From: Methanopyrus sp. SNP6
GTDB lineage: Archaea; JAADCQ01; Methanopyri; Methanopyrales; Methanopyraceae
Assembly (NCBI RefSeq): GCF_002201895.1
Contig: NZ_CP019436.1
Location: 1,215,867-1,279,866 of the forward strand
Length of the DNA stretch: 64,000 bases
Reading direction: 5' to 3'
Shown: positions 1-64,000 of the stretch, piece after piece
Layout: each line of letters opens with the position of its first letter
Position numbering within the stretch: the first letter of the stretch is position 1
The notes under the pieces: model-generated
What the model saw: the letters and a program-made list of their open reading frames with translations, nothing else
Told to the model about the DNA's origin: nothing
Database searches by the model: none
Program-made: the position numbers and the translations under genes

Positions 1-555
1 CGGCGTGAGGGCGGTAGGATTACACTAGCACGAGCCGAGGAGGCCGACGTCGAGGTGATACCGGTGGAGCTCAAGATCCCCGAACACGTGGATACCGGAC
101 GCGATCGAATGACGCGGTTTGAGCGCCGCGTGGCGGAGCTCCTGGAACGAATGGGTGCCGAACGTACGGGGAAGGTTCGCAGGGCTCCCTTCAAGCTCCT
201 GGCTAAGGACGGCGAGACCGTGCTAGCACGGGCGGAGGATGGTGGAGACTGGGAGTCCATAGCCCTCAGGGATGTGGCCAGTGCTACGGGGTCGATGTGT
301 GTGATCGTGACTCGAGAGCGTCGCAAAGACACGTACGTACCTACGGTTGACATCGGGACCCTCGAGGAGATCAAGGACCTCGAGGACCTCAAGGAGTACC
401 TCCAAGAGCGTGATCCGGAGGAGCGTGTGAGACAGCTCGTTGAGGAGGCCGGCATAACGTCCCCGAAGGAGATAGCGCAACGCACCGGGATCCGTAAGTC
501 GGTGATACGAGAATTCCTGCGCAGGATGGGAGTCGCCGACGAGAGAAAAGTTTAA
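1..555 (+). CDS. HTH-containing protein, 5'-truncated by the window edge
   Basis: The reading frame is open from base 1, so the gene very probably starts upstream; a GTG at 55 is only an internal start candidate. The visible part is about 184 residues. It has a charged alpha/beta middle section and a C-terminal helix-turn-helix at about 40 to 10 residues from the end (around ITSPKEIAQRTGIRKSVIRE). This suggests a DNA-binding transcriptional regulator, but I do not recognise the family of the N-terminal part. The stop codon lies inside the TATA box of the thermosome gene, so the two genes are packed with no spacer. The target is unknown. Regulation of the downstream chaperonin gene is possible but not shown. 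Confidence 0.7.
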   Translation, partial: RREGGRITLARAEEADVEVIPVELKIPEHVDTGRDRMTRFERRVAELLERMGAERTGKVRRAPFKLLAKDGETVLARAEDGGDWESIALRDVASATGSMCVIVTRERRKDTYVPTVDIGTLEEIKDLEDLKEYLQERDPEERVRQLVEEAGITSPKEIAQRTGIRKSVIREFLRRMGVADERKV

Positions 556-558
556 ATA
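551..558 (+). promoter_or_regulatory. TATA box of the thermosome gene
   Basis: The sequence TTTAAATA follows a purine-rich stretch (GAGAGAAAAG) that fits an archaeal BRE. A start site about 25 bases downstream (near 580) would give a leader of about 35 bases containing the GGGGGAG ribosome site at 603-609. The box overlaps the stop codon of the preceding gene, so the thermosome has its own promoter despite the tight packing. Confidence 0.7.
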
Positions 559-616
559 TAAGTGCTTATTAGTACGCGGATGAGCGAAAAGGGGCCAGAA
601 ACGGGGGAGATCGCAT

Positions 617-2257
617 ATGGCGATGCTAGCAGGTGATGGGAGGCAGGTTCTGATCCTGCCGGAGGGTTACCAGCGGTTCGTCGGTCGAGATGCTCAGCGA
701 ATGAACATCATGGCCGCACGCGTGGTAGCCGAGACTGTTAGGACCACCCTAGGTCCGATGGGCATGGATAAGATGCTAGTCGACGAGATGGGCGACGTCG
801 TGGTGACCAACGACGGTGTAACCATCCTGGAAGAGATGGACGTCGAGCACCCGGCCGCTAAGATGGTGGTGGAAGTCGCCAAGACGCAGGAGGATGAAGT
901 TGGCGACGGTACGACCACTGCCGTCGTGCTCGCGGGTGAGCTGCTGCACAAGGCCGAGGACCTGCTACAGCAGGACATCCACCCGACCGTGATCGCACGC
1001 GGTTTCCGGATGGCCGTCGAGAAGGCCGAGGAGATCCTCGAGGAGATTGCCGAAGAGATCGACCCGGACGACGAGGAGACGCTCAAGAAGATCGCCAAGA
1101 CCGCGATGACCGGTAAGGGCGTGGAGAAGGCCCGGGACTACCTGGCCGAGCTGGTCGTGAAGGCCGTCAAGCAGGTTGCAGAGGAGGAGGACGGAGAGAT
1201 CGTCATCGACACGGACCACATCAAGCTGGAGAAGAAGGAAGGTGGCGGGCTCGAGGACACCGAGCTGGTCAAGGGCATGGTGATCGACAAGGAGCGAGTG
1301 CACCCAGGCATGCCGCGCCGTGTGGAGAACGCAAAGATCGCTCTGCTGAACTGCCCGATCGAGGTCAAGGAGACCGAGACCGATGCCGAGATCAGGATCA
1401 CCGACCCGGAGCAGCTGCAAGCCTTCATCGAGGAAGAGGAGCGCATGCTGCAAGATATGGTAGACAAGATCGCAGAGACGGGCGCGAACGTTGTCTTCTG
1501 CCAGAAGGGTATCGATGATCTGGCCCAGCACTACCTGGCGAAGAAGGGCATCCTAGCGGTACGGCGTGTTAAGAAGTCCGACATGCAGAAGCTGGCCAGG
1601 GCGACCGGAGCCCGCATCGTGACGAACATCGACGACCTGAGCGAGGAGGACCTAGGTGAGGCTGAGGTCGTCGAGGAGAAGAAGGTCGCCGGCGACAAGA
1701 TGATCTTCGTGGAGGGCTGCAAGGACCCGAAGGCCGTGACCATCCTGATCCGCGGTGGTACCGAGCACGTGGTCGACGAGGCCGAGAGAGCCATCGAAGA
1801 CGCCGTCGGAGTTGTGGCGGCGGCCCTAGAGGACGGTAAGGTGGTAGCCGGCGGCGGTGCTCCGGAGGTCGAGGTGGCCAGGCAGCTGAGGGACTTCGCG
1901 GACGGTGTGGAGGGCCGCGAGCAGCTCGCCGTTGAGGCGTTCGCCGACGCACTGGAGATCATCCCGAGAACGCTGGCCGAAAACAGCGGACTCGACCCGA
2001 TCGACGTGCTGGTGCAGCTGCGCGCCAAGCACGAGGAGGGTCAGGTGACCGCCGGTATCGACGTGTTCGAAGGTGAAGTCAAGGACATACTCGAGGAGGG
2101 TGTCGTCGAGCCGTTGCGAGTGAAGACCCAGGCACTGGCGAGCGCCACCGAGGCCGCGGAGATGATTCTGCGAATCGATGACGTCATCGCCGCCAGGGAG
2201 CTGAGCACGGAGGAAGAGGAGGAGGAAGAGGAGAGCGGTGGTAGCAGCGAGTTCTAA
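617..2257 (+). CDS. thsA: Thermosome subunit (group II chaperonin)
   Basis: Cytosolic ATP-driven chaperonin that folds proteins inside a double-ring cage. The 546-residue product has the full family length. It shows the N-terminal [13 protein letters not shown] motif, the nucleotide-binding GDGTTT motif at about residues 96-101 and the C-terminal equatorial GGG segment ([16 protein letters not shown]). The tail is very rich in glutamate and ends GGSSEF. The ATG at 617 is preceded by GGGGGAG at 8 bases. The gene has its own strong TATA box and looks monocistronic: a pyrimidine-rich run follows the stop and the next gene is on the other strand. It is the only thermosome gene in the window, so the ring is probably homo-oligomeric, as known for Methanopyrus. 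Confidence 0.98.
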
Positions 2258-2327
2258 ACTCCTCCCTCCCCGAAACGCGCCTCCACACCGAATCGTTTTG
2301 AATTACATAACGTTCTCGGAGGTGCGC

Positions 2328-2594
2328 TCAGCGGAACCCCTTGGCCGCACTCCACATTAAGAATAACATAATCAACATCATCGCCAATGCCAGTACTGCC
2401 ACGATCAGCGCCATTTTCGGTGAGCTTCCCACGACGATCGGCACCGGACCGATCAAGATCACACCGCCCCACCCTCCCCTACCCGAAGCGTTCTTGATCG
2501 CTAACAGGAGGATAGCCAGTGCTGTCAGAACTATGCCCGCGAACGTTATCAGCACGCCGACTTTGAGGACGTCCTCGACACGCAGGGTTATCAC
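2328..2594 (-). CDS. DUF131 / TIGR00304-type small membrane protein
   Basis: An 88-residue protein with two membrane helices (about residues 11-33 and 60-83) separated by a glycine-rich loop with the conserved GGVILIGPVPIVVGSS stretch typical of the archaeal DUF131 family. The function is unknown. The gene is head to head with secF (18 bases between the GTG starts); other archaea also keep DUF131 genes next to secDF, so a role in membrane protein handling or export is a reasonable inference. The start is the GTG whose complement lies at 2592-2594, with the run cccctcgggg just upstream on the coding strand. Confidence 0.8.
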   Translation of the reverse strand: MITLRVEDVLKVGVLITFAGIVLTALAILLLAIKNASGRGGWGGVILIGPVPIVVGSSPKMALIVAVLALAMMLIMLFLMWSAAKGFR

Positions 2595-2612
2595 CCCTCG
2601 GGGGGCGCGAGT

Positions 2613-3437
2613 GTGGGGTTGTTCGAGAAGTACGTCTCCAACTTGAACCGCCTTCTGATCCTCACAATGGTGTTCGCTACGATCTGCGTAGGATCTGTCC
2701 TCACCTTAGGGGTTAAAAAAGGCATTGACCTCAAAGGAGGTACCATGGTGATCCTGAGAACGGAGAAGGATCCCGATACCGTAACTGGCGAGGCTTCGAG
2801 AATCCTCGGAGTGTCCGACGTGGAAGCTATACGTTCCTCCCAGGGCGATGTGATCGTGCAGGTTCCTAAGTACCTGTCGGCAGATGACGTGAACAAACTC
2901 GCACGGGCCGTCGAAGGGGAGGTCGAGTCCGTCCAGACTGTCGGGCCGGCGTTGGGCCGTGTGTTCTGGGAGAGCGTCAAAGTAGCCGTGCCACTGGCGT
3001 TGGTCGCTGTCTCCATCGTCGTGTTCGCCATGTTCCGAAAACCGATGCTGAGTGCTGCCGTGTTGGGAGCACTGGCTTTAGACCTCGTCGACGCGCTCGG
3101 ATTGATGGCGCTCACAGGCGTACCACTAACCCTAGCGAGCTTCGCGGGCCTCCTTATGATCATAGGTTACGCGGTTGATAGCAACATACTCCTCTCCATG
3201 TACACCGTGAAGCGTCGCAGGGTCAGGACGGTCGATCGGGCGATCGCGGACTCGTTTAAGACTGGTATCGTCATGGTGGCCACTACCGCAGCGGCCGCGT
3301 GCGCGCTGTTCTTACTATCTATGTCCGAAGCCATGTTCGAAATCGCCGCCGTCGTGATCTTCGGGCTAATTGCGGACGTCCTCAACACTTGGATCTTCAA
3401 CGCTTGGGTCATCCGCGAGAAGATCGTGGGGAGGTGA
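2613..3437 (+). CDS. secF: Protein-export membrane protein SecF
   Basis: Accessory subunit of the Sec translocon that helps complete protein export using the ion gradient. The 274-residue protein has TM1 at about residues 14-33, the conserved GIDLKGGTMV segment, an external domain to about residue 120 and five further helices. The fourth-helix signature GYAVDSNILLSMYTVKRR is present. The start is GTG at 2613. SecD follows after 3 bases, so the two are co-translated. The archaeal order F-D is the reverse of the bacterial one. The nearby signal peptidase and secreted proteins in this window are likely users of the pathway. Confidence 0.93.
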   Translation: MGLFEKYVSNLNRLLILTMVFATICVGSVLTLGVKKGIDLKGGTMVILRTEKDPDTVTGEASRILGVSDVEAIRSSQGDVIVQVPKYLSADDVNKLARAVEGEVESVQTVGPALGRVFWESVKVAVPLALVAVSIVVFAMFRKPMLSAAVLGALALDLVDALGLMALTGVPLTLASFAGLLMIIGYAVDSNILLSMYTVKRRRVRTVDRAIADSFKTGIVMVATTAAAACALFLLSMSEAMFEIAAVVIFGLIADVLNTWIFNAWVIREKIVGR

Positions 3438-3440
3438 TCT

Positions 3441-4652
3441 TTGTCCGGGCTGAGATGGATGAAGGAGAACTGGAGACTACTCGTGATAATCGCCGTATGG
3501 GTCGTAGCGGCGACGTCCCTCGCAGTGAAAGGTGTGAACCTGGGTCTGGAGCTTAAAGGTGGCACCATGGTCATAGCCAAGACGGACCATCCGCTTAGTA
3601 AGAGAGAGATCGACCAGACCGTAACGGTGCTCGAAAGTCGTCTCTCTACCTTTGGCTTCAAGGGCATCAAGATCCAGCCGGTCGGACACGACCATATCAT
3701 CGTGATGCTTCCGGGCACACCGCCCAAGGAGGCGGTCGAACTCATTACCAAGCCGGGACGTTTCGAGGCCAAATACAAGGGTAAAACGGTCATCACCGGC
3801 CAGGATATAGAGTCAGTGGAGTCTCCGAGGATAGAACGCGTCGAAGGCGGTTACCAATGGTCGGTCCCGTTCAGGCTGACGGCGGAGGGCGCCCGCAAGT
3901 TCGCGGAGGTGGCCAAGAACGCTCCGGGCCAGCCGATCGACATGTACCTAGACAACAAAAAGGTGTCAAGCCCGCGGATCTCCGAAGATCTGGCCATGGC
4001 TGCGGCATCCGGTCACATGGAGCGGGAGATCGAGATCGTAGGTGGTGCCAAGACTAAGGAGCAGGCGGAACGTGAAGCCAAGGAGATAATGGCGGTTCTA
4101 CGTTCCGGTCAGCTTCCGGCGAAGCTCGTTCCAGAGGGTGTTTACTCCGTGTCCGCCACGTTGGGTCAGAACTTCCTCAAGATGGCGATGATCGCCGGAG
4201 CGATCGCGTTCGCGGCAGTGTCGGTGATCATCGCGCTGAGGTACAGGGACATCAGGATCTCTGGTCCGATACTGTTTACGGGATTCTCCGAGGTAGTCTT
4301 CCTCATAGGTCTTGCCTCGCTAACGGGTTTTACGATCGACCTGCCCGCGTTAGCGGGAATCATCCTATCGATAGGTAGCGGCGTGGACGATCTCATAGTG
4401 ATCACCGACGAGATCGTCCGCGGTGAGCGTAGGAAGGAAGAGCTCGCACTCCGTCAACGGATCAAACGGGCTTTCAGCGTAGTACTGGCGTCGTTCGCGA
4501 CGCTGGCGGCGGCGATGGCGGTATTGTTCGTCGCCGGTATGGGTCTTCTGAAGGGGTTCGCGATAATGACCATCGCCGGAGCGTTTTACGGTGTCGTCAT
4601 CACCAGACCGGTGTACGCGGACCTACTGAAGAAGGTACTCGGAGTGGAGTAG
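3441..4652 (+). CDS. secD: Protein-export membrane protein SecD
   Basis: Partner of SecF. The 403-residue protein has TM1 at about residues 14-33, the GLELKGGTMV motif, a large external domain and the helix bundle from about residue 245 to 400 with IILSIGSGVDDLIVITDE, the archaeal version of the conserved TM4 motif. The start is TTG at 3441, three bases after the secF stop and preceded by the GGGGAGGTGA that ends secF. The domain is shorter than in bacterial SecD, as is usual in archaea. Confidence 0.93.
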   Translation: MSGLRWMKENWRLLVIIAVWVVAATSLAVKGVNLGLELKGGTMVIAKTDHPLSKREIDQTVTVLESRLSTFGFKGIKIQPVGHDHIIVMLPGTPPKEAVELITKPGRFEAKYKGKTVITGQDIESVESPRIERVEGGYQWSVPFRLTAEGARKFAEVAKNAPGQPIDMYLDNKKVSSPRISEDLAMAAASGHMEREIEIVGGAKTKEQAEREAKEIMAVLRSGQLPAKLVPEGVYSVSATLGQNFLKMAMIAGAIAFAAVSVIIALRYRDIRISGPILFTGFSEVVFLIGLASLTGFTIDLPALAGIILSIGSGVDDLIVITDEIVRGERRKEELALRQRIKRAFSVVLASFATLAAAMAVLFVAGMGLLKGFAIMTIAGAFYGVVITRPVYADLLKKVLGVE

Positions 4653-4676
4653 GGGGGGATAGAAACGGATCCGATC

Positions 4677-6149
4677 GTGGATGTGAAGCTGGTAAGCAAG
4701 ATCCTGGGAACCGTCATGAAAGTCGCCGCCGTGCTCCCGCTACTACCTCTCCCGATTTCGCTACTTTACGGGGAATTAGATTGCATCGCTCCTCTCCTCT
4801 TGACTTCCATCCTCATGTTCGTCTTCGGGATCACCCTCGAGCGGATCGCGAGGGTCGAGCGTCACGTCCGTCCGAGACATGCGATCGTCGCCGTGCCCAT
4901 AATTTGGCTCGTTATTCCACTCTTCACATCGCTTCCTTACCGGTTCTGCGAACACATGTCGTGGCTAGACGCTTACTTCGAAAGCATGTCCGGATGGACT
5001 ACGACAGGTCTCACCGTACTCCCTGACATCGATCACGCGCATCGTACGATCCTGTTCTGGAGAAGCCTCGAGCAGTGGGTAGGAGGATTAGGCATCGTCG
5101 TGTCGATTATCAGTATCCTCAGGTTCGAAACACCGAGCCTTCTGTACGTCGCCGAGGCCCGTGAGGAGCGGATCAGACCGAACGTCGTTAACACAGCGAG
5201 AGAGATGTGGAAGATTTACATTACGATCACCGCGGTGGGTTTCCTAGCCCTGTGGGCCGCGGGAATGAATCCCTTCGACGCGCTAAACCACTCCATGACC
5301 GCTGTTGCCACCGGAGGGTTCTCCACGCGGTCCGAGAGCGTCGCCGCGTGGCACTCACCGGCCGTTGAACTAATCACGGTTGTTCTCATGGTGCTCGGAG
5401 CCACCAGCTTCGTAACTCACTACAGGGTAGCCAAGACCTTCCGTACGTCCTCCATTGAACTTCCAGCGCGGATTATTAAGGCACTTCGACAGTACCTCCA
5501 AGATCGACAGTTCCTCACCATGATCGGTCTCGTCATCGCTGTCACCGCGTATGCGAGCTCGGTATCCGGCGACCGAGCGTGGGACATCGTCCGGTACTAC
5601 GGGTACCAGGCGGTGTCCGCCATCACCTGCTGCGGATTTTCCAATGCGGACGTTCAATCGTTTCCCGAATACGTCAAGCTGGCCATAACCGTACTCATGA
5701 TAATCGGAGGATCCACGGCCTCTACGGCAGGAGCCATCAAGATCCTGCGCTTCCTGATCATGGCGGAAGCCGTGAAGGCGGCCATAGCACGCAGGACTCA
5801 ACCTATCCGAGGCATCGTCGTTCCTCGCATCGGCAGTAGGGTACTCTCTTATGATGAGATCTCCGACGCGTTCGCGATCGCCTCGGCGTACTTGTTCTTC
5901 CTACTCATAGGCACGCTGCTGCTCACGGCGTACGGGTACCCTCTGGTCGACGCCCTGTTCGAGGTCGCGTCGGCACAGGGCGGCGTCGGACTGTCCTCGG
6001 GGATCACGGCGCCCAATGCGCCGGCGTTCGTGAAAATCCTGCTTATCTTCCATATGTGGATAGGTAGATTGGAAGTCCTTCCGTGCCTAGCGGCCCTCTA
6101 CTGGCTGGCTTTGATCCCGAAAAGGCTCGTCGTCAAGGGTAAGGACTGA
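4677..6149 (+). CDS. trkH: Potassium uptake channel subunit TrkH/KtrB family
   Basis: Membrane subunit that conducts K+ inward. The 490-residue protein contains four pore-loop repeats, each with the filter-type glycine: SGWTTTGLTV, AVATGGFSTRS, ITCCGFSNADV and SAQGGVGLSSG, set among 8-10 hydrophobic helices. The start is GTG at 4677 with AGGGGGGGAT upstream. The regulatory subunit TrkA follows directly. Methanopyrus is reported to hold very high internal salt, so a strong K+ importer fits its physiology. The lineage of the transported ion is inferred from family membership. Confidence 0.92.
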   Translation: MDVKLVSKILGTVMKVAAVLPLLPLPISLLYGELDCIAPLLLTSILMFVFGITLERIARVERHVRPRHAIVAVPIIWLVIPLFTSLPYRFCEHMSWLDAYFESMSGWTTTGLTVLPDIDHAHRTILFWRSLEQWVGGLGIVVSIISILRFETPSLLYVAEAREERIRPNVVNTAREMWKIYITITAVGFLALWAAGMNPFDALNHSMTAVATGGFSTRSESVAAWHSPAVELITVVLMVLGATSFVTHYRVAKTFRTSSIELPARIIKALRQYLQDRQFLTMIGLVIAVTAYASSVSGDRAWDIVRYYGYQAVSAITCCGFSNADVQSFPEYVKLAITVLMIIGGSTASTAGAIKILRFLIMAEAVKAAIARRTQPIRGIVVPRIGSRVLSYDEISDAFAIASAYLFFLLIGTLLLTAYGYPLVDALFEVASAQGGVGLSSGITAPNAPAFVKILLIFHMWIGRLEVLPCLAALYWLALIPKRLVVKGKD

Positions 6150-6189
6150 CCCTTCGCCCTCCAGGGTGAGGTTCTCCGGGGGCAGTGTC

Positions 6190-6858
6190 ATGTACGTAGT
6201 TGTCGTGGGGGGCGGACGCGTCGGTAGGATACTGGCCGAGTTGCTGATAGCTCACGGTCATGACGTCGTCGTGATAGAAAAGGATAAAAGGAGAGCCAGG
6301 GAGCTCGCGCAGTCTGAACTGGACATCCTGGTCATCCAGGGAGACGCCACCGATCTCGACGTGTTGCAGGACGCCGAGATCGAGACCGCGGACGTCGTCG
6401 CGGCCGTGACCGATAAGGATGAGGTTAATCTCGCCGTATCCCTAATAGCTAAGGAGGAATTCGGTGTCGAGCGGGTCGTATCCCGTGTGACTGATGACAG
6501 GTTCGTGGACGTATTCCGACGCCTAGGAGTAGACGCAGTCGTAAACCCCGATCGCAGTGCCGCGCAACTTATAGAGAAGGCGATTACGAGGCCTAATCTC
6601 GTAGATATGATTATGTTCGGGCGCGGCGAGGCCGAGCTCTTGGAGTTCGAGGTAACCGAAGACTCTCAAGTATCCGGGAAGAAAATCTCGGAGATTCCGG
6701 CCGACTGCGTGATAGTAGCTATATATCGGGATGATGAGCTGGAGCTGCCCCGCGGCGACACGGAAATAAACCCTGGTGATCGGGTCCTCGTGCTCGCGCT
6801 ACGTGACAAACTCAAGAAGGTCGAGAAGCTCTTCAAAGGCCGCGACGAAGGGGAGTGA
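6190..6858 (+). CDS. trkA: Trk potassium uptake regulatory subunit TrkA
   Basis: Cytosolic gating ring subunit that binds NAD(H) or ATP/ADP and controls TrkH. From the ATG at 6190 the product has 222 residues. An N-terminal Rossmann domain begins with GGGRVGRILAEL, with the acidic ribose-binding residue in VVVIEKDKRRA, and a C-terminal TrkA-C domain covers about residues 140-215. A GTG at 6166 in frame is possible, but the GGGGGC at 6178-6183 is well placed for 6190 and family members start with the Rossmann strand. The stop is 5 bases before the ATPase subunit H start, so it may be read into the ATPase operon. Confidence 0.93.
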   Translation: MYVVVVGGGRVGRILAELLIAHGHDVVVIEKDKRRARELAQSELDILVIQGDATDLDVLQDAEIETADVVAAVTDKDEVNLAVSLIAKEEFGVERVVSRVTDDRFVDVFRRLGVDAVVNPDRSAAQLIEKAITRPNLVDMIMFGRGEAELLEFEVTEDSQVSGKKISEIPADCVIVAIYRDDELELPRGDTEINPGDRVLVLALRDKLKKVEKLFKGRDEGE

Positions 6859-6863
6859 CTCAC

Positions 6864-7184
6864 ATGGCGTCCGTCGCTCAGGTTCTAGACCGCATCCGAT
6901 CCGCCGAAACTGAGGCGCAGCGTAAGGTCGAGGAGGCTCGTGAGAAGGCCGAGAAGATCGTCGAGGAGGCCGAGAAGGAAGTCGAGGAAATCGTCAGGAA
7001 GGCTCGCGTGGAGGCCGAAGAGGAGGCCGAGAAGATCCTCCAGCAGGCGCTGAAGGAAGCCCGTGAGGAGGCTCGTAAAGTCCGCGAGGAGGGTGAGCGG
7101 GAGATCGAGAAACTTCGAAGTCAGGCCGAGGAGAGACTGGATGAAGCCGCAGATGCCGTCGTCGGGCTAGTTCTGGGGGAGTGA
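6864..7184 (+). CDS. ahaH: A-type ATP synthase subunit H (peripheral stalk coiled coil)
   Basis: First gene of the ATPase operon. The 106-residue product is almost entirely a Glu/Lys/Arg/Ala-rich coiled coil (residues 8-100), as expected for AhaH, which pairs with subunit E to form the peripheral stalk that resists rotation. I choose ATG 6864 because AAGGGGAG at 6848-6855 sits at the right distance; the GTG at 6855 is part of that site. The four bases before subunit I include the overlap of stop and ribosome site. Confidence 0.85.
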   Translation: MASVAQVLDRIRSAETEAQRKVEEAREKAEKIVEEAEKEVEEIVRKARVEAEEEAEKILQQALKEAREEARKVREEGEREIEKLRSQAEERLDEAADAVVGLVLGE

Positions 7185-7187
7185 GTA

Positions 7188-9158
7188 GTGGCCATCGAAC
7201 CTATGCGTGAGGTCTTCGTGTTCTGCTTGGACGAGAAAGTGTCGGACCTACTCAAGCGGGTTCAGCTCGAGGGTTGCCTCCATGTCGAGGATTTCTGGGA
7301 GGCTCACGGAGTCGAGAAGTTCTACGGTGTGAAGCGCCCGGAGGTACCTCGGGAACTGATGAAGCTCACCGACGTACTCACACGGCTCGCTAGGATCGAG
7401 GAATCGCTCCGTCGCATCCATGAGGAGGTTCGGTCCACCGGGTTACTCGACGCATTGAGACCGATGTTCAGTGCGGAGCGGCCCGAAACCGTGGAGTTCG
7501 AGCTCAAGCCGACCGAAGAGATCGTAGAGGACGCGAACGAGTTCCTCGAGGAACTGGAGTCCAAGGCCATGGAGAAACTGAATCGGCTGAACGAGCTCAA
7601 GGACGAGCTCGAGCGACTCAAGGAGGCGCGTTCCTTCCTGGAATATGTCGAGGAGGATTTCGACGTCTCCAATTTGGGAGAAGGACCGCGTGTGGTAGCT
7701 CGACTCTACACCGTACGGGCCGACTCTTGGGACGATCTAGTCCAGGAGCTCGACGGCGGACCCGCGTACGTGGGTAAGGTAGGGGAAACCGAAGACGGTG
7801 ACCCCATAGCAGTGATAGCGTTCCCGAAGGGTAGCAGGATAGAGTCCGAAATCCGCAGGTTCGGAGCCATGGAAGAGGAGGTAGTGAACGAGGTTCTAGA
7901 AGGTCGTGAAGGTTCCGTTCAGATAGTCCACGAGGAGTTGGCTGAGGAGATCGAAGAAGTCAAAGACGAGCTCGAGCGAACGAAGCATGAACTCGCGGAA
8001 TTCTACGAGGAGCATGGTACGGAGATCCGGGCGTGGGTGGAGCTTCTGGAGAACGAGCGCGAGCTGTTCGACGTGTTGCCTAAGCTCGCCATGACTGACA
8101 GAACCTACTTGATCTACGGCTGGGTGCCGGAGAAGGAAATCGACAGGTTCAAGGAGGTCGTGAAGGAGGCTACCGAGGGACTATGCGAGATAGTAGTACG
8201 AAAGCCATCGGACCTCGAGAACATGCCCGTACGCCTACGAAACCCGAGGTTCATCCAGCCTTTCGAAACCCTCGTGGAGATGTTCTCCCTGCCGAAGCCT
8301 ACTGAGATCGATCCAACACCGATAGTGGCGGTATTCTTCCCGATATACTTCGGTTTCATCCTGACGGATGCCGCCTACGGAGCCATTCTCACGGCGCTGG
8401 CCGCAGCGATCCGTATCGGAGCGGGACGGGTCGACGAGAGCATCCGGAAGTTCTCCGAGATACTGCTGTACGCTGGTATCGTCACGATCATCCTAGGTGT
8501 ACTTACCGGCGGTTACTTCGGGAACCTGTTAGGGATCAAGCCCCTATGGGTAGACCCGATGAGGGATCCGATCACGATACTCATCGTGGCGTTGGGCTTC
8601 GGAGTTCTCCATGTCGGTATCGGGTTGATACTCGGAATGTACATCTCCCTCAGAAAGCAGCGTGACATGAGATCCTTCATGCTCGACTACCTGTGCTGGT
8701 TCCTGATCCTTCTCGGCGGTTTGCTGGTGGCGGTAGCGTACAAGACGGGTGGTATTTACACGCCACTCGGATACGCCGGAACCGCCATCGCGGTAACGGG
8801 TTTCGCCCTCGTACTGGCCGGTCACAATCTCCTGGGTGTTCTGGACACTATCGGGTTCATGGGCGACATACTGTCCTACTCACGACTGCTAGCCGGGTGT
8901 CTGTCAACCGCCGGTATTGCGCTGGTGGTTAACCTGCTGGCTAAAATGGTCGAAGGACTCGGCGTGGCAGGGTATGTGATCGCAAGTATCATCCTCATCG
9001 GTGGACACGTGTTCAACATGGCAATGAACGGGCTTGGAGCCTTCGTGCACAGTCTACGATTGCACTACGTCGAGTTCTTCAGCAAGTTCTACGAAGGAGG
9101 TGGAAAGCCGTTCGAGCCGCTAGAACTCAAGGGTGAGCACGTAAAAATACGCGCTTGA
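7188..9158 (+). CDS. ahaI: A-type ATP synthase subunit I (a subunit)
   Basis: Stator membrane subunit that forms the ion half-channels beside the c-ring. The 656-residue protein has an N-terminal cytoplasmic domain of about 370 residues with two long coiled-coil arms (around 100-150 and 245-275), then about eight membrane helices. The essential arginine lies in DILSYSRLLAGCLSTAGIA, and GGHVFNMAMNGLGAFVHSLRLHYVEFF near the end is the usual terminal motif. The start is GTG 7188. The ion used (H+ or Na+) cannot be read from this subunit alone, but subunit K next door has sodium-type ligands. Confidence 0.95.
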   Translation: MAIEPMREVFVFCLDEKVSDLLKRVQLEGCLHVEDFWEAHGVEKFYGVKRPEVPRELMKLTDVLTRLARIEESLRRIHEEVRSTGLLDALRPMFSAERPETVEFELKPTEEIVEDANEFLEELESKAMEKLNRLNELKDELERLKEARSFLEYVEEDFDVSNLGEGPRVVARLYTVRADSWDDLVQELDGGPAYVGKVGETEDGDPIAVIAFPKGSRIESEIRRFGAMEEEVVNEVLEGREGSVQIVHEELAEEIEEVKDELERTKHELAEFYEEHGTEIRAWVELLENERELFDVLPKLAMTDRTYLIYGWVPEKEIDRFKEVVKEATEGLCEIVVRKPSDLENMPVRLRNPRFIQPFETLVEMFSLPKPTEIDPTPIVAVFFPIYFGFILTDAAYGAILTALAAAIRIGAGRVDESIRKFSEILLYAGIVTIILGVLTGGYFGNLLGIKPLWVDPMRDPITILIVALGFGVLHVGIGLILGMYISLRKQRDMRSFMLDYLCWFLILLGGLLVAVAYKTGGIYTPLGYAGTAIAVTGFALVLAGHNLLGVLDTIGFMGDILSYSRLLAGCLSTAGIALVVNLLAKMVEGLGVAGYVIASIILIGGHVFNMAMNGLGAFVHSLRLHYVEFFSKFYEGGGKPFEPLELKGEHVKIRA

Positions 9159-9171
9159 GGGGGAAATCCGG

Positions 9172-12100
9172 ATGGTGAGTACCGAACTCATGATCGCCGC
9201 CATCGGAGCGGGTCTGGCGGCCGGCGTCGCGGGTGTGGGTTCCGGTATCGGTCAGGGTATCGCCGCTGCCGCCGGTGCCGGGGCGGTAGCTGAAGACGAA
9301 GCGACGTTCGGTAAAGCGATCGTGTTCTCGGTGCTCCCGGAGACCCAAGCGATCTACGGACTACTCACCGCGATCCTGATCATGGTCGGAGTTGGATTGC
9401 TCGGAGCTGCGAAGGCCGTTACCGTGGGTGCCGCGCTGGCGGCCCTGGGTGCTGGTCTCGCCGTGGGACTCGCCGGCATATCCGGTATCGGTCAGGGTAT
9501 CGCCGCGGCCAGCGGAATAGGGGCAGTACTCAAGGATGAATCCCTCTTCGGTCGAGCCATCGTCTACGCCGTATTGCCTGAAACCCAAGCCATCTACGGG
9601 CTGCTGGTGTCGATCATCATCATGGTCGGCTCCGGTCTGCTCGGAGGAGCCGGTGGCAAGGTCTCACTGGGAGCGGGACTGTCGGCGATCGGTGCTGGAC
9701 TGGCTGTAGGGCTTGCCGGGACTTCTGGTATTGGTCAAGGTATCGCGGCTGCCAGTGGGATCGCGGGGGTCCTACGTAAGGAGGAGCTTTTCGGTAGGTT
9801 AATAGTCTTCTCGGTGCTCCCGGAGACCCAAGCGATCTACGGACTACTCACCGCGATCCTTATCGTCAACTTCGTCGGTCTGCTGGGAGGCTCCGCCAGC
9901 GTTTCAGTCGGTGCGGGTCTCGCGGCGATCGGTGCTGGACTGGCTGTAGGGCTTGCCGGGACTTCTGGTATTGGTCAAGGTATCGCGGCTGCCAGTGGGA
10001 TCAAGTCCCTGATCGAGGAGGAAGGAGTGTTCGGTCGGGCGATCGTATTCTCGGTGTTGCCGGAGACTCAGGCCATTTACGGGCTGCTAGTAGCGATTTT
10101 AGCGCTGTTCTCATTGCTCAAGCCGGATCTAAGTCTAGCGGCGGGACTCGCGGCTTTAGGAATGGGTCTCGCAGTCGGAATCGCTGGTACTTCGGGTATC
10201 GGCCAAGGTATCGCGGCTGCCAGTGGGATCGCGGGGGTCCTACGTAAGGAGGAGCTTTTCGGTAGGTTAATAGTCTTCTCGGTGCTCCCGGAGACCCAAG
10301 CGATCTACGGACTACTCACCGCGATCCTGGCGATGTTCTTCTTGGGCTCCGGAAAGCCGACACTGGCCGCGGGACTAGCTGCCGTCGGCGCGGGTCTCGC
10401 CGTGGGCTTCGGAGGAACGTCTGGTATCGGTCAGGGTATCGCCGCGGCCAGCGGGATCAGGGCGATGATAGAGCGTGCCGAACTCTTCGTACGGGGGATG
10501 GTCCTCTCTGTACTCCCGGAGACGCGAGCCATCTACGGGCTGTTAGTAGCGATACTGGCGCTCTTCATGATGAAGTCGGGCTCCGTCGGTGCCGGCTTGG
10601 CGCTCATCGGAGCGGGTATGGCGGTAGGTCTCGTGGGTGTTTCTGGAATCGGTCAGGGCTTCACCGCGGCGACGGGCGCCTCCACCCTAGTGAAGAACGA
10701 GGGCTTCTTCGGTCGAGCTATCATCTTCTCGGTGCTCCCGGAGACCCAAGCGATCTACGGACTACTCACCGCGATCCTGATCATGATGTTCGCCGGAATA
10801 CTTGGTGGATCGGGAGCTAACATCGGACTGGGAGCGGGCCTCGCCGCGGTCGGTGCCGGTTTGGCGGTCGGACTGGCGGGTAGCTCCGCGATCGGTCAGG
10901 GTATCGCCGCGGCGGGCGGTATAGGAACGTCCGCGGAGATGGAGGAACTCTTCGGCAGATCGGTGGTGTTCTCGATCCTGCCGGAGACACAGTCCATATA
11001 CGGACTACTTATCGGCATCCTATTAGCAGTGTTCGCGATGAAGGCCGGTTCCCCGGTAGGCGCGGGACTCGCGGCTCTTGGGGCGGGATTGGCTGTCGGA
11101 ATCGCCGGCTTTTCCGGTATCGGTCAGGGTATCGCCGCGGCAGCTGGTATTGGAGCATTGAAACAGGATCCGGGCTCGTTCGGTCGCTCGCTGATCTTCT
11201 CGATCCTGCCGGAGACGCGATCCATTTACGGGTTGTTAGTGGCGATACTAGTAATGGTCGGACTCGGCCTGATGGGAGGGGCTTTCAGCGGTAACGAGGC
11301 CGTCGGCCTAGCGGCCCTCGGCGCCGGTCTGGCCATCGGTTTAGCGGGTCTATCGGGAGTCGGTCAGGGAGTTACGGCCGCCACGGGTATCAGCAGCGTG
11401 GTGAAGGACCCAGGGATGTTCGGCCGTTCATTGCTATTCTCGGTGTTCCCTGAGACTCAGGCGATCTACGGACTGCTGATCGCCATCCTGATCATGATGT
11501 TCGCCGGCATACTCGGAGGACCCAAGAGCCCGGCCTTGGGTGTGGGACTCGCTACCCTCGGTGCCGGTCTAGCCGTCGGAATCGCTGGTACTTCGGGTAT
11601 CGGTCAGGGTATCTCCGCGGCAGCGGGAGCTCGGGCGACCGCCGAAGATCCAGGTAACTTCGGCCGGTCCATCGTGTTCTCGATCCTGCCGGAGACACAG
11701 TCCATATACGGACTGTTAGCTGGGATCTTGGCTCTAACACCGGTGCTGACAGGGGCCGGAGCTCACCTGGCGGCCGCAGCCGGTCTGATCGGTATAGGTG
11801 CCGGTCTAGCCGTCGGAATCGCTGGTACTTCGGGTATCGGTCAGGGTATCGCAGCAGCAGGAGGTACCGGTGCACTCGCGGAACGTACGGAGATGTTCGC
11901 CAGGTCACTGATCCTGTCCATCTTACCGGAGACACGATCCATCTACGGACTGCTGATCGCCATCCTGAGCATGTCACTAGCTGGAGTGCTTGGAGGTGCT
12001 GGCAAGGTGAGCATAGCCGTAGGCTTCGCAGCCGTCGCCGCCGGAATTGCAGTAGGTTTCTCGGGACTATCCGGAGTCGGACAGGGTATCACGGCAGCCC

Positions 12101-12237
12101 GCGGTTCCGCCTCGATGGTGAGACGGGAGCAGGTGTTCGGAAAATCCCTTGTGTTCTCAGTGCTCCCGGAGACCCAAGCGATCTACGGACTACTCACCGC
12201 GATCCTGATCGTGTTCGCCGCCCTCGCGGCTTCCTAA
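9172..12237 (+). CDS. ahaK: A-type ATP synthase proteolipid subunit K with 13 fused hairpins
   Basis: Rotor ring protein of the ATP synthase. Most archaeal c subunits have one to three hairpins and 70-220 residues; this one has 1021 residues and 13 hairpins of about 78 residues. Each hairpin carries GxGQG in helix 1 and a P-E-T-(Q/R) ion site followed by IYGLL in helix 2, and all 13 keep the glutamate. Such a single chain could build a whole 13-hairpin ring. This giant proteolipid is already known for Methanopyrus kandleri. Hairpins 6, 9 and 12 have PETR instead of PETQ. The Q of helix 1 and the E-T-Q of helix 2 resemble Na+-binding c subunits, so a sodium ring is likely. The start is ATG 9172 with GAGGGGGAAAT upstream. 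Confidence 0.97.
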   Translation: MVSTELMIAAIGAGLAAGVAGVGSGIGQGIAAAAGAGAVAEDEATFGKAIVFSVLPETQAIYGLLTAILIMVGVGLLGAAKAVTVGAALAALGAGLAVGLAGISGIGQGIAAASGIGAVLKDESLFGRAIVYAVLPETQAIYGLLVSIIIMVGSGLLGGAGGKVSLGAGLSAIGAGLAVGLAGTSGIGQGIAAASGIAGVLRKEELFGRLIVFSVLPETQAIYGLLTAILIVNFVGLLGGSASVSVGAGLAAIGAGLAVGLAGTSGIGQGIAAASGIKSLIEEEGVFGRAIVFSVLPETQAIYGLLVAILALFSLLKPDLSLAAGLAALGMGLAVGIAGTSGIGQGIAAASGIAGVLRKEELFGRLIVFSVLPETQAIYGLLTAILAMFFLGSGKPTLAAGLAAVGAGLAVGFGGTSGIGQGIAAASGIRAMIERAELFVRGMVLSVLPETRAIYGLLVAILALFMMKSGSVGAGLALIGAGMAVGLVGVSGIGQGFTAATGASTLVKNEGFFGRAIIFSVLPETQAIYGLLTAILIMMFAGILGGSGANIGLGAGLAAVGAGLAVGLAGSSAIGQGIAAAGGIGTSAEMEELFGRSVVFSILPETQSIYGLLIGILLAVFAMKAGSPVGAGLAALGAGLAVGIAGFSGIGQGIAAAAGIGALKQDPGSFGRSLIFSILPETRSIYGLLVAILVMVGLGLMGGAFSGNEAVGLAALGAGLAIGLAGLSGVGQGVTAATGISSVVKDPGMFGRSLLFSVFPETQAIYGLLIAILIMMFAGILGGPKSPALGVGLATLGAGLAVGIAGTSGIGQGISAAAGARATAEDPGNFGRSIVFSILPETQSIYGLLAGILALTPVLTGAGAHLAAAAGLIGIGAGLAVGIAGTSGIGQGIAAAGGTGALAERTEMFARSLILSILPETRSIYGLLIAILSMSLAGVLGGAGKVSIAVGFAAVAAGIAVGFSGLSGVGQGITAARGSASMVRREQVFGKSLVFSVLPETQAIYGLLTAILIVFAALAAS
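9172..12237 (+). repeat. 13 tandem ~235-base coding repeats in ahaK
   Basis: The gene is made of 13 head-to-tail units of 228-243 bases. Divergence is uneven. Bases 9736-9860 (hairpin 3) and 10204-10328 (hairpin 5) are identical over 125 bases, and 9683-9762 (hairpin 3) matches 9923-10002 (hairpin 4) over 80 bases. A shared block of about 50 bases around the ion site recurs in hairpins 1, 3, 5, 7 and 13. Such patches point to recent exchange between units. Confidence 0.95.
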
Positions 12238-12273
12238 TCACCATACATTCTTCGCTAAGTTGGGGTGTCACAC

Positions 12274-12876
12274 ATGGGTGTAGAGGAGCTCGAGCGTAAG
12301 ATCCTGGAAGATGCCGAGAAGGAGGCCGAAGAGATTCTAGAGGAGGCGAGACGAGACGCGGAACGTATCCGTGAAAAGGCGGAGCGTGAAGCCGAGGAGG
12401 TGCGTCGAGAGATTTTAGACCGTGCTCGGCGTGAAGCCGAGACCCGACGGAGACGCGAGATAGCACAGGCAAAGCTGGAGATCCGTCAGGAGAGGCTTCG
12501 GGTTAAGGAGGAGTACATCGAGAAGGCGATCGAGCTGGCCGAGGAGAAGATCAGGGAGCTGGCGGAGGAGGGTCGGAAGGAGTACCTAGAGTTCCTCAAG
12601 CGTTCCGCCATTGAGGCCGTGAACGCGATTTCCTCCGATGAAGTCGTGCTCCGAGCCAACGAGAACGATCTGATGCTGCTGGACGAGATGCTCTCGGAGA
12701 TCCGTGACGAGACCGGTAAAGACGTCGAGCTGGGCGAGCCGGTGGAGGCCGTGGGTGGTGTGATCGCGGAGAGTAAGGACGGCTCCGAGGCGTACGACAA
12801 CACCGTCGATGCTCGGATCCGTCGCCGACGCTCCGAGATAGTTAGACGAGTCTCGGAGACGCTCTTCGGGGGATAA
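12274..12876 (+). CDS. ahaE: A-type ATP synthase subunit E
   Basis: Peripheral stalk subunit that pairs with H and binds the head. The product has 200 residues: a charged N-terminal coiled coil (residues 1-95) and a C-terminal globular domain with the typical GGVIAESKDGSEAYDNTVDA stretch near the end. ATG 12274 is preferred over the in-frame GTG at 12265, because that GTG lies in the TTGGGGTG ribosome site. Three bases separate the stop from the TTG start of subunit C. Confidence 0.92.
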   Translation: MGVEELERKILEDAEKEAEEILEEARRDAERIREKAEREAEEVRREILDRARREAETRRRREIAQAKLEIRQERLRVKEEYIEKAIELAEEKIRELAEEGRKEYLEFLKRSAIEAVNAISSDEVVLRANENDLMLLDEMLSEIRDETGKDVELGEPVEAVGGVIAESKDGSEAYDNTVDARIRRRRSEIVRRVSETLFGG

Positions 12877-12879
12877 TCC

Positions 12880-14004
12880 TTGCTAGGACTGGCCGGCCTG
12901 CAAGATTATACCCTTCTTGCCGTCGGGATCATCGCGCTGGTCACGGTGCTCTCGATAATCTTGTCCATACCGATCACCGACGTCGTTTGGCGGTACGCCC
13001 CCTACGCTTACCCACTCCCAAGAGCCAAGGCCGTCGAGGCGGAGACACTATCAGATGAGGATTACGAGGAACTCAAGGACGCTCCGATGCGGGACCTGGT
13101 CACAAGGCTCGAGGAACTCGGAGTCGAGCCCGAAGCAGCCCGGTCGGTACTCGACGGGAACACGGCCCCCCTCGAGATAGAGCTCAAGCGCCGTGCCGTC
13201 GAGTCCGTAATGGGGAGGATCGTCGAGACCAGCCCGGAGGACGTTTCCGAGCTAGCACGGGCCCTGATGGCCAAGTACGAGCTAGAAGACATCAAGGCGG
13301 TACTGCGTGCGCGTCATGCGGGTGAGGAACCAAAATACCTCGTGGACGCGCCCGTACTGCTCGGGGAAGAAACCTGGCGAGAGCTAAAGGAAGCGCGTTC
13401 AGTTCCGGAGGTCGTAGACCATCTACGCGGAACTCCGTACGACTGCGGATTAGAGGAAGCCCTGCGTGAGTACGAGGAGTCGGGTCTCCTACTGCCGCTA
13501 GAGTTGGCCCTCGATAGGGCTTATTACGAGCATTTGTGGGATCTGGTGGTGAGCGAGAAGGTCGACGAGGAACTGGCCAGACTGGTCGGTCTTGAGATCG
13601 ACCTATACAACGTGGAGGTTGCGCTTCGAGGTGCGATCCTGAACCTGGACCCGGAACGTGTGCTCGAGGCTATGGCGGAGGGCGGTTGGGAGCTAGCCGA
13701 GTGGAGGAAGCGGGAGCTGGCGGAAGCAGAAGATCCACTAGAGGTCGTTGAGAGACTCTCAGGGACCTCCCTCGGGTCGTACCTGGAGGAGGCCGCCGAG
13801 GAGTACTCAGAAGGACGTGGAGTCCAAGTCTTCGATGAAGCCCTCCGTAAAGCCCGCTATGAGCTAGCCCGAGAGATCGCGGGATCCGATCTCATCGGAG
13901 CACCGGCCGTAGTACATGCGGTGTACGAAAAGCAGCGTGAGGTCGATAACGTGATCTCCCTCGTCAACGCCAAGGTGGCGGACGTCGAGACCATGTTAGT
14001 GTAG
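12880..14004 (+). CDS. ahaC: A-type ATP synthase subunit C with N-terminal membrane helix
   Basis: Central shaft subunit that links the rotor head to the proteolipid ring. The 374-residue, mostly helical and acidic product has the expected length and operon place. It carries an unusual N-terminal hydrophobic segment (about residues 12-31, LLAVGIIALVTVLSIILSIP) that looks like a membrane anchor, followed by the usual helical domain from about residue 45. The start is TTG 12880, with CGGGGGATAAT just upstream. Confidence 0.88.
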   Translation: MLGLAGLQDYTLLAVGIIALVTVLSIILSIPITDVVWRYAPYAYPLPRAKAVEAETLSDEDYEELKDAPMRDLVTRLEELGVEPEAARSVLDGNTAPLEIELKRRAVESVMGRIVETSPEDVSELARALMAKYELEDIKAVLRARHAGEEPKYLVDAPVLLGEETWRELKEARSVPEVVDHLRGTPYDCGLEEALREYEESGLLLPLELALDRAYYEHLWDLVVSEKVDEELARLVGLEIDLYNVEVALRGAILNLDPERVLEAMAEGGWELAEWRKRELAEAEDPLEVVERLSGTSLGSYLEEAAEEYSEGRGVQVFDEALRKARYELAREIAGSDLIGAPAVVHAVYEKQREVDNVISLVNAKVADVETMLV

Positions 14005-14016
14005 GGGGAACTACCC

Positions 14017-14355
14017 GTGTACGTAGTGGCCGCCGTGGTGAACGGGTCTGTCGCCTCTGGGTTCAGACTCGTTGGTGTGCGAACGATCGACGCGGACCGT
14101 GAGGACCCTAAGGAGGCCGTGAAAAAGCTAGCTTCAGATCCTGAAGTCGGGGTAATCATTCTCACCGAAGATGTGGCCGAAAAGGTGAAGGAAGAAGTAG
14201 AGGAGATTCAACGGGAGAAGGTCTCTCGAGGTGAGGCTACTCCTATTTTCGTGACCGTCCCCGGACCGGAAGGCCCGACCGAGGAGTTCGAGATCGAGGA
14301 GATAGTTAAAAAGGCCGTAGGGGTGGAGATCGACCTCGAACGCATCGAGCGTTAG
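14017..14355 (+). CDS. ahaF: A-type ATP synthase subunit F
   Basis: Small Rossmann-like subunit of the central stalk. The 112-residue protein has the pattern expected: [20 protein letters not shown] at the start, [14 protein letters not shown] in the middle, then [17 protein letters not shown] and a C-terminal helix. The start is GTG 14017 with AGGGGGAAC upstream. It lies between C and A, as in other archaeal operons. Confidence 0.93.
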
Positions 14356-14366
14356 GGGGATCTTCC

Positions 14367-16145
14367 GTGTCCAACGGCGTGAAAGGCGAGATAGTTAAAA
14401 TCGCGGGACCCGTCGTGGAAGCGGTGGGTTGTGAGGGCGCGAAGATGTACGAGGTGTTCCGGGTCGGCAACGAGGGTCTGATCGGTGAGGTCATCAACAT
14501 CGAGGGCGACCGGGCTACCATACAGGTCTACGAGGAGACTACCGGTCTGCAGCCCGGTGAGCCCGTCAAGGGTACTGGAGAGCTCCTGTCCGTGGAGCTA
14601 GGCCCCGGACTGCTTACTCAGATCTTCGACGGAATCCAGCGTCCGCTGCCCGAGATCCGTAAGGAGGTTGGTGACTTCGTCGAGCGTGGTATCCTCGTGC
14701 CGGCCTTGGACCGGAAGAAAAAGTGGGAGTTCACTCCTAAGGTCAAGGAAGGAGAAAAAGTCGAAGGTGGCGACATCCTCGGAACCGTGCCGGAGACGGA
14801 GCTCATCGAGCACAAGATCATGGTTCCACTCGGAATATCCGGTGAGGTAATCGAGATCGCGGCCGACGGAGAGTACACCGTGGAGGATACCATCGCCGTC
14901 ATCGAGGACGAGGAGGGTGAGGAGCACGAGGTCACAATGATGCAGGAGTGGCCCGTGCGGAAGCCGCGACCTTACAAGCGCAAGCTCGACCCAGAGGAGC
15001 CCCTGATCACGGGTCAGCGTGTCATTGATACGTTCTTCCCCGTAGCCAAAGGTGGAACCGCCGCCATTCCGGGGCCGTTCGGGAGCGGTAAGACGGTTAC
15101 TCAGCAGCAGCTGGCGAAGTGGGCGGACGCCCATGTAGTGGTGTACATCGGATGCGGAGAGCGTGGTAACGAGATGACCGAGGTGCTTGAGGACTTCCCG
15201 GAGCTCGAGGACCCACGAACGGGTAGACCCCTGATGGAGCGTACGGTCCTGGTAGCGAACACGTCCAACATGCCGGTGGCGGCCCGTGAGGCCTGTATCT
15301 ACACAGGTATCACAATGGCGGAGTACTACCGGGACATGGGATACGACGTGGCGCTCATGGCTGACTCCACGTCGCGGTGGGCTGAGGCGCTGCGTGAGAT
15401 TTCGGGTCGACTGGAGGAAATGCCGGGTGAGGAAGGTTACCCGGCGTACCTAGCCTCCAGATTGGCCGAGTTCTACGAGCGTGCGGGTCGAGTCGTCTGT
15501 CTGGGTTCCGACGACAGAGTAGGTTCGGTCACCGTGGTAGGAGCTGTATCCCCACCGGGTGGCGACTTCTCGGAGCCCGTGACGCAGAACACGCTCCGTA
15601 TCGTGAAGGTCTTCTGGGCGCTCGACTCTAAGCTGGCGGACCGTCGGCACTTCCCGGCGATCAACTGGTTGCAGTCGTACTCGCTGTACTTGGACGACGT
15701 AGAAAACTGGTGGCACGAGGAAGTCGGCAACGATTGGAGGGAACTACGCGACGAAGCCATGGAGATACTCCAGCGCGAATCAGAGCTGGAGGAGATCGTG
15801 CAGTTGGTAGGGCCTGACGCGCTACCGGAGAGCGAGCGCTTGATCCTGGAGGTAGCGAGGATGATCCGTGAGGATTTCCTGCAGCAGAACGCGTTCCACG
15901 AGGTTGACACGTACTGCCCGCCCGAGAAGCAGTACGAGATGCTCAAGACCATCCTACACTTCAAGGAGAGGGCCGAGGAGGCCGTGGACAAGGGAGTACC
16001 GGTGGACGAGATCCTCAAGCTCGACGTCATCGACGACATCGCCAGGATGAAGGTGATATCCAACGAGGAAGCGAAGGATAAGATACAGGAGATCCGGAAG
16101 AAGATCGACGAGCAGTTCGAGGAGCTTATAGAGGAGGCCTCGTGA
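14367..16145 (+). CDS. ahaA: A-type ATP synthase catalytic subunit A
   Basis: Catalytic head subunit that makes or hydrolyses ATP. The 592-residue protein shows the N-terminal barrel, the archaeal non-homologous insert (about 110-200), the P-loop GPFGSGKT at about residues 234-241, the [13 protein letters not shown] motif and [19 protein letters not shown]. No intein interrupts the P-loop region. The start is GTG 14367 with AGGGGGAT upstream. The operon stops here: the next gene is trmY, and subunits B and D, usually next in methanogen operons, are not in this window. Confidence 0.98.
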
Positions 16146-16184
16146 ACCCCCCCCTCCCACCTAGATCGTTACGGGGGTCGTAAC

Positions 16185-16796
16185 GTGAGAGAGTTCCTCG
16201 TACTGTTCAACCACGCACCTACGTCACCCGACCGTGTACGGCTCAAGGATCTTCCCGGCTCCGGACGCTTCGATCTGGTGTGTCGCGTTACGACCCAATC
16301 TCTACTGTATTCCCACGGGGTTCGTACGGATACGGTGGTACATCTCCTACTGCGCGGTCCTAACGATCCCCCGAAAACCATCACCGTGACGGGTCGTCGT
16401 GTGCGCCGTTTGTACCCTGACGAGCGTACCACTGCGATCCATCTTCGGCGCGCCCTCGCGGCAGACCCGGACACCGAACCTCATCCCGGGATCTTCGTCC
16501 GCCGTGCGGACCTCCAGGACTTGCTCGATGAGATGAAAGGTGCCAAGCTCTACTATATGAGTGAGGACGGCCGGGATTTAGAGGAAGTGGAACCGGAGCC
16601 CGATGCCGTGTTCGTCCTCGGAGATCATGAAGGTCCTACGCCGGAGCAGGATCGACTGTTGAGACGGCGTGCCGATGCTGTGATATCGGTTGGGCCGATC
16701 CCCTATCACTCCGATCAATGCATCGTGATCTTGCACCGGTACCTGGACGTGAAACGGCCGCCTGAATACGCTCACAGCGTCTCTAACGTTATGTAA
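16185..16796 (+). CDS. trmY: tRNA (pseudouridine54-N1)-methyltransferase TrmY
   Basis: SPOUT-class enzyme that methylates pseudouridine 54 in the T-loop of archaeal tRNAs. The 203-residue protein begins MREFLVLFNHAPTSPDRVRL, a family hallmark, followed by the conserved DLPGSGRFDLVCR. The C-terminal knot region shows VFVLGDHEGPTPEQD and ISVGPIPYHSDQCIVILHRYLD, where S-adenosylmethionine binds. The start is GTG 16185 with GGGGGTCGTAAC upstream. It lies 39 bases after ahaA across a pyrimidine-rich stretch, so it may be in a separate unit. Confidence 0.93.
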   Translation: MREFLVLFNHAPTSPDRVRLKDLPGSGRFDLVCRVTTQSLLYSHGVRTDTVVHLLLRGPNDPPKTITVTGRRVRRLYPDERTTAIHLRRALAADPDTEPHPGIFVRRADLQDLLDEMKGAKLYYMSEDGRDLEEVEPEPDAVFVLGDHEGPTPEQDRLLRRRADAVISVGPIPYHSDQCIVILHRYLDVKRPPEYAHSVSNVM

Positions 16797-16890
16797 TCCG
16801 TGACGTACCTCCATGCGCTTTCGCAAAACTCTGTCGGGGAAATTGCTAACAATCGGTGACCGGCACGGTAGTTTAGATACGGGGGCGCAG

Positions 16891-17337
16891 ATGCGACACC
16901 TTTACCTCACGGCTCTCCCTGATCGCACCCTCTTCGCGGCTCTAGACGAAGAGTCCTTGCCGGAACGTACCTACCTCAGCCACCGCGGTGACAAGCTCAA
17001 GTTCTCTACGGAGAAGACCGAACTCAGCCGCGAGATCGAAGACGAGATTCTGTTGGAGGCCCGTAAGACGCTGGAGCGGAACGTGGGGAACATCTTGGGG
17101 GAGAAACCGAGGCTACTGCGCGTCGAAGAGAGAGAAGACTTACCCAAAGGACATGCGGTGGAGGTGTACGGTCGGGGAAGGACTAAGGAGGTCTTCGCTG
17201 GAAAGGTGAAGTTGGGAGAGAAGGTTCTACTGGCCTCGCACGGTACGGACTCCGAGGAGGCCAAAGAGGTCACGGAAGTCGCGGAACGTGTACTTAGTGA
17301 TCTGCTCGGTCGCGTTATCGACCTCTACTACTCCTGA
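16891..17337 (+). CDS. Hypothetical protein (about 148 residues)
   Basis: I do not recognise this family. The ATG at 16891 has GGGGGCG at 6 bases, better than the ATG at 16813 (which would give 174 residues). The predicted fold is alpha/beta: YLTALPDRTLFAALDE, a charged helical middle (EIEDEILLEARKTLERNVG), then strands with EVYGRGRTKEVFAGKVKLGEKVLLASHG and a final helix. It is soluble, has no cysteines and no obvious catalytic motif. Its stop overlaps the 3' end of the convergent broken thiamine-binding gene by 10 bases. Confidence 0.7.
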   Translation: MRHLYLTALPDRTLFAALDEESLPERTYLSHRGDKLKFSTEKTELSREIEDEILLEARKTLERNVGNILGEKPRLLRVEEREDLPKGHAVEVYGRGRTKEVFAGKVKLGEKVLLASHGTDSEEAKEVTEVAERVLSDLLGRVIDLYYS

Positions 17338-17633
17338 ATCTTCTGTTCCACGGACCGCACTTTACCCTCCGCGGTTAGCTCCTTATCCCTGCGCTCGTCT
17401 ATCTTGACAACGAACACGGCACGGTCCACCGCGCGCAATGCGGCCTTCCTAGCGATGCGGAGAGCCTCTAAAGTGTCCTCGAAGGTTTCCACCTCCACTA
17501 CGGTGCCCATCGGGCCTACCTGCGGCTCGAATCAGGCTTCCTTCAGGGCTTTCACTACCTCGGCTATCTCATCGCTAACGCTCGGTGATCCGGTCCCGAT
17601 CGGGTAGAACGAAATCTCCATTACTACCGCCAC
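17328..17633 (-). pseudogene. MTH1187-type thiamine-binding protein interrupted by an in-frame TGA
   Basis: Reading from GTG 17633 gives MAVVMEISFYPIGTGSPSVS, the hallmark start of the small MTH1187/YkoF-like (UPF0045) thiamine-binding family. It continues to ALKEA, then a TGA codon (complement of 17532-17534), then FEPQVGPMGTVVEVE and the typical end KIDERRDKELTAEGKVRSVE. The total of 100 sense codons matches the family length. The stop falls where relatives usually have glycine, so a GGA to TGA change is the simplest cause. The GGGGG ribosome site before the GTG and the clean downstream frame argue for a recent event, a sequencing error, or a recoded codon. GTG or ATG restarts after the stop exist but would lose the first strand. 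Confidence 0.85.
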
Positions 17634-17784
17634 GGGTTCCGCCCCCTTAGCATCAGAATCGACGGGATCAATAAAGAATTGAAACTACCGGGCGGTCCCT
17701 AGCTATTCACCATGAGTACATCCTGGGGGCATCCGACGGCCGCCGAGCTCGCCGCGGAGTCGGATACGGTTCAGTCCCTAACAC

Positions 17785-18213
17785 TTGACACTGGTTGACG
17801 ATCCCGACCTAATGGTCATCGAGCTCACCATCGAGACCTTGGAAGAACTCGCCGATGAGGTCCGCTCGTTCGGTGCCGAGCCGCTCGTTGAGATGCCGGA
17901 TCACTCGATACTGCTGGGCACCAGCGCGGATGAGATGGAGGAGATATTCCGGACGTCGGGATATGGGTTCACGGACGTCGGTCACGCTCTAACCGCGGAG
18001 GGTAGCCTTCGTACGTACTTGCAGCCCGATCTCCTCCGTTCACGACAACTCGGGCGACGGCGACAAGCACCTACAGTCCGGGACGAAATATTAGATTTCG
18101 AGGAGTTGCGAAGGGCACTGCACCAACGGGTGCTGTCCGTGGTGGGAATCCAGGAGAAGGAACGTGAGGTCGTGAAGACTGTTCGCGAGATCATTGAACG
18201 TCCTGAGGATTGA
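17785..18213 (+). CDS. Hypothetical protein
   Basis: The frame of 142 residues is open from TTG 17785; an ATG at 17812 is another start. The N-terminal half looks like a small alpha/beta domain (VIELTIETLEELADEVRSFG, then EMPDHSILLG), followed by an arginine-rich linker (RSRQLGRRRQ) and a C-terminal helical part rich in Glu/Arg. Family unknown. There is no good ribosome site at either start. A second frame from ATG 17712 (28 codons, ending near 17797) runs into the start region, so a small frameshift or a longer original gene is possible. Confidence 0.55.
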   Translation: MTLVDDPDLMVIELTIETLEELADEVRSFGAEPLVEMPDHSILLGTSADEMEEIFRTSGYGFTDVGHALTAEGSLRTYLQPDLLRSRQLGRRRQAPTVRDEILDFEELRRALHQRVLSVVGIQEKEREVVKTVREIIERPED

Positions 18214-18248
18214 AACTATACGTGCGGGTGGCGGAGAAAATTGCCCCG

Positions 18249-18449
18249 CTAGATTTCAACAATTCTGCCTATGGCGTACGTGTCACGTACTGACACTATC
18301 TTCACTAGCACCTTATCACCCTTCTCCGCTTCTGGCACGAATATTACGAACCCATTAACCTTCGCGACACCATCACCTCGCTTCCCTGTATCCTCGATTT
18401 TCACCTCGTAGACGTCCCCAACATCCACGGGCTTGTCCTTCCCTTCCAA
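18249..18449 (-). CDS. Small TRAM-domain protein
   Basis: The 66-residue protein is a stand-alone TRAM domain: DVGDVYEVKIEDTGKRGDGV, then VNGFVIFVPEAEKGDKVLV and a final strand. TRAM is a small beta-barrel RNA-binding fold found in tRNA-modifying enzymes; stand-alone archaeal versions act as RNA chaperones, reported in cold adaptation of some methanogens. The start is TTG at 18449, preceded on the coding strand by AAGGAGGTG, the best Shine-Dalgarno match in this window. That strength and its own TATA box suggest high expression. Confidence 0.9.
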   Translation of the reverse strand: MEGKDKPVDVGDVYEVKIEDTGKRGDGVAKVNGFVIFVPEAEKGDKVLVKIVSVRDTYAIGRIVEI

Positions 18450-18499
18450 GCTTTCACACCTCCTTCACTTAGAACACATACTTCCCACGAATCCACATT

Positions 18500-18507
18500 A
18501 CTTATAG
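18500..18507 (-). promoter_or_regulatory. TATA box of the TRAM protein gene
   Basis: On the coding strand the sequence is CTATAAGT after an A-rich stretch (GGGGAAAA), a good BRE plus TATA pair. A transcript start about 25 bases downstream would give a leader of roughly 25-30 bases that carries the AAGGAGGTG site before TTG 18449. Confidence 0.7.
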
Positions 18508-18638
18508 TTTTCCCCAGTGTGTCTCCCGACGGCTCGGATGCGGACGCGGAACGTATTCCAACGTTAGCGCTCGCCATCCGCTACTTGGCAGCAATGGATG
18601 GGAAGACTCGATATGCCGATCCATTGTAGGATGAGCGG

Positions 18639-19262
18639 TCAGTCGGCTTTCTTGGCCAGACCGTCTAACGCTATCGCTTCACCGTCGATCAGAAGGAGTG
18701 GGTTCACGTCGAGTTCGGACCATCCTTTCCCCTTATACACCTCGTGGGCCGTGTTGACGACTTCGGCGAGGCGGTTAGGACCTATCTCGGAGAGTAATCG
18801 TTCACCTCCGGGCACTCTGCGGAGACTTCTCTCGACGTCCTCGCCGTCAACCGGTGGTCGCCGAACGATGTAGGCTCGAAGTTCTTCGACGAGTTTCCCT
18901 CCGAGACCGAGCAGTACGACGGTACCGAAGGTGTCGTCCTCCTTTATACCTAAGAAGGCCTCTATACCCTCGACGACGTTTAAATGCTCTTGAACGATGA
19001 CACCGACTGCGTCGGACCAGCGCTCTAACAGTTCGGCCACACGTCGTTCGAGTCGCTTCTTGGATGGTACGGCCGTGTATATGGCACCGACACGGGCCCG
19101 ATGCGTGACCCCAGGATGAAGGAGCTTGACTGTGTAGGGTGGATCGAACGGTACGTCGGATGCCTCCTCGGGGCGTTTGAGGACAGTGAATCGTGGCGTT
19201 TCGAGACCGCCCTCACGAAGTGCAGTGAGTACATCGTGCTCCAGAACGATCTCAGAGCTCAC
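18639..19262 (-). CDS. ATP-grasp protein, ADP-forming acyl-CoA synthetase beta-subunit-like
   Basis: A 207-residue ATP-grasp_5-type protein. It shows the CoA-ligase signature stretches: YTVKLLHPGVTHRARVGAIY (binding strand), VIVQEHLNVVEGIEAFLGI, FGTVVLLGLGGKLVEEL and the near-terminal SELDVNPLLLI with the metal-binding Asn. ADP-forming acetyl-CoA synthetases pair this domain with a CoA-binding alpha subunit; no such partner is next to it. The GTG start overlaps the stop of the upstream aminotransferase gene by 4 bases, so the two are co-translated. The acyl substrate is unknown. A link to a 2-oxo acid made by the aminotransferase is an inference only. Confidence 0.82.
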   Translation of the reverse strand: MSSEIVLEHDVLTALREGGLETPRFTVLKRPEEASDVPFDPPYTVKLLHPGVTHRARVGAIYTAVPSKKRLERRVAELLERWSDAVGVIVQEHLNVVEGIEAFLGIKEDDTFGTVVLLGLGGKLVEELRAYIVRRPPVDGEDVERSLRRVPGGERLLSEIGPNRLAEVVNTAHEVYKGKGWSELDVNPLLLIDGEAIALDGLAKKAD

Positions 19263-20398
19263 GACCTGATCAACTCCCCCATAACCTCGTTGAAGGCTTC
19301 ACAGAACTGCTCTATGTCCTCCCGTGGAGCCGAAAACGCCACTCGGATGAACCCCTTACCGCGGCGTGGGCTGGTGTAGTAGCCCGTTCTCACGAAGATA
19401 CCGTACTCGGAGTACAGTTTACCCACTACGGTTTTCGAGTCGATGTACCCGTACTCGGAGAAGTCGATCACGAGACAATTGGCGTGCGATGGATACACTG
19501 GTATCTTTATTCCGTCCCCTTCACACTCGCGCTTGATCAGACGCTGATTCCGCGTGACCTCCCTGAGCAGTCTCGGGATCCATCGATCACGAACTCTCAA
19601 GGCGGTGATGGCGGCTTCCTGAGCTATCATGTTTATCCCTAGCTTGCTCACCTTGTATTTAGATACCTGCTCCAGCAGTTTCTGCTCTCCGATCACAGCT
19701 CCGATCCGAAGGCCGGCGAGTCCGTACGTCTTGGAGAAACTGTACAAGTCGACGCAGCGTTCCGGGTCCATTTCACAGGCTACTGGCTGTTCCGGAGCGA
19801 AGTCCCTGTACGTACAGTCGTGTACTAGGAACGCGTCCGAGTCTTGGGCGAGCTCCACGAGACTCCGGAGCTCTCGATCGGACATGGAGCTGCCGAGCGG
19901 GTTGGAAGGGTTTATTACGAAAATGAGATCGAGCTCCCGGAGGTTGCCATCGAACTCCTCCATCACGGCGTCTGCAGTCATCTGATAGTTGAATTCCTCG
20001 GAATATATATCGACCTCCTGGACGTGAACTCCCTCCGCCATCATCATACTGTCAATAGTCTTGTACCCTGGATCCGGAGTTACGGCCACACCGTTGCTAG
20101 CGAACGCCCTGATGACGGCGTGGACGCCTTCGATAGCGCCGTTGGTTATCACAGCGTCGAAATCGTCGTCGAGTTCGAAGTACTCCAGGAGTCCCTCTCG
20201 AAGTCGACGGTCGCCCTGCGGGTGTGCGTACACGTTGTACGGTGCCTCCAGTGCGGCGCGCACCACCGCCCTGCGTACCTCCTCGGGCGGTCCCAGCCGG
20301 TTGGTGTTCTGGCCGAGCTCTATCACTTCGCCGGAATGTATCTTCCGGAATAGTTCGTCCGGTGAATCGGGAATCCAGTCGGCTGACACCGGCCTCAC
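19259..20398 (-). CDS. PLP-dependent aminotransferase, class I/II
   Basis: A 379-residue fold-type I aminotransferase similar to histidinol-phosphate or aspartate aminotransferases. Visible features are the N-terminal LGQNTNRLGPPEEVRRAV, the PLP-phosphate region FDAVITNGAIEGVHAVIRAF, VINPSNPLGSS, the catalytic lysine in SFSKTYGLAGLRIG and the C-terminal arginine in GFIRVAFS. The substrate is not readable from the sequence; candidates are histidinol phosphate, threonine phosphate or aromatic amino acids. It leads a two-gene unit with the ATP-grasp gene and is divergent from the HTH-ACT regulator across about 100 bases. Confidence 0.9.
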   Translation of the reverse strand: MRPVSADWIPDSPDELFRKIHSGEVIELGQNTNRLGPPEEVRRAVVRAALEAPYNVYAHPQGDRRLREGLLEYFELDDDFDAVITNGAIEGVHAVIRAFASNGVAVTPDPGYKTIDSMMMAEGVHVQEVDIYSEEFNYQMTADAVMEEFDGNLRELDLIFVINPSNPLGSSMSDRELRSLVELAQDSDAFLVHDCTYRDFAPEQPVACEMDPERCVDLYSFSKTYGLAGLRIGAVIGEQKLLEQVSKYKVSKLGINMIAQEAAITALRVRDRWIPRLLREVTRNQRLIKRECEGDGIKIPVYPSHANCLVIDFSEYGYIDSKTVVGKLYSEYGIFVRTGYYTSPRRGKGFIRVAFSAPREDIEQFCEAFNEVMGELIRS

Positions 20399-20500
20399 CC
20401 CGAGGACTTTAGACCGCCAGACTTTTGTGTAAATACCGAAAAGTATTGGGGGGTATCGGGATCGCGCCTTAGCGGCCGCGCCCGTGACATCCTGGAACTG

Positions 20501-20941
20501 GTGGTGAATAACTCCGGGATTACCGTCTCAGAGATCTCGAGACAGTTAGGACTCCATAGGAGTACGCTGGACCGATACATCAAGATCCTCAAAGATCTAG
20601 GACTCGTCGAGACTAAACCGGGGCGCGGGGGCGGTGTTTATCCGACCAAGGACGCCGTTCTTCTCGTGCGATCGGGTGGTAGAGTCACAATCGTCCGACG
20701 CGGCGGCGGTCATGCTAGGATATTGATCGAGGCAGAAGATCGGCCGGGATTACTCGCAGACGTCACCAACCGGTTGGCGAGCGCCGGCGTTAACATCTTA
20801 GAAACCGAGCTCAAGGTGGAGGATGGAATCGCCATCATGGAATTCGAAGCGGAGAACGTCGTTCATGAGGAAGTCCTTCAGGAACTCGATGGGCTGGAAG
20901 GTCTGATCCGCGTTGAAGTCGAACCGCGGGGGCGAAAGTAA
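20501..20941 (+). CDS. HTH-ACT transcriptional regulator
   Basis: A DNA-binding winged helix (about residues 1-50, ITVSEISRQLGLHRSTLDRY, with the wing GRGGGVYPTKDAV) is followed by an ACT domain (about 70-140, ARILIEAEDRPGLLADVTNR). ACT domains usually sense amino acids, so it may regulate the divergent aminotransferase gene. The annotated GTG at 20501 is uncertain: the same frame continues upstream as GRARDILELV, which looks like the first HTH helix, yet no ATG, GTG or TTG is found there. Confidence 0.85.
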   Translation: MVNNSGITVSEISRQLGLHRSTLDRYIKILKDLGLVETKPGRGGGVYPTKDAVLLVRSGGRVTIVRRGGGHARILIEAEDRPGLLADVTNRLASAGVNILETELKVEDGIAIMEFEAENVVHEEVLQELDGLEGLIRVEVEPRGRK

Positions 20942-21932
20942 TCTGCCGCTCACCCCCTCCGAGGCGCTTCTGGAGATCTTAGGAGCGGCTAACGTCCTAG
21001 TTCCGAGATCGTACAAACCCGGGAGAGCTACAGGCCGCGCGGCGGTGAACAGGTTCGCACTGTACGCAGTCCGCAAGGGGCTAGGATTTGAGGCCGAAGA
21101 GAGACCCGTCAGAATCTACACCTCCTGGCGTGGGCTGTCGCTCGCGGTTCCCGGCGATGAGATTACCTCCGATTACCGGGCGACGCCGAGTGGTCAGGAT
21201 GTACCTCCTGAAGAGCTCGCGGAAGCAGTACCGGACTACCCAGCCCGTCCACATTTCGTGGTAGACTACCGGTTCTGGGGTGAGCACTCCGACTTCGGCC
21301 GTACCAACCTGATACGTCAAACTGCCGTGACGGCTTCGACGCTCCGATTGTACCTTTCGGACCATCATATGAGCTTGGTCAACGTCACCCCCGAAGCCGA
21401 GGAGAGGTTCCTGAAGGCCTTTCCCTCCTTCGAGGGCGGGTTGTACGAGGACTGGGAGGACTTGATCGCCGAACTTAGTGTGGATAGAGTCATCCTCTTA
21501 GATCCCAACGCCGAAGAGGAACTCGACGAGAACGAAATACGGGAGGATACCGTCTTCGTACTTGGTGGGATCGTCGACGAGAATATGCGCGGATGGACTG
21601 CGAAGCTAGCTCCCGGCATCCCATGCGATGTCGAGCGACGTCGTATCACGCTCGGTGGTAGCATCGTCGGAGTTCCGGACAGGATCAACGCGCTCGTGGA
21701 GGCACTCTCTCGCGTAATCGTTGATGGTGAGTCACTGGAGCGGGCGATCCTACGGGTACAATCACCACGGTTCGCCAGACGACGTCTGAACATGGAACTG
21801 CGTAGGCTCGGCGAGCTCACAGGGGAGGAGTTGCGCCGGCTGCAAGAAGTGGTTAACCTCCCGAAGCGTGAGATACTGCTCGAGGCGCGCCGCCGGGGGA
21901 TCGAGCTGAAGGTTGACCTGCAGGATGACTGA
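20913..21932 (+). CDS. Trm10-like tRNA (purine-9 N1) methyltransferase, COG2419 type
   Basis: The 339-residue protein resembles the euryarchaeal COG2419 group, which methylates N1 of G9 or A9 in tRNA. The SPOUT core lies at about residues 180-290: DRVILLDPNAEEEL, DTVFVLGGIVDENMRGWT and RRRITLGGSIVGVPDRIN, forming the knot that binds S-adenosylmethionine. The flanking N-terminal domain is basic and has GRTNLIRQT, which may contact RNA. The start is taken as TTG 20913, which overlaps the previous gene by 29 bases. No standard start lies behind the GGGGGCG at 20928-20934, so the true start may be different. Confidence 0.78.
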   Translation: MKSNRGGESNLPLTPSEALLEILGAANVLVPRSYKPGRATGRAAVNRFALYAVRKGLGFEAEERPVRIYTSWRGLSLAVPGDEITSDYRATPSGQDVPPEELAEAVPDYPARPHFVVDYRFWGEHSDFGRTNLIRQTAVTASTLRLYLSDHHMSLVNVTPEAEERFLKAFPSFEGGLYEDWEDLIAELSVDRVILLDPNAEEELDENEIREDTVFVLGGIVDENMRGWTAKLAPGIPCDVERRRITLGGSIVGVPDRINALVEALSRVIVDGESLERAILRVQSPRFARRRLNMELRRLGELTGEELRRLQEVVNLPKREILLEARRRGIELKVDLQDD

Positions 21933-22875
21933 GCTCGGGTACGGAAAGGCCGAGAGATGCGAGATCGGGGACAAACCCGCCTGTAAGGTCGGCTTACGCG
22001 ATGGGAAGCGGTTGATACACGACGCCCACCTGTCGCGACCCGAGCATTACTACTCCGTGTACCAGAGCTGCTGCAATTGGGAATGCTTGTTCTGTCATTC
22101 TTGGAAGTTCACGCAGCGTCCCGTAGGTACGTGGTGGAGCCCCGAGGACTTCGTCCGACACGCCCTGGAGTACCGCGAAACAGTCACAGTCTGGGAGCCG
22201 CGGAGTCGCGCCACGTCGTTCTACGCCATAGATCTGTGCCTGGGATGTGGTCAATGTGTGACGCTAGGTGAGAGGCCGGAGTGGTGTCCGGGCGAATTGG
22301 ACCCGGATCAAGTAGTCCCCAGTCCCCAAGGGTGGGGGCCCGCGCGCAACATCGTGGCGTTCACGGGCGGTGACATCGTGTGTCGTCCCGAATTCTACGT
22401 TGAATCGATAAGGGGGCTCAAGTCCGAGACAGACGATCTCTGGGTTCTTCTCGAGACGAACGGGTTCGGATTGGTCCGAGAGAACGTGGAAGAGCTAGTC
22501 GCGGCTGGCTTAGACGCCGTCTGGCTCGATGTGAAGGCGTGGAAGGAAGACGTGCATCGAAAACTGACGGGGGCGACGAACCGCTATACCCTCGAGGCAA
22601 TCGAGTTACTCGTCGAGCACGATGTGGTCCTCGAGGTGTGTACACTATACATTCCCGGCTACGTGGAGGCCGATCAGATCCTCAGAATCGCCGAGTACGT
22701 GGCGGACGTTGACCGGAACATTCCGTTCACGATCCTGGCATACTTCCCCGAGTACAAGCTCTCCGTGAGACCTCCAAAACGCTCTGAACTCGAGACAGCT
22801 GAGCGGTTGGCACGGGATGTGGCCGGACTGAAAAACGTGAAGATAGGCAACGAAGGCGTGGCCTTACCGGGTTAA
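21925..22875 (+). CDS. Radical SAM protein related to pyruvate-formate-lyase activating enzymes
   Basis: The 316-residue protein has the CX3CX2C iron-sulfur motif in CCNWECLFCHSW, which binds the SAM-cleaving cluster. A second cysteine set, LCLGCGQCV then WCPG, may hold an extra cluster. Further radical SAM marks are VAFTGGDIV (the GGE-like strand), WVLLETNGFG and VWLDVKAWKEDVHRKLTG, typical of glycyl radical activases. The partner or substrate is unknown and no glycyl radical enzyme is in the window. ATG 21925 overlaps the end of the preceding gene by 8 bases. Confidence 0.85.
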   Translation: MTELGYGKAERCEIGDKPACKVGLRDGKRLIHDAHLSRPEHYYSVYQSCCNWECLFCHSWKFTQRPVGTWWSPEDFVRHALEYRETVTVWEPRSRATSFYAIDLCLGCGQCVTLGERPEWCPGELDPDQVVPSPQGWGPARNIVAFTGGDIVCRPEFYVESIRGLKSETDDLWVLLETNGFGLVRENVEELVAAGLDAVWLDVKAWKEDVHRKLTGATNRYTLEAIELLVEHDVVLEVCTLYIPGYVEADQILRIAEYVADVDRNIPFTILAYFPEYKLSVRPPKRSELETAERLARDVAGLKNVKIGNEGVALPG

Positions 22876-23403
22876 TTGGGAAACACGTCCCAGGAAGGAA
22901 TAAACGTAATCCGCTCCCCGACGAATGTGGCCCCGACGAACGTGGGGGTGTTCGAAGGGATTGCCGAATCCGAGACCCGGTGTCCGTGCATCTGCAACGG
23001 GAAGTACCCGGCACCTGCGCTTACCGTGGACGGCATAGTACCCTATCGTGAGGGCATCGTGCTGGTACGACGTGGAAAGAAACCCTTCAAGGGCAAGCTG
23101 GCGCTGCCCGGAGGATTCGTGGAGTGCGGTGAAACGGTAGAAGAAGCGGTGGCTCGTGAGGTTAGGGAGGAAACGGGGCTCAAGGTCCGGCCTGTCGAGT
23201 TGGTGGGAGTGTACTCGGACCCAGAGCGTGATCCGCGAGGTCACGTCGTATCGGTGTGCTTCAAATGTGAGGTGGTAGGGGGTGAGTTACGAGCGGGCTC
23301 GGACGCGGCGGATGTGAAGGTCGTAGACCCTTCGGACTTAACTCCCGACGACCTCGCGTTCGACCACTACGATATGCTTCGGGACGCGGGGATCGTGCGT
23401 TGA
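22876..23403 (+). CDS. Nudix hydrolase, ADP-ribose pyrophosphatase-like
   Basis: The full Nudix box is at residues 79-101 (starts GGFVECGETVEEAVAREVRE) and binds Mg2+ for hydrolysis of a nucleoside diphosphate-X. The domain begins around ALTVDGIVPYREGIVLVRRG, close to the ADP-ribose pyrophosphatases of methanogens. The first 45 residues include a cysteine cluster CPCIC and are not part of the usual fold; the true start could be a later codon. TTG 22876 directly follows the preceding stop codon. Confidence 0.88.
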   Translation: MGNTSQEGINVIRSPTNVAPTNVGVFEGIAESETRCPCICNGKYPAPALTVDGIVPYREGIVLVRRGKKPFKGKLALPGGFVECGETVEEAVAREVREETGLKVRPVELVGVYSDPERDPRGHVVSVCFKCEVVGGELRAGSDAADVKVVDPSDLTPDDLAFDHYDMLRDAGIVR

Positions 23404-24047
23404 GGAGGGGGTTGAAGATAGTAGCTTACGTAGCCGGCGGTCTGCTTCTGTGTACGGTGTCCGCGAACGCACTACTCGGCATACGTGAGCCCCCTAGGTT
23501 CGCCGAGATCGATAACCCGAGCTTCGGAGACCGAGTATTTCTTGCGATTTCAGGCCTGGTGGTGGGCATCATGGGAGTCAGTAGGGGCATCTGGGAACTG
23601 AGGAACGTCGAACGAGTTCGGGCGGCGCTCGGTCTCCTGAAGAAGGCCGAGCGTTACCTAGAGGAGGGTTCAGAGAGGATCCCGGCGAAGTACAACGCCG
23701 TGACCTACGCGCTGAGAGCTCTCAGATGTGTGAAAAACGCCGTCGGAATCCTGGAGGAGATTGAAGAGGAATTGGAGGGTCAGGAGAGAGAGCTGAAGGA
23801 AAAGGAGAAAGAGGAAGAAAAGTCGGAAAAAGAGTGGAAGAAGGAGAAAGTCGAGAATCGGGGTAGTTCCGATGTACGAACCGCTGAAAGAGGGGACGGA
23901 ATCGGGGACGAGGATAGTGACGGTGGGTGTAGTCGTGGGGACGGAACCGCTGACAGTGGACGACGGGAAGAGGATCGTGGAGTGTCCGACAGTGGGGAAA
24001 GTGAAGGTTCTGGACGAGCGAGGTATGGAGATCGACGATCCGCCTGA
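23400..24047 (+). CDS. Membrane protein with charged coiled coil, probably frameshifted at the 3' end
   Basis: Residues 1-150 look real: two hydrophobic segments (about 6-26 and 46-64), then an amphipathic helical region with LKKAERYLEEGSERIPAKYNAVTYALRAL and a Glu/Lys coiled coil. After about residue 157 the sequence turns into Gly/Asp/Ser/Arg-rich text that looks like out-of-frame reading, exactly where it overlaps the next gene for 176 bases. A one-base indel in the A-rich tract near 23817-23832 would end the protein at TAG 23864, just before the next start. TTG 23400 overlaps the Nudix stop. Function unknown. Confidence 0.6.
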   Translation: MRRGLKIVAYVAGGLLLCTVSANALLGIREPPRFAEIDNPSFGDRVFLAISGLVVGIMGVSRGIWELRNVERVRAALGLLKKAERYLEEGSERIPAKYNAVTYALRALRCVKNAVGILEEIEEELEGQERELKEKEKEEEKSEKEWKKEKVENRGSSDVRTAERGDGIGDEDSDGGCSRGDGTADSGRREEDRGVSDSGESEGSGRARYGDRRSA

Positions 24048-24180
24048 GACAGGTGAGGTAGTGCGGGTCTTCGGTTCGATTACCGAGATCGGCGAGACCG
24101 TCAAGGTTGAGCCTCACGCGGTGCAGCGGCTGGGGATAGACCTGAAGTTGTGGAAGGACGTCCGGGAGGTTTTGAGGTAA
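23872..24180 (+). CDS. Small OB-fold-like protein
   Basis: A 102-residue protein from ATG 23872 with CGGGGTAG upstream. The pattern of strands (TRIVTVGVVVGTEPLTV, TVGKVKVLDERGMEIDDPP, TGEVVRVFGSITEIGETVKV) followed by a helix resembles a single OB fold such as those in single-stranded DNA-binding proteins. It precedes the PCNA gene by 39 bases, which makes a DNA-related role plausible but unproven. Confidence 0.7.
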   Translation: MYEPLKEGTESGTRIVTVGVVVGTEPLTVDDGKRIVECPTVGKVKVLDERGMEIDDPPETGEVVRVFGSITEIGETVKVEPHAVQRLGIDLKLWKDVREVLR

Positions 24181-24219
24181 GGGTTTATCTCTCACATCTT
24201 CGCGCCAGAGTGCATTGGG

Positions 24220-24990
24220 GTGCTCAAGTTGGTGGAGTTCAGAGCCTACCAGGAGGAGGCTAGATACTTCAAGTACGCGTTCAACGCGGCGGGTAAGGTG
24301 GTCGAAGAAGCCCCCTTGATCGTGACGGAGAACGGGATCGTGTCTAGGGCGATGGACGCCTCTCACATCGCTATGGCCGTGCTAGAGATGCCCTGGGAGA
24401 TGTTCGACGAGTACGAACCCCCGAGCGACGAGCTGATGTACGGTCTCGACATGGAGGAGGTGACCCGGATAGTGCGGCGTGCGCGAGTTACGGACGAGAT
24501 CACCTTGGAGGGTGAGGACGAGGATGAGGTGATAATAAAACTCGGATCCAGCGGCTACGAACGTGAGTTCAGGCTCCGGAGCATCGACGTCGATGACATT
24601 CCAGACGAGCCCGAGCTGGATTTCGCTGTCGAGGTTACCGTGGTGCCGGACTTCATCCAAGATGCCGTACGGGACGCGGATCTCGTCAGTGACACGGTCA
24701 AGGTCGGGGCGAAGGGTAACACGTTCTACTTCAAGGCAGAAGGAGAGCGTGGTCGCGTGATCCCGAAGGTCCAGGAAGGTGCGGAAGCGTTACTGACGTT
24801 CGAAGTCGAAGAGAATGTCGAAACCGCGTACCCGCTGGACTACTTGAAGGATATGATCCAGGCCGCTCAAGGTGCGGAGAGTGTTAGGATCAGGCTAGGT
24901 CAGGACATGCCTTTGGAACTGACATTCAGGATCGGCCCCGCAGGTGAAGGTAAGTTGACGTTTTACCTCGCGCCGAGAGTGGAGGAGTGA
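24220..24990 (+). CDS. pcn: DNA polymerase sliding clamp (PCNA)
   Basis: Ring-shaped processivity clamp; three copies encircle DNA and hold the polymerase and other factors. The 256-residue protein has the two-domain clamp fold with VTENGIVSRAMDASHIAMAV in domain 1 (typical D-x-S-H segment), an acidic interdomain linker around residues 115-125 and GKLTFYLAPRVEE at the C-terminus, the usual end of archaeal PCNA. The start is GTG 24220 with TTGGGG directly upstream. The family B polymerase in this window ends in a matching PCNA-binding peptide. Confidence 0.96.
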   Translation: MLKLVEFRAYQEEARYFKYAFNAAGKVVEEAPLIVTENGIVSRAMDASHIAMAVLEMPWEMFDEYEPPSDELMYGLDMEEVTRIVRRARVTDEITLEGEDEDEVIIKLGSSGYEREFRLRSIDVDDIPDEPELDFAVEVTVVPDFIQDAVRDADLVSDTVKVGAKGNTFYFKAEGERGRVIPKVQEGAEALLTFEVEENVETAYPLDYLKDMIQAAQGAESVRIRLGQDMPLELTFRIGPAGEGKLTFYLAPRVEE

Positions 24991-25048
24991 ACTCTTCCTT
25001 CTTCTCGTCAGAATTCCGCATTGTCCGGGACAGGACCCTGGGCGGGGG

Positions 25049-25516
25049 TTAGCCCCCGTACAGGTACCTGTCGATGAGCGCTTTCGGGTACCCTACGTAT
25101 GGTATTCTGAGAACTACCTTACCGCTGATCTCCTTGGGCCGGATTGGGCACCATGGGTCGGGCAACGGGTTGTTGTCTCCCTTGGTGATGACACCTTCCG
25201 GCGTTTTGGCTATCACCCTGTGGACAATAGGGATCGGTTTCCCCGGCAGTCGGTATACTATGACGTCTCCGACTTTGATGTCCCGGTACGGTACCCCAAC
25301 GACCAGGAGCACGTCGCCGACGTTGTAGTACGGATACATACTCTCGGAGATCACTGTAACCACCGGATCGGGCGTACCCAGTACGAATCCGAGCCCGTAC
25401 CTAAGGCCGTACCCCAGGGCCACTCCTAGGACCACGTAGAAGATCGCGGCTTTCCAGCCCCTGAGTTCTCTCACTTTCCTCCAGGCCCTCTTGACGTCCA
25501 ACGCGGACCACCCCAT
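25049..25516 (-). CDS. Signal peptidase I, archaeal (S26B) type
   Basis: Membrane protease that removes signal peptides from exported proteins. The 155-residue protein has one N-terminal membrane helix (about 24-46), the catalytic serine S59 in SESMYP, histidine H99 in IVHRVI in place of the bacterial lysine (the archaeal and eukaryal ER type), and the acidic site GDNNPLPD at 113-120. It is probably the enzyme that processes the surface proteins encoded elsewhere in the window. Confidence 0.93.
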   Translation of the reverse strand: MGWSALDVKRAWRKVRELRGWKAAIFYVVLGVALGYGLRYGLGFVLGTPDPVVTVISESMYPYYNVGDVLLVVGVPYRDIKVGDVIVYRLPGKPIPIVHRVIAKTPEGVITKGDNNPLPDPWCPIRPKEISGKVVLRIPYVGYPKALIDRYLYGG

Positions 25517-25632
25517 GGACCACCGAGACGGGTCGAGAAATATCCACCGGACCGTGTGAAACCCTTACGTGCCGTTCCATTGCTGAAACTCTGCCACTTC
25601 AAACATATTTCATAACTGATATTAATCGAAGA

Positions 25633-25644
25633 TAAGCTTAATAT
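25633..25644 (+). promoter_or_regulatory. TATA box region of radA
   Basis: An AT-rich island within GC-rich surroundings contains AAGCTTAATATC, preceded by CGAAGAT as a possible BRE. A start site about 25 bases downstream (near 25665) leaves a short leader with GAGGGGTGAT at 25668-25677 before GTG 25682. Confidence 0.6.
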
Positions 25645-25681
25645 CTCTCCCGAAGCTTACCGAAGTGCGAGGGGTGATAAC

Positions 25682-26632
25682 GTGGTCGAAGAAGATGTCG
25701 TCGAAATAACCTCGCGCTATCTGCGTAGGGATCCCGAAAAGATCGTCGAGATCTACGAGGCCCTCGGAATCGAGACGCTCTCGGATCTGGCCGCTGTCGA
25801 TCCATCCACTATTTCGGACGCTTTCGGTGTGAAGGATAGTACAGCCAAGAAGATCGTCGCAGACGCCCGCGAGGAAGCCAGTAAGGGTATCATGGAGGCT
25901 AAGACCCTAGCGGATCTCCTGGAGGAAGAGAAGAAGCGTGACGTCATTCCCACGGGTATACAAGGTTTCGACGAGAGGATGGGTGGCGGACTGCCGACCG
26001 GCGTTATCGTCGGAATGTACGGACCGCCGGGTGCCGGTAAGTCACAGTTCGCCACTCAGGTGGCCGCGCACGCACTTAAGGAGGGAGAGTCGGTGCTCTA
26101 CATCGACACCGAGAACGCCTTCCGACCGCAGCGTCTCTTAGAGATCGGAGGATTCAAAAAGGATGAACTGAAAGAGGTCTCCGATAGGTTCGTGCTGCGG
26201 CGCGTCATCGACGCTGCTGCGCTAAGACAGTACTTCGACGAGAAAGAGGGAGAGTTCATCAGCGAAGCTTACGAACTGACACCGAAGGTCGTAGTTATCG
26301 ATTCCATATCACAGCCGTTCCGTCCGTACAGCGCCCGCGACAAGCTACCGGAGCGATCGCGTATGATCGCCCATATCTTGAACACACTGCTCAAGTACTG
26401 CACTGCTTACAACGCCCTCGGCATGGTTACCACCCACGTCCAGGCGAACCCGGATGCTTGGGGTAAGCGCTGGCAAGACGTGGCTCCAACGGTGCTCAAG
26501 CACATCGCCACGTATCGGTTCAGCATCGATTACAAGGGTAGGACTGAGCGGGTTATCACGCTCGAAGACGCCCCAGACAAGCCACCATTCGAGGTCGAAG
26601 TGGAGCTCACGGACCGTGGCTTAGTGGGTTAA
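25682..26632 (+). CDS. radA: DNA repair and recombination recombinase RadA
   Basis: Archaeal RecA/Rad51 homologue that forms filaments on single-stranded DNA and drives strand exchange. The 316-residue protein has the N-terminal helix-hairpin-helix domain (about 10-60), Walker A GPPGAGKSQ at about 115-123, Walker B VVVIDSISQPFR and the DNA-binding loop THVQANPDAWG. No intein is present. The start is GTG 25682 with GAGGGGTGAT upstream, and the gene has its own promoter. Confidence 0.97.
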   Translation: MVEEDVVEITSRYLRRDPEKIVEIYEALGIETLSDLAAVDPSTISDAFGVKDSTAKKIVADAREEASKGIMEAKTLADLLEEEKKRDVIPTGIQGFDERMGGGLPTGVIVGMYGPPGAGKSQFATQVAAHALKEGESVLYIDTENAFRPQRLLEIGGFKKDELKEVSDRFVLRRVIDAAALRQYFDEKEGEFISEAYELTPKVVVIDSISQPFRPYSARDKLPERSRMIAHILNTLLKYCTAYNALGMVTTHVQANPDAWGKRWQDVAPTVLKHIATYRFSIDYKGRTERVITLEDAPDKPPFEVEVELTDRGLVG

Positions 26633-26707
26633 CCGCGCGATCCCCGGATGAGGATACAGCCGGGACCCCGAGGACCGATGCGGAGTGTGGCCGTAGCTGA
26701 CGGGCCT

Positions 26708-27547
26708 TCACCTCCGCACACGCACTCTGAGCCCGTCGTGCGCTACGACTACCACTGGAAACACCTCTCGAGCCTCCTCCCTCATTCTTTCCGGATCTAC
26801 CTTAGTGGACAGGTGCGTCAACACCAGTAGGTCGACTCCCGCCTTTCGAGCGACCTCGGCGGCCTCTAAGTGGGTCGAGTGCGAGTATCTCACAGCTTCC
26901 TCCTTGTTTTCGAAGCATGCCTCGTGTACCAACACCTGACAACCGCGGATGTTCTCGGGGTTGGCCGGACGACCGTCTCCCTTCACGTATACGGATATCT
27001 TACCGGGTTTCGTCAGTGAGTACGGGCGCTCACCGCGTAAAAGTACTTCACGCCGCTTCCATGTGGGTACCTTCCGTATATACTTCGGATCCGCCTTCCC
27101 GGGTATCTTCGGTGTTTCAATCCGATAGTCAACCGTAGGAACCTCGTGTTCCGACTCGTACACCAGCACCCGGAGGTCACCGATCTCCACCTCATCTCCC
27201 GGATTCACCTCCCGGTACTCAATCATCTCGAAGTCGGAAATGTCCAAAGTGGACTCAGAATCCGCGGCGGGACCGTAGACCTTCAACCTACGCCCGTGAA
27301 GAAGGTCCACGGTAGTCGCTAGGGGTAAGAGGCCCGCAACGTGATCGATGTGACAGTGGGTGAGCAGCACAGCGTCCACGTCGTAAATCGCGACACCTTG
27401 CTCCATAGCCTGACGCTGGGCGCCCTCCCCGCAGTCAATCAGGAGTTTGGTTCCGGAGAACTCCACCAACAGTCCCGGATGGTTCCGGTCCTTCGACGGG
27501 ACAGCGCCGCCCGTTCCCAGAAAGTGCATCACCAGCTCACGGTCCAC
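26708..27547 (-). CDS. rnz: Ribonuclease Z (tRNA 3' processing)
   Basis: Zinc beta-lactamase-fold endonuclease that trims the 3' trailer from tRNA precursors. From GTG 27547 the product has 279 residues. It shows HFLGTGGAVPS at the start, the metal motif THCHIDHVAG at 63-72, SHSTHLEAAEVA (histidine of the second site), VLTHLST and the RNase Z exosite region in the middle. GTG 27547 is preceded by GGGGGATG; an earlier in-frame start at 27631 would add 28 residues not seen in the family. Most likely monocistronic. Confidence 0.93.
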   Translation of the reverse strand: MDRELVMHFLGTGGAVPSKDRNHPGLLVEFSGTKLLIDCGEGAQRQAMEQGVAIYDVDAVLLTHCHIDHVAGLLPLATTVDLLHGRRLKVYGPAADSESTLDISDFEMIEYREVNPGDEVEIGDLRVLVYESEHEVPTVDYRIETPKIPGKADPKYIRKVPTWKRREVLLRGERPYSLTKPGKISVYVKGDGRPANPENIRGCQVLVHEACFENKEEAVRYSHSTHLEAAEVARKAGVDLLVLTHLSTKVDPERMREEAREVFPVVVVAHDGLRVRVRR

Positions 27548-28045
27548 GACACATCCCCCGGACCTGAGGGGAGACAAATCGATGTTCTCCTCCAGAAGCA
27601 GCGATTGGTAAGTCGTCTCAAAGAAGTTCACTCCCTACAGGGCCCTACCGTCGCTTTCACTACCCGCTCGGTCTTTCCTCGAAACGCCTCGCCTTCCGTT
27701 AGTTCTCGTAAAATGAATTGGCCGCGTAATCTGCGTAGAGCCGTTTGGCTTCCTCGTGTTGAAGTTGAACTCTGAATCCCGAGCCTTGAGATACGTCGGC
27801 TCCATCCCGTAGGCGCGGAGGACCGTCAACTACCCGCCGACCACAACCCGGTGCTCGGATCCTAGGATGCCGGCCTGTACAGAATCCAGGCTTCTTGGGG
27901 GTAAGTTTCCACCATCGACGATCGATCGAACCCCGAAGTCTCGCTGGAAATAGCGTTGCGGTTTCTGCATGACGTCTACCGAAGGCAACATGAGTCCGCC
28001 GTTCGGCTGGTATTGAGGGTTGCCGTACCGATTCGGCCGGGGTCA
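27548..28045. other. Gene-poor stretch between rnz and the helicase gene
   Basis: About 500 bases with no convincing gene. Short minus-strand frames exist (for example 27699-28046, 115 codons) but they lack a ribosome site, have mixed composition and no recognised family. The region may hold divergent promoters and possibly decayed coding sequence. I see no RNA gene or clear repeat in it. Confidence 0.5.
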
Positions 28046-30784
28046 ATGGCTATGACCGAAGGGTTCGAGGCGCTACCGGACGACGTACAGAGAGTGGTGT
28101 ACTCGAGGTTTAAGGAGCCCACTCCACCCCAACGCGTAGCGATACCCGAGATTATTGACGGGAAGAACGTCTTGGTAATAGCCCCTACCAGCTCCGGCAA
28201 GACCGAGACCGCGGTACTACCTGTATTCTCAATGGTACGTGAACTCGACGAGCCTGGAATCAAGGCGCTCTACATCACTCCGTTGCGGGCCCTTAACAGG
28301 GACATACTACGAAGGATTCGATGGTGGGGGGAAAAGCTGGGTCTCGAGGTCGCGGTGCGCCACGGCGACACCCCGCAGAGCGAGCGGAGGCGTCAGGCGG
28401 AGGACCCACCGGACGTACTGCTCACGACTCCCGAGACCCTCCAAGCTATACTACCGGGTAAGCGCATGCGTGAGCACCTCTCCCACGTACGTCACGTTAT
28501 CGTGGATGAAGTTAACGAGCTCGCCATGGACAAGCGCGGTGTACAACTGACGCTCGGACTGGAACGACTCGCCGAAGTGGCGGGTGATTTCCAACGTATC
28601 GGCCTCTCCGCCGCAGTAGGCTCGCCCGACCGCGTGGGTAAGTTCCTCGTCGGTGATCGCGACGTCGAGGTGTTGGAGATCGAGGCCGAGCGTTACCTGG
28701 ACGTTTCCGTAGCTCACCCGACTGGACCGCACGAGGTTAAGGAACGGCTGGAACTGATCCACGAGCTGGCGAAGGAACGTGACTCCGTCCTCGTGTTCAC
28801 CAATACCAGACAGATGGCCGAGCTACTCGCAACTCGTCTGAAAACTGAGTATGATGACGTTGAGGTGGAGATACATCACAGCTCAATATCGAGAGAGAAG
28901 CGCATGGAGGTCGAAAAAAGGTTCAAAAAAGGTGAGATCGACATCCTCGTATGCACCAGCTCACTGGAGCTCGGTATCGACATAGGTCACGTGGACTTGG
29001 TGATCCAGTACGGCTCGCCGCGTCAAGTAACACGACTCACGCAGCGAGTGGGGCGCGCGGGCCGTCGGCGTAAACGGGCTGAAGGTCTCGTGATAACGTC
29101 GAACCCCGACGATCTTGCGGAAGCTGCAGTGATATGTCGTCGGGCTCTGAAGGGATCCTTGGAGCCCACTGATATCCCTGAAGGTTGCTTGGACGTCCTC
29201 GCCCACCAGCTCGTGGGGTTGTGCCTGGACGGGCACCAAGTCACCATAGATTACACGCTGGAGGTGTTCAGACGCGCTTACCCATACCGCCACCTCGACG
29301 CTGAGACGCTCCGAGAGGTGGCCGAGTTCCTGGACGATATCGAGGTGCTCCGGGTGCGCGGTGACCGAGTGTACCGGACGAAGGACGCCTGGAAGTACTA
29401 CTACTCGAACTTGAGCATGATCCCCGACGAGCGACACTACAGAGTGGTTACGGAGAACGGTGGACACGTTAGCGTCCTCGACGAGCCGTTCGTCCTCGAG
29501 TATTTAAAACCCGGTATCAAATTCATCTGCGCCGGTAGACCGTGGATCGTGCAGGACGTGGATCATGACCGCTACGAGGTGTTGGTGACGCCGGCCGAGG
29601 CCGTGGAGGGCGCCATACCCTCATGGGTTGGCGAGGAGATCCCCGTCCCGTACGAGGTGGCGCGCGAGGTGGGGGAAGGGATCGGGCGGGTCGAGGCGGC
29701 GCTGGAGGAGGGGTTCACCGAGGCCGTCGAGGTTGCGGCCGAAACCTTCGGTCTAGGACGTCGAGAGGCTAAGGTACTAGCCGACCTAATCCGTAGACAG
29801 CGGGATCACTCATCGGTGCCGCTTCCAGGGAGGCCCGTCATCGAGGATCTGGGTGGGACCCTGGTTATCCACGTGTACGGTGGTACGAACCCCAACCGCA
29901 CCCTGGAGAAGGTCCTCGGGACTCTGATCTCGGGACGTCTGGGGACGACGGTCAGGACGTACTCGACTCCGTACAAGATCGTGATCTCGGCGGAGAAGCG
30001 GGCGGGACTCGACGCGGACCTCCTAGTGGAGTGTTTGGAGACGCTGCCTTCCGACGAACGCGGGTTCCACACCCTCACGCTCAGAATCGTCGAGAAATCC
30101 GAGGTCTTCAAGCGTCGACTGGTGCACGTCCTGAAGCGCTTCGGTGCGATAGAGCCGGACGCCGACTACAGGGACGTCTCACCACGACGTCTACTGAAGG
30201 CGTTCAAGGGGACGCCCCCGTACTACGAGACGGTCTCAGAAGTCGAGCGGGATCTCGACACCTCCGTGGCGTTCCGACTGGTGAAGGAGTTGGAGGAGAA
30301 GGCGGAGATCGTTCGAGTGCGTGACCCTTCCCCGTTCGCTGAGCACGTGTTGGAGGGACTCGGAGAGGTGGGGCGCGTGACCTCAGGACTCCTAGCCGCG
30401 CAGGTCGAGACGCTCAAGCGGGATCTGGAACGACGCAAGCTGTGGCTCGGCTGCCCGAACTGCGGCTGGCGTGGTCGACGCTCCGTCGAGACCGTCAAGG
30501 AGGAGGGTCTCGAATGTCCCGACTGCGGCGCCACGTACCTAATCGCCGCCAAGACAGAGGAGGGTCTAGAAAAGCTGCTGAAGAACTCCGAGCGCGCCCG
30601 GCGGGTGGCCGATCTGCTTGAGTCATACGGTGTCAAGGCTCTGGAAGCCCTCGCGGTGCCTGGTGTCGGGCCCGAGGCCGCGGCCAAGGTGCTCCGATCG
30701 ACCGGCGGACGTGAGCCACACTTCTATCGTGAGCTACTGCAGGAGCGCCTCCGTTACCTCCGCACCCGTCGGTTCTGGGACTAG
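28046..30784 (+). CDS. Lhr-type superfamily 2 helicase with zinc finger and helix-hairpin-helix
   Basis: A 912-residue ATP-dependent helicase. The core has the Q motif FKEPTPPQRVAIPEI, Walker A APTSSGKTETA at about 46-56, TPLRALNRDILRR (Ia), motif II VDEVNEL at about 153, motif V TSSLELGIDIGHVDLV and motif VI QRVGRAGRRRK. The winged-helix and Lhr-core parts follow, then a four-cysteine zinc finger (CPNCGWRG to CPDCGATY, about 802-830) and a helix-hairpin-helix (AVPGVGPEAAAKVLRSTG). Lhr proteins act in DNA repair and branched DNA processing. Motif II reads DEVN rather than the usual DEIH/DEVH. The start is ATG 28046 with CCGGGGTCA upstream. Confidence 0.92.
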   Translation: MAMTEGFEALPDDVQRVVYSRFKEPTPPQRVAIPEIIDGKNVLVIAPTSSGKTETAVLPVFSMVRELDEPGIKALYITPLRALNRDILRRIRWWGEKLGLEVAVRHGDTPQSERRRQAEDPPDVLLTTPETLQAILPGKRMREHLSHVRHVIVDEVNELAMDKRGVQLTLGLERLAEVAGDFQRIGLSAAVGSPDRVGKFLVGDRDVEVLEIEAERYLDVSVAHPTGPHEVKERLELIHELAKERDSVLVFTNTRQMAELLATRLKTEYDDVEVEIHHSSISREKRMEVEKRFKKGEIDILVCTSSLELGIDIGHVDLVIQYGSPRQVTRLTQRVGRAGRRRKRAEGLVITSNPDDLAEAAVICRRALKGSLEPTDIPEGCLDVLAHQLVGLCLDGHQVTIDYTLEVFRRAYPYRHLDAETLREVAEFLDDIEVLRVRGDRVYRTKDAWKYYYSNLSMIPDERHYRVVTENGGHVSVLDEPFVLEYLKPGIKFICAGRPWIVQDVDHDRYEVLVTPAEAVEGAIPSWVGEEIPVPYEVAREVGEGIGRVEAALEEGFTEAVEVAAETFGLGRREAKVLADLIRRQRDHSSVPLPGRPVIEDLGGTLVIHVYGGTNPNRTLEKVLGTLISGRLGTTVRTYSTPYKIVISAEKRAGLDADLLVECLETLPSDERGFHTLTLRIVEKSEVFKRRLVHVLKRFGAIEPDADYRDVSPRRLLKAFKGTPPYYETVSEVERDLDTSVAFRLVKELEEKAEIVRVRDPSPFAEHVLEGLGEVGRVTSGLLAAQVETLKRDLERRKLWLGCPNCGWRGRRSVETVKEEGLECPDCGATYLIAAKTEEGLEKLLKNSERARRVADLLESYGVKALEALAVPGVGPEAAAKVLRSTGGREPHFYRELLQERLRYLRTRRFWD

Positions 30785-31743
30785 ATCGGTAGGTAAGAGA
30801 GCCCGAGGAACGTCAGCAGAAGGAAGAACAATCCCGCAATCCCGACGGTCCCGATGAAAGGTACCGGTATCCCTATAGGAGGTGACGGATCCTCCCCGCT
30901 CTCCACACCGTTCAGTGGTGTCCGCGTCTCGACGTCTCCCGTCACCGGTGTGTCGTAGCGGATTCGGGTCACACCGCCGAGATCCAGGAACGGTTTGGAA
31001 ACCGCGACGGCGACGGGGTACCCTCCCAGAACGGCCTTCCACAGCTCTTCCGTGAACGCCACCAGGGAGTCGTCGGGTAGGCCGGTCAACAAGACGACCG
31101 TTAGGGTACGACCGCGCTTAGAGGACACGATAACCGTCAATGGAGAGATAGCGCCGGAGATTGCCGAGTACAACCTGTTCACGACCTCCACGGGCCCGAA
31201 GAACTCCAGGATTCCGGGGTGAAGGTTGGAAAGGAAGAGGCCGTAAGGGACCAGCAAAAGCTCCCCTACGTTGCTCGTGGACTCGTCGTCCACGACGAAG
31301 TATCGACTAGATCCCTCTTGAACGGCCCCTAGGACGAGTACCGCGTGGTACGCCGGAGGACGACTCAACAGCGAGACCACAGTTACCTCGAACACCTTCG
31401 AGACTGCATCCGGGCTCGCGATCGCCTGGAAGGCGTCGATGATGTCGAGGTTATCGTCGTCGTGTTCCCCCGTGGCCGAACTCTCGTACTGTAGTGGAGT
31501 CACGGGGTCTCCGTTCCACCATCCCATGGCGACACCTAAGTTATACAAGTCCACCGCGCACGCCTCCGCACACCAGATCCTGTCAACGCGCCCATCCCCG
31601 TCGATATCGGACCCAAAAGAGGTGTTCGGAGCATCGAACTCCGGGTCTAAGTAGTAATGACCGGAGATGAATCCTCCCACTCGAGCGTGAGCGGGCGTCA
31701 TCGCGATGGATACTGCGATTATTAGCACTAGGGTGGGCAACAT
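30781..31743 (-). CDS. Secreted, C-terminally anchored protein; possible Cys-His-Asp hydrolase
   Basis: A 320-residue protein with a clear signal peptide (residues 1-20, ending TPAHA) and a C-terminal membrane segment (about 298-318), so the body lies outside the cell. An acidic loop SDIDGDGRVDR looks like a calcium site. C58 and C62 in WCAEACAVDL, H133 in AYHAVLVLG and D152/D153 in YFVVDDES are ordered and spaced like the triad of transglutaminase- or papain-like enzymes, but I do not recognise the family. It overlaps the end of the convergent helicase gene by 4 bases. Confidence 0.75.
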   Translation of the reverse strand: MLPTLVLIIAVSIAMTPAHARVGGFISGHYYLDPEFDAPNTSFGSDIDGDGRVDRIWCAEACAVDLYNLGVAMGWWNGDPVTPLQYESSATGEHDDDNLDIIDAFQAIASPDAVSKVFEVTVVSLLSRPPAYHAVLVLGAVQEGSSRYFVVDDESTSNVGELLLVPYGLFLSNLHPGILEFFGPVEVVNRLYSAISGAISPLTVIVSSKRGRTLTVVLLTGLPDDSLVAFTEELWKAVLGGYPVAVAVSKPFLDLGGVTRIRYDTPVTGDVETRTPLNGVESGEDPSPPIGIPVPFIGTVGIAGLFFLLLTFLGLSYLPI

Positions 31744-31749
31744 TCGTGT

Positions 31750-32316
31750 TCACCTCTCGGGTTCGAAGAGCGCCAGATAGGACGTTCTCATCCCCGAGAA
31801 CAGCGTCCCTCGTCGGAGGACCTTTCCCTCCCCCCATACCATGCATATGCAGGATCGTCGCCAGCCGTCGAGCGCCTTGACAGCCACGGAGAAGGTCTCA
31901 GGCGTGACAGCGTTTAGCAGTATCGCGCGTCGCACGCGCTCGGCGAGGGCGAGGAGCACTTCTTCCAGCCGCTCGGAACCGGATACGACGGCGGCGTCCA
32001 CCTTGCCCACGTCCTCCAGGACCTCTGGGGCCCACCCGCGTACTATCTCTATACGATCCCTCAGGCAGAAGTCCCGAACGTTCCGCTCCAACGATCGGAT
32101 CGCTTCCTCGTTTCCTTCCACCGCGTACACGCGGCCCAGAGGTCCTACCGCCCGGGCCAGCTCGAGGGTTAGCGAGCCCGATCCCGCGCCGATCTCGAGG
32201 ATTCTCTCGCCCGGTCGCGGTCGAAGTACGGCCAGTACCGTCGCTTTCATCACCGGCTTGGTGGGGCCTGGGACACCCTTTATGACCAAGTCAGAGGGGT
32301 CCACGACATTGAACAC
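31750..32316 (-). CDS. cbiT: Cobalt-precorrin-6B C15-methyltransferase (decarboxylating), CbiT
   Basis: Corrin ring enzyme of the anaerobic cobalamin pathway that methylates C15 and removes the acetate carboxyl of cobalt-precorrin-6B. From GTG 32316 the product has 188 residues. The N-terminal GVPGPTKPVMKATVL is the CbiT hallmark, followed by the SAM-binding RPGERILEIGAGSGSLTLELA, AVEGNEEAI and a VNAVTPET-like motif (LLNAVTPETFSVAVKALD). A start at GTG 32304 is also possible. It lies head to head with cbiL; the two start codons overlap or nearly touch. Confidence 0.9.
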   Translation of the reverse strand: MFNVVDPSDLVIKGVPGPTKPVMKATVLAVLRPRPGERILEIGAGSGSLTLELARAVGPLGRVYAVEGNEEAIRSLERNVRDFCLRDRIEIVRGWAPEVLEDVGKVDAAVVSGSERLEEVLLALAERVRRAILLNAVTPETFSVAVKALDGWRRSCICMVWGEGKVLRRGTLFSGMRTSYLALFEPER

Positions 32317-32971
32317 TGGAGCACCCACCCTATACGGAGTGGGCTTGGGCCCCGGGGATCCCGACCTGCTGACTCGTAAGGCGGTTAAGATTATAAAGAA
32401 GGTACCTGTCGTGATGGTGCCCTTCGTAGGCGCGGAGAGTCGAGCCGCCAGGATAGTGCGCGCCGTCGACCCGGAAGCCACAGTGGTTGGTTACTACGCA
32501 CCGATGACCAGAGACCCGGAGGAACGTGATCGAGCGTACTCGAAGGCCGCTAAAACCCTGGCGAAACTGCTCGAGCGGTTTCACGAGGTGGCGGTCTGTA
32601 ACCTCGGAGATCCTACCCTATACGCCACATTCTGGCACATCGTGGAGCGGATCCCGCTAGAGGACTTCGAGATAGAGCTGGTCCCTGGGATTCCCGCGGG
32701 ACTCCTTTGTGCGGCCCGCATCGGCCGTCCCTTAGCGATGGAAAGTGATAAGGTCCTCATCTGCACTCGGGAACCGCCGGAAGACCTTGAAAGCACGGAC
32801 ACGGTGATACTCTATAAACCGACCCGGCGAGGCATCGAGAGGCTCCTCCGGAAGGGGTTCGAGGTCTACGCGTGCCGGGATCTGGGGTTCAAGGGAGAGC
32901 GAGTGGAGCGTGTAAGCGCGGCCGAGTTCGAGCCCAATTACCTGTGCACGATAGTCGCCCTCCGACCTTGA
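32309..32971 (+). CDS. cbiL: Precorrin-2 / cobalt-factor II C20-methyltransferase, CbiL
   Basis: SAM-dependent corrin methyltransferase that adds the C20 methyl group to (cobalt-)precorrin-2, the first committed step of corrin formation. The 220-residue protein starts near LYGVGLGPGDPDLLTRKAV, the family hallmark, and shows VAVCNLGDPTLYATFWHI and ELVPGIPAGLLCAARIGRPLA. TTG 32309 has GAGGGGT at 32294-32300. Longer upstream codons in this frame are the antisense of cbiT and can be ignored. The methyltransferase genes are about 5 kb from the cobN-like surface gene. Confidence 0.9.
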   Translation: MNTGAPTLYGVGLGPGDPDLLTRKAVKIIKKVPVVMVPFVGAESRAARIVRAVDPEATVVGYYAPMTRDPEERDRAYSKAAKTLAKLLERFHEVAVCNLGDPTLYATFWHIVERIPLEDFEIELVPGIPAGLLCAARIGRPLAMESDKVLICTREPPEDLESTDTVILYKPTRRGIERLLRKGFEVYACRDLGFKGERVERVSAAEFEPNYLCTIVALRP

Positions 32972-32997
32972 GGTGGCGGGGGCCGGGTTTTTACACG

Positions 32998-35520
32998 GTG
33001 ACTACCCGAGAAGTTCGGGGGCGAGTGTTGCTCCGTACGGTGTGGGTAGATTACGCCAGGAAGGGCGAACCCGATGTCATCTTAGTAGGTCGGCGGGAGG
33101 ACGGGAACCCGGCTACCCTCGTCGTTAAGGGGTTTCGTCCTTACTTCTACGCGGAGGTGGAGGATGGGTTCGATCCGTCCGAGGTGGAGCGTCTGAGTGG
33201 TGTAGTGGAGGTCGAAGAAGCCCTGTTGAAGCACCCCTACGGCGGCGACCGGGTGGAGCTCCTACGGATCGTCGCCACGCACCCTAAGGTCGTTCCCAAA
33301 CTGCGCGAGCATGTCAAGAAGCTGGACGGCGTGAAGGAAATCTACGAAGCGGATATCCCCTTCGTACGCCGTGCCGCCGTCGACCTCAATCTGCCGCCCG
33401 CGTCCGAGGTCGACGTCTCTGACCTGGACAAGGGATCCTGGTCCGGACTTCCATCGTACTTCGCGGACGTCGAGGACGCCCGTGAGTTGGACCACCGCCC
33501 CTATCCGATCGAAGACCTCGTCGTCGCCAGCTTCGACCTCGAGGTGTTGGCGGAACCCGGAACGACGATTAAGGGAGCTTCGGGCCCTATCATCGCCATC
33601 AGCTTCGCGTACAGGACGCCTGATGGGGAGCGCCATAACTACGTGATTACCTGGAAGGGAGAAGACGAGTCGTTCGAAGTGGACGGAGTGGAAACCGAGG
33701 TCATCGTGTGCAGGTCGGAAGCCGCCGCGCTGCGGAGGTTCTTCGACGAGTTCCGCCGTGTCGATCCCGACGTAGTGTTCACCTACAACGGGGACGAGTT
33801 CGACCTGCCGTACCTGCAACATCGGGCCAGGAAGCTGGGTATCGACGTCTCTCCCCTGGCGCGGCCGGCGGGCAAGCGTGGGATCATACTGAAGCACGGG
33901 GGTGGCCGTTACGCCTCCGATATTTTCGGACGGGCTCACGTCGATCTGTACCACACGGCGAGGAAGAACCTCAAGCTGGAACGCTTCACGCTTGAGGAGG
34001 CCGTCAAGGACGTGCTCGGTGTGGAGAAGGGGGAGATGGAGCTAGCCGACATCAACGAGGCCTGGAAGCGCGGTGATCTGGACGAACTGATGAGGTATTC
34101 GGCCGAGGACGCTCACTACACCCTCGAGCTGGGACTCGAGCTGGCACAGGTCGAGCTGGAGCTCTCCTACCTGACACGACTGCCGCTGCCGGATGCGACT
34201 CGCTTCAGCTTCGGGCAGCTCGCGGAATGGAGGGCCATCTACAAAGCGCGCAAGGAGGATATCCTGATACCGAACAAGCCGACTCGAGACGAGTACAAGC
34301 GGCGGCGTCGCAAGGCGTACAAGGGAGCGATAGTGTTCGAGCCCGAGATAGGGCTCCACGAGAACGTGGTCTGCGTGGACTTCGCCAGTCTGTATCCCAA
34401 CGTGATGGTCGCACACAACATCTCGCCCGACACGTTCGACTGCGACTGTTGTCCGCGCGTGACCGTCGAGGAGGTGGACAACCCCACGGACGCGACCGTG
34501 GCGCCGGACGTGGGTCATAAGTTCTGTAGTCGGCGTAAGGGTTTCTTCCCCCGGCTCGTGGAAAGACTCATCGAACGCCGGCGTGAACTCAAACGCCGTC
34601 TCCGGGAGCTCGACATTGAGTCGCATCCTCACGAGGCTAAGATCCTCGACGTACGACAGCAGGCGTACAAGGTCCTGGCCAACAGCTACTACGGCTACAT
34701 GGGCTGGGCTAACGCGCGCTGGTACTGCCGTGAGTGTGCCGAGAGCGTCACTGCTTGGGGTCGCTACTACATCAGCGAGGTTCGAAGGATCGCGGAGGAG
34801 AAGTACGGGTTGAAGGTCGTGTACGGGGACACGGACTCGCTGTTCGTGAAGTTGCCTGACGCGGACTTGGAGGAAACCATCGATCGGGTGAAGGAGTTCC
34901 TGAAAGACGTCAACGGCCGCCTCTCCGTGGAACTGGAGCTGGAGGACGCCTACAAAAGGATCCTGTTCGTGACTAAGAAGAAGTACGCTGGGTACACCGA
35001 GGACGGGAAGATCGTTACGAAAGGTCTGGAAATGGTACGACGGGACTGGGCGCCCGTCGCCAGGGAGACGCAGCGTCGAGTCTTGAAGCGGATCTTAGCC
35101 GACAACGACCCTGAGGCGGCACTGAAGGAGATTCACGAAGTACTCGAGAGGCTGAAGTCAGGCGACGTCGACATCGAGGAGCTCGCGGTTACGTCCCAGC
35201 TCACGAAGAAGCCCTCAGAGTACGTTCAGAAGGGTCCCCACGTCAGGGCCGCGTTACGGCTCGCTCGGCATCTCGGAGTGGAGCCCGAACCGGGCACCAT
35301 CGTGAGGTACGTCATCGTCCGCGGTCCAGGTAGTGTCAGCGACAAGGCGTATCCTGTGGAGCTGGTGCGGGAGGGGGAGAAGGAACCCGACGTCGATTAC
35401 TACATCGAGCACCAGATACTGCCGGCCGTGGAGCGTATCATGCAGGCGATAGGTTATTCCCGCGGACAGATCGTCGGTGAGACGGCCTCGCAGAAGACGC
35501 TGGATCAGTTCTTCGGCTGA
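32998..35520 (+). CDS. polB: Family B DNA polymerase
   Basis: Replicative DNA polymerase with proofreading. From GTG 32998 the product has 840 residues. Exonuclease motifs: FDLEVL (ExoI), YNGDEFDLPYL (ExoII), YSAEDAHYTL (ExoIII). Polymerase motifs: DFASLYPNVMVAHN (A), KVLANSYYGYMG (B), YGDTDSLFVK (C) and KKKYAGY. No intein is present and the gene is not split, unlike in Methanothermobacter. The C-terminal QKTLDQFF is a PCNA-interacting peptide. A TATA-like TTTTTACA at 32988-32995 and GGGGGCG at 33018-33024 favour a later start at GTG 33025 or TTG 33028, which would cut the N-terminus by 9-10 residues. Confidence 0.95.
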   Translation: MTTREVRGRVLLRTVWVDYARKGEPDVILVGRREDGNPATLVVKGFRPYFYAEVEDGFDPSEVERLSGVVEVEEALLKHPYGGDRVELLRIVATHPKVVPKLREHVKKLDGVKEIYEADIPFVRRAAVDLNLPPASEVDVSDLDKGSWSGLPSYFADVEDARELDHRPYPIEDLVVASFDLEVLAEPGTTIKGASGPIIAISFAYRTPDGERHNYVITWKGEDESFEVDGVETEVIVCRSEAAALRRFFDEFRRVDPDVVFTYNGDEFDLPYLQHRARKLGIDVSPLARPAGKRGIILKHGGGRYASDIFGRAHVDLYHTARKNLKLERFTLEEAVKDVLGVEKGEMELADINEAWKRGDLDELMRYSAEDAHYTLELGLELAQVELELSYLTRLPLPDATRFSFGQLAEWRAIYKARKEDILIPNKPTRDEYKRRRRKAYKGAIVFEPEIGLHENVVCVDFASLYPNVMVAHNISPDTFDCDCCPRVTVEEVDNPTDATVAPDVGHKFCSRRKGFFPRLVERLIERRRELKRRLRELDIESHPHEAKILDVRQQAYKVLANSYYGYMGWANARWYCRECAESVTAWGRYYISEVRRIAEEKYGLKVVYGDTDSLFVKLPDADLEETIDRVKEFLKDVNGRLSVELELEDAYKRILFVTKKKYAGYTEDGKIVTKGLEMVRRDWAPVARETQRRVLKRILADNDPEAALKEIHEVLERLKSGDVDIEELAVTSQLTKKPSEYVQKGPHVRAALRLARHLGVEPEPGTIVRYVIVRGPGSVSDKAYPVELVREGEKEPDVDYYIEHQILPAVERIMQAIGYSRGQIVGETASQKTLDQFFG

Positions 35521-35588
35521 CGGGATGACGAGAGCGCCCCTAAGTGATCCGTGATCGGCTTCACCCTGGCCGACCGTGGGTGTTCTCC

Positions 35589-37229
35589 TTGCGAGTGGCC
35601 ATTCTGGACGGATACACGGACGAGCCGGCGGGTTTAGGTGTACCACCCTACCTCGGTACTCACCCTAGGTACGCTTACGGCGCAGCCCGGGCCGCGGGAG
35701 CCACTGAGGTGCGGTACGTACCCATCGAGCGGGTGAGGTCAGGTGACGTCGATCTGAACAGATTCGACGTCGTGGTAGGTATCTGCGGAGTGCACACGCC
35801 TGGGAAGTACCTCGGCGCCCGACCGGCGGACCTCTCCGAGATGCTTCGTATCCTCATCGAGGTCGATGCCGTCACAGTTCTAGGCGGACCCGCGGCTCAG
35901 TCCGGGCACGGTCGAGTCGGCGGTAAGCTACCCGAGACCGAGGTCGAGGGCGTGGATATAATCGCCAGAGGTGACGTCGAGGCCGTGGTGTACGATCTAG
36001 TTTCCGAGGGCTCGCCTGAAGCCGTCGATCCCGATCGGAGGAGATCGATCGAGGAACTCCGGGAATACTCCGTGAAGGGGGCACTCGCAGCCCGCGAGCA
36101 CTTGGACTATCCGGACGCGGTGATCGCTGAGCTAGAAACGTACCGTGGTTGCCCACGTTTCATATCTGGTGGGTGCTCGTTCTGCACCGAGGTTCCTAGG
36201 TACGGTAAGCCCGATTTCAGACCGCCGGAGGACGTCGTCGAGGAGGTGAAGGCACTGTACAGAGTGGGTGTCCGCAGGTTCCGAGTCGGACGACAACCTT
36301 GCGTGTTCTCTTATATGGCAGAAGGGATCGGAGAGACCGAGCGACCCCGACCGAACCCCGAGGCATTAGGGAAGCTCTTCAGAGGAATCTGCACCGTCGC
36401 TCCCGACCTCGTGACACTCCACGTGGACAATGCGAACCCGGCAGTGATAGCGGAGCACCCCGTCGAATCCCGTGAGATCGCGAAGGTGCTCGTCCGCTAT
36501 GGCACTCCCGGCAACGTCGTGGCATTCGGCGTCGAAACATTCGACGAGCGGGTGGCGAGGAAGAACAACTTGAACGTGGAGTCCAAAGAGGAGGTGTTCC
36601 GGGCCATCGAGGTAGTAACATCCGTAGGCGGGCACCGCGGCTGGAACGGGATGCCGTACCTCCTGCCGGGGCTCAACTTCGTGTGCGGTCTCATCGGTGA
36701 GGACAGGGAGCGTTACCGTCGCGACGAAGATGTCCTCCGAGAGATGGTGAAACGTGGTCTCCGGGTGCGCCGGATCAACGTCAGGAACGTTGTACCCTTC
36801 CCGGGTACGAAGATGGAAGAGCACGGTACGAAGTGGCTCGAGCGCAACAGAGAGCGAGTGACCGCGTTCAAGCGCTTCGTCCGGGAGGAGGTGGATCCCG
36901 TCCTGCTCCGCCGAGTGCTACCGAAGGGCACCGTCTTGAGGCGCCTCCGAGTGGAACCCAGAGAACCGGAGTTCGCGCGGCAGGTGGGCTCTTACCCCGT
37001 GGCTTGCAGGTTGCTCGCAGAGCGGAAACCCGGTGAATGGATAGACGGCTTGGTGGTGGGTCACAGGGCCCGTTCCGTCGAGGTGATCCCGATACCGATA
37101 CGTCGAGAGGACGGTCCGGACGTCCTAGCGAAGTTACCAGGAGTTGGTGATAGGGAGGCCCTAGATGCGTTCCTAAAGGGTCGGAGACCGCGAGTTCCCT
37201 ACGCCCTGCGATCCTGGTTCACGTTCTGA
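35589..37229 (+). CDS. Radical SAM protein with C-terminal helix-hairpin-helix (COG1031)
   Basis: A 546-residue protein. The N-terminal domain (1-150) resembles a B12-binding-like Rossmann fold (VAILDGYTDEPAGLG, VVVGICGVHTP, TVLGGPAAQSG). The radical SAM domain has its cysteines in YRGCPRFISGGCSFC, spacing CX7CX2C rather than the standard CX3CX2C. Further motifs are GVETFDERVARKNNLN and VRRINVRNVVPFPGT. A helix-hairpin-helix (LAKLPGVGDREALDAFL) ends the protein and suggests nucleic acid contact. Substrate unknown; RNA modification is a reasonable guess. TTG 35589 is chosen because the homologous part begins there. Confidence 0.85.
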   Translation: MRVAILDGYTDEPAGLGVPPYLGTHPRYAYGAARAAGATEVRYVPIERVRSGDVDLNRFDVVVGICGVHTPGKYLGARPADLSEMLRILIEVDAVTVLGGPAAQSGHGRVGGKLPETEVEGVDIIARGDVEAVVYDLVSEGSPEAVDPDRRRSIEELREYSVKGALAAREHLDYPDAVIAELETYRGCPRFISGGCSFCTEVPRYGKPDFRPPEDVVEEVKALYRVGVRRFRVGRQPCVFSYMAEGIGETERPRPNPEALGKLFRGICTVAPDLVTLHVDNANPAVIAEHPVESREIAKVLVRYGTPGNVVAFGVETFDERVARKNNLNVESKEEVFRAIEVVTSVGGHRGWNGMPYLLPGLNFVCGLIGEDRERYRRDEDVLREMVKRGLRVRRINVRNVVPFPGTKMEEHGTKWLERNRERVTAFKRFVREEVDPVLLRRVLPKGTVLRRLRVEPREPEFARQVGSYPVACRLLAERKPGEWIDGLVVGHRARSVEVIPIPIRREDGPDVLAKLPGVGDREALDAFLKGRRPRVPYALRSWFTF

Positions 37230-37230
37230 A

Positions 37231-40200
37231 TCACCAATTCCACCCACGGAACTTCCACCTAAACCAGATGACCACAATCAAGGAAGTGACGAGTAATCCG
37301 ATCACCCACTCCCATATCATCTTGTGTGATGGCGCCGGGAAGCTTTCCCTTACCATGGTCACAGGGTTCGACCTCCTGACGGCGTTCGACCCGGGAGTGG
37401 ACTCTCCGCCCGCGTGTCTAGTCCTCACTAGTTCGTGAGTGAGCTCGGTCGTAACCCTTCCTCCGGAAGGTATCCGACCGTAAAAGACCTCACCAACCGT
37501 CGACACCACTGTCTTGCACATCGACTTAAAGTTCGATCCGACCACTGTGAGACCGATCCCTAGTGGGGATTTAGTGGACATCGACCGTTGTGATCTGGAC
37601 AGGTTACGTCGTCCTACCAGTGCTCGGGATGCCCAACTTTCGATCGCTTTGGCCACATTTGTCGTCGTAATCTCCACCGAGGTGATCCAGTTCCCCACAC
37701 TTCTGGTGGACTGCTCTGGCACATTATTATTGGAGTTCCTAGACGTAACTACCCTCGACGATGCTATCCCGTTAACAATCTTCGAAGCTATCCGTGGATT
37801 GTCCAGTGTGCGGTATGCCTTGACTATCTTCGGAATCATGTTCAAGACATCGTTGAGACCCAAGTATTCCGCCAAATTTCGGACGAACGGCACTGTAGAC
37901 GGGTTAGGACTCGTGTGGTGGCATGTGGATGGACCGTATCGGGCCGTAACCCCAGCCCAAGTCCTGATCAGGACCTCAAGGGTGTTTCGGTCAGGTCTCC
38001 ATAGACCTACACGTATCGCCTCCACTAGCCACGATAGTGTCGACTGTACCGCGGCCCATCCGTTCGGAGTGGTTGGCCTGTATCGTTCTAGAGCCGAAAG
38101 TACTGTCGACGCCACTTCTGTTAACAGCGTTTGAACCATCGGTCTGGCCTGAGCCATCGTCACCGCGATGCCGACGATATTCTGGACGCGCTTCATCACT
38201 TCGTGCCATCCCACATCCGGTCCGTGTGACATCAACGCCTTCCACCAGCTAGGGCTCAACAGTTCCGTTCTTACTTCGATCGCCAGTCGCTCCGCCAGTG
38301 TCTGGACGTGCGCGGTGGTCGGGTCGCGTGCGACTGTGAGAAACACCGTCGGCTCCTTCCCTCGGATCGACCTCACGTACGTAGCTATCCCGCCGATCCA
38401 CGAATAGTAATCGTTCACGTCTATCACGTTGAACGCGTTTACTACCTGATCGATAACGACGTCAATAGTGCCGGCCAGGTACCTGAAGATCTCCACTGCC
38501 CTAACGGCTGCCTCATAACCTTCCAGATCCTCCATACGCAGCTCAGGTCCGCTCGAATTACCTAGAACTGAGAAGGCGTACGCCACTCTGGACTCGAACG
38601 TCCTCACGATACGCTCTGAGAACCTTTCGTCTACCGACCCCGCTTTCGATACTCCCAACCCCTCAGTGAGTTCGGACCAGCCCATCTCCACTAACCTGTT
38701 AACACCAGTCCCCTGGACGTCACCTGGGGGCTCCCCGAACACCCCAGTGGCCGCCAACGGCTCTGGTACCCCGGATCTCAGGAGTTCTAAGTAGTGCTTC
38801 CTCCGGTAATTGTACTCGATGGGTTCTTCGGCTCTGGAGACCAGCCGGAACGCGGCCGCCAATAGCTGAACTACTGGTTCGATAGAATCCAATACAGCAG
38901 TACACAGCGCCACCACATCTATCCTCGGCCTGTTGATCCACCTACCGTCGACTTTCACCTTCAACTCGCTAATCGGTATCAACCTGATTCCCAAAACCTT
39001 TCCACCGTCCGGGTCCCACACGGGTTCGACACCAAGTAGGTACAGGACTTCAGCTATACCGAGTCCGCCGGATGTCAGCTCGTGTGAGGCGAAGAGGATC
39101 ACTGAAACCGTCTCGGGCCATCTGCCGTGTTCTCTGTAGTATCTGGCTAGCATGTCGTCTACCAGGCGCTTCGCGATCTCCCACGCCTCCGGCGTTGGGA
39201 GGGTATACGGGTTGAACGTTACACCGTTCCTACCGGTCGGGTAAGCTTTGGGATTCCACAGAGGTTCTCCGAAACCTCCCGTCGGGACATGGCCGCCCCT
39301 CAAGAAGTTGATCAGGCTGTCGAGCTCATATTCACCGGATTTGTACACATGAACGAACTCTCTGAATGCCTCGGCTATGAGTTTAATGATATTCTGGTCG
39401 TACTGATCCGTAGTCTTTAGTAGCCCTATTTCAGATAGAACTGATCGATACAATGCCAGCAAACTAGGTTTAAGCTGCTGCAGTATACTATCGGCTTTCG
39501 ACAGTAATGACGCGTCATCTTTCAACTCTCCCTCGTCCTTGAGTTCAACCCACTGCAACAGAACGGATCGCATGAATGGGTCCGTCCATATCCTGAGGAC
39601 GATCGATCGAAGAAGCTCGTACGTCCTCATCTTGACCTCATGATAAAAGTCCGGATCCTCGTCCGCCAACCTCCGAAACAGCTCGAGATCGGCCTTTGGG
39701 ATCAACCCCGAGGTGACCGCTAAGTAGGGAGCGAATTTCGGAGCGAAAAGCAGCGCGGCTTGATCTACTGCTACTCCTGTCGGGAGATTCCCTCCTATCA
39801 CGTGTAGACCGTAGAACACTTTCTCGTCCCGAAGTGCTAGCAGGTAATCGTGCAGGCCGTCGAGGAACTCCTCCAAGTGTCTTTTTACCCAAGATTCAGG
39901 GTCCTTCGGGGGACTCTCCCCGCGCTCCGCGAAGATAGACTTCACAACGTCCTCGAGGATCCCCAGGTCCCTCGTCTTCTTCAGGATCTTCTCCGCAATG
40001 AGTTCTCGCACGGTTTCGTCGTACACCGAGGAACTCACGTACTGCGACCACAACCTCTCCAGCTCCGCGTATCTGTGGAAGTCCCTGAAATATCCTGACG
40101 GTGGTGACGGATAAGTGATGATAACGGACCCGCCTCGGTACTTAGCCAACGTCCCCTCGCCAGGGTTACTTACGATGTAGAAGTACGCCTGGGGAACGTC

Positions 40201-42441
40201 CGGGAGCAGTAGGTACGTCCAGTCGGTGATCGTGAGCCCGCGGTCGTGACCCGGAAGGAACTCGAAAGTGCCGTGGGTTCCCACGTAAACTACGGCGTCC
40301 GCGTGGAAGACCTTACGTAGCCATTCGTACGTGGCGATGTACTGCCAGTGCGGAGGCAGTTCCCGGGAGTGGTACACTAGCTCGGGACTCCCCGACCAAC
40401 CACGGACTGGCTGCAGGACTACCGCTACATTGCCGAACCTGAGGGCGGGGACGAGGTACCGGTGGCCATCCGTCATGATTCCAAGATTGTCGGTCACACT
40501 CTTCCATGTTCTCAGGAATCCCTCGATCATTTCCTCCACGGTAGCTCTGGCCGCTTCGTACCGATCGGGATCCAACCTGCGGACGATGTCTAGGTACGCG
40601 TTCAGCCGCTTTACGACGTCTTCCTCGAACCATTCTCGGACGTTTTCGGCCGGAATCAGTTGGTCACGGGAGACGGAGCATAGCACGAACGAGCGACCGT
40701 CGAACCTTATCACCACATTTCCATCACGCACCTCGATTTCTACATCACGTCCGTCGACGTTTAGAGACCACTCACCGTACCCTCCCTCGTACAGATCGAA
40801 CATCCGTCGAAGCTCTCCCCTGGCCCACGGCCCTACGTTAGCGAGCAGCAGCACCGACCGACGTGGATCGTTAGGATCTATCGCTGAGGATAGCGCGTTG
40901 AACACCGCGACGAACACGTCCTCGAGGAACCGTGCCGTCTGCGAACTCTCTCTGTACTCCACGTAGAGTTCCCGAAAGAACCCAGTTCCTGGACCCAGAT
41001 CGAAACCTTCGCCGGCCAGCCTGGCCAGGATCCGCGCGAGACTTCTCGGGACGTCTAAATACGCCGCTCCCAGCTCCGAGCGTCCAGGGGGGTAGCAATA
41101 AACGACGAGCGCTACCCTCTTCTCACGATCCGGCAGCAGCCTGAGTCGGAGCAGGTGTTCGATCAGCCTCCCGAGATCGTCCAGTGTCCCTGGTAACAGC
41201 ACTGGCTCATCGTCCTTCCCGTTCAACCACAACACACGGTACCAGAAGGACCCCTCCATCTCGGAACCTAGCTGCACCTGGTAGGTCCACTCGAGTGAGG
41301 GTCCCGATTTATTGGTCACGTACTCCCCCAGCCCCATGCTGGCGTCCCCGGTGAACGGGAACACCACCTGAATCATCGGTACGTTCAACCTGATGACGGC
41401 GTACTCTGCCGGTTTCGGGAAGTTCAGTGTGAACGCACGAACACTGATCACGGCCTCCACGCGCTTGCCCTGCTTTTCCAGCTCGGAAAGTATCTCGAAG
41501 GGTTTCACGAACGACGACTCGCAGAAGACGGCGACGGTCCTGACTCCGTACCTCCTCGTGATGCCGTCTAACGCCTCCGTGAGCCGTAGGATCGCTTTCC
41601 TCCTAGGACTAACGGCGTCGATCCCGTGGGCGAGCACCAGAACTAGGTCGTTTGGAAGATGAGACGCGAACGCACTCAGATTCATCCCATGAAGGGTATC
41701 TATTACCCAACTCGGTAACTTCCGCTTGTATCCGAAGAGTACCACGGTCCCCTTGACTTCCCCGCGAGCCAGACGTTGTAACCAACTCCGGAAGGTCACG
41801 ATGTCGGGGCGTGGAATCCCATCTATCCATCCGGTCCCAGGGACGTAAGCTGAGAGGACAGTCCTGGAGATCGTCCTAGGCGGTTCCACGGCGTCCGTCG
41901 GGAAGGATGGATTCGCTAGCCATAGTAGGAACGTCACAAGGGCGCGCGTATCTCCCGCCGCTAAACACAGCCAGATGTGCGCCGCGACGGCCACCTTGGA
42001 CTTCACGGGCCGACCGCGGATGACGACCAACGCGCGCTCCGGATCGGACGTCGCAACCACGACCACGCGCTTCGTTGAAGCCAGGGTTTCTGCCAGCACG
42101 TCGAGGTCGTCTAGGGCCGCCCCCAGTGTCCTCTTAGACAACTCTCGGACGAAGGACGCTGGAACCGTACCCATACGCTGGATCACCAGTACATCTGCTG
42201 ATACAACGTCCTTCGAGATCTCCTCCCAGTTTAAGTTTCCAATGCTTACCGGATTCTTCGGAATCCGATGAACGTGGACTTGGACTCCCAGCTCCTTACC
42301 TACTTCATCGGCGTTCGGTAGCGGTGTGGTACTCAGCACCGTTATCTCGAAGGCGGAAGCGGGGCCGGAATATAAAATTTGAATTAATACGATTGACATG
42401 AAGAATAACACAGCTAACGTGGTTCGTAAATGTTTTAACAT
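37231..42441 (-). CDS. Secreted, membrane-anchored CobN-type chelatase large subunit
   Basis: A 1736-residue protein of the CobN / magnesium chelatase H family. CobN-type proteins bind the tetrapyrrole and insert Co or Mg with the help of AAA+ subunits. Family marks: GTHGTFEFLPG at about residue 720, YIVSNPGEGTLAKYR, LPTGVAVDQAALLFA, YPTGRNGVTFNPYTLPTPEA at about 1069, LFASHELTSGGLGIAEVLYL and DYYSWIGGIATYV. Residues 1-30 form a signal peptide ending PASA, and a helix near the C-terminus (WVIGLLVTSLIVVIWF) acts as an anchor, so the chelatase body is outside the cytoplasm, away from ATP. A low-complexity Ser/Thr/Arg-rich segment precedes the anchor. Its ligand and metal are unknown. Confidence 0.9.
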   Translation of the reverse strand: MLKHLRTTLAVLFFMSIVLIQILYSGPASAFEITVLSTTPLPNADEVGKELGVQVHVHRIPKNPVSIGNLNWEEISKDVVSADVLVIQRMGTVPASFVRELSKRTLGAALDDLDVLAETLASTKRVVVVATSDPERALVVIRGRPVKSKVAVAAHIWLCLAAGDTRALVTFLLWLANPSFPTDAVEPPRTISRTVLSAYVPGTGWIDGIPRPDIVTFRSWLQRLARGEVKGTVVLFGYKRKLPSWVIDTLHGMNLSAFASHLPNDLVLVLAHGIDAVSPRRKAILRLTEALDGITRRYGVRTVAVFCESSFVKPFEILSELEKQGKRVEAVISVRAFTLNFPKPAEYAVIRLNVPMIQVVFPFTGDASMGLGEYVTNKSGPSLEWTYQVQLGSEMEGSFWYRVLWLNGKDDEPVLLPGTLDDLGRLIEHLLRLRLLPDREKRVALVVYCYPPGRSELGAAYLDVPRSLARILARLAGEGFDLGPGTGFFRELYVEYRESSQTARFLEDVFVAVFNALSSAIDPNDPRRSVLLLANVGPWARGELRRMFDLYEGGYGEWSLNVDGRDVEIEVRDGNVVIRFDGRSFVLCSVSRDQLIPAENVREWFEEDVVKRLNAYLDIVRRLDPDRYEAARATVEEMIEGFLRTWKSVTDNLGIMTDGHRYLVPALRFGNVAVVLQPVRGWSGSPELVYHSRELPPHWQYIATYEWLRKVFHADAVVYVGTHGTFEFLPGHDRGLTITDWTYLLLPDVPQAYFYIVSNPGEGTLAKYRGGSVIITYPSPPSGYFRDFHRYAELERLWSQYVSSSVYDETVRELIAEKILKKTRDLGILEDVVKSIFAERGESPPKDPESWVKRHLEEFLDGLHDYLLALRDEKVFYGLHVIGGNLPTGVAVDQAALLFAPKFAPYLAVTSGLIPKADLELFRRLADEDPDFYHEVKMRTYELLRSIVLRIWTDPFMRSVLLQWVELKDEGELKDDASLLSKADSILQQLKPSLLALYRSVLSEIGLLKTTDQYDQNIIKLIAEAFREFVHVYKSGEYELDSLINFLRGGHVPTGGFGEPLWNPKAYPTGRNGVTFNPYTLPTPEAWEIAKRLVDDMLARYYREHGRWPETVSVILFASHELTSGGLGIAEVLYLLGVEPVWDPDGGKVLGIRLIPISELKVKVDGRWINRPRIDVVALCTAVLDSIEPVVQLLAAAFRLVSRAEEPIEYNYRRKHYLELLRSGVPEPLAATGVFGEPPGDVQGTGVNRLVEMGWSELTEGLGVSKAGSVDERFSERIVRTFESRVAYAFSVLGNSSGPELRMEDLEGYEAAVRAVEIFRYLAGTIDVVIDQVVNAFNVIDVNDYYSWIGGIATYVRSIRGKEPTVFLTVARDPTTAHVQTLAERLAIEVRTELLSPSWWKALMSHGPDVGWHEVMKRVQNIVGIAVTMAQARPMVQTLLTEVASTVLSALERYRPTTPNGWAAVQSTLSWLVEAIRVGLWRPDRNTLEVLIRTWAGVTARYGPSTCHHTSPNPSTVPFVRNLAEYLGLNDVLNMIPKIVKAYRTLDNPRIASKIVNGIASSRVVTSRNSNNNVPEQSTRSVGNWITSVEITTTNVAKAIESWASRALVGRRNLSRSQRSMSTKSPLGIGLTVVGSNFKSMCKTVVSTVGEVFYGRIPSGGRVTTELTHELVRTRHAGGESTPGSNAVRRSNPVTMVRESFPAPSHKMIWEWVIGLLVTSLIVVIWFRWKFRGWNW

Positions 42442-42471
42442 TCCCTTGAGTACCCCTGAGCCGAAGTGAGG

Positions 42472-42487
42472 ACTATCTAAATAGATA
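42472..42487. promoter_or_regulatory. Shared divergent promoter element (near-palindromic TATA)
   Basis: TATCTAAATAGATAAC sits in the 86-base gap between the divergent CobN-like and toroid genes. ATCTA and TAGAT pair as an inverted repeat around AA. The box is 31 bases from the CobN-like start on one side and about 41 bases from the toroid ATG on the other, so one element could direct transcription both ways. Confidence 0.5.
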
Positions 42488-42527
42488 ACCGTTTCGGTGG
42501 GGGTGGGAGGGTCTGCGCACGATATCG

Positions 42528-43952
42528 ATGACGGCCCTTATCGTTGCCCTGATGGTGCCGACGTCCGCGTATGCGGTTAGTTGGGGAGAGATCATCGACA
42601 AATCGGTTAGGTTCTACTTCGAGATCGATAAGGTAAGGGAACTTGGTGTACCCGTTAAGGAGTTAAAAATGGTTCAGGAAGGCGATTCACTGTACTGGGA
42701 AGGTAAGTTCGGAAGATCTAAGTGGGAGACGTCAGGAGAGGTAATTTACGGCAACATGTCGGCCTTATCTGGGATATATCTTGGACTACTTAGCGGAGAA
42801 GTAACACCGAAGACGTGGCCCAAACCAGAACGATCTAGGTTTGAGAAAGGTATCACCACCGGACTAGCTAAGATTCTATCACTTCAACAAGAAGATGGTG
42901 GTTGGGGATGGAAAGTGGTTTTAACTGAAGGTAAAACTAGATTTCCATCTGGTAAGGGTCACGTCCTGCGTACTTCTCAGGTGTTAGTTCGAGTGTTAAT
43001 ACCGGCACTGAGGTTGAACATTAAGAACGTAAATTACGATGGTACTACCTACGACGTAGTTGAACACGCGCGTTCAGCTGTGAGGTTTCTGATCGACCAG
43101 CAGTTGGAAGACGGTGGATATAGCGCCAACAAAGAGTGGTCCACGACCGGAGATCCACTGTACACTGGATGGGCATTGCGTGCGCTGTGCGAGGCATACC
43201 GGTACAGGGACCTTCTTAAACTCGACGACGCGACCGTCCAACAGGTAAAAGAGGCGATCCGTAGGGCGGTTGACTGGTTACTCTCTCACCAGGAGAGAGA
43301 AGGTGAGCACGTCGGGCTGTGGAAGATGGAGTCTTCAGCCATCATGGGGTCCTCGTACGCACCACCTTCGGAAGCCCAGGTAGTGCTCGCGTTGATCGAC
43401 GCTTACTCGATATCGGAGGAACTGGGGCTGAATAAGGCCGAGCTTAAGGAGTCGATAGACAGGGCGTTGGAGGCTATCGTGGACTGGGCGCTCAAATACA
43501 AGGACATTTCAGTAGTGGAGTTCGACGGGAAGAAGGTCTTAGGGTGGGCCTACTCGTCGACGCGACTGGAGAGTTGCGGTCCGTACCTCGGGTACACGGC
43601 CCTCATAGCGGCCACGCTGAAGTTGGCGCGGGAGTTAGGCCTTGGATCAAGAGCCGTAGATAAGATGAAATCAGTCGGAGTAACATTGGAGAACGAGGCG
43701 GAGTGGGTAGCTCACGAGTGGAGGGAGACTGACGGGATCGGATACTTCCCGTACCCGAACTCGGAGATGTTCAAGTACGTGACACCGTCGAGCCAGCTTT
43801 TCGGACTGATCTGCGCGGTGGCGTTCTCGCACCCCGAAGTGCTGTTGAAGCGCACTACGGCGGACGTCTGGAAGTTGGTGCCTAAAACGAAAACGTCGAA
43901 GGTTCCTGTGTGGCCGGTGTTGGCTTTGCTATTCGCACGACGACGCCGCTGA
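42528..43952 (+). CDS. Secreted alpha/alpha-toroid protein (prenyltransferase/terpene-cyclase-like repeats)
   Basis: A 474-residue protein with an N-terminal signal peptide (ALIVALMVPTSAYA) and a long helical body with repeats such as LQQEDGGWGWK, IDQQLEDGGYSA and YTGWALRALCEAY, typical of the alpha/alpha toroid of squalene cyclases and prenyltransferases. I do not see the DXDD cyclase motif. It ends with TSKVPVWPVLALLFARRRR, a short hydrophobic stretch and arginines like a cell-surface sorting tail. ATG 42528 is the first standard start; CTG 42513 would add five residues and a better charged n-region. It is divergent from the CobN-like gene. Ligand binding in the toroid is an inference. Confidence 0.8.
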   Translation: MTALIVALMVPTSAYAVSWGEIIDKSVRFYFEIDKVRELGVPVKELKMVQEGDSLYWEGKFGRSKWETSGEVIYGNMSALSGIYLGLLSGEVTPKTWPKPERSRFEKGITTGLAKILSLQQEDGGWGWKVVLTEGKTRFPSGKGHVLRTSQVLVRVLIPALRLNIKNVNYDGTTYDVVEHARSAVRFLIDQQLEDGGYSANKEWSTTGDPLYTGWALRALCEAYRYRDLLKLDDATVQQVKEAIRRAVDWLLSHQEREGEHVGLWKMESSAIMGSSYAPPSEAQVVLALIDAYSISEELGLNKAELKESIDRALEAIVDWALKYKDISVVEFDGKKVLGWAYSSTRLESCGPYLGYTALIAATLKLARELGLGSRAVDKMKSVGVTLENEAEWVAHEWRETDGIGYFPYPNSEMFKYVTPSSQLFGLICAVAFSHPEVLLKRTTADVWKLVPKTKTSKVPVWPVLALLFARRRR

Positions 43953-44144
43953 CTCCTTCCTTTTATCCGCACTTCTCCCTAACAAGCGGCCGCTGGTAAA
44001 ATAGGTCCGATAATTTCTCCAGTCACCGTGTTCACAAATTTGAATTACTATTTCTCACATACAGTGTAGAAGTTTAGTTGACGAAAATTCATATTATTTT
44101 AATTTAAAAAAATCTGTATGGGCTCCCGAGTCGGGGGTCAGGCA
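43953..44144 (+). promoter_or_regulatory. AT-rich intergenic region with promoter for the CbiX-like gene
   Basis: About 190 bases, the most AT-rich stretch in the window. ATATTATTTTAATTTAAAA at 44091-44109 is a strong TATA region. A start site about 25 bases later (near 44125-44135) lies after the ATG at 44118 and before the TTG at 44145, which supports the TTG as the real start. A pyrimidine-rich run CTCCTTCCTTTT at 43954-43965 follows the toroid stop and may end transcription. Confidence 0.6.
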
Positions 44145-45644
44145 TTGAGAACCCACGCGCTCATAGTCGGACTGCTGGTGGCACTGAGTCCAGTTACGGC
44201 CAGCGAAAGTCCTAAAATCGCCGTAGTGGTGCCGTATCACGGCAGTTACGATCCGCACTGGGTCTACATGGCTCACGAACTTCCAAGTAAAGTCCAGGAG
44301 ATTTTGAGTGTGACCTACGACGAATACAAAATCCAAGTGTACCCAGGCAGTTTCGAAACCTACGACACGACCATGGTACAGCTTCAGGGCGGTAAGGAGT
44401 ACGTCATTCATCAGGAGGAAGTGAACACGGGTGAGGAGGTTCTGAAGACAGAGCTCGGCTACGCTCTCAAGCAGGCTGAGGAGTTCACGAACTCCGGTAA
44501 GGATGGTCTGATCGTTGTGCTACCGGCTTTCGTGAATGAGGGAGGACAGCACCAATGCGTGGAAATCCCGGAAGTTATCGATATCGTGCTCGGAGATAAG
44601 GTACCTAAATGCGCGATCCACTACGAGCCATTCGGTATCACGGATTGGGACCGCAAAAACGACATCGGTATCGTACCGGAACTGTTCTTCATGAACATCC
44701 AAGAAGAGGCCGATAAGGACCTGGTAGGACCGAACGGACAGGGTGACCCCGAAGACGTGTTCTCGACGTACAAGGGCAAGAAACTCCTGGATTTCCTGAG
44801 AGACCACAAGGATGAGGTCGGTCTCCTCGAGTTAATGTTCGGTACTCTACGGATAGGTTACTGGGACGATTTCAAGGCGAACGCAATGTACGTGCTGCGT
44901 GGTGTCGCCGAGAGGCTCGGTGACTTCCTGGGGACGACAATTCCGGTAGGTGAGGTCGACTGGGCGTTGAGGAACCCGTTCGTAAAGGAGGGTAAGGCTT
45001 ACTTCTTCGCGTTCCAGAACCCGGAGATCGGTCCGGAGAAGTGGGAGAAGTCGCGCTGGGAGATCCGGTACGAGCAGTTCCAGAAGTTGATGCAGAGTCT
45101 CTGCAAGCATGGCGTTAGGTACGTGATCGCGTTCCCGTACACCACAGTGACTGGTATCACAGATCGCAAGCTGTTCGAGGGTAACCCTGAGCACGGCCCC
45201 GAGGGTGACGAACCCGAGGCTTATGACTACTCGGAGGCTATTCTGCGGCACTTCGGTGCGGAGTTAGTGGCGGAGACTGTGGCCGATGTGAAGAAGTACA
45301 CGTACGTACAAGGCGGTCGGAAGAAGACTCGAACGGTGTACATCAACACGAGAATTTACAGGATTCCAAAGGATAAGCTGGGCACTGACGCCGACATGTA
45401 CGTGATTTACGTGAGGCGCGGTCTGTTGGATGCTCCGAATGCTGTGGAGAAAGTGGCCCGTGTGTACGCCAACTACATCGCCGTTCACCTGCCGACGTGG
45501 ATGATGGAGTACGAGGCGGCGAAGCAAGGAGTTGGGAAGCACAATCAAGAAACTGGCGCTCAAAGGGAGAGGAAGAAACTTTCAGTGTATCCCTTGATGC
45601 TCGCTCTGGCGTTAGCGGTATGCCGACGGCTCGGGTGCCGCTAA
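44145..45644 (+). CDS. Secreted CbiX-like chelatase-fold protein
   Basis: A 499-residue protein from TTG 44145 with CGGGGGTCAGG upstream. A signal peptide (1-19, VALSPVTAS) is followed by a domain like class II cobaltochelatase CbiX/CfbA: VVVPYHGSYDP (H32), ALKQAEEFTNSGKDGLIVVL, then FVNEGGQHQCVEIPEV (H136, E140). The two histidines match the metal-site positions of CbiX and its GGHxxxDIP motif. The rest (about 150-470) is unassigned. The end SVYPLMLALALAVCRRLGCR is hydrophobic plus arginines, like the toroid protein. Known CbiX enzymes are cytoplasmic; this one is exported. Metal or tetrapyrrole binding is inferred, not proven. Confidence 0.78.
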   Translation: MRTHALIVGLLVALSPVTASESPKIAVVVPYHGSYDPHWVYMAHELPSKVQEILSVTYDEYKIQVYPGSFETYDTTMVQLQGGKEYVIHQEEVNTGEEVLKTELGYALKQAEEFTNSGKDGLIVVLPAFVNEGGQHQCVEIPEVIDIVLGDKVPKCAIHYEPFGITDWDRKNDIGIVPELFFMNIQEEADKDLVGPNGQGDPEDVFSTYKGKKLLDFLRDHKDEVGLLELMFGTLRIGYWDDFKANAMYVLRGVAERLGDFLGTTIPVGEVDWALRNPFVKEGKAYFFAFQNPEIGPEKWEKSRWEIRYEQFQKLMQSLCKHGVRYVIAFPYTTVTGITDRKLFEGNPEHGPEGDEPEAYDYSEAILRHFGAELVAETVADVKKYTYVQGGRKKTRTVYINTRIYRIPKDKLGTDADMYVIYVRRGLLDAPNAVEKVARVYANYIAVHLPTWMMEYEAAKQGVGKHNQETGAQRERKKLSVYPLMLALALAVCRRLGCR

Positions 45645-45709
45645 CGTTTCTCTCCCACGCCCACATCTAGGTAAATGTTACGAACACATTAACGATTTGA
45701 CTGAGGGCG

Positions 45710-46531
45710 TCAAGGAGCTTCCGCGAGCTCGTAGGGATCATGATTCACCCTGACTTCCCGTCCCGGACCCGTCAGCTCCACCTCGGGTGCGTACCCTAGG
45801 GATTCCAAATCTTCGTACAGGGCCAGATGTCCTGAGAGGTCGCAGTATTCGGCCTCCAGTGCGCCCGCCACGTGAGCCGCCGCCTTTACGGAGATAGCAC
45901 TTTCCACTTCCGTTAACACGATGATCTTGAACCCGAGCTCTCTAGCCTTGCGTCCAAGCAGCACCACGTCCAAGAAACCCACCTCTTGAACGCTCAAGGC
46001 TACCCCCTCGGCTGAGCTCAGCCCGTGGATGTCTCCTTCCGACGTCACACGGACGTAAGTGGGAACATCCGCATCGAACTCCTCCGGCGAGATCACGACT
46101 ATCTCCGCATCGGACACGGACCGCACTTCCTCGAGGATCCGCTCGGAAGGTTTGTCCGTGAACTCTAGAAGTACGGTTTCGAAGTCCAGAGCGGACACCG
46201 AGGACAACCCCGCCGAGTCGGCGCGTACACGGACCACGGTGTACCCGACGGAGAGGTTGTCACGCGCCTCCCGAAGTGCCCCGTGCTTCCCGATCTCGTG
46301 GACAGAACACGCGGACTCGATGGTTCTCGGTTCTCCTCCCAGTAGTTCCGCGAGCGGGAGGCCTTGGGACCGGGCTTCGGCGTCCATCACGGCTATCTCG
46401 TGGGCTACGGTCGGGTCGAACCCGAAACCGGTCCCATAATGACCCTCCGATGAATAAACTCGGCACACGTAGCCGTCGACGCGACCGGCGGCACCGTTTA
46501 AGGTGACACGACGAGTCTCGATAGGTTTCAA
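45710..46531 (-). CDS. Enolase-superfamily (MLE-like) protein without the usual catalytic residues
   Basis: A 273-residue protein. AVMDAEARSQGLPLAELLGG is the classical helix of the muconate-lactonizing / dipeptide epimerase group and the C-terminal LALYEDLESLGYAPEVELTGPG is also typical. The rest is short (relatives have 340-380 residues), the KxK pair is replaced by VRVRAD, and the Asp and Glu metal ligands on strands three to five are hard to find. It may have lost catalysis or have a different chemistry. The start is TTG 46531, head to head with the Mur ligase gene. Confidence 0.7.
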   Translation of the reverse strand: MKPIETRRVTLNGAAGRVDGYVCRVYSSEGHYGTGFGFDPTVAHEIAVMDAEARSQGLPLAELLGGEPRTIESACSVHEIGKHGALREARDNLSVGYTVVRVRADSAGLSSVSALDFETVLLEFTDKPSERILEEVRSVSDAEIVVISPEEFDADVPTYVRVTSEGDIHGLSSAEGVALSVQEVGFLDVVLLGRKARELGFKIIVLTEVESAISVKAAAHVAGALEAEYCDLSGHLALYEDLESLGYAPEVELTGPGREVRVNHDPYELAEAP

Positions 46532-46563
46532 GGCAAACCTGCCCCGCTGGGAGGGTGAGAGAG

Positions 46564-47976
46564 TTGAGCCGGGTTATAGTTGTCGGAGCCGGCAGTGCTG
46601 GACGGTCGGTGGCGCGGCTGCTGAACCACGCGGGGTACGACGTCGTAATCAACGATGTCCGCGATTGGGAAGACTTCACTACGGAGGAGCGCGAGTATCT
46701 TGAGATTCTAGAGCGCGAGGGCGTCGAAGTGGTTCTCGGGGGACACTATCGAGATCTCTTCGAGTCGGCCGATGCGGCTTTCGTATCTCCTGCGATACCC
46801 GAAGATGCCGAAGGTAGGAAGCTCGCGGAGCTGGTTCCTGAGAAGATCACCGTCGAAGATGTTGCCGGACTGTTGAGGGACCTGTTCCCCGTGCCCGCTA
46901 TCGGGATCACCGGGACGAACGGGAAGACCACCACGACATGGGCGGTGGCACATCTCCTGGAAGCCTCCGGGTACGAGGTTTGGCGGTGCTCGTCTCTCGA
47001 TAGACACCTCGTCATCGAGGCGATAGTGGAGGGCGTGGTAACGGGCGAGATCGAGGATTACGATGTGGCCGTCGTGGAGCTCCCGCATGGAACGATCAGA
47101 CTGGCTGCCGGCATCGAGCTGGACGTCGGCGTGTTGACGAACGTCTCACCGGAGCACCTGGACGAGTTCGGAGGTTCCTTCGAGAGGTACGTCCGTCGAA
47201 AGCTCACGATAACCGAGATGAGCGAAGTACTGGTGGCCTGCTACGACTGCGAGGAGCTGCGGAAGCGCCTGAACGACGCAGTCTGGTACTCCGTGCGGGA
47301 TCCCAACGCCGATTATTACGGGAGTAGGGAGAACGGACGCCTTGTGGTAAGAGGTCCTGATGTCTCGGTGGAGGCCGACTTCCACCTGATCGGTTACTAC
47401 GTCGAGAACTGCACTGGGGCCGTCGCCGCCTGCCTAGAGTTCGGTGTCGATCCTGAGTGCCTCGTCGATGGTCTCGCCACGTTCGAGGGTGTTCCCGGAC
47501 GCATGGAACTGCTTGGAGAACTCTCGGGCCGTGTCGCCTATATCGACGCGGCGCACAACCCAGACGGTCTGAAGGCGTCGCTTCCATCGTTCCGGGAGCT
47601 CGCGGACGAACGGGACAGAAGACTGCTCGTCAGCGTAGATAACCCAGACACTGTGACTGAGCGCGATAAGTTCGAATTCGGGCGGATAGTGGGGAAATAC
47701 GCGGACTTTATGGCGGCCAGCGGGTACAACGAGACCCTGGAACGGCTCGACCGGTCGGCCGCCGAGGAGGTAGTGAAGGGTGCCGAGTCGGCAGGTTGCG
47801 AGGGGGTGGCTGTGGACTCGGTCCGAGAGGCCGCTGAGGAGGTGGCCACACGGTCCGAGGAGGGAGATGTACTGCTCCACGTAGGACCAGGAGTGGTGAA
47901 CGCGTACGACCGGGTCAAGCGCGCCTTCCTGCGTGGTCTGACTTCGGTGCTGGGGGGACCTTCGGATGAAGCATGA
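46564..47976 (+). CDS. Mur ligase-family amide synthase, candidate coenzyme F430 synthetase
   Basis: A 470-residue protein with an N-terminal Rossmann domain (IVVGAGSAGRSVARLL), the Mur central domain with P-loop ITGTNGKTTTT at about 113-123, VLTNVSPEHLDEFGG (the metal-binding His), and the C-terminal domain with YIDAAHNPDGLKASL. Mur ligases join an amino group or amino acid to a carboxylate using ATP. In methanogens one such enzyme (CfbE) makes coenzyme F430, and others build pseudomurein. The Rossmann plus Mur design and the position beside the tetrapyrrole-type genes favour CfbE, but pseudomurein synthesis cannot be excluded. TTG 46564 has GGGAGGGTGA upstream. Confidence 0.85.
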   Translation: MSRVIVVGAGSAGRSVARLLNHAGYDVVINDVRDWEDFTTEEREYLEILEREGVEVVLGGHYRDLFESADAAFVSPAIPEDAEGRKLAELVPEKITVEDVAGLLRDLFPVPAIGITGTNGKTTTTWAVAHLLEASGYEVWRCSSLDRHLVIEAIVEGVVTGEIEDYDVAVVELPHGTIRLAAGIELDVGVLTNVSPEHLDEFGGSFERYVRRKLTITEMSEVLVACYDCEELRKRLNDAVWYSVRDPNADYYGSRENGRLVVRGPDVSVEADFHLIGYYVENCTGAVAACLEFGVDPECLVDGLATFEGVPGRMELLGELSGRVAYIDAAHNPDGLKASLPSFRELADERDRRLLVSVDNPDTVTERDKFEFGRIVGKYADFMAASGYNETLERLDRSAAEEVVKGAESAGCEGVAVDSVREAAEEVATRSEEGDVLLHVGPGVVNAYDRVKRAFLRGLTSVLGGPSDEA

Positions 47977-49504
47977 GATCATACGGCAAGCTCTCATATA
48001 CGCCTGCGAGGAGATGGGGGCCCTGCTCCGTCGTAGCGCCTTCTCCCCGAACATTCGCGAGCGGGAGGACTTCTCCTGCGCGATCTACGATGCGGACGGT
48101 GAGCTAATAGCCCAAGCGGAACACATTCCGGTGCATCTCGGATCGATGAGGTGGGCCGTACGAGCCGTCTTAGATGAATTCAAGCCCTCAGAGATGGAAC
48201 CGGGAGACGCCTTCTTGCTCAACGACCCGTACTCCGGAGGTACCCATCTTCCCGACCTCACCATCGTAGCTCCCGCGTTCCACGACGAGCTCATGGCGTT
48301 CGCCGTGGTTCGTGCGCACCACGCCGACGTAGGTGGGAAGGTCCCAGGGAGCATGCCTCACGACGCCGAGGACGTATACTCGGAAGGGCTCCGAATCCCC
48401 CCGATCAAGGTCGCAGAGGACGGTGAGATCCGAGATGACGTGCTACGTCTCCTCGAGGCGAACTCCCGTGGCGGTGAGGAGCGACGATACGATCTCACCG
48501 CTCAGATCGCCGCGGCGTTTCGGGGATGTCGTCAGGTAAGGAGGATCATCGACGAGCACGGATGTGAGGCTTGGGAGAGGGCTTGCGAGTGGTGTAAGGA
48601 CTACGCCGAGCGTCGAATGCGCGTCGCCATCGAGCGGGTTCCCGACGGAGAGTACACCGGGGAAGATTACCTGGAGGGTGATGGAATCTCGGAGGACCCT
48701 GTGCGTATATCCGTGACCGTGCTTGTGGAAGGGGATGAGGTGACCGTCGACTTCACTGGGACTGACGAGCAGACCCGGGGTCCCGTGAACGCGCCTCTGC
48801 CTGTCACGTACTCCGCGGTCTTTTTCGCTCTCAAGGCGGCTTTAGACCCGGAGACACCCGTTTCAGAGGGTACGTATAGACCGATCGAGGTGATAGCACC
48901 GCGCGGGACGGTAGTTAATCCCGAGCCACCGGCTCCGGTATGTGCGGGCAACGTTGAGACTTCTCAGCGAATAGTGGATGCCATCTTGGACGCACTACGC
49001 GAAGCAATCTCGAACTTACCGGCCCACTCGCACGGTTCCATGAACAACGTAGCTATCGGTGGGGCAGGGTTCGCGTACTACGAGACGGTGGGCGGTGGAG
49101 CCGGCGCGTCCCCGGACGGTGACGGGGAGAGCGCCGTGCACGTGTACATGACTAACACCGCGAGCACTCCGGTCGAGCACGTGGAGCGCGAGTACCCGAT
49201 TCGGATCCTCGAGCACACGGTCCGGCGTGGGAGTGGAGGCGAAGGTAAGTACCGCGGTGGTGACGGTATCGTCAAGCGATACCTCGCCTTGGAGCGCTGT
49301 CGCGTGACCGTGATAGGTGACCGGACCATGCACCCGCCGCGCGGCGTCGACGGTGGGAAGCCGGGGAAGACCTCTGAGTACGAGGTCGAGCGATCGAACG
49401 GGAAGGTGGAGAGGCTCGGCCCGAAAGATTCGACCGTGCTCGAGCCCGGTGACATGTTGGTCGTGCGCACAGCTGGCGGTGGAGGTTACGGGAGCGGGGA
49501 GTGA
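47966..49504 (+). CDS. hyuB: Hydantoinase B / oxoprolinase family protein
   Basis: A 512-residue protein of the HyuB family (N-methylhydantoinase B, 5-oxoprolinase and acetone carboxylase subunits). It begins MKHEIIRQALIYACEEMG and shows FLLNDPYSGGTHLPDLT, VVRAHHADVGGKVPGSMP, the internal DFTGTDEQTRGPVNAPL and, near the end, VVRTAGGGGYG. HyuB normally needs a HyuA partner, which is not in the window. The ATG overlaps the Mur ligase gene by 11 bases, so they are co-transcribed. Substrate unknown. Confidence 0.92.
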   Translation: MKHEIIRQALIYACEEMGALLRRSAFSPNIREREDFSCAIYDADGELIAQAEHIPVHLGSMRWAVRAVLDEFKPSEMEPGDAFLLNDPYSGGTHLPDLTIVAPAFHDELMAFAVVRAHHADVGGKVPGSMPHDAEDVYSEGLRIPPIKVAEDGEIRDDVLRLLEANSRGGEERRYDLTAQIAAAFRGCRQVRRIIDEHGCEAWERACEWCKDYAERRMRVAIERVPDGEYTGEDYLEGDGISEDPVRISVTVLVEGDEVTVDFTGTDEQTRGPVNAPLPVTYSAVFFALKAALDPETPVSEGTYRPIEVIAPRGTVVNPEPPAPVCAGNVETSQRIVDAILDALREAISNLPAHSHGSMNNVAIGGAGFAYYETVGGGAGASPDGDGESAVHVYMTNTASTPVEHVEREYPIRILEHTVRRGSGGEGKYRGGDGIVKRYLALERCRVTVIGDRTMHPPRGVDGGKPGKTSEYEVERSNGKVERLGPKDSTVLEPGDMLVVRTAGGGGYGSGE

Positions 49505-49512
49505 CACTGAGA

Positions 49513-49800
49513 ATGGAGATCTCGGAGTTTCAGCGTCTGATGGACGAGCTGTACGGGGAGAAGGATCGGAGGCGCGGTCCCGAGCGGACGTTGCTCTGGC
49601 TCGTGGAGGAGGTCGGTGAGCTGGCGGAGGCCGTGCGCAAGAACGATCGACGGGCGGTGCGTGAGGAGTTGGCGGACGTGGTGGCGTGGACGTTCTCGCT
49701 GGCCAACGTTCTCGGGATTGACGTGGAGGAGATATTGAAGGAGAAGTACCCCGGTCGGTGTCCCAAGTGCGGTGAGACACCGTGTCGTTGCAGCGAGTGA
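49513..49800 (+). CDS. MazG-type nucleotide pyrophosphohydrolase
   Basis: A 95-residue all-alpha pyrophosphohydrolase. WLVEEVGELAEAV gives the EExxE metal motif and REELADVVAWTFSLANVLG supplies the ExxD motif; together they hold Mg2+ to cleave NTPs to NMP and pyrophosphate. The C-terminal CPKCGETPCRC is a small zinc knuckle. ATG 49513 is preferred over GTG 49501 because GCGGGGAGTGA is upstream at the right distance. It follows hyuB directly. The preferred nucleotide is unknown; house-cleaning of altered NTPs is a common role. Confidence 0.88.
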   Translation: MEISEFQRLMDELYGEKDRRRGPERTLLWLVEEVGELAEAVRKNDRRAVREELADVVAWTFSLANVLGIDVEEILKEKYPGRCPKCGETPCRCSE

Positions 49801-49808
49801 AGGACGGT

Positions 49809-50906
49809 GTGCTGACCGCGGATGCGGGACTCGTCGGTGAGGATCTGGAGTTACTGTCCCCGATAACGATCGAAGTCGAGGATGGTAAGGTACGACGGAT
49901 CGAGGAGGGACGCGAACACGGTGCGGACGACTTCGACGTCGTTCTGCCCGCACCGTTCAACGCACACGTCCACGCCGCTGACTGGGCGTTCCGACACGCT
50001 GGCCTCGGGATGCCGCTCGAGAAAGTCGTTGCTCCGCCCGACGGCCTGAAACATCGGCTACTCGAAAAGGTCGGGGAGAGGGAGCTCGAAGCCTCGATCC
50101 GGGACTTCCTCCGGACCTCGTTGAGGTTCGGGTGTCCTGGAGTCGCCGATTTTCGGGAGGGTGGTGTCGAGGGCCTGAAGCTGGGCCTTAAGGCGGCCAA
50201 GGGCTTCCCGACCTACGTTCCAATGGGCCGGCCGAAAGCCCTCGACGATCCTGAGAGGGTCGAGAAGGAACTTCGAGCCTTGTCAGAGCTGACGGAGTTC
50301 GTCGGGGTTCCAGATGTGCACTTGCCGGACGACGTGTTGGAGGCCGTGAGGGACTCCGGTCTCCGGGTGTACGTGCATGCGAACGAGAACTGGCGATCCG
50401 TCCGAAAGTGCATCCGTGAACACGGCGTCACCGAGATCGAGCGGGCCGTAGAGCTGCTCGAACCGGAGGGTATCGTCCACTGTGTGATCCTCACGGACCG
50501 CGACCGTGAGCTACTGGAGGGCCTGGATCCCGTCGTGGTACTCTGTCCAAGATCCAACGACTACTACAGGCTCGGGAACCCGGATCCCAGGCGATTTCGG
50601 GATCTTCGAGTGCTCCTAGGGACCGACAACGGGATGTCCGTGGAACCTGACCCGTGGGCGGAGGCTTACCACGCGTGGATTCGTACTGGCCTCTCACCGC
50701 TCAGGGCGCTTCGGGCGCTGACCGTTGAAGCCGCATCCGTCTTCGACCTGCCGATTTTGGAGGAAGGACGGCAACTCTCGGCGGTTGGGTTAAAGGGTCT
50801 CCCGCTCCCGGAAACCGTGCTCGAGTCCAGACAGCGTCTGGCCGCTCACGTCCTACAGTTGATCAAAACGTCGAGGGTCCACGTGCTGTTGGGGGTCGAG
50901 AGTTGA
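49809..50906 (+). CDS. Amidohydrolase-superfamily deaminase-like protein
   Basis: A 365-residue TIM-barrel metal hydrolase. The first metal motif NAHVHAADW (HxH), then RVYVHANEN, VHCVILTDRDREL (His), and the catalytic Asp in VLLGTDNGMS occur in the right order for the cytosine/chlorohydrolase branch. The C-terminal LTVEAASVFDLPILEEGR is the usual composite strand. GTG 49809 has GTGAAGGAC upstream; GTG 49782 would overlap mazG. The substrate cannot be told from the sequence. The four-base overlap with the next gene suggests one operon from the Mur ligase to Usp. Confidence 0.86.
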   Translation: MLTADAGLVGEDLELLSPITIEVEDGKVRRIEEGREHGADDFDVVLPAPFNAHVHAADWAFRHAGLGMPLEKVVAPPDGLKHRLLEKVGERELEASIRDFLRTSLRFGCPGVADFREGGVEGLKLGLKAAKGFPTYVPMGRPKALDDPERVEKELRALSELTEFVGVPDVHLPDDVLEAVRDSGLRVYVHANENWRSVRKCIREHGVTEIERAVELLEPEGIVHCVILTDRDRELLEGLDPVVVLCPRSNDYYRLGNPDPRRFRDLRVLLGTDNGMSVEPDPWAEAYHAWIRTGLSPLRALRALTVEAASVFDLPILEEGRQLSAVGLKGLPLPETVLESRQRLAAHVLQLIKTSRVHVLLGVES

Positions 50907-51292
50907 CCAGATATGTCGTGCTCCTCGACGGATCCGAGGCGTCTTTCGAGGCGCTGGAGCACGCGCTGGAGGAGGCGGATGAGGTGATAGGAGTTTACTT
51001 AATCGACTGTCGGGCGTTCAAGGGACTGAACGAGGACATGGCGAGAGCGCTGGAGGAATTCATGCGGCAGGAGGCGGAGCTGATCCGGGAGACTGTCGAG
51101 AGGCGCGGTGGGGAGTTCGAGATAGTGCGAGGTGAGGGTCCCGAGGCCGTGATGGAGTACGCCAGGGAAGTGGGTGCGGATGCCGTGGTGGTAGGCGTGG
51201 GTCACATCCCAGGGTTTGAGGATATAACGTTCCGACGGGGGATCGAAGGGCACGTGAAGGACGTCCCCGTGATCCTGGTACCTTCACGTTAA
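50903..51292 (+). CDS. Universal stress protein (UspA family)
   Basis: A 129-residue single Usp domain. YVVLLDGSEASFEALEHALE opens the fold and DAVVVGVGHIPGFEDITFR covers the ATP-binding loop region, here with GVGHIPG in place of the usual GSRGxxG, so nucleotide binding may be weak or altered. It ends PVILVPSR, the standard last strand. TTG 50903 overlaps the amidohydrolase stop by 4 bases, and its own stop overlaps the convergent elp3 gene by 9 bases. Confidence 0.88.
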   Translation: MTRYVVLLDGSEASFEALEHALEEADEVIGVYLIDCRAFKGLNEDMARALEEFMRQEAELIRETVERRGGEFEIVRGEGPEAVMEYAREVGADAVVVGVGHIPGFEDITFRRGIEGHVKDVPVILVPSR

Positions 51293-52885
51293 CTCCTTAC
51301 CCATGTAAGGGCCGACGCGCTCGTATCCGAGCTTCCGGTAGTACTCGCGCGTTCCGATGGCGCTGATCACGATGATCTTGTCCGCATCCAGCTCGCTGGC
51401 GGCGAGCTCCTCCGCCTTCCTCATCAGTCGCTCGCCGAGACCACGATGTTGAACTGCGTCCGTGTCCCGCTCGCCGATAGGCACCGTCGGTCCGACTACC
51501 TTAAGCTCGCGTACGACGGCTGTCTCGGGGTCGATCTCCGGTCTGTGTGCTAGTTCCGTTGGCCTCCTGAGCCTCAAATAACCGAGTATAGCGTCTGCCT
51601 CCGGGTCCTCGTACATTAGGAAGTAATCCACACCTCCCTTCCACGCACGTTCTCTGATGATCCTGAGCTCGGCTCGCCTTGGATCCACCTCAACGCCTTG
51701 ACGCATCTTGTGGCCCGCCTCTCGGCAACGGATACACCGGCACTCCCAGCCCTTCTCCTCTAGGTAATCTTGAACGAGTTGGCGTAAGTTCGTCTTCCGG
51801 ATGCCGGCGGCGGCCAGATGGGCTGGAATATCACGCTGAACCCGCATGATGCGGCAATACTCCGGTACGTAGCGGTTTTTCGCCTCGGCGATGACTTTCA
51901 CCGCGGTTTCCTCATCGTACGGCTCGTACTCGCCACGTTTCCACGCGTCGTACAGGGGCGTATCCTCGAAGACCATACACGGGTAAATCTTCAGCATGTC
52001 CGGCTTGAACCGGGGGTCCTTGAACAGCCGCTTGAACATCCTGAGGTCGCGTTCGGGGTTCGAGCCCGGAAGACCTGGCATAATGTGGTAACATACCTTC
52101 AGACCGGCGTCCTTGAGGATACGTGTCGCCTCGACGGTGTCTTTCACGGTGTGACCGCGGTCCACGCGCTTCAATATGAAGTCGTAGATAGTCTGGACTC
52201 CCACCTCAACCCTGGTAGCACCCAGCCTGAGCATGCGGTCTACATGCTCCTCCTTACAGTAGTCGGGCCTCGTTTCGAAGGTGATCCCCACGGGTCGACG
52301 TTCCGAAGTCTCTGCGCACTTCTGCGCTTCCTCGATCGTGAGCGCGTCCTTCCCGGTCATCGCGTTTAGACACTCCCGCACGAACCACTCCTGGTAACAC
52401 AATGGTGTCGCGGGGAACGTACCTCCCATCACGATCAGCTCGATCTTGTCGGTTGGGTGGCCTGAGATCTCCAACTGCCGTATACGCGCCTCGACTTGCC
52501 TTCTCGGGTGGAACTCGTGCTCCTTAGCCCGACGGCCGGCCGGCTCCTTACCCGTGTAGCTCTGTGGCACGCCCTTCTCAGGTCCACCCGGACAGTACGC
52601 ACAGCGGCCATGTGGACACGGATAAGGCTTCGCCATCACCGCGACGACGGCTACGCCCGAGATAGATCGGACTGGTTTCTTCACGACGATCTCTCGGAGC
52701 TCTTCGCGCTCCTCGGGGGTCGCGCGTTCTAGGATGTCCGCATCTGTAGGGAACTTCGAAAGACCGTATTCCCTGCAGACTTCGCGTTTGGCCTCCTGTA
52801 GCTCACCTTTCGTCCGGATCTCACCTGACAGCATCTTCTCCACGAGTTCGCGGCACGCTCTGTCAAAGGCATCGTCCTCGGACAT
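51284..52885 (-). CDS. elp3: tRNA U34 acetyltransferase Elp3
   Basis: Archaeal Elp3 makes the 5-carboxymethyl-type modification of wobble uridine. The 533-residue protein has the radical SAM motif CPHGRCAYCPGG, EVGVQTIYDFILKRVDRGH and HIMPGLPGSNPERDLRM, a zinc site with CRCIRCREAGH, and a C-terminal GNAT acetyltransferase domain with QHRGLGERLMRKAEELA (acetyl-CoA loop) and YYRKLGYERVGPYM. ATG 52885 follows GGGGGTGAGAG on the coding strand and is preferred over the GTG at 52894. A GATTAAATG TATA-like box lies about 45 bases upstream. Confidence 0.96.
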   Translation of the reverse strand: MSEDDAFDRACRELVEKMLSGEIRTKGELQEAKREVCREYGLSKFPTDADILERATPEEREELREIVVKKPVRSISGVAVVAVMAKPYPCPHGRCAYCPGGPEKGVPQSYTGKEPAGRRAKEHEFHPRRQVEARIRQLEISGHPTDKIELIVMGGTFPATPLCYQEWFVRECLNAMTGKDALTIEEAQKCAETSERRPVGITFETRPDYCKEEHVDRMLRLGATRVEVGVQTIYDFILKRVDRGHTVKDTVEATRILKDAGLKVCYHIMPGLPGSNPERDLRMFKRLFKDPRFKPDMLKIYPCMVFEDTPLYDAWKRGEYEPYDEETAVKVIAEAKNRYVPEYCRIMRVQRDIPAHLAAAGIRKTNLRQLVQDYLEEKGWECRCIRCREAGHKMRQGVEVDPRRAELRIIRERAWKGGVDYFLMYEDPEADAILGYLRLRRPTELAHRPEIDPETAVVRELKVVGPTVPIGERDTDAVQHRGLGERLMRKAEELAASELDADKIIVISAIGTREYYRKLGYERVGPYMGKELT

Positions 52886-53018
52886 GTCTCTCACCCCCGC
52901 GCGGTTCTACGGCACCGTAGTGGGCGCAACACATTTAATCGATCGTCGGGTGGAGTACGGCTGGCGCCCGGGTGGAACTAGTGAAATCCACCAGTGAAAT
53001 CCGGCGTTTGTGGGGATC

Positions 53019-53096
<78 letters not shown>

Positions 53097-53294
53097 GCTC
53101 GGTTCGTTATGAATTTTATAACGTTCACCGGAGCGGTGGGGCGCGGTTCCGTTAAGGTTGTGGGGAATCCCACGTGCTGTCTCCTGAGATGATGGTCCCT
53201 ACCTCACTCGACCATAGGTGTGCGCTCTGATGCGTCCGCTGTCTATATCGTGATTTCGACGATGGCCTTGGATCCCTATCGGGGGTCGTTGTCC

Positions 53295-53822
53295 ATGGTC
53301 CCTATCGGCTTAGGGTACAAGCTGGCGTACAAGGGCGCTAAACTGGGATTCTGGAAGTGGGGAACCACGGTGAAGACGGGGTTCTTCTCATTGGTACTCC
53401 ACTCCTTGATCTTCGGACCTCTGGGTGTGGCGATTGTCATCGCCACACTCTTCCATGAATTAGGCCACTACCTGGCGTGCAAACTGCTCGACGTTCCCGC
53501 GTCTCCTCCGGTGTTCCTTCCTTTCGGAGGTGCGTTCGTTCAGCACGGGTGGACGGATCCGGATGAGGAGGTGTTCATCGCGGCGGCCGGGCCCTTCGGT
53601 GGGGCTCTGGCCGGAATCCCGCTCCTGGTAGTCTATCCAAAGGCAGCCGTGTGGAATGGGATGATACAGCTGTTTAACCTGCTTCCCATACCACCTCTGG
53701 ATGGAAGTAAGGTGCTGCGTGGGCTTTGGATGCCCAGTCCGACAGCGTGGATCGGCGTGTTGACGGCGGTACTCGCCGCAGCCATCTCGATGGTATGCAT
53801 CCTCATGGGTTTGCACGCGTAG
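53295..53822 (+). CDS. Site-2-type zinc metalloprotease (M50 family)
   Basis: A 175-residue membrane protease. HELGH in a membrane helix supplies two zinc ligands and the catalytic Glu, and NLLPIPPLDG near the C-terminus gives the Asp ligand, so the active site is complete. About four membrane helices can be seen. The annotated ATG 53295 has GGGGGTCG at 53281-53288 and a TATA-like CTATATC at 53243-53249; a GTG at 53220 would add 25 residues with no good ribosome site. Such proteases cut membrane-bound regulators or signal peptides. Substrate unknown. Confidence 0.88.
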   Translation: MVPIGLGYKLAYKGAKLGFWKWGTTVKTGFFSLVLHSLIFGPLGVAIVIATLFHELGHYLACKLLDVPASPPVFLPFGGAFVQHGWTDPDEEVFIAAAGPFGGALAGIPLLVVYPKAAVWNGMIQLFNLLPIPPLDGSKVLRGLWMPSPTAWIGVLTAVLAAAISMVCILMGLHA

Positions 53823-53987
53823 TGTCCGCCCGGGGTAACCGACCCGTTCGAGGATACGTCCCGGTAAGGTTCGGATCCTCACTGTTTCCTCGATCGCACA
53901 GACCCGACATCCAGCCCTGAGGAACTGACGCTCGTCACGGTACCGTCCCTCGTCCAGAACCTCCGCCCGTATTTCCTCAAGGAGGTA

Positions 53988-54848
53988 TCACGAGGTAGGT
54001 ATCTTGAGCCTCTCACGTCCACAGAGGACGTCTGCGAGTGCCATCCTGGCCAGACCACGGGCCAAGTTCTCGACGGCCAGCTCGTCACGAACCCTGGCCA
54101 TCTCACGTAGTCTCTCTACCAGCTCCGAAGCCGTACGCCTGGGTGAGTCCGAGTTCCGGTACCGCTTCGCGTAAGGGCATTCGGGCTCAACCTTCGGGAG
54201 ACTAAGTCTGGACGTCACCTCGTGATACACGCGGACAGTCCGAAGCTCGCTCACAACGTACAACGGTCGCAGTAGTAGCGCGTCGTCCTCCTCCAGCAGG
54301 TCCGCCGGCGGGAAGGTGCCGGCGTCCTGCCTTCGGTTCACGCTCATCATTAGGGTCTCGATCGCGTCTTCGGCAGTATGACCGTAGACTACCACGTCAT
54401 GTCGCTCCGCGAGGATTCTACGCCTGATCGCCGAGCAGATTTTGCACGGTGGCTTGTTCAGCTCCTCCGATAGCTCAGCCACATCTTCCTCGGTGTGGAC
54501 CAGCTCGAACTCGTATCCAAGAGCCTTCGCCATTCGATTGATCTCCTTCCGATAAGGCCGCCAAACGTCCACTCCTCGGACTCTCACGTCCACCGTGACG
54601 AGCTTGGGGTTCACGTCCCACTCCCGGAGGAACGGCTCGAGCGCCAGGGCGCAGGTGAAGCTATCCTTCCCGCCGCTGAACCCTATCGCCAAGTCACCCT
54701 TTGGCTCGTCGAACGCCTTCTGAACGATCTTCAGCAGACCAGCCACGTTCCGGTATATCCTCATATAATCCTCACCGTAAATCGAGTCGGGAGCGAGAGG
54801 GCGTGCGTCCCACGATATCGTCAGCCCTTCCAGTTTGGTCACCTCCAT
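53988..54848 (-). CDS. PP-loop ATPase, TtcA-like tRNA thiolation enzyme
   Basis: A 286-residue protein with the PP-loop GFSGGKDSFTCAL near residue 55, which adenylates the target base. Two cysteines in PPCKICSAIRRRIL and a later CPYAK resemble TtcA/TtuA-type iron-sulfur enzymes that thiolate tRNA. VVVYGHTAEDAIETLMM is the usual adenosine-binding follow-up. Which tRNA position is modified is not readable; 2-thiocytidine 32 or 2-thiouridine 54 are the main options. ATG 54848 has GAGGGGGGCTGGG upstream; an earlier ATG at 54896 is less likely. Confidence 0.87.
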   Translation of the reverse strand: MEVTKLEGLTISWDARPLAPDSIYGEDYMRIYRNVAGLLKIVQKAFDEPKGDLAIGFSGGKDSFTCALALEPFLREWDVNPKLVTVDVRVRGVDVWRPYRKEINRMAKALGYEFELVHTEEDVAELSEELNKPPCKICSAIRRRILAERHDVVVYGHTAEDAIETLMMSVNRRQDAGTFPPADLLEEDDALLLRPLYVVSELRTVRVYHEVTSRLSLPKVEPECPYAKRYRNSDSPRRTASELVERLREMARVRDELAVENLARGLARMALADVLCGRERLKIPTS

Positions 54849-55283
54849 TGCCCAGCCCCCCTCGAACCGCACGACCGCCCCGGAGCCAACCTCCATACGG
54901 TAATGCTCGCCATGACGGGAACGTCACCGTGCGAGAACAGTTACACTGCGGTAAAGCTGTACCGTACACGTCGGAACGCGCTCGAGAACGGAGCTCGACC
55001 TAACCACACTACCTCCTGTCGGAACGAATGGTTCTGACGTTTACAGGGCAGCCAGCGGGAAGAAAACGATGTGTCGACCGAGGGCCGTTGGTGGAAGTGC
55101 ACCTCCTCCCGCAGCCGGTAGTCGGTATCGAGCGGGGCCTCCTCATCGAGTCGGTCGCCACCACCATCCCCATCATCGTTTCCGCGGCGCTCGGCAGCGG
55201 TCTCCTCGATCATCCTACCAGCCGGTCTCTCCCGCCTGCTCCTCATAGCTCCGGGATCGCCTGACGTCGGGTGGTGATACACC
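54849..55283. other. Stretch without a convincing gene
   Basis: About 430 bases between the TtcA-like gene and the deacetylase gene. Frames in several directions exist, for example a 137-codon minus-strand frame from 55354, but all overlap known genes or lack a ribosome site and have no recognised motif. No RNA gene or repeat seen. The end contains GGGTGGTGAT, the ribosome site of the next gene. Confidence 0.5.
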
Positions 55284-56363
55284 TTGTGGGAGGCCGAGAG
55301 GACGCTGGCCTTAGTATACCATGAGGAGTACCTACGGCACGAACAGTATCCCACGCACCCGGAGCGTCGTGAACGTCTCTCCTACACGGTGGACAGGTTC
55401 TGGGAGGAAGGATTGTTCGAGATCGAGGGGATCGATCTCGTCGAGCCCGAGCCCGTCGATCGCGAAGTGATCGAACTCGTCCACGATCCCGAGCACGTGG
55501 AGTTGATCAGGCGGATGAGCGAATCCGGTGGTGGTACGATCGACCCGGATACCGCCGTCGCTCCGGAGACTTACGATCAGGCTCTGCTAGCGGCCGGAGG
55601 CTCCGTTCTCGCCGTCGAGCTGGTCGTGCGGAAGGAGTACGACACGGCTTTCGCGATGGTCCGACCGCCGGGTCATCATGCCGGCCGCGCCAAGGCCGCA
55701 GGTTTCTGCTACTTCAACAACGTGGCGATCGCCGCCGAGTACGCGATACGCGAGCTGGGCGCGGATTCCGTCGCCATCCTGGATTGGGACGCCCACCACG
55801 GTGACGGGACTCAGGAGATCTTCTACGACCGTGATGACGTGCTCTACGTCTCGATACACCAGGACGGGCGTACCCTGTATCCCGGCACGGGCTTCCCGTA
55901 CGAGGCGGGTGAGGGGCCGGGTGAGGGGTACACCGTGAACATCCCCGTGCTCCCGCGTTCCGGTGATCGGACGTACCGTGAAGCCTTCCAACGGATTGTG
56001 GAGCCCGTGGTGTGGGAGTTCGACCCCGATCTGATCTTGATCTCTGCGGGTCAGGACTGCCACTTCACGGACCCGATCACGGACCTCGCGATCACGGCCG
56101 AGGGATACCGTTGGATGATGGAACGGGCGACCGAGCTCGCGGAAGACCTTGGGGCTTTGGGGCCCGTCGCCGTGCTGGAAGGGGGTTACTCCGTCGAGGA
56201 CGGGCTCCCGTACACCAACTTGGGCGTCGTGTGTGGTATGTCGGGTGTCCCGGCCGATCTGCGGGAGCCTATGGATCCACCGGAGGAGAACCCGCGGGGG
56301 CCGGAGAGGATTCGAAAGGTGGCCCGTGAGTACTCCAGGTACTGGACTTCTGTGAAGGCGTGA
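55284..56363 (+). CDS. Histone deacetylase-family amidohydrolase
   Basis: A 359-residue zinc deacetylase of the HDAC/AcuC/acetylpolyamine amidohydrolase fold. RPPGHHAGRAKAAGFCYFNN carries the two active-site histidines, LDWDAHHGDGTQEIFY the Asp and His zinc ligands, and ISAGQDCHFTDP the second Asp ligand (the common form is SAGFDAH). LEGGYSVEDG near the end is the final loop. It could remove acetyl groups from proteins, such as the DNA-binding protein Alba or histones, or from small molecules; the sequence does not tell. TTG 55284 with GGTGGTGAT upstream. Confidence 0.92.
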   Translation: MWEAERTLALVYHEEYLRHEQYPTHPERRERLSYTVDRFWEEGLFEIEGIDLVEPEPVDREVIELVHDPEHVELIRRMSESGGGTIDPDTAVAPETYDQALLAAGGSVLAVELVVRKEYDTAFAMVRPPGHHAGRAKAAGFCYFNNVAIAAEYAIRELGADSVAILDWDAHHGDGTQEIFYDRDDVLYVSIHQDGRTLYPGTGFPYEAGEGPGEGYTVNIPVLPRSGDRTYREAFQRIVEPVVWEFDPDLILISAGQDCHFTDPITDLAITAEGYRWMMERATELAEDLGALGPVAVLEGGYSVEDGLPYTNLGVVCGMSGVPADLREPMDPPEENPRGPERIRKVAREYSRYWTSVKA

Positions 56364-56419
56364 AACCTTCGGGTGGCTTCGAGGGCTTATGCCAGGCGGT
56401 ATAACGTATCGAGCATGGC

Positions 56420-56512
56420 TCAGCTACAACCGGTGATGTCCGGCAGTTCGTAGTCGATCTCACGCGGTAACTCGCGCCGGCGCCGACGCTTACTCCGACG
56501 CTTCTTCGCCAC
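56420..56512 (-). CDS. Possible 30-residue basic protein
   Basis: From GTG 56512, preceded on the coding strand by GAGGGGGTGATAAAT, a textbook site much like that of radA. The product begins MAKKRRSKRRRRR and then ELPREIDYELPDITGCS. The first half is very basic, as in small ribosomal or nucleic-acid-binding proteins. No family is recognised. The good ribosome site and short distance (5 bases) are the main support. The overlapping longer frame from ATG 56514 reads as antisense to the deacetylase gene and is less likely. Confidence 0.4.
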   Translation of the reverse strand: MAKKRRSKRRRRRELPREIDYELPDITGCS

Positions 56513-56834
56513 ATTTATCACCCCCTCGGGCGATGAGGACCGGTAGATAGGGTGAGGGGATGATCGGGACCGCCGTTGCCGAGCCAGGTCCTGGAAGTTA
56601 AGGTTGATGCTCGTAGGTTCCTTGACTATCCTTCCTCGAAAATCCAAGCGAACCGGATCGATCGGAGCGAGGATTTCGGATCGTTCCTAGGACGCCGGCT
56701 AGATACGGCACATCGACGCCCGTTCCGGGCGTTTACTTGCCCGGCTTGATCCTGAGGTCCCTATCCATCCCGCGGTTCTGGGTAGGACATAGCTTGAGTG
56801 GGGTATGGGGGTCGAGCGCCGGGGATGCCGACGG
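56513..56834. other. Intergenic stretch upstream of the small basic ORF
   Basis: About 320 bases with no clear gene. It includes the ribosome site of the small basic ORF and a stretch of mixed composition before the 3' end of the exporter gene. No convincing RNA structure or repeat seen. Confidence 0.45.
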
Positions 56835-58991
56835 TCAATGGACTTCATCGCTCCGACTGAACATGCGGCTGATCACCACGTACATCGCCGGGAAACCTAC
56901 AATCACCAGGGTCAGCGTCGAAAGCACTCCTATCCCTTGATAGAGGCCTATGTTCCTCATGATGCCTGTGTGGGATAGTAGCAACGAGAGGAAACCGATC
57001 GCCGAGGTCAGTCCGCTGAACAGTACACCGGGTCCTGCTCGCTCCATCGTACGGGTCCAAGCTTCCTCGACTCCGTGCTTCTTCCGCTCTTCCCTGTAAC
57101 GTGAGGCCATGAACACGCAGTAATCCATCCCGATACCGAGGAGTATACACATCGTGGTTTGCATGGCCAGGAACGACGGCACTATCCGCAGTATGCCGCC
57201 CAGGAGTCCGATGGCCCATAGGATGCCCGAGCCGATGGCGACGAGCCCGAAAACCGGCGGTATCGGGCTTCGAAGAGCGATCGTCGGTATCGCCAACACG
57301 CCGATCGCCGACGCGATGGTGGACCGACGCATATCCTCGTTCACCTGCGCGTACATCTCAGCGAACGCCACCGGGAGACCCGTGGCCCCCACCTTCACGC
57401 CCTCGGGTGGGTGTTCGTGCCGAACCACGTCCATGATCTTCCGGCCTTGCACCTTCGGGTCCCCTGGTTTCAGTTGTACCTGAATCACCGCGACTTTCCC
57501 GTCCCCAGAAATAACCCCTTTCTCCATGTCCTCAACGTTCGGTTCGAGGGATGAGCGGATCGGCGCCGGCAGACGCTCTACGGTCTTCTCCATCCAGATC
57601 ACGTCGGGTGCCCCGAACACGCGGGCGACCACGCCGGTGCTCTTCGCGTCTCGCTCCAACTTCTCCATGAAGCGGACCACCTTCGGATCCCGGATGTCCC
57701 GCGCTTCCACGACGATCGTGGCGAAGTGATGGCTCACATCCATGTGCTTCTCGAGTATATCCCGAGCTTTCAGGGACGGTAAATCGTGTCCTAGGAACTT
57801 CTCGATGTTGACCTCCGGCTTCACTCCGGCTGCTCCGTACCCGAGCAGGCCCGTGATGGCGAGCAGCGCGACGATCGCCGGGAGCGGATACTTAACCGGC
57901 ACCGAGAGTGCCTTCCAGCCTTCCTCCTTCTCGGAGTTCCTCCTCCCGATCGGTACCGACTGAAGTAAGCTCGGTAGGACGAGCAGCGTCAGCGCGACGG
58001 CCGTGAGGATACCGGCTACGATACCGAACCCTATCTCCGAGACCATCCTGAACTCCGACAGGGTCAAGGCGGCGAAACCCGCGGACGCCGTGAGACCTGT
58101 GATCAGCACAGCTCGACCCGCGCGTCGAACCGCCGTAAGAATGGCCTCACTCTTAGCGCGTCTCTTGATATCGTACTCCTCATGGAAGCGTGTCAGCGTG
58201 AAGATCACGTAGTCTATACCGACACCGAGCATCAGTACCACGGTCAGCAGGACCGTCGCGTAGAACGGGGAGAACCCCATCCAGTACATGATCCCCAGAA
58301 CCCACGCCACGGCGGATAGGATGATCGTGAGTCCAAGGATCGGAGCCCACCATCGCCGGAAGTCAACGTACAGAACTGCGGCGACGGCGGTGGATACGAG
58401 GGCGGTCACCTCGACTACATCCTTTAGGAAACTCCGATAGAAGTCGTAGTTGATGGCAGGAGAACCCGTGACGTCGGCGAACCTGACGGACTTCGGCTTG
58501 TCGCGCCCGAGTAATCGTCGAATGTCCGGCACGACCTTACGGTAGTCCGCGTCCGACTTCAGTCCCACTCTGATAATAGCGATCTTGCGGTCTTTACTGA
58601 CGAACATCTCCTTCGACCGTTCCATTTCCGATATCAGAGGTCGAAGACCCTGGATATTGACGGCGGTCGGGAAGTTCGTCGGGCTCTCCCGGAGAACGTC
58701 CGGAGCTCCCCTGACGTCCTCGACGTAAGGTTTGGAGCGCAACCTGTCCTCTACACAGCGCATGTAATCGAGGACTGGTTTTCGGGTGACGTCGTCCGCT
58801 TCGACGACGATCAGCAGTGTCTTCGTTGAAGTGCCCAGCTCACGCTCCACAACGTGCTGCCATTTCATGGACTCGAACCGATCCGGTAAGTACTTCGTTT
58901 GATCTACCTCCACGTTCAGGTGGAGCGCTCCGTACGCCATGACAGCAGTCAGAGCCAGGAAGGACAGTATTATCGTCGTCCTGAACCTCAA
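56835..58991 (-). CDS. RND-superfamily exporter (MMPL / HAE3-like)
   Basis: A 718-residue transporter with two tandem halves. Each half has one N-terminal helix, a large external loop and five helices. The paired RND motifs VVLMLGVGIDYVIFTLTRFHEE and MCILLGIGMDYCVFMASRYREE carry the Asp of the proton relay. The family (HAE3, hopanoid/lipid or hydrophobe exporters) uses the ion gradient to move lipids or hydrophobic molecules across the membrane. Substrate unknown. The start is TTG 58991, close to GAGGG. Confidence 0.92.
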   Translation of the reverse strand: MRFRTTIILSFLALTAVMAYGALHLNVEVDQTKYLPDRFESMKWQHVVERELGTSTKTLLIVVEADDVTRKPVLDYMRCVEDRLRSKPYVEDVRGAPDVLRESPTNFPTAVNIQGLRPLISEMERSKEMFVSKDRKIAIIRVGLKSDADYRKVVPDIRRLLGRDKPKSVRFADVTGSPAINYDFYRSFLKDVVEVTALVSTAVAAVLYVDFRRWWAPILGLTIILSAVAWVLGIMYWMGFSPFYATVLLTVVLMLGVGIDYVIFTLTRFHEEYDIKRRAKSEAILTAVRRAGRAVLITGLTASAGFAALTLSEFRMVSEIGFGIVAGILTAVALTLLVLPSLLQSVPIGRRNSEKEEGWKALSVPVKYPLPAIVALLAITGLLGYGAAGVKPEVNIEKFLGHDLPSLKARDILEKHMDVSHHFATIVVEARDIRDPKVVRFMEKLERDAKSTGVVARVFGAPDVIWMEKTVERLPAPIRSSLEPNVEDMEKGVISGDGKVAVIQVQLKPGDPKVQGRKIMDVVRHEHPPEGVKVGATGLPVAFAEMYAQVNEDMRRSTIASAIGVLAIPTIALRSPIPPVFGLVAIGSGILWAIGLLGGILRIVPSFLAMQTTMCILLGIGMDYCVFMASRYREERKKHGVEEAWTRTMERAGPGVLFSGLTSAIGFLSLLLSHTGIMRNIGLYQGIGVLSTLTLVIVGFPAMYVVISRMFSRSDEVH

Positions 58992-59277
58992 GTCAATAAC
59001 CCTCGGGCCGGGAGACCATACCGTACTTTCATCCCTTCACCCAGTCACCTCGGATGTATCAAGGTTAGTTACGGGGTCCGTGACGATTCGACCGAGAGGG
59101 AACGACCGTTACGCATCGTAACGTACCCCAACATCTACTCTACGGAGCTACAGTCTCGAGTCCATCTTCAATGTGGTAGTCTCCTTCCCCCTACGCAGTC
59201 ACTCGGATTGCGGTTGGTGCGCGCGTCCCGCGTCTCTCAAGATGATCCCAGACTAAACCTTCTCAGGGGAGGATCGG
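58992..59277. other. Divergent intergenic region
   Basis: About 285 bases between the divergent exporter gene and the zinc-finger gene. I see no clear gene, RNA or repeat. The right end holds GGGGAGGATCGG, the ribosome site of the zinc-finger gene; promoters for both genes should lie here, but no strong TATA box stands out. Confidence 0.5.
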
Positions 59278-59979
59278 TTGTCTCTCGTAGCGGCCAGAAA
59301 TCCCAAAGATCCACAGAAATTGGGATCCTTCAAGGTGCGTCGGTGCGCGGCCTGCGGGCGGTTGATGCGGATAGAGCTGTCGGAGTGCAACTGCGTCCGC
59401 TGCAACGACCTCCGCGGTGAATCCCTGGAGGAAGGTCCTTACGTCGAGAACTCGGGCCCGTACTGCGATCGGTGCCGAGGCAAGGTCGAACCCACGAGTC
59501 GGTTGTCGGAGGTAGCCGTCGCGGTGTGCTTCCTCACGGATCTCAGGAACCACGATGTCCTGTACCGGGTGGCGAGTGCACTGACCGAGGTGGTCCAGAG
59601 ACTCCGGGAAGAACGTCGGTTCGTGGCGGTGGGGACACCAGTCGACGATCTGTATTTCAACCTCCGTTGCGGGATGGAAGCCGGGATCGACTTCGGAATC
59701 CGTGCGCAGATGTCCTCGATTTTCACGCATATGGAGCCCGAGTACCTCGTGATCGCCCACAATCCCGTGCGTAAGCTGCGAGGTCGGCCACGGGAGCGCT
59801 TCAGGTACACACTCGAGAGTAACATCGAGGAGCTACGTCGCGTGATCGTCCTCGAAGACGTCGTACGTAATACCGACTTTAAGTCCGTATACCGGGACCT
59901 GGGCCGGGAGTACCCGGACGTGTTCGTTTTCGTGAGCTCCGAGTGGGTGGAAAAGCTCGTGGACGAGCTCCGGAAGTAG
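59278..59979 (+). CDS. Zinc-finger protein of unknown function
   Basis: A 233-residue protein. The N-terminus carries several cysteine pairs, CAACG, CNCVRC and YCDRC, forming one or two zinc ribbons (residues 22-66). The remainder (about 75-230) is alpha/beta with VAVCFLTDLRNHDVLYRV, FVAVGTPVDDLYF and a terminal VFVFVSSEWVEKLVDEL. Family not recognised. It is three bases upstream of a radical SAM gene, so the two are likely co-translated and may act together. TTG 59278 has GGGGAGGATCGG upstream. Confidence 0.75.
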   Translation: MSLVAARNPKDPQKLGSFKVRRCAACGRLMRIELSECNCVRCNDLRGESLEEGPYVENSGPYCDRCRGKVEPTSRLSEVAVAVCFLTDLRNHDVLYRVASALTEVVQRLREERRFVAVGTPVDDLYFNLRCGMEAGIDFGIRAQMSSIFTHMEPEYLVIAHNPVRKLRGRPRERFRYTLESNIEELRRVIVLEDVVRNTDFKSVYRDLGREYPDVFVFVSSEWVEKLVDELRK

Positions 59980-59982
59980 GGG

Positions 59983-60951
59983 GTGATCCCGACGCTTACC
60001 GGTCGCACGGACAACCCGGACCGGTTGATACGCGGTCTGGTGGAACTGGGTTGGACCGTCCGCGAGGAGGGTGACCGACTGATCGCGATCTCACCCGCGG
60101 GTCAGCAGGTGGAGGCGAATCGGGAGACCGGTGAACTCAGGATCACAGGACGGGGAGAGGGAACGGCGGCCCGGACCCTCGTCAAGTTAGCGGTCAAGCT
60201 CGGAGCCGAGGTCGAGCTCGAGGGACTAACCTTCGAAGACCGGCGCCCCTTAGTGTACGGCCCGGTACCCTCGCGCAGGCTCGGCGCATCTCTGGGCATC
60301 GACCTACCGCGTGGAGTGTGCACGCATGACTGTGAATACTGCAGTGTTGGGGTCCCGAGGCGCGTTTCACCTTACAAGCGGTTCACGGTAGACCCGATCA
60401 CGGTCAGGGAGGAGTTGTCCGAGACACTGCGGCGCTGCGACCCTGATGCTGTTACCTTCGCCGGAGTGGGTGAGCCGACGCTCTGCGCGAACCTTCGGGA
60501 GATAGCCGAGGAGATCAGCCCGCTCGTGGAAGGTGTCGGGGCGGAGATGGTGCTTTTGACCAACTCGACTTGGGTTTCGGAGTGCGCGGACGTAGTGGAC
60601 GTGGCCGTGGCTAGCCTCGATTGCGCCCGTGAGGACCTGTACCGGACGATCAACCGACCGCATCCGAACATGTCGTTGGAAGACCTAGTGGAGGAGCTGG
60701 GCCGGTGCGACCCCGGAGACGTGGTGGTCGAAGTGTTGCTATGTCGGGTAGGAAGGGTGACGAACGCTGACCCGGACCACCTGAAGGAGCTGGCGGGTCT
60801 ACTCGGTTCCATCGGTCTCGAAAGGGTACAGCTCAACACCGTGGCGAGACCTCCGGCGCTGGGTAGGGCGGAGCCGGTGAGTCGTGAAGAGTTGCTCTCG
60901 GCCCGTCGGACCTTGGAGTTGTGCGGACTCGACGTCTCGGTCTACGAATAA
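59983..60951 (+). CDS. Radical SAM protein (COG0731-like)
   Basis: A 322-residue protein. YGPVPSRRLGASLGIDLPRG followed by CTHDCEYCSVG gives the CX3CX2C site and the family start (elongator/wybutosine-type radical SAM proteins share YGPVPSRR). Further marks are TFAGVGEPTLCANL and VAVASLDCAREDLYRTINRPHP. The first 85 residues form a separate small domain. Possible roles are tRNA base modification, but the substrate is not known. GTG 59983 follows the zinc-finger gene with AGGGGGTGATC between; the stop overlaps the convergent membrane-protein gene by 10 bases. Confidence 0.82.
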   Translation: MIPTLTGRTDNPDRLIRGLVELGWTVREEGDRLIAISPAGQQVEANRETGELRITGRGEGTAARTLVKLAVKLGAEVELEGLTFEDRRPLVYGPVPSRRLGASLGIDLPRGVCTHDCEYCSVGVPRRVSPYKRFTVDPITVREELSETLRRCDPDAVTFAGVGEPTLCANLREIAEEISPLVEGVGAEMVLLTNSTWVSECADVVDVAVASLDCAREDLYRTINRPHPNMSLEDLVEELGRCDPGDVVVEVLLCRVGRVTNADPDHLKELAGLLGSIGLERVQLNTVARPPALGRAEPVSREELLSARRTLELCGLDVSVYE

Positions 60952-61313
60952 CTCAGGACGCACCACACGACGGCGGTCGTGGGTAACGACGCGATCAGCG
61001 ATGATACGAACATCGTTTTAGCCATGCTTTCGGAGCGCCCCAGCGCGTAGGAGAGGAACAGCATTACGGGAGGGGTGAAGACGAGCGCGAGCCCGGTCCA
61101 CGCGGCGAGCTCCGGGCGTCGGAGCAGGGTGGATCCCACGGATAGCGTGTACGCGGCCGCTACACCGGTACACGGTGAGGCGAGCCCCAGGTAGAGACCC
61201 GCCCGCCTGGCGACAGCACGCGCCTCGCCCTTGGAGGTCACTCGGATCGGAGGATGATCCTCAACCCGGGTAGACCGAGAAGCGCCAACGCCGGCACTAG
61301 CACTGGTCCCCAC
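60942..61313 (-). CDS. Small membrane protein of unknown function
   Basis: The 123-residue frame has about three hydrophobic helices: GLYLGLASPCTGVAAAYTLS, WTGLALVFTPPVMLFLSYAL and FVSSLIASLPTTAVVWCVLS. The first 25 residues are polar and probably not translated; GTG codons near 61242 (VTSKGEARAVARRAG) would give a product of about 99 residues. Not recognised. It faces the radical SAM gene tail to tail. Confidence 0.6.
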   Translation of the reverse strand: MGTSASAGVGASRSTRVEDHPPIRVTSKGEARAVARRAGLYLGLASPCTGVAAAYTLSVGSTLLRRPELAAWTGLALVFTPPVMLFLSYALGRSESMAKTMFVSSLIASLPTTAVVWCVLSYS

Positions 61314-61401
61314 TCCAGCACGCGTTTTGTTAACACCTGCATTCCGGGAACCCCCGTGATTTAATCCACCTTATCGGTTACGTTAGTCGGGGATGGTCCG
61401 A

Positions 61402-61974
61402 TTGAAGGTGGCGATCACGGGAACACCGGGTGTCGGGAAAACGACGGTGTGTAGGGCATTCCGTGAACTCGAGTTCGACGTGGTTCACTTGAACAGGGTC
61501 GCGCGGGAAATGGGCGCGATACTGGAGGAGGACGAGCAACGCCAGGTTAAGGTGGTGGACGTTCATGCGCTTAGACGGTACGTGGAGGAGTGGGAACCCG
61601 AGTCCGATCCGGCGTTTGTGGAGTCCCATTACGCTCATTTAATGCCGACGGACCTCGTAGTCGTCCTCCGACTTCATCCCTCTGAGTTGGAGCGACGATT
61701 GAAGGACAGGGGTTATCCTCCCGAAAAGATAGCGGAGAATCTGGAGGCGGAGTTCGTCGGTGTATGCTACGGGGAGGCCGTGGAGGTGAGGTCCGAAGGG
61801 TGCCTCATCCGACCGCCAGAAGACGTAGTTCAAGTGGACGTCACGGGCTTGAGCCTCGCCGAGGCGGCCGATCGAATCCTCGAAGCAGTGAACTACCGTC
61901 GAGGTGACGACGTGGACTGGCTTTCAGACGAAGAGGCGCAACGGACCGTCGAGCGTTACCTCAAGTACCGTTAA
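61402..61974 (+). CDS. Putative adenylate kinase (AK6/Fap7-like)
   Basis: A 190-residue P-loop kinase. [15 protein letters not shown] is the Walker A loop, LNRVAREMG follows, and [17 protein letters not shown] and [19 protein letters not shown] cover the lid region, as in archaeal Fap7/AK6 proteins, which make ADP from AMP and ATP and help ribosomal small-subunit maturation. TTG 61402 (with GGGGATGG upstream) is preferred over ATG 61393; the difference is three residues. Confidence 0.88.
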
Positions 61975-61987
61975 GGGGGGTGGGGAC

Positions 61988-62932
61988 TTGCGCCGACGAG
62001 AGGTGTTGCGCCCGCTGAGAGAGGACGACAAATACCGCCATCCGGCGGTGTTGGACGAAGAGGTCAGAGTGATCGGGGACAACTTGGCCGACGTGACGGC
62101 TGAGATCGGTGCGTACGCCGAGATAGGTCCGTCGGTGGTAATCCGGAGGAAAGCCGCAATCTACGGGTTCTGTCGGGTGTTCGACTCGGACGTGGGTGAG
62201 CGAGTGAGCGTATCCCCATTCTCAGTTGTGCGCGCGGACGTTGGTAACGACGCGTTCATAGGCGACGGGTCCATGATAGGGGTGATCGGCGGGGATAGGG
62301 CCAGGTTGGGTTACGATTGTTTCGTCGGTATGAGGTGTGTTGTGTACGGCGGCGTGAAGGTGGGTGACGGAGCGATCGTAGGGGCGGGATCGGTCGTTGA
62401 GGAAGACGTTGAACCTTATACGGTCGTGATGGGGCGACCGGCCGAGTACGCTGGTGATACAGTCAGGATAAGCGCCAACACGTTCGTGGGCGGCGAGGAG
62501 ACGTTGGCGGAGGTTCGAATGGTCACGAGAGGTTACGACACGGGTTGGGAGACGTTGGGGTGTACGGAGAGTCGCGGTGTGAACCTGACGGTCGTAACCT
62601 TCGACCGTGAAGTGTGGGAGAGGCTGATGGGACTGCTCGGGAGGTTCCGTGGCGAGGTGGACCACGGAACGTTTCGGTTCGAAAGTGCGGAGTACTTCGG
62701 GATCGCGGCGTCGTCTGAACGACCACCTCGTCGAGTGGTGGATAAAATCCGTGAACTGCTACTAGAGCGGGCCGAGCGGTTGGTGGCATGCATCTTGGAT
62801 TGCCCTAAGGGGTACGGTAGAGACGTGGTAGTTCGGAGCGGCCGGATCAGCGATGAACGGGTGGCCGGTCCGTTACGCGCCCGCGGATCTAGGTACTACC
62901 GGCGCACCGAGGTGGGCTTACGTACCGTTTGA
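61988..62932 (+). CDS. Hexapeptide-repeat (left-handed beta-helix) protein, gamma-carbonic-anhydrase-like without histidines
   Basis: A 314-residue protein. Residues 25-165 form a left-handed beta-helix with repeated hydrophobic-Gly-x-x steps (AEIGAYAEIGPSVVI, DAFIGDGSMIGVIGG, GDGAIVGAGSVVEED), like gamma-class carbonic anhydrases and acyltransferases. None of the three zinc-binding histidines of carbonic anhydrase is visible, so that activity is unlikely. The C-terminal 150 residues are a separate, unrecognised domain with CTESRGVNLTVVTFDREVWE. TTG 61988 has GGGGGGTGGGGA upstream. Confidence 0.78.
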   Translation: MRRREVLRPLREDDKYRHPAVLDEEVRVIGDNLADVTAEIGAYAEIGPSVVIRRKAAIYGFCRVFDSDVGERVSVSPFSVVRADVGNDAFIGDGSMIGVIGGDRARLGYDCFVGMRCVVYGGVKVGDGAIVGAGSVVEEDVEPYTVVMGRPAEYAGDTVRISANTFVGGEETLAEVRMVTRGYDTGWETLGCTESRGVNLTVVTFDREVWERLMGLLGRFRGEVDHGTFRFESAEYFGIAASSERPPRRVVDKIRELLLERAERLVACILDCPKGYGRDVVVRSGRISDERVAGPLRARGSRYYRRTEVGLRTV

Positions 62933-62990
62933 ACCCGTGGCCGGTGCGTATTATATCTCCTCGATGTCGGACACCTGGGGGTCGTCCGAT

Positions 62991-63599
62991 TTGAAGATAG
63001 CCGTCGTCGCCGTTCAGGGAGACGTAGAAGAGCACGAATCGATCCTGAAGGCGGCCGGTGAGCGAGTCGGCGAAGACGTCGAGGTGGTGTGGGCGAGGTA
63101 CCCTGAAGATCTCGAGTACGTGGATGCCGTCGTGATTCCAGGAGGAGAGAGCACTACGATAGGACGTCTGATGGAGCGGCACGACCTGGTTAAGCCGCTG
63201 CTGGAGCTGTCGGAGTCGGATACTCCCATCTTAGGGACCTGCGCGGGGATGGTCCTCCTCGCGCGTGAGGTCGTTCCGCAAGCTCATCCAGGGGCTGAGG
63301 TGGAGATCGAGCAGCCTTTACTAGGTTTGATGGACGTTCGGGTGATCCGGAACGCGTTCGGCCGTCAGCGTGAATCGTTCGAAGCGGATGTCGAGATCGA
63401 GGGGTTCGAGGACAGGTTCCGTGCTGTCTTCATCCGGGCCCCCGCCGTGGACGAAGTTCTGTCCGACGACGTGAAAGTACTCGCGGAGTACGGGGATCAC
63501 ATCGTGGCAGTGGAGCAGGATCACCTGCTCGCCACGGCTTTCCACCCGGAGCTCACCGACGATCCGCGTCTTCACGCTTACTTCCTGGAGAAGGTGTGA
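62991..63599 (+). CDS. pdxT: Pyridoxal 5'-phosphate synthase glutaminase subunit PdxT
   Basis: Class I glutaminase that releases ammonia for PdxS in PLP synthesis. The 202-residue protein begins KIAVVAVQGDVEEH, has VIPGGESTTIG (oxyanion region), the catalytic cysteine in GTCAGMVLLA and the His-Glu pair in AFHPELTDD. TTG 62991 has GGGGGTCG upstream at about 8 bases; ATG 62964 is an alternative. A TATTATAT TATA-like box lies at 62949-62956. PdxS is not in the window. PLP is needed by the aminotransferase found earlier. Confidence 0.94.
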   Translation: MKIAVVAVQGDVEEHESILKAAGERVGEDVEVVWARYPEDLEYVDAVVIPGGESTTIGRLMERHDLVKPLLELSESDTPILGTCAGMVLLAREVVPQAHPGAEVEIEQPLLGLMDVRVIRNAFGRQRESFEADVEIEGFEDRFRAVFIRAPAVDEVLSDDVKVLAEYGDHIVAVEQDHLLATAFHPELTDDPRLHAYFLEKV

Positions 63600-63611
63600 G
63601 GGGAACTGACC

Positions 63612-64000
63612 TTGGCGTGCGGCATCGCCGGTATCGTGCTGCCCGAGCCGGGGCCCGTCGGCGCTATCCTTACGGAGATGCTGGACGCGCTGCAGCACCG
63701 GGGCCCCGACTCGGCAGGTTACGGTCTGTATTTGGACGTCGACACGGCGGTTTTCGTCCTCGAGCTGCCGGCCGAGGACGGGGAAATGGAGATGCTGGGT
63801 GAGGTCGAGCGAGCGCTGGAAGGGCGTCAACTGGAACGGGTAGAGCGGATCGCCGAAGACGCGAGTACACGGGTGTACCGACTGTTCGTGGAGGGATTCT
63901 CGACGGGACGACAGGGTCAGCGAGAGCTGGCGGAGGTAGTGGAGAGGATCGAGAACTCGGATATCACCGTATTGAGCGCGGGTCACGGCTTCGAGATCCT
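63612..64000 (+). CDS. Class II glutamine amidotransferase, cut by the window end
   Basis: From TTG 63612 the frame reads MACGIAGIVLPEPGPVGA, then EMLDALQHRGPDSAGYGLYL, hallmarks of the Ntn-type glutaminase domain found in glutamate synthase, PurF and asparagine synthetase. It continues open to the end of the window (129 codons seen). Catalysis needs the cysteine as N-terminal residue; here the codon order is Met-Ala-Cys, so an unusual removal of two residues or a different start would be needed. The archaeal stand-alone glutamate synthase domain is a likely identity. Confidence 0.85.
   Translation, partial: MACGIAGIVLPEPGPVGAILTEMLDALQHRGPDSAGYGLYLDVDTAVFVLELPAEDGEMEMLGEVERALEGRQLERVERIAEDASTRVYRLFVEGFSTGRQGQRELAEVVERIENSDITVLSAGHGFEI

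Follow-up and report, generated by a model that had tools for sequence, protein, structure and literature searches.

The window, a 64,000-nucleotide stretch of the single contig (1.42 Mb) that makes up the genome of the heat-loving methanogen Methanopyrus sp. SNP6, contains three neighboring open reading frames, all lying where they were initially called: an exported CobN-like gene of the class I chelatase large-subunit family on the minus strand (37231..42441; 1736 aa), an exported alpha/alpha-toroid gene on the plus strand (42528..43952; 474 aa), and a plus-strand gene for an exported, probable two-domain class II chelatase of the CbiX/ferrochelatase fold (44118..45644; 508 aa). A pseudomurein ligase-like gene, whose match is just below the model cut-off, adjoins these genes. 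As the initial annotation had proposed, all three proteins are predicted to be exported, an assignment based on hydropathy and conservation: each opens with a hydrophobic segment and a candidate signal cleavage site and closes with a hydrophobic/basic tail, and the signal-like N-termini and the tails recur in the orthologs.

By its profile match (PF02514, E=1.3e-168, 563.5 bits versus a cut-off of 24.5), the 1736-aa protein certainly belongs to the CobN/Mg-chelatase superfamily, in agreement with its first naming, and the match delimits a chelatase core at residues 295-1487. Its PDB relatives are ChlH, CobN, and HmuS, with a slight margin for CobN (336 bits) over HmuS (303 bits), and its scores against the best NCBIfam CobN models (341-343 bits, cut-offs 1248-1619) miss the equivalog level. 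A single-sequence scan of the genome contigs with this protein gave no match. The signal-peptide-like segment (residues 1-30; 42352..42441, minus strand; hydropathy 3.1), with a candidate AXA-type cleavage site (ASA), has a hydrophobic counterpart in the ortholog from Methanopyrus genome G002 and in the paralogs. A C-terminal transmembrane anchor (residues 1709-1727; 37261..37317, minus strand; hydropathy 2.15) precedes a basic tail whose last residues are GWNW, so that hydropathy predicts anchors at both ends and an extracytoplasmic location.

An alignment of 40 CobN-like proteins places the first active-site motif at VYVGTHG (GTHG, residues 721-724; 40270..40281, minus strand), which carries the His equivalent to His-538 of HmuS (PMC12583661); this residue is kept in the window protein and in the A, B, and C types among its paralogs. 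The second active-site region, IDVNDYYSWIGG (residues 1340-1351; 38389..38424, minus strand), has Asp in place of HmuS His-1209, like aerobic CobN, and the window reads VNDYYSWIGG where the HmuS motif is DHxxEFMGG. Most exported methanogen proteins share the Asp of the window protein at this second site, where cytosolic archaeal CobN has His. Both active-site residues are gone in the D paralog, with Arg at the position of the motif-1 His, so catalysis cannot be a property of all the modules.

The 474-aa protein has the modeled fold of a helical alpha/alpha toroid (AlphaFold mean pLDDT 77, pTM 0.81), which bears out the fold originally suggested for it, although its Pfam matches are weak. Foldseek matches with probability 1.00 include complement TED domains, drimenyl diphosphate synthase, and alpha/alpha-barrel glycosidases. 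The protein shares its overall fold with the known toroids (complement TED, terpene cyclases, GH families), but identity to them is only ~12-17% and no diagnostic active site was identified. A terpenoid, prenyl, or methanophenazine ligand had been read from the fold; this reading is dropped, as the proteins nearest in fold have varied, unrelated functions and provide no specific evidence for it. The C-terminus is a sorting-signal-like tail of the form VPVWP-hydrophobic-RRRR. Between the toroid and CobN-like genes lies a short divergent promoter region of 86 bp (42442..42527), also recognized at the outset, in which a TATA-box-like CTAAATA is the sole conserved element among the orthologs compared. 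A perfect inverted repeat (42474-42487) was considered as a divergent operator and rejected because it is not kept in orthologs.

The CbiX-like identity of the 508-aa protein holds in part. The window protein itself has no family profile match, and a sequence-only profile search against the PDB returned none that was meaningful. PF01903 is above the cut-off in one of four orthologs (26.5 versus 22 bits, E=8.1e-6), in the would-be second domain, and another ortholog has a weak match in the first domain. An HGS motif (residues 41-43; 44238..44246, plus strand) aligns by hhalign onto the GHGS of CbiX, and an invariant His145 is also found in domain 1; the hhalign comparisons with CbiX (p=0.009 for domain 1, 0.0025 for domain 2) are weak alone. 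Ferrochelatases take many of the leading places among the fold matches of a structural model of moderate confidence built on a three-sequence alignment (pLDDT 68), with probabilities as high as 1.00 but at E>0.001. Together, these observations point to a class II chelatase of two domains, highly divergent, as the probable identity of the protein. Like CbiX/CfbA, CbiK, and ferrochelatase, it has a probable two-domain fold (in the model), the HGS motif, and a PF01903 match in orthologs; unlike them, it is predicted to be exported, has unusual insertions, and is restricted to Methanopyrus. The genome encodes the cytosolic CfbA separately, in a 144-aa gene. The CbiX-like gene occurs in genomes G001, G002, and G003 (83, 68, and 60% identity) and is absent from G004. 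A role as a widespread partner was rejected, since only three of 100 other genomes, all Methanopyrus, contain the gene; the sole further match is marginal, spanning 84 residues and running through stops.

The conserved co-occurrence whose absence would have refuted the initial annotation is present: the trio is syntenic in four of the five Methanopyrus genomes (G000, G001, G002, and G003), with the full order kept in G001 and G002 and the genes of G003 split over two contigs at contig ends, and only G004 is without the CbiX-like gene. In G001, the toroid gene and the N-terminus of the CobN-like gene are each broken into two frames. The genome as a whole encodes five long exported CobN-like proteins and one cytosolic CobN of ~1,200 aa (C1:3714), and each of the five exported genes adjoins a toroid gene. 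In the window, the pair is divergent and the CbiX-like protein is the third partner. Module A (C1:162k) is divergent across 80 bp, with a long protein bearing a coiled-coil tail as third partner; module B (C1:439k) has both genes on the same strand 64 bp apart; module C (C1:744k) is divergent, with the toroid second after a 436-aa gene and a third partner containing an HEETH motif; and module D (C1:56k) has both genes on the same strand, separated by 14 bp, with an ArsP-type permease. A toroid search of this genome found no further copy, and every one of the four toroid paralogs sits beside an exported CobN-like gene, an arrangement for which the chance expectation is ~3e-6 on the rough estimate that ~4% of the genome is within 3 kb of such genes. 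The same five pairs are present in G001, along with one extra toroid elsewhere.

The nearby corrin genes that had been linked to the trio are real (cbiT, 31750-32481, minus strand; a cbiL domain within 31841-32971, plus strand). Their proximity nevertheless carries no weight, because unrelated genes (a DNA polymerase and a radical-SAM gene) lie between them and the trio and because the other four CobN-toroid modules sit in unrelated neighborhoods; a corrin-pathway link by this route was rejected.

In a tree of the CobN-like proteins (a quick search with long branches flagged, excluding Bacteroidota HmuS/BtuS), the exported proteins are separated from the cytosolic ones (SH-aLRT 98). The best solved match of the exported methanogen homologs is HmuS (507 versus 443 bits for CobN), and a second such comparison gives HmuS 372 versus 359 bits for ChlH. 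Judged by its second-site residue, the window protein does not qualify as an HmuS, although HmuS is the nearest solved structure to the broader exported clade. Exported methanogen proteins also carry a Cys-rich motif (CCHHTC, CCDCSC, or CCCPxxC) immediately behind the chelatase body, ahead of the linker and anchor. It takes the form TCHHTSPNP in the window (residues 1506-1514; 37900..37926, minus strand) and in A types, is reduced to CGC in C, and is absent from the four cytosolic CobNs examined. The aligned segment of HmuS, SCSGFVCDN, resembles SCSGSICGD of one exported protein of family f34, and the motif is possibly a metal relay next to the membrane. The five-fold CobN-toroid family, this membrane-proximal motif, and an ExbB-type partner operon all go beyond what the initial annotation had described.

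The partner system is apparent from other methanogens, where exported CobN-like genes adjoin genes for DUF2162 (PF09930), a MotA/TolQ/ExbB protein (PF01618), and DUF2149 (PF09919); in genomes of families f3, f27, and f34, the CobN-like and partner genes are direct neighbors. Among 149 genomes, the 17 with DUF2162 above the cut-off are the same 17 with ExbB above the cut-off, and they are exactly those with a CobN-family match in a frame longer than ~1,330 aa; these 17 represent four families and seven genera and cannot be counted as independent of one another. For DUF2149, three loci were checked rather than all 149 genomes, and since at most four PF02514 candidates were scored per genome, paralog counts elsewhere are lower bounds. 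Methanopyrus contains all three partner genes in a single operon (C1:364.7-367.6 kb) that is unlinked to the five modules, so the partnership there is inferred from the linkage in related methanogens. The operon could supply ion-motive energy to the modules. A linkage of DUF2149 and TolQ in archaea was noted earlier without a function (PMC9425974), and the hmuYRSTUV operon of Bacteroidota combines the CobN-like HmuS with an ExbB-type channel and DUF2149 (PMC10434189).

The lack of ATP outside the cell had been taken to imply a new mechanism. This argument does not stand, since HmuS is a heme dechelatase located outside the cytoplasm, anchored at both ends and working without an AAA+ partner (PMC12583661), and its ExbB-type and DUF2149 partners have counterparts in the Methanopyrus operon, so that the puzzle has a precedent. 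The originally proposed link to metal or tetrapyrrole chemistry is judged right, as are the CobN and toroid folds, the predicted surface location, and, less surely, the CbiX-like fold. We estimate a probability of about 0.5 that the window island is one of five HmuS-like surface modules that take metal outside the cell, powered by an ion gradient. The metal, with nickel or cobalt favored, would most plausibly come from metallo-tetrapyrroles outside the cell (e.g., F430, corrinoids, or siroheme- or heme-like debris). The anchored CobN-like protein would hold the ligand in its central cleft and remove the metal ion, much as HmuS takes iron from heme, while the toroid may dock beside it and present or hold the ligand, and the class II chelatase-like protein may serve as a second, module-specific handler of metal or tetrapyrrole. 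The released ion would then travel along the membrane-proximal Cys/His motif to the DUF2162 permease, and the ExbB-type channel together with DUF2149 would couple the cycle to the ion gradient, as one engine for all five modules. One TonB-ExbB complex likewise serves many receptors. Counting against this view are the second-site Asp of the window protein and its slightly better profile match to CobN than to HmuS, the loss of both active-site residues in the D paralog, and the separate location of the ExbB operon. More tentatively, the modules can be seen as a modular archaeal harvest of metal from metallo-tetrapyrroles (possibly nickel from F430 or cobalt from corrinoids): the five CobN-like dechelatases, each paired with a toroid of its own and a module-specific partner, would share one DUF2162/ExbB-type/DUF2149 engine. 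Nickel and cobalt are needed in large amounts by methanogens and their acquisition is poorly known; through the exact coincidence in 17 of the 149 genomes, and DUF2149 in those clusters that were examined, the archaeal CobN/HmuS homologs gain a partner system and an energy source that can be tested.

The alternative that survives best, though a doubtful one, is that the modules capture free Ni2+/Co2+ or small metallophore complexes, with the CobN fold acting as a surface metal receptor that feeds an ExbB-DUF2162 transporter. The Cys/His tail motif would suit such a receptor, as would the D paralog, which keeps its Cys-rich tail and toroid partner despite its missing active-site residues. CobN1 of Methanothermobacter marburgensis (paralog type unspecified), which reaches a high level only under nickel limitation (PMC12350162), points the same way. 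However, motif 1 and the CobN core are kept in most paralogs, and the additional class II chelatase-like protein suggests a macrocycle. Capture and import of a whole tetrapyrrole (a corrinoid or F430) without demetallation is unlikely. The surface location and the toroid fold would agree with it, the latter as a transcobalamin-type binder, and human intrinsic factor and transcobalamin are indeed B12-binding alpha/alpha toroids; yet transcobalamin structures are absent among the 50 fold matches listed for the toroid, DUF2162 is annotated merely as a "predicted transporter", and Methanopyrus has its own corrin genes. A structural or adhesive role at the surface, in which the borrowed chelatase and toroid folds take no part in ligand chemistry, would agree with the long and variable linkers, the coiled-coil stalks of partner proteins, and the common sorting-like tail, but the conserved catalytic His and Cys/His motif and the phyletic tie to an ExbB-type channel make this improbable. 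Least probable of all is surface metal insertion, whether to make or repair an extracellular cofactor or to detoxify metal into an exported tetrapyrrole, for although the second-site Asp is that of true CobN rather than the His of HmuS, neither ATP nor an AAA+ partner is expected outside, and in place of the CobS/CobT partners of CobNST the genome has one distant, weak AAA+ match, a lone ChlI/D-like candidate of 838 aa at a separate locus (G000:C1:490782-493025).

Among known systems, HmuS/BtuS of Bacteroidota share with the surface modules an extracytoplasmic CobN fold anchored at both termini, independence from an AAA+ motor, ExbB-type and DUF2149 partners, the motif-1 His, and a Cys-containing membrane-proximal tail. 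Methanopyrus differs in its second-site Asp, in having no HmuY/HmuR, in its toroid and class II chelatase-like partners, and in its unlinked partner operon; its head domain is too divergent for reliable alignment with the HmuS heme site (Met-79/His-254-Gly-Arg at the head/neck). The in vitro activity of HmuS is dependent on NADH rather than on an ion gradient, which counts against the ion-powered reading. The HmuS authors regard the role of the many archaeal CobN/HmuS homologs as unclear and note that archaea have no complete hmu operons (PMC12583661). In Methanosarcina barkeri, a "BtuS", likened here by description only with its sequence outside the comparison, rises on pyrite and Fe(II)/cysteine (PMC10846266); this induction and that of CobN1 are consistent with metal acquisition without being proof for the paralogs described here. 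Cytosolic CobN normally depends on an AAA+ motor. The window protein shares the PF02514 core and GTHG motif with aerobic CobN (CobNST) and ChlH/BchH, and the second-site Asp with CobN, but differs from them in its predicted export and anchoring, its Cys/His tail motif, and its position away from any adjoining AAA+ gene. The exported CobN-like proteins fetched from other methanogens are the closest counterparts in clade, export signals, DUF2162/ExbB/DUF2149 partners, and Cys/His motif. At least some of them carry fused DUF3344/CARDB domains and no toroid partner was found for those searched, so that the toroid appears to be a surface partner added by the Methanopyrus expansion, while the shared Cys/His motif offers a concrete site for mutation.

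Between the CobN-like C gene and the toroid gene of module C (one of the five exported CobN-like and toroid modules) lies a gene for a 436-aa exported protein with a zinc-peptidase-like HEETH motif (L019:11517-12827), and an exported M28 peptidase is encoded nearby (L019:2567-3682). The exported protein at L016:5096-6847 belongs to a family whose members end in a coiled coil; relatives adjoin module A in the other genomes of Methanopyrus, and also the cytosolic CobN gene (L015:1312-3229). About 5.5 kb from the window CobN-like gene, a 320-aa exported protein with a C-terminal TM (window:30781-31743) has no family match. Many exported proteins of the Methanopyrus genome share the C-terminal tail [KR]xVPVxP-hydrophobic-RRR, which could be the sorting signal of an archaeosortase/exosortase-like PF09721 protein; one such protein is encoded at L080:7137-7634 (G000:C1:667.1-667.6k). 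A candidate shared engine is the operon of DUF2149, ExbB-type and DUF2162 genes (L072:8708-11599), in which the DUF2162 protein has 410 aa and about 9 TM; the operon also encodes an unknown 233-aa protein with no Pfam match.

The window toroid has an ortholog in the M. kandleri-like genome G001 that is divided into two frames, as is the N-terminus of the CobN-like protein there (L031:8534-10384); these splits are a frameshift or sequencing error. Head-to-head CobN halves, N-terminal on the + strand and C-terminal on the - strand, were observed at L017:9139-12476 (G000:C1:885.1-888.5k) and L037:5086-8328. Both halves occur in G000 (this genome), G001 and G002, and a single half each in G003 and G004; since the halves recur across these Methanopyrus genomes, the split CobN may be a genuine two-subunit protein, rather than a broken gene.

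The cytosolic archaeal CobN (L015:3672-7277) carries a DHxxEFxGG motif (IDLDHYYEFLGG) like that of HmuS, the extracytoplasmic heme dechelatase of Bacteroidota, whereas most of the exported CobN-like proteins lack it.
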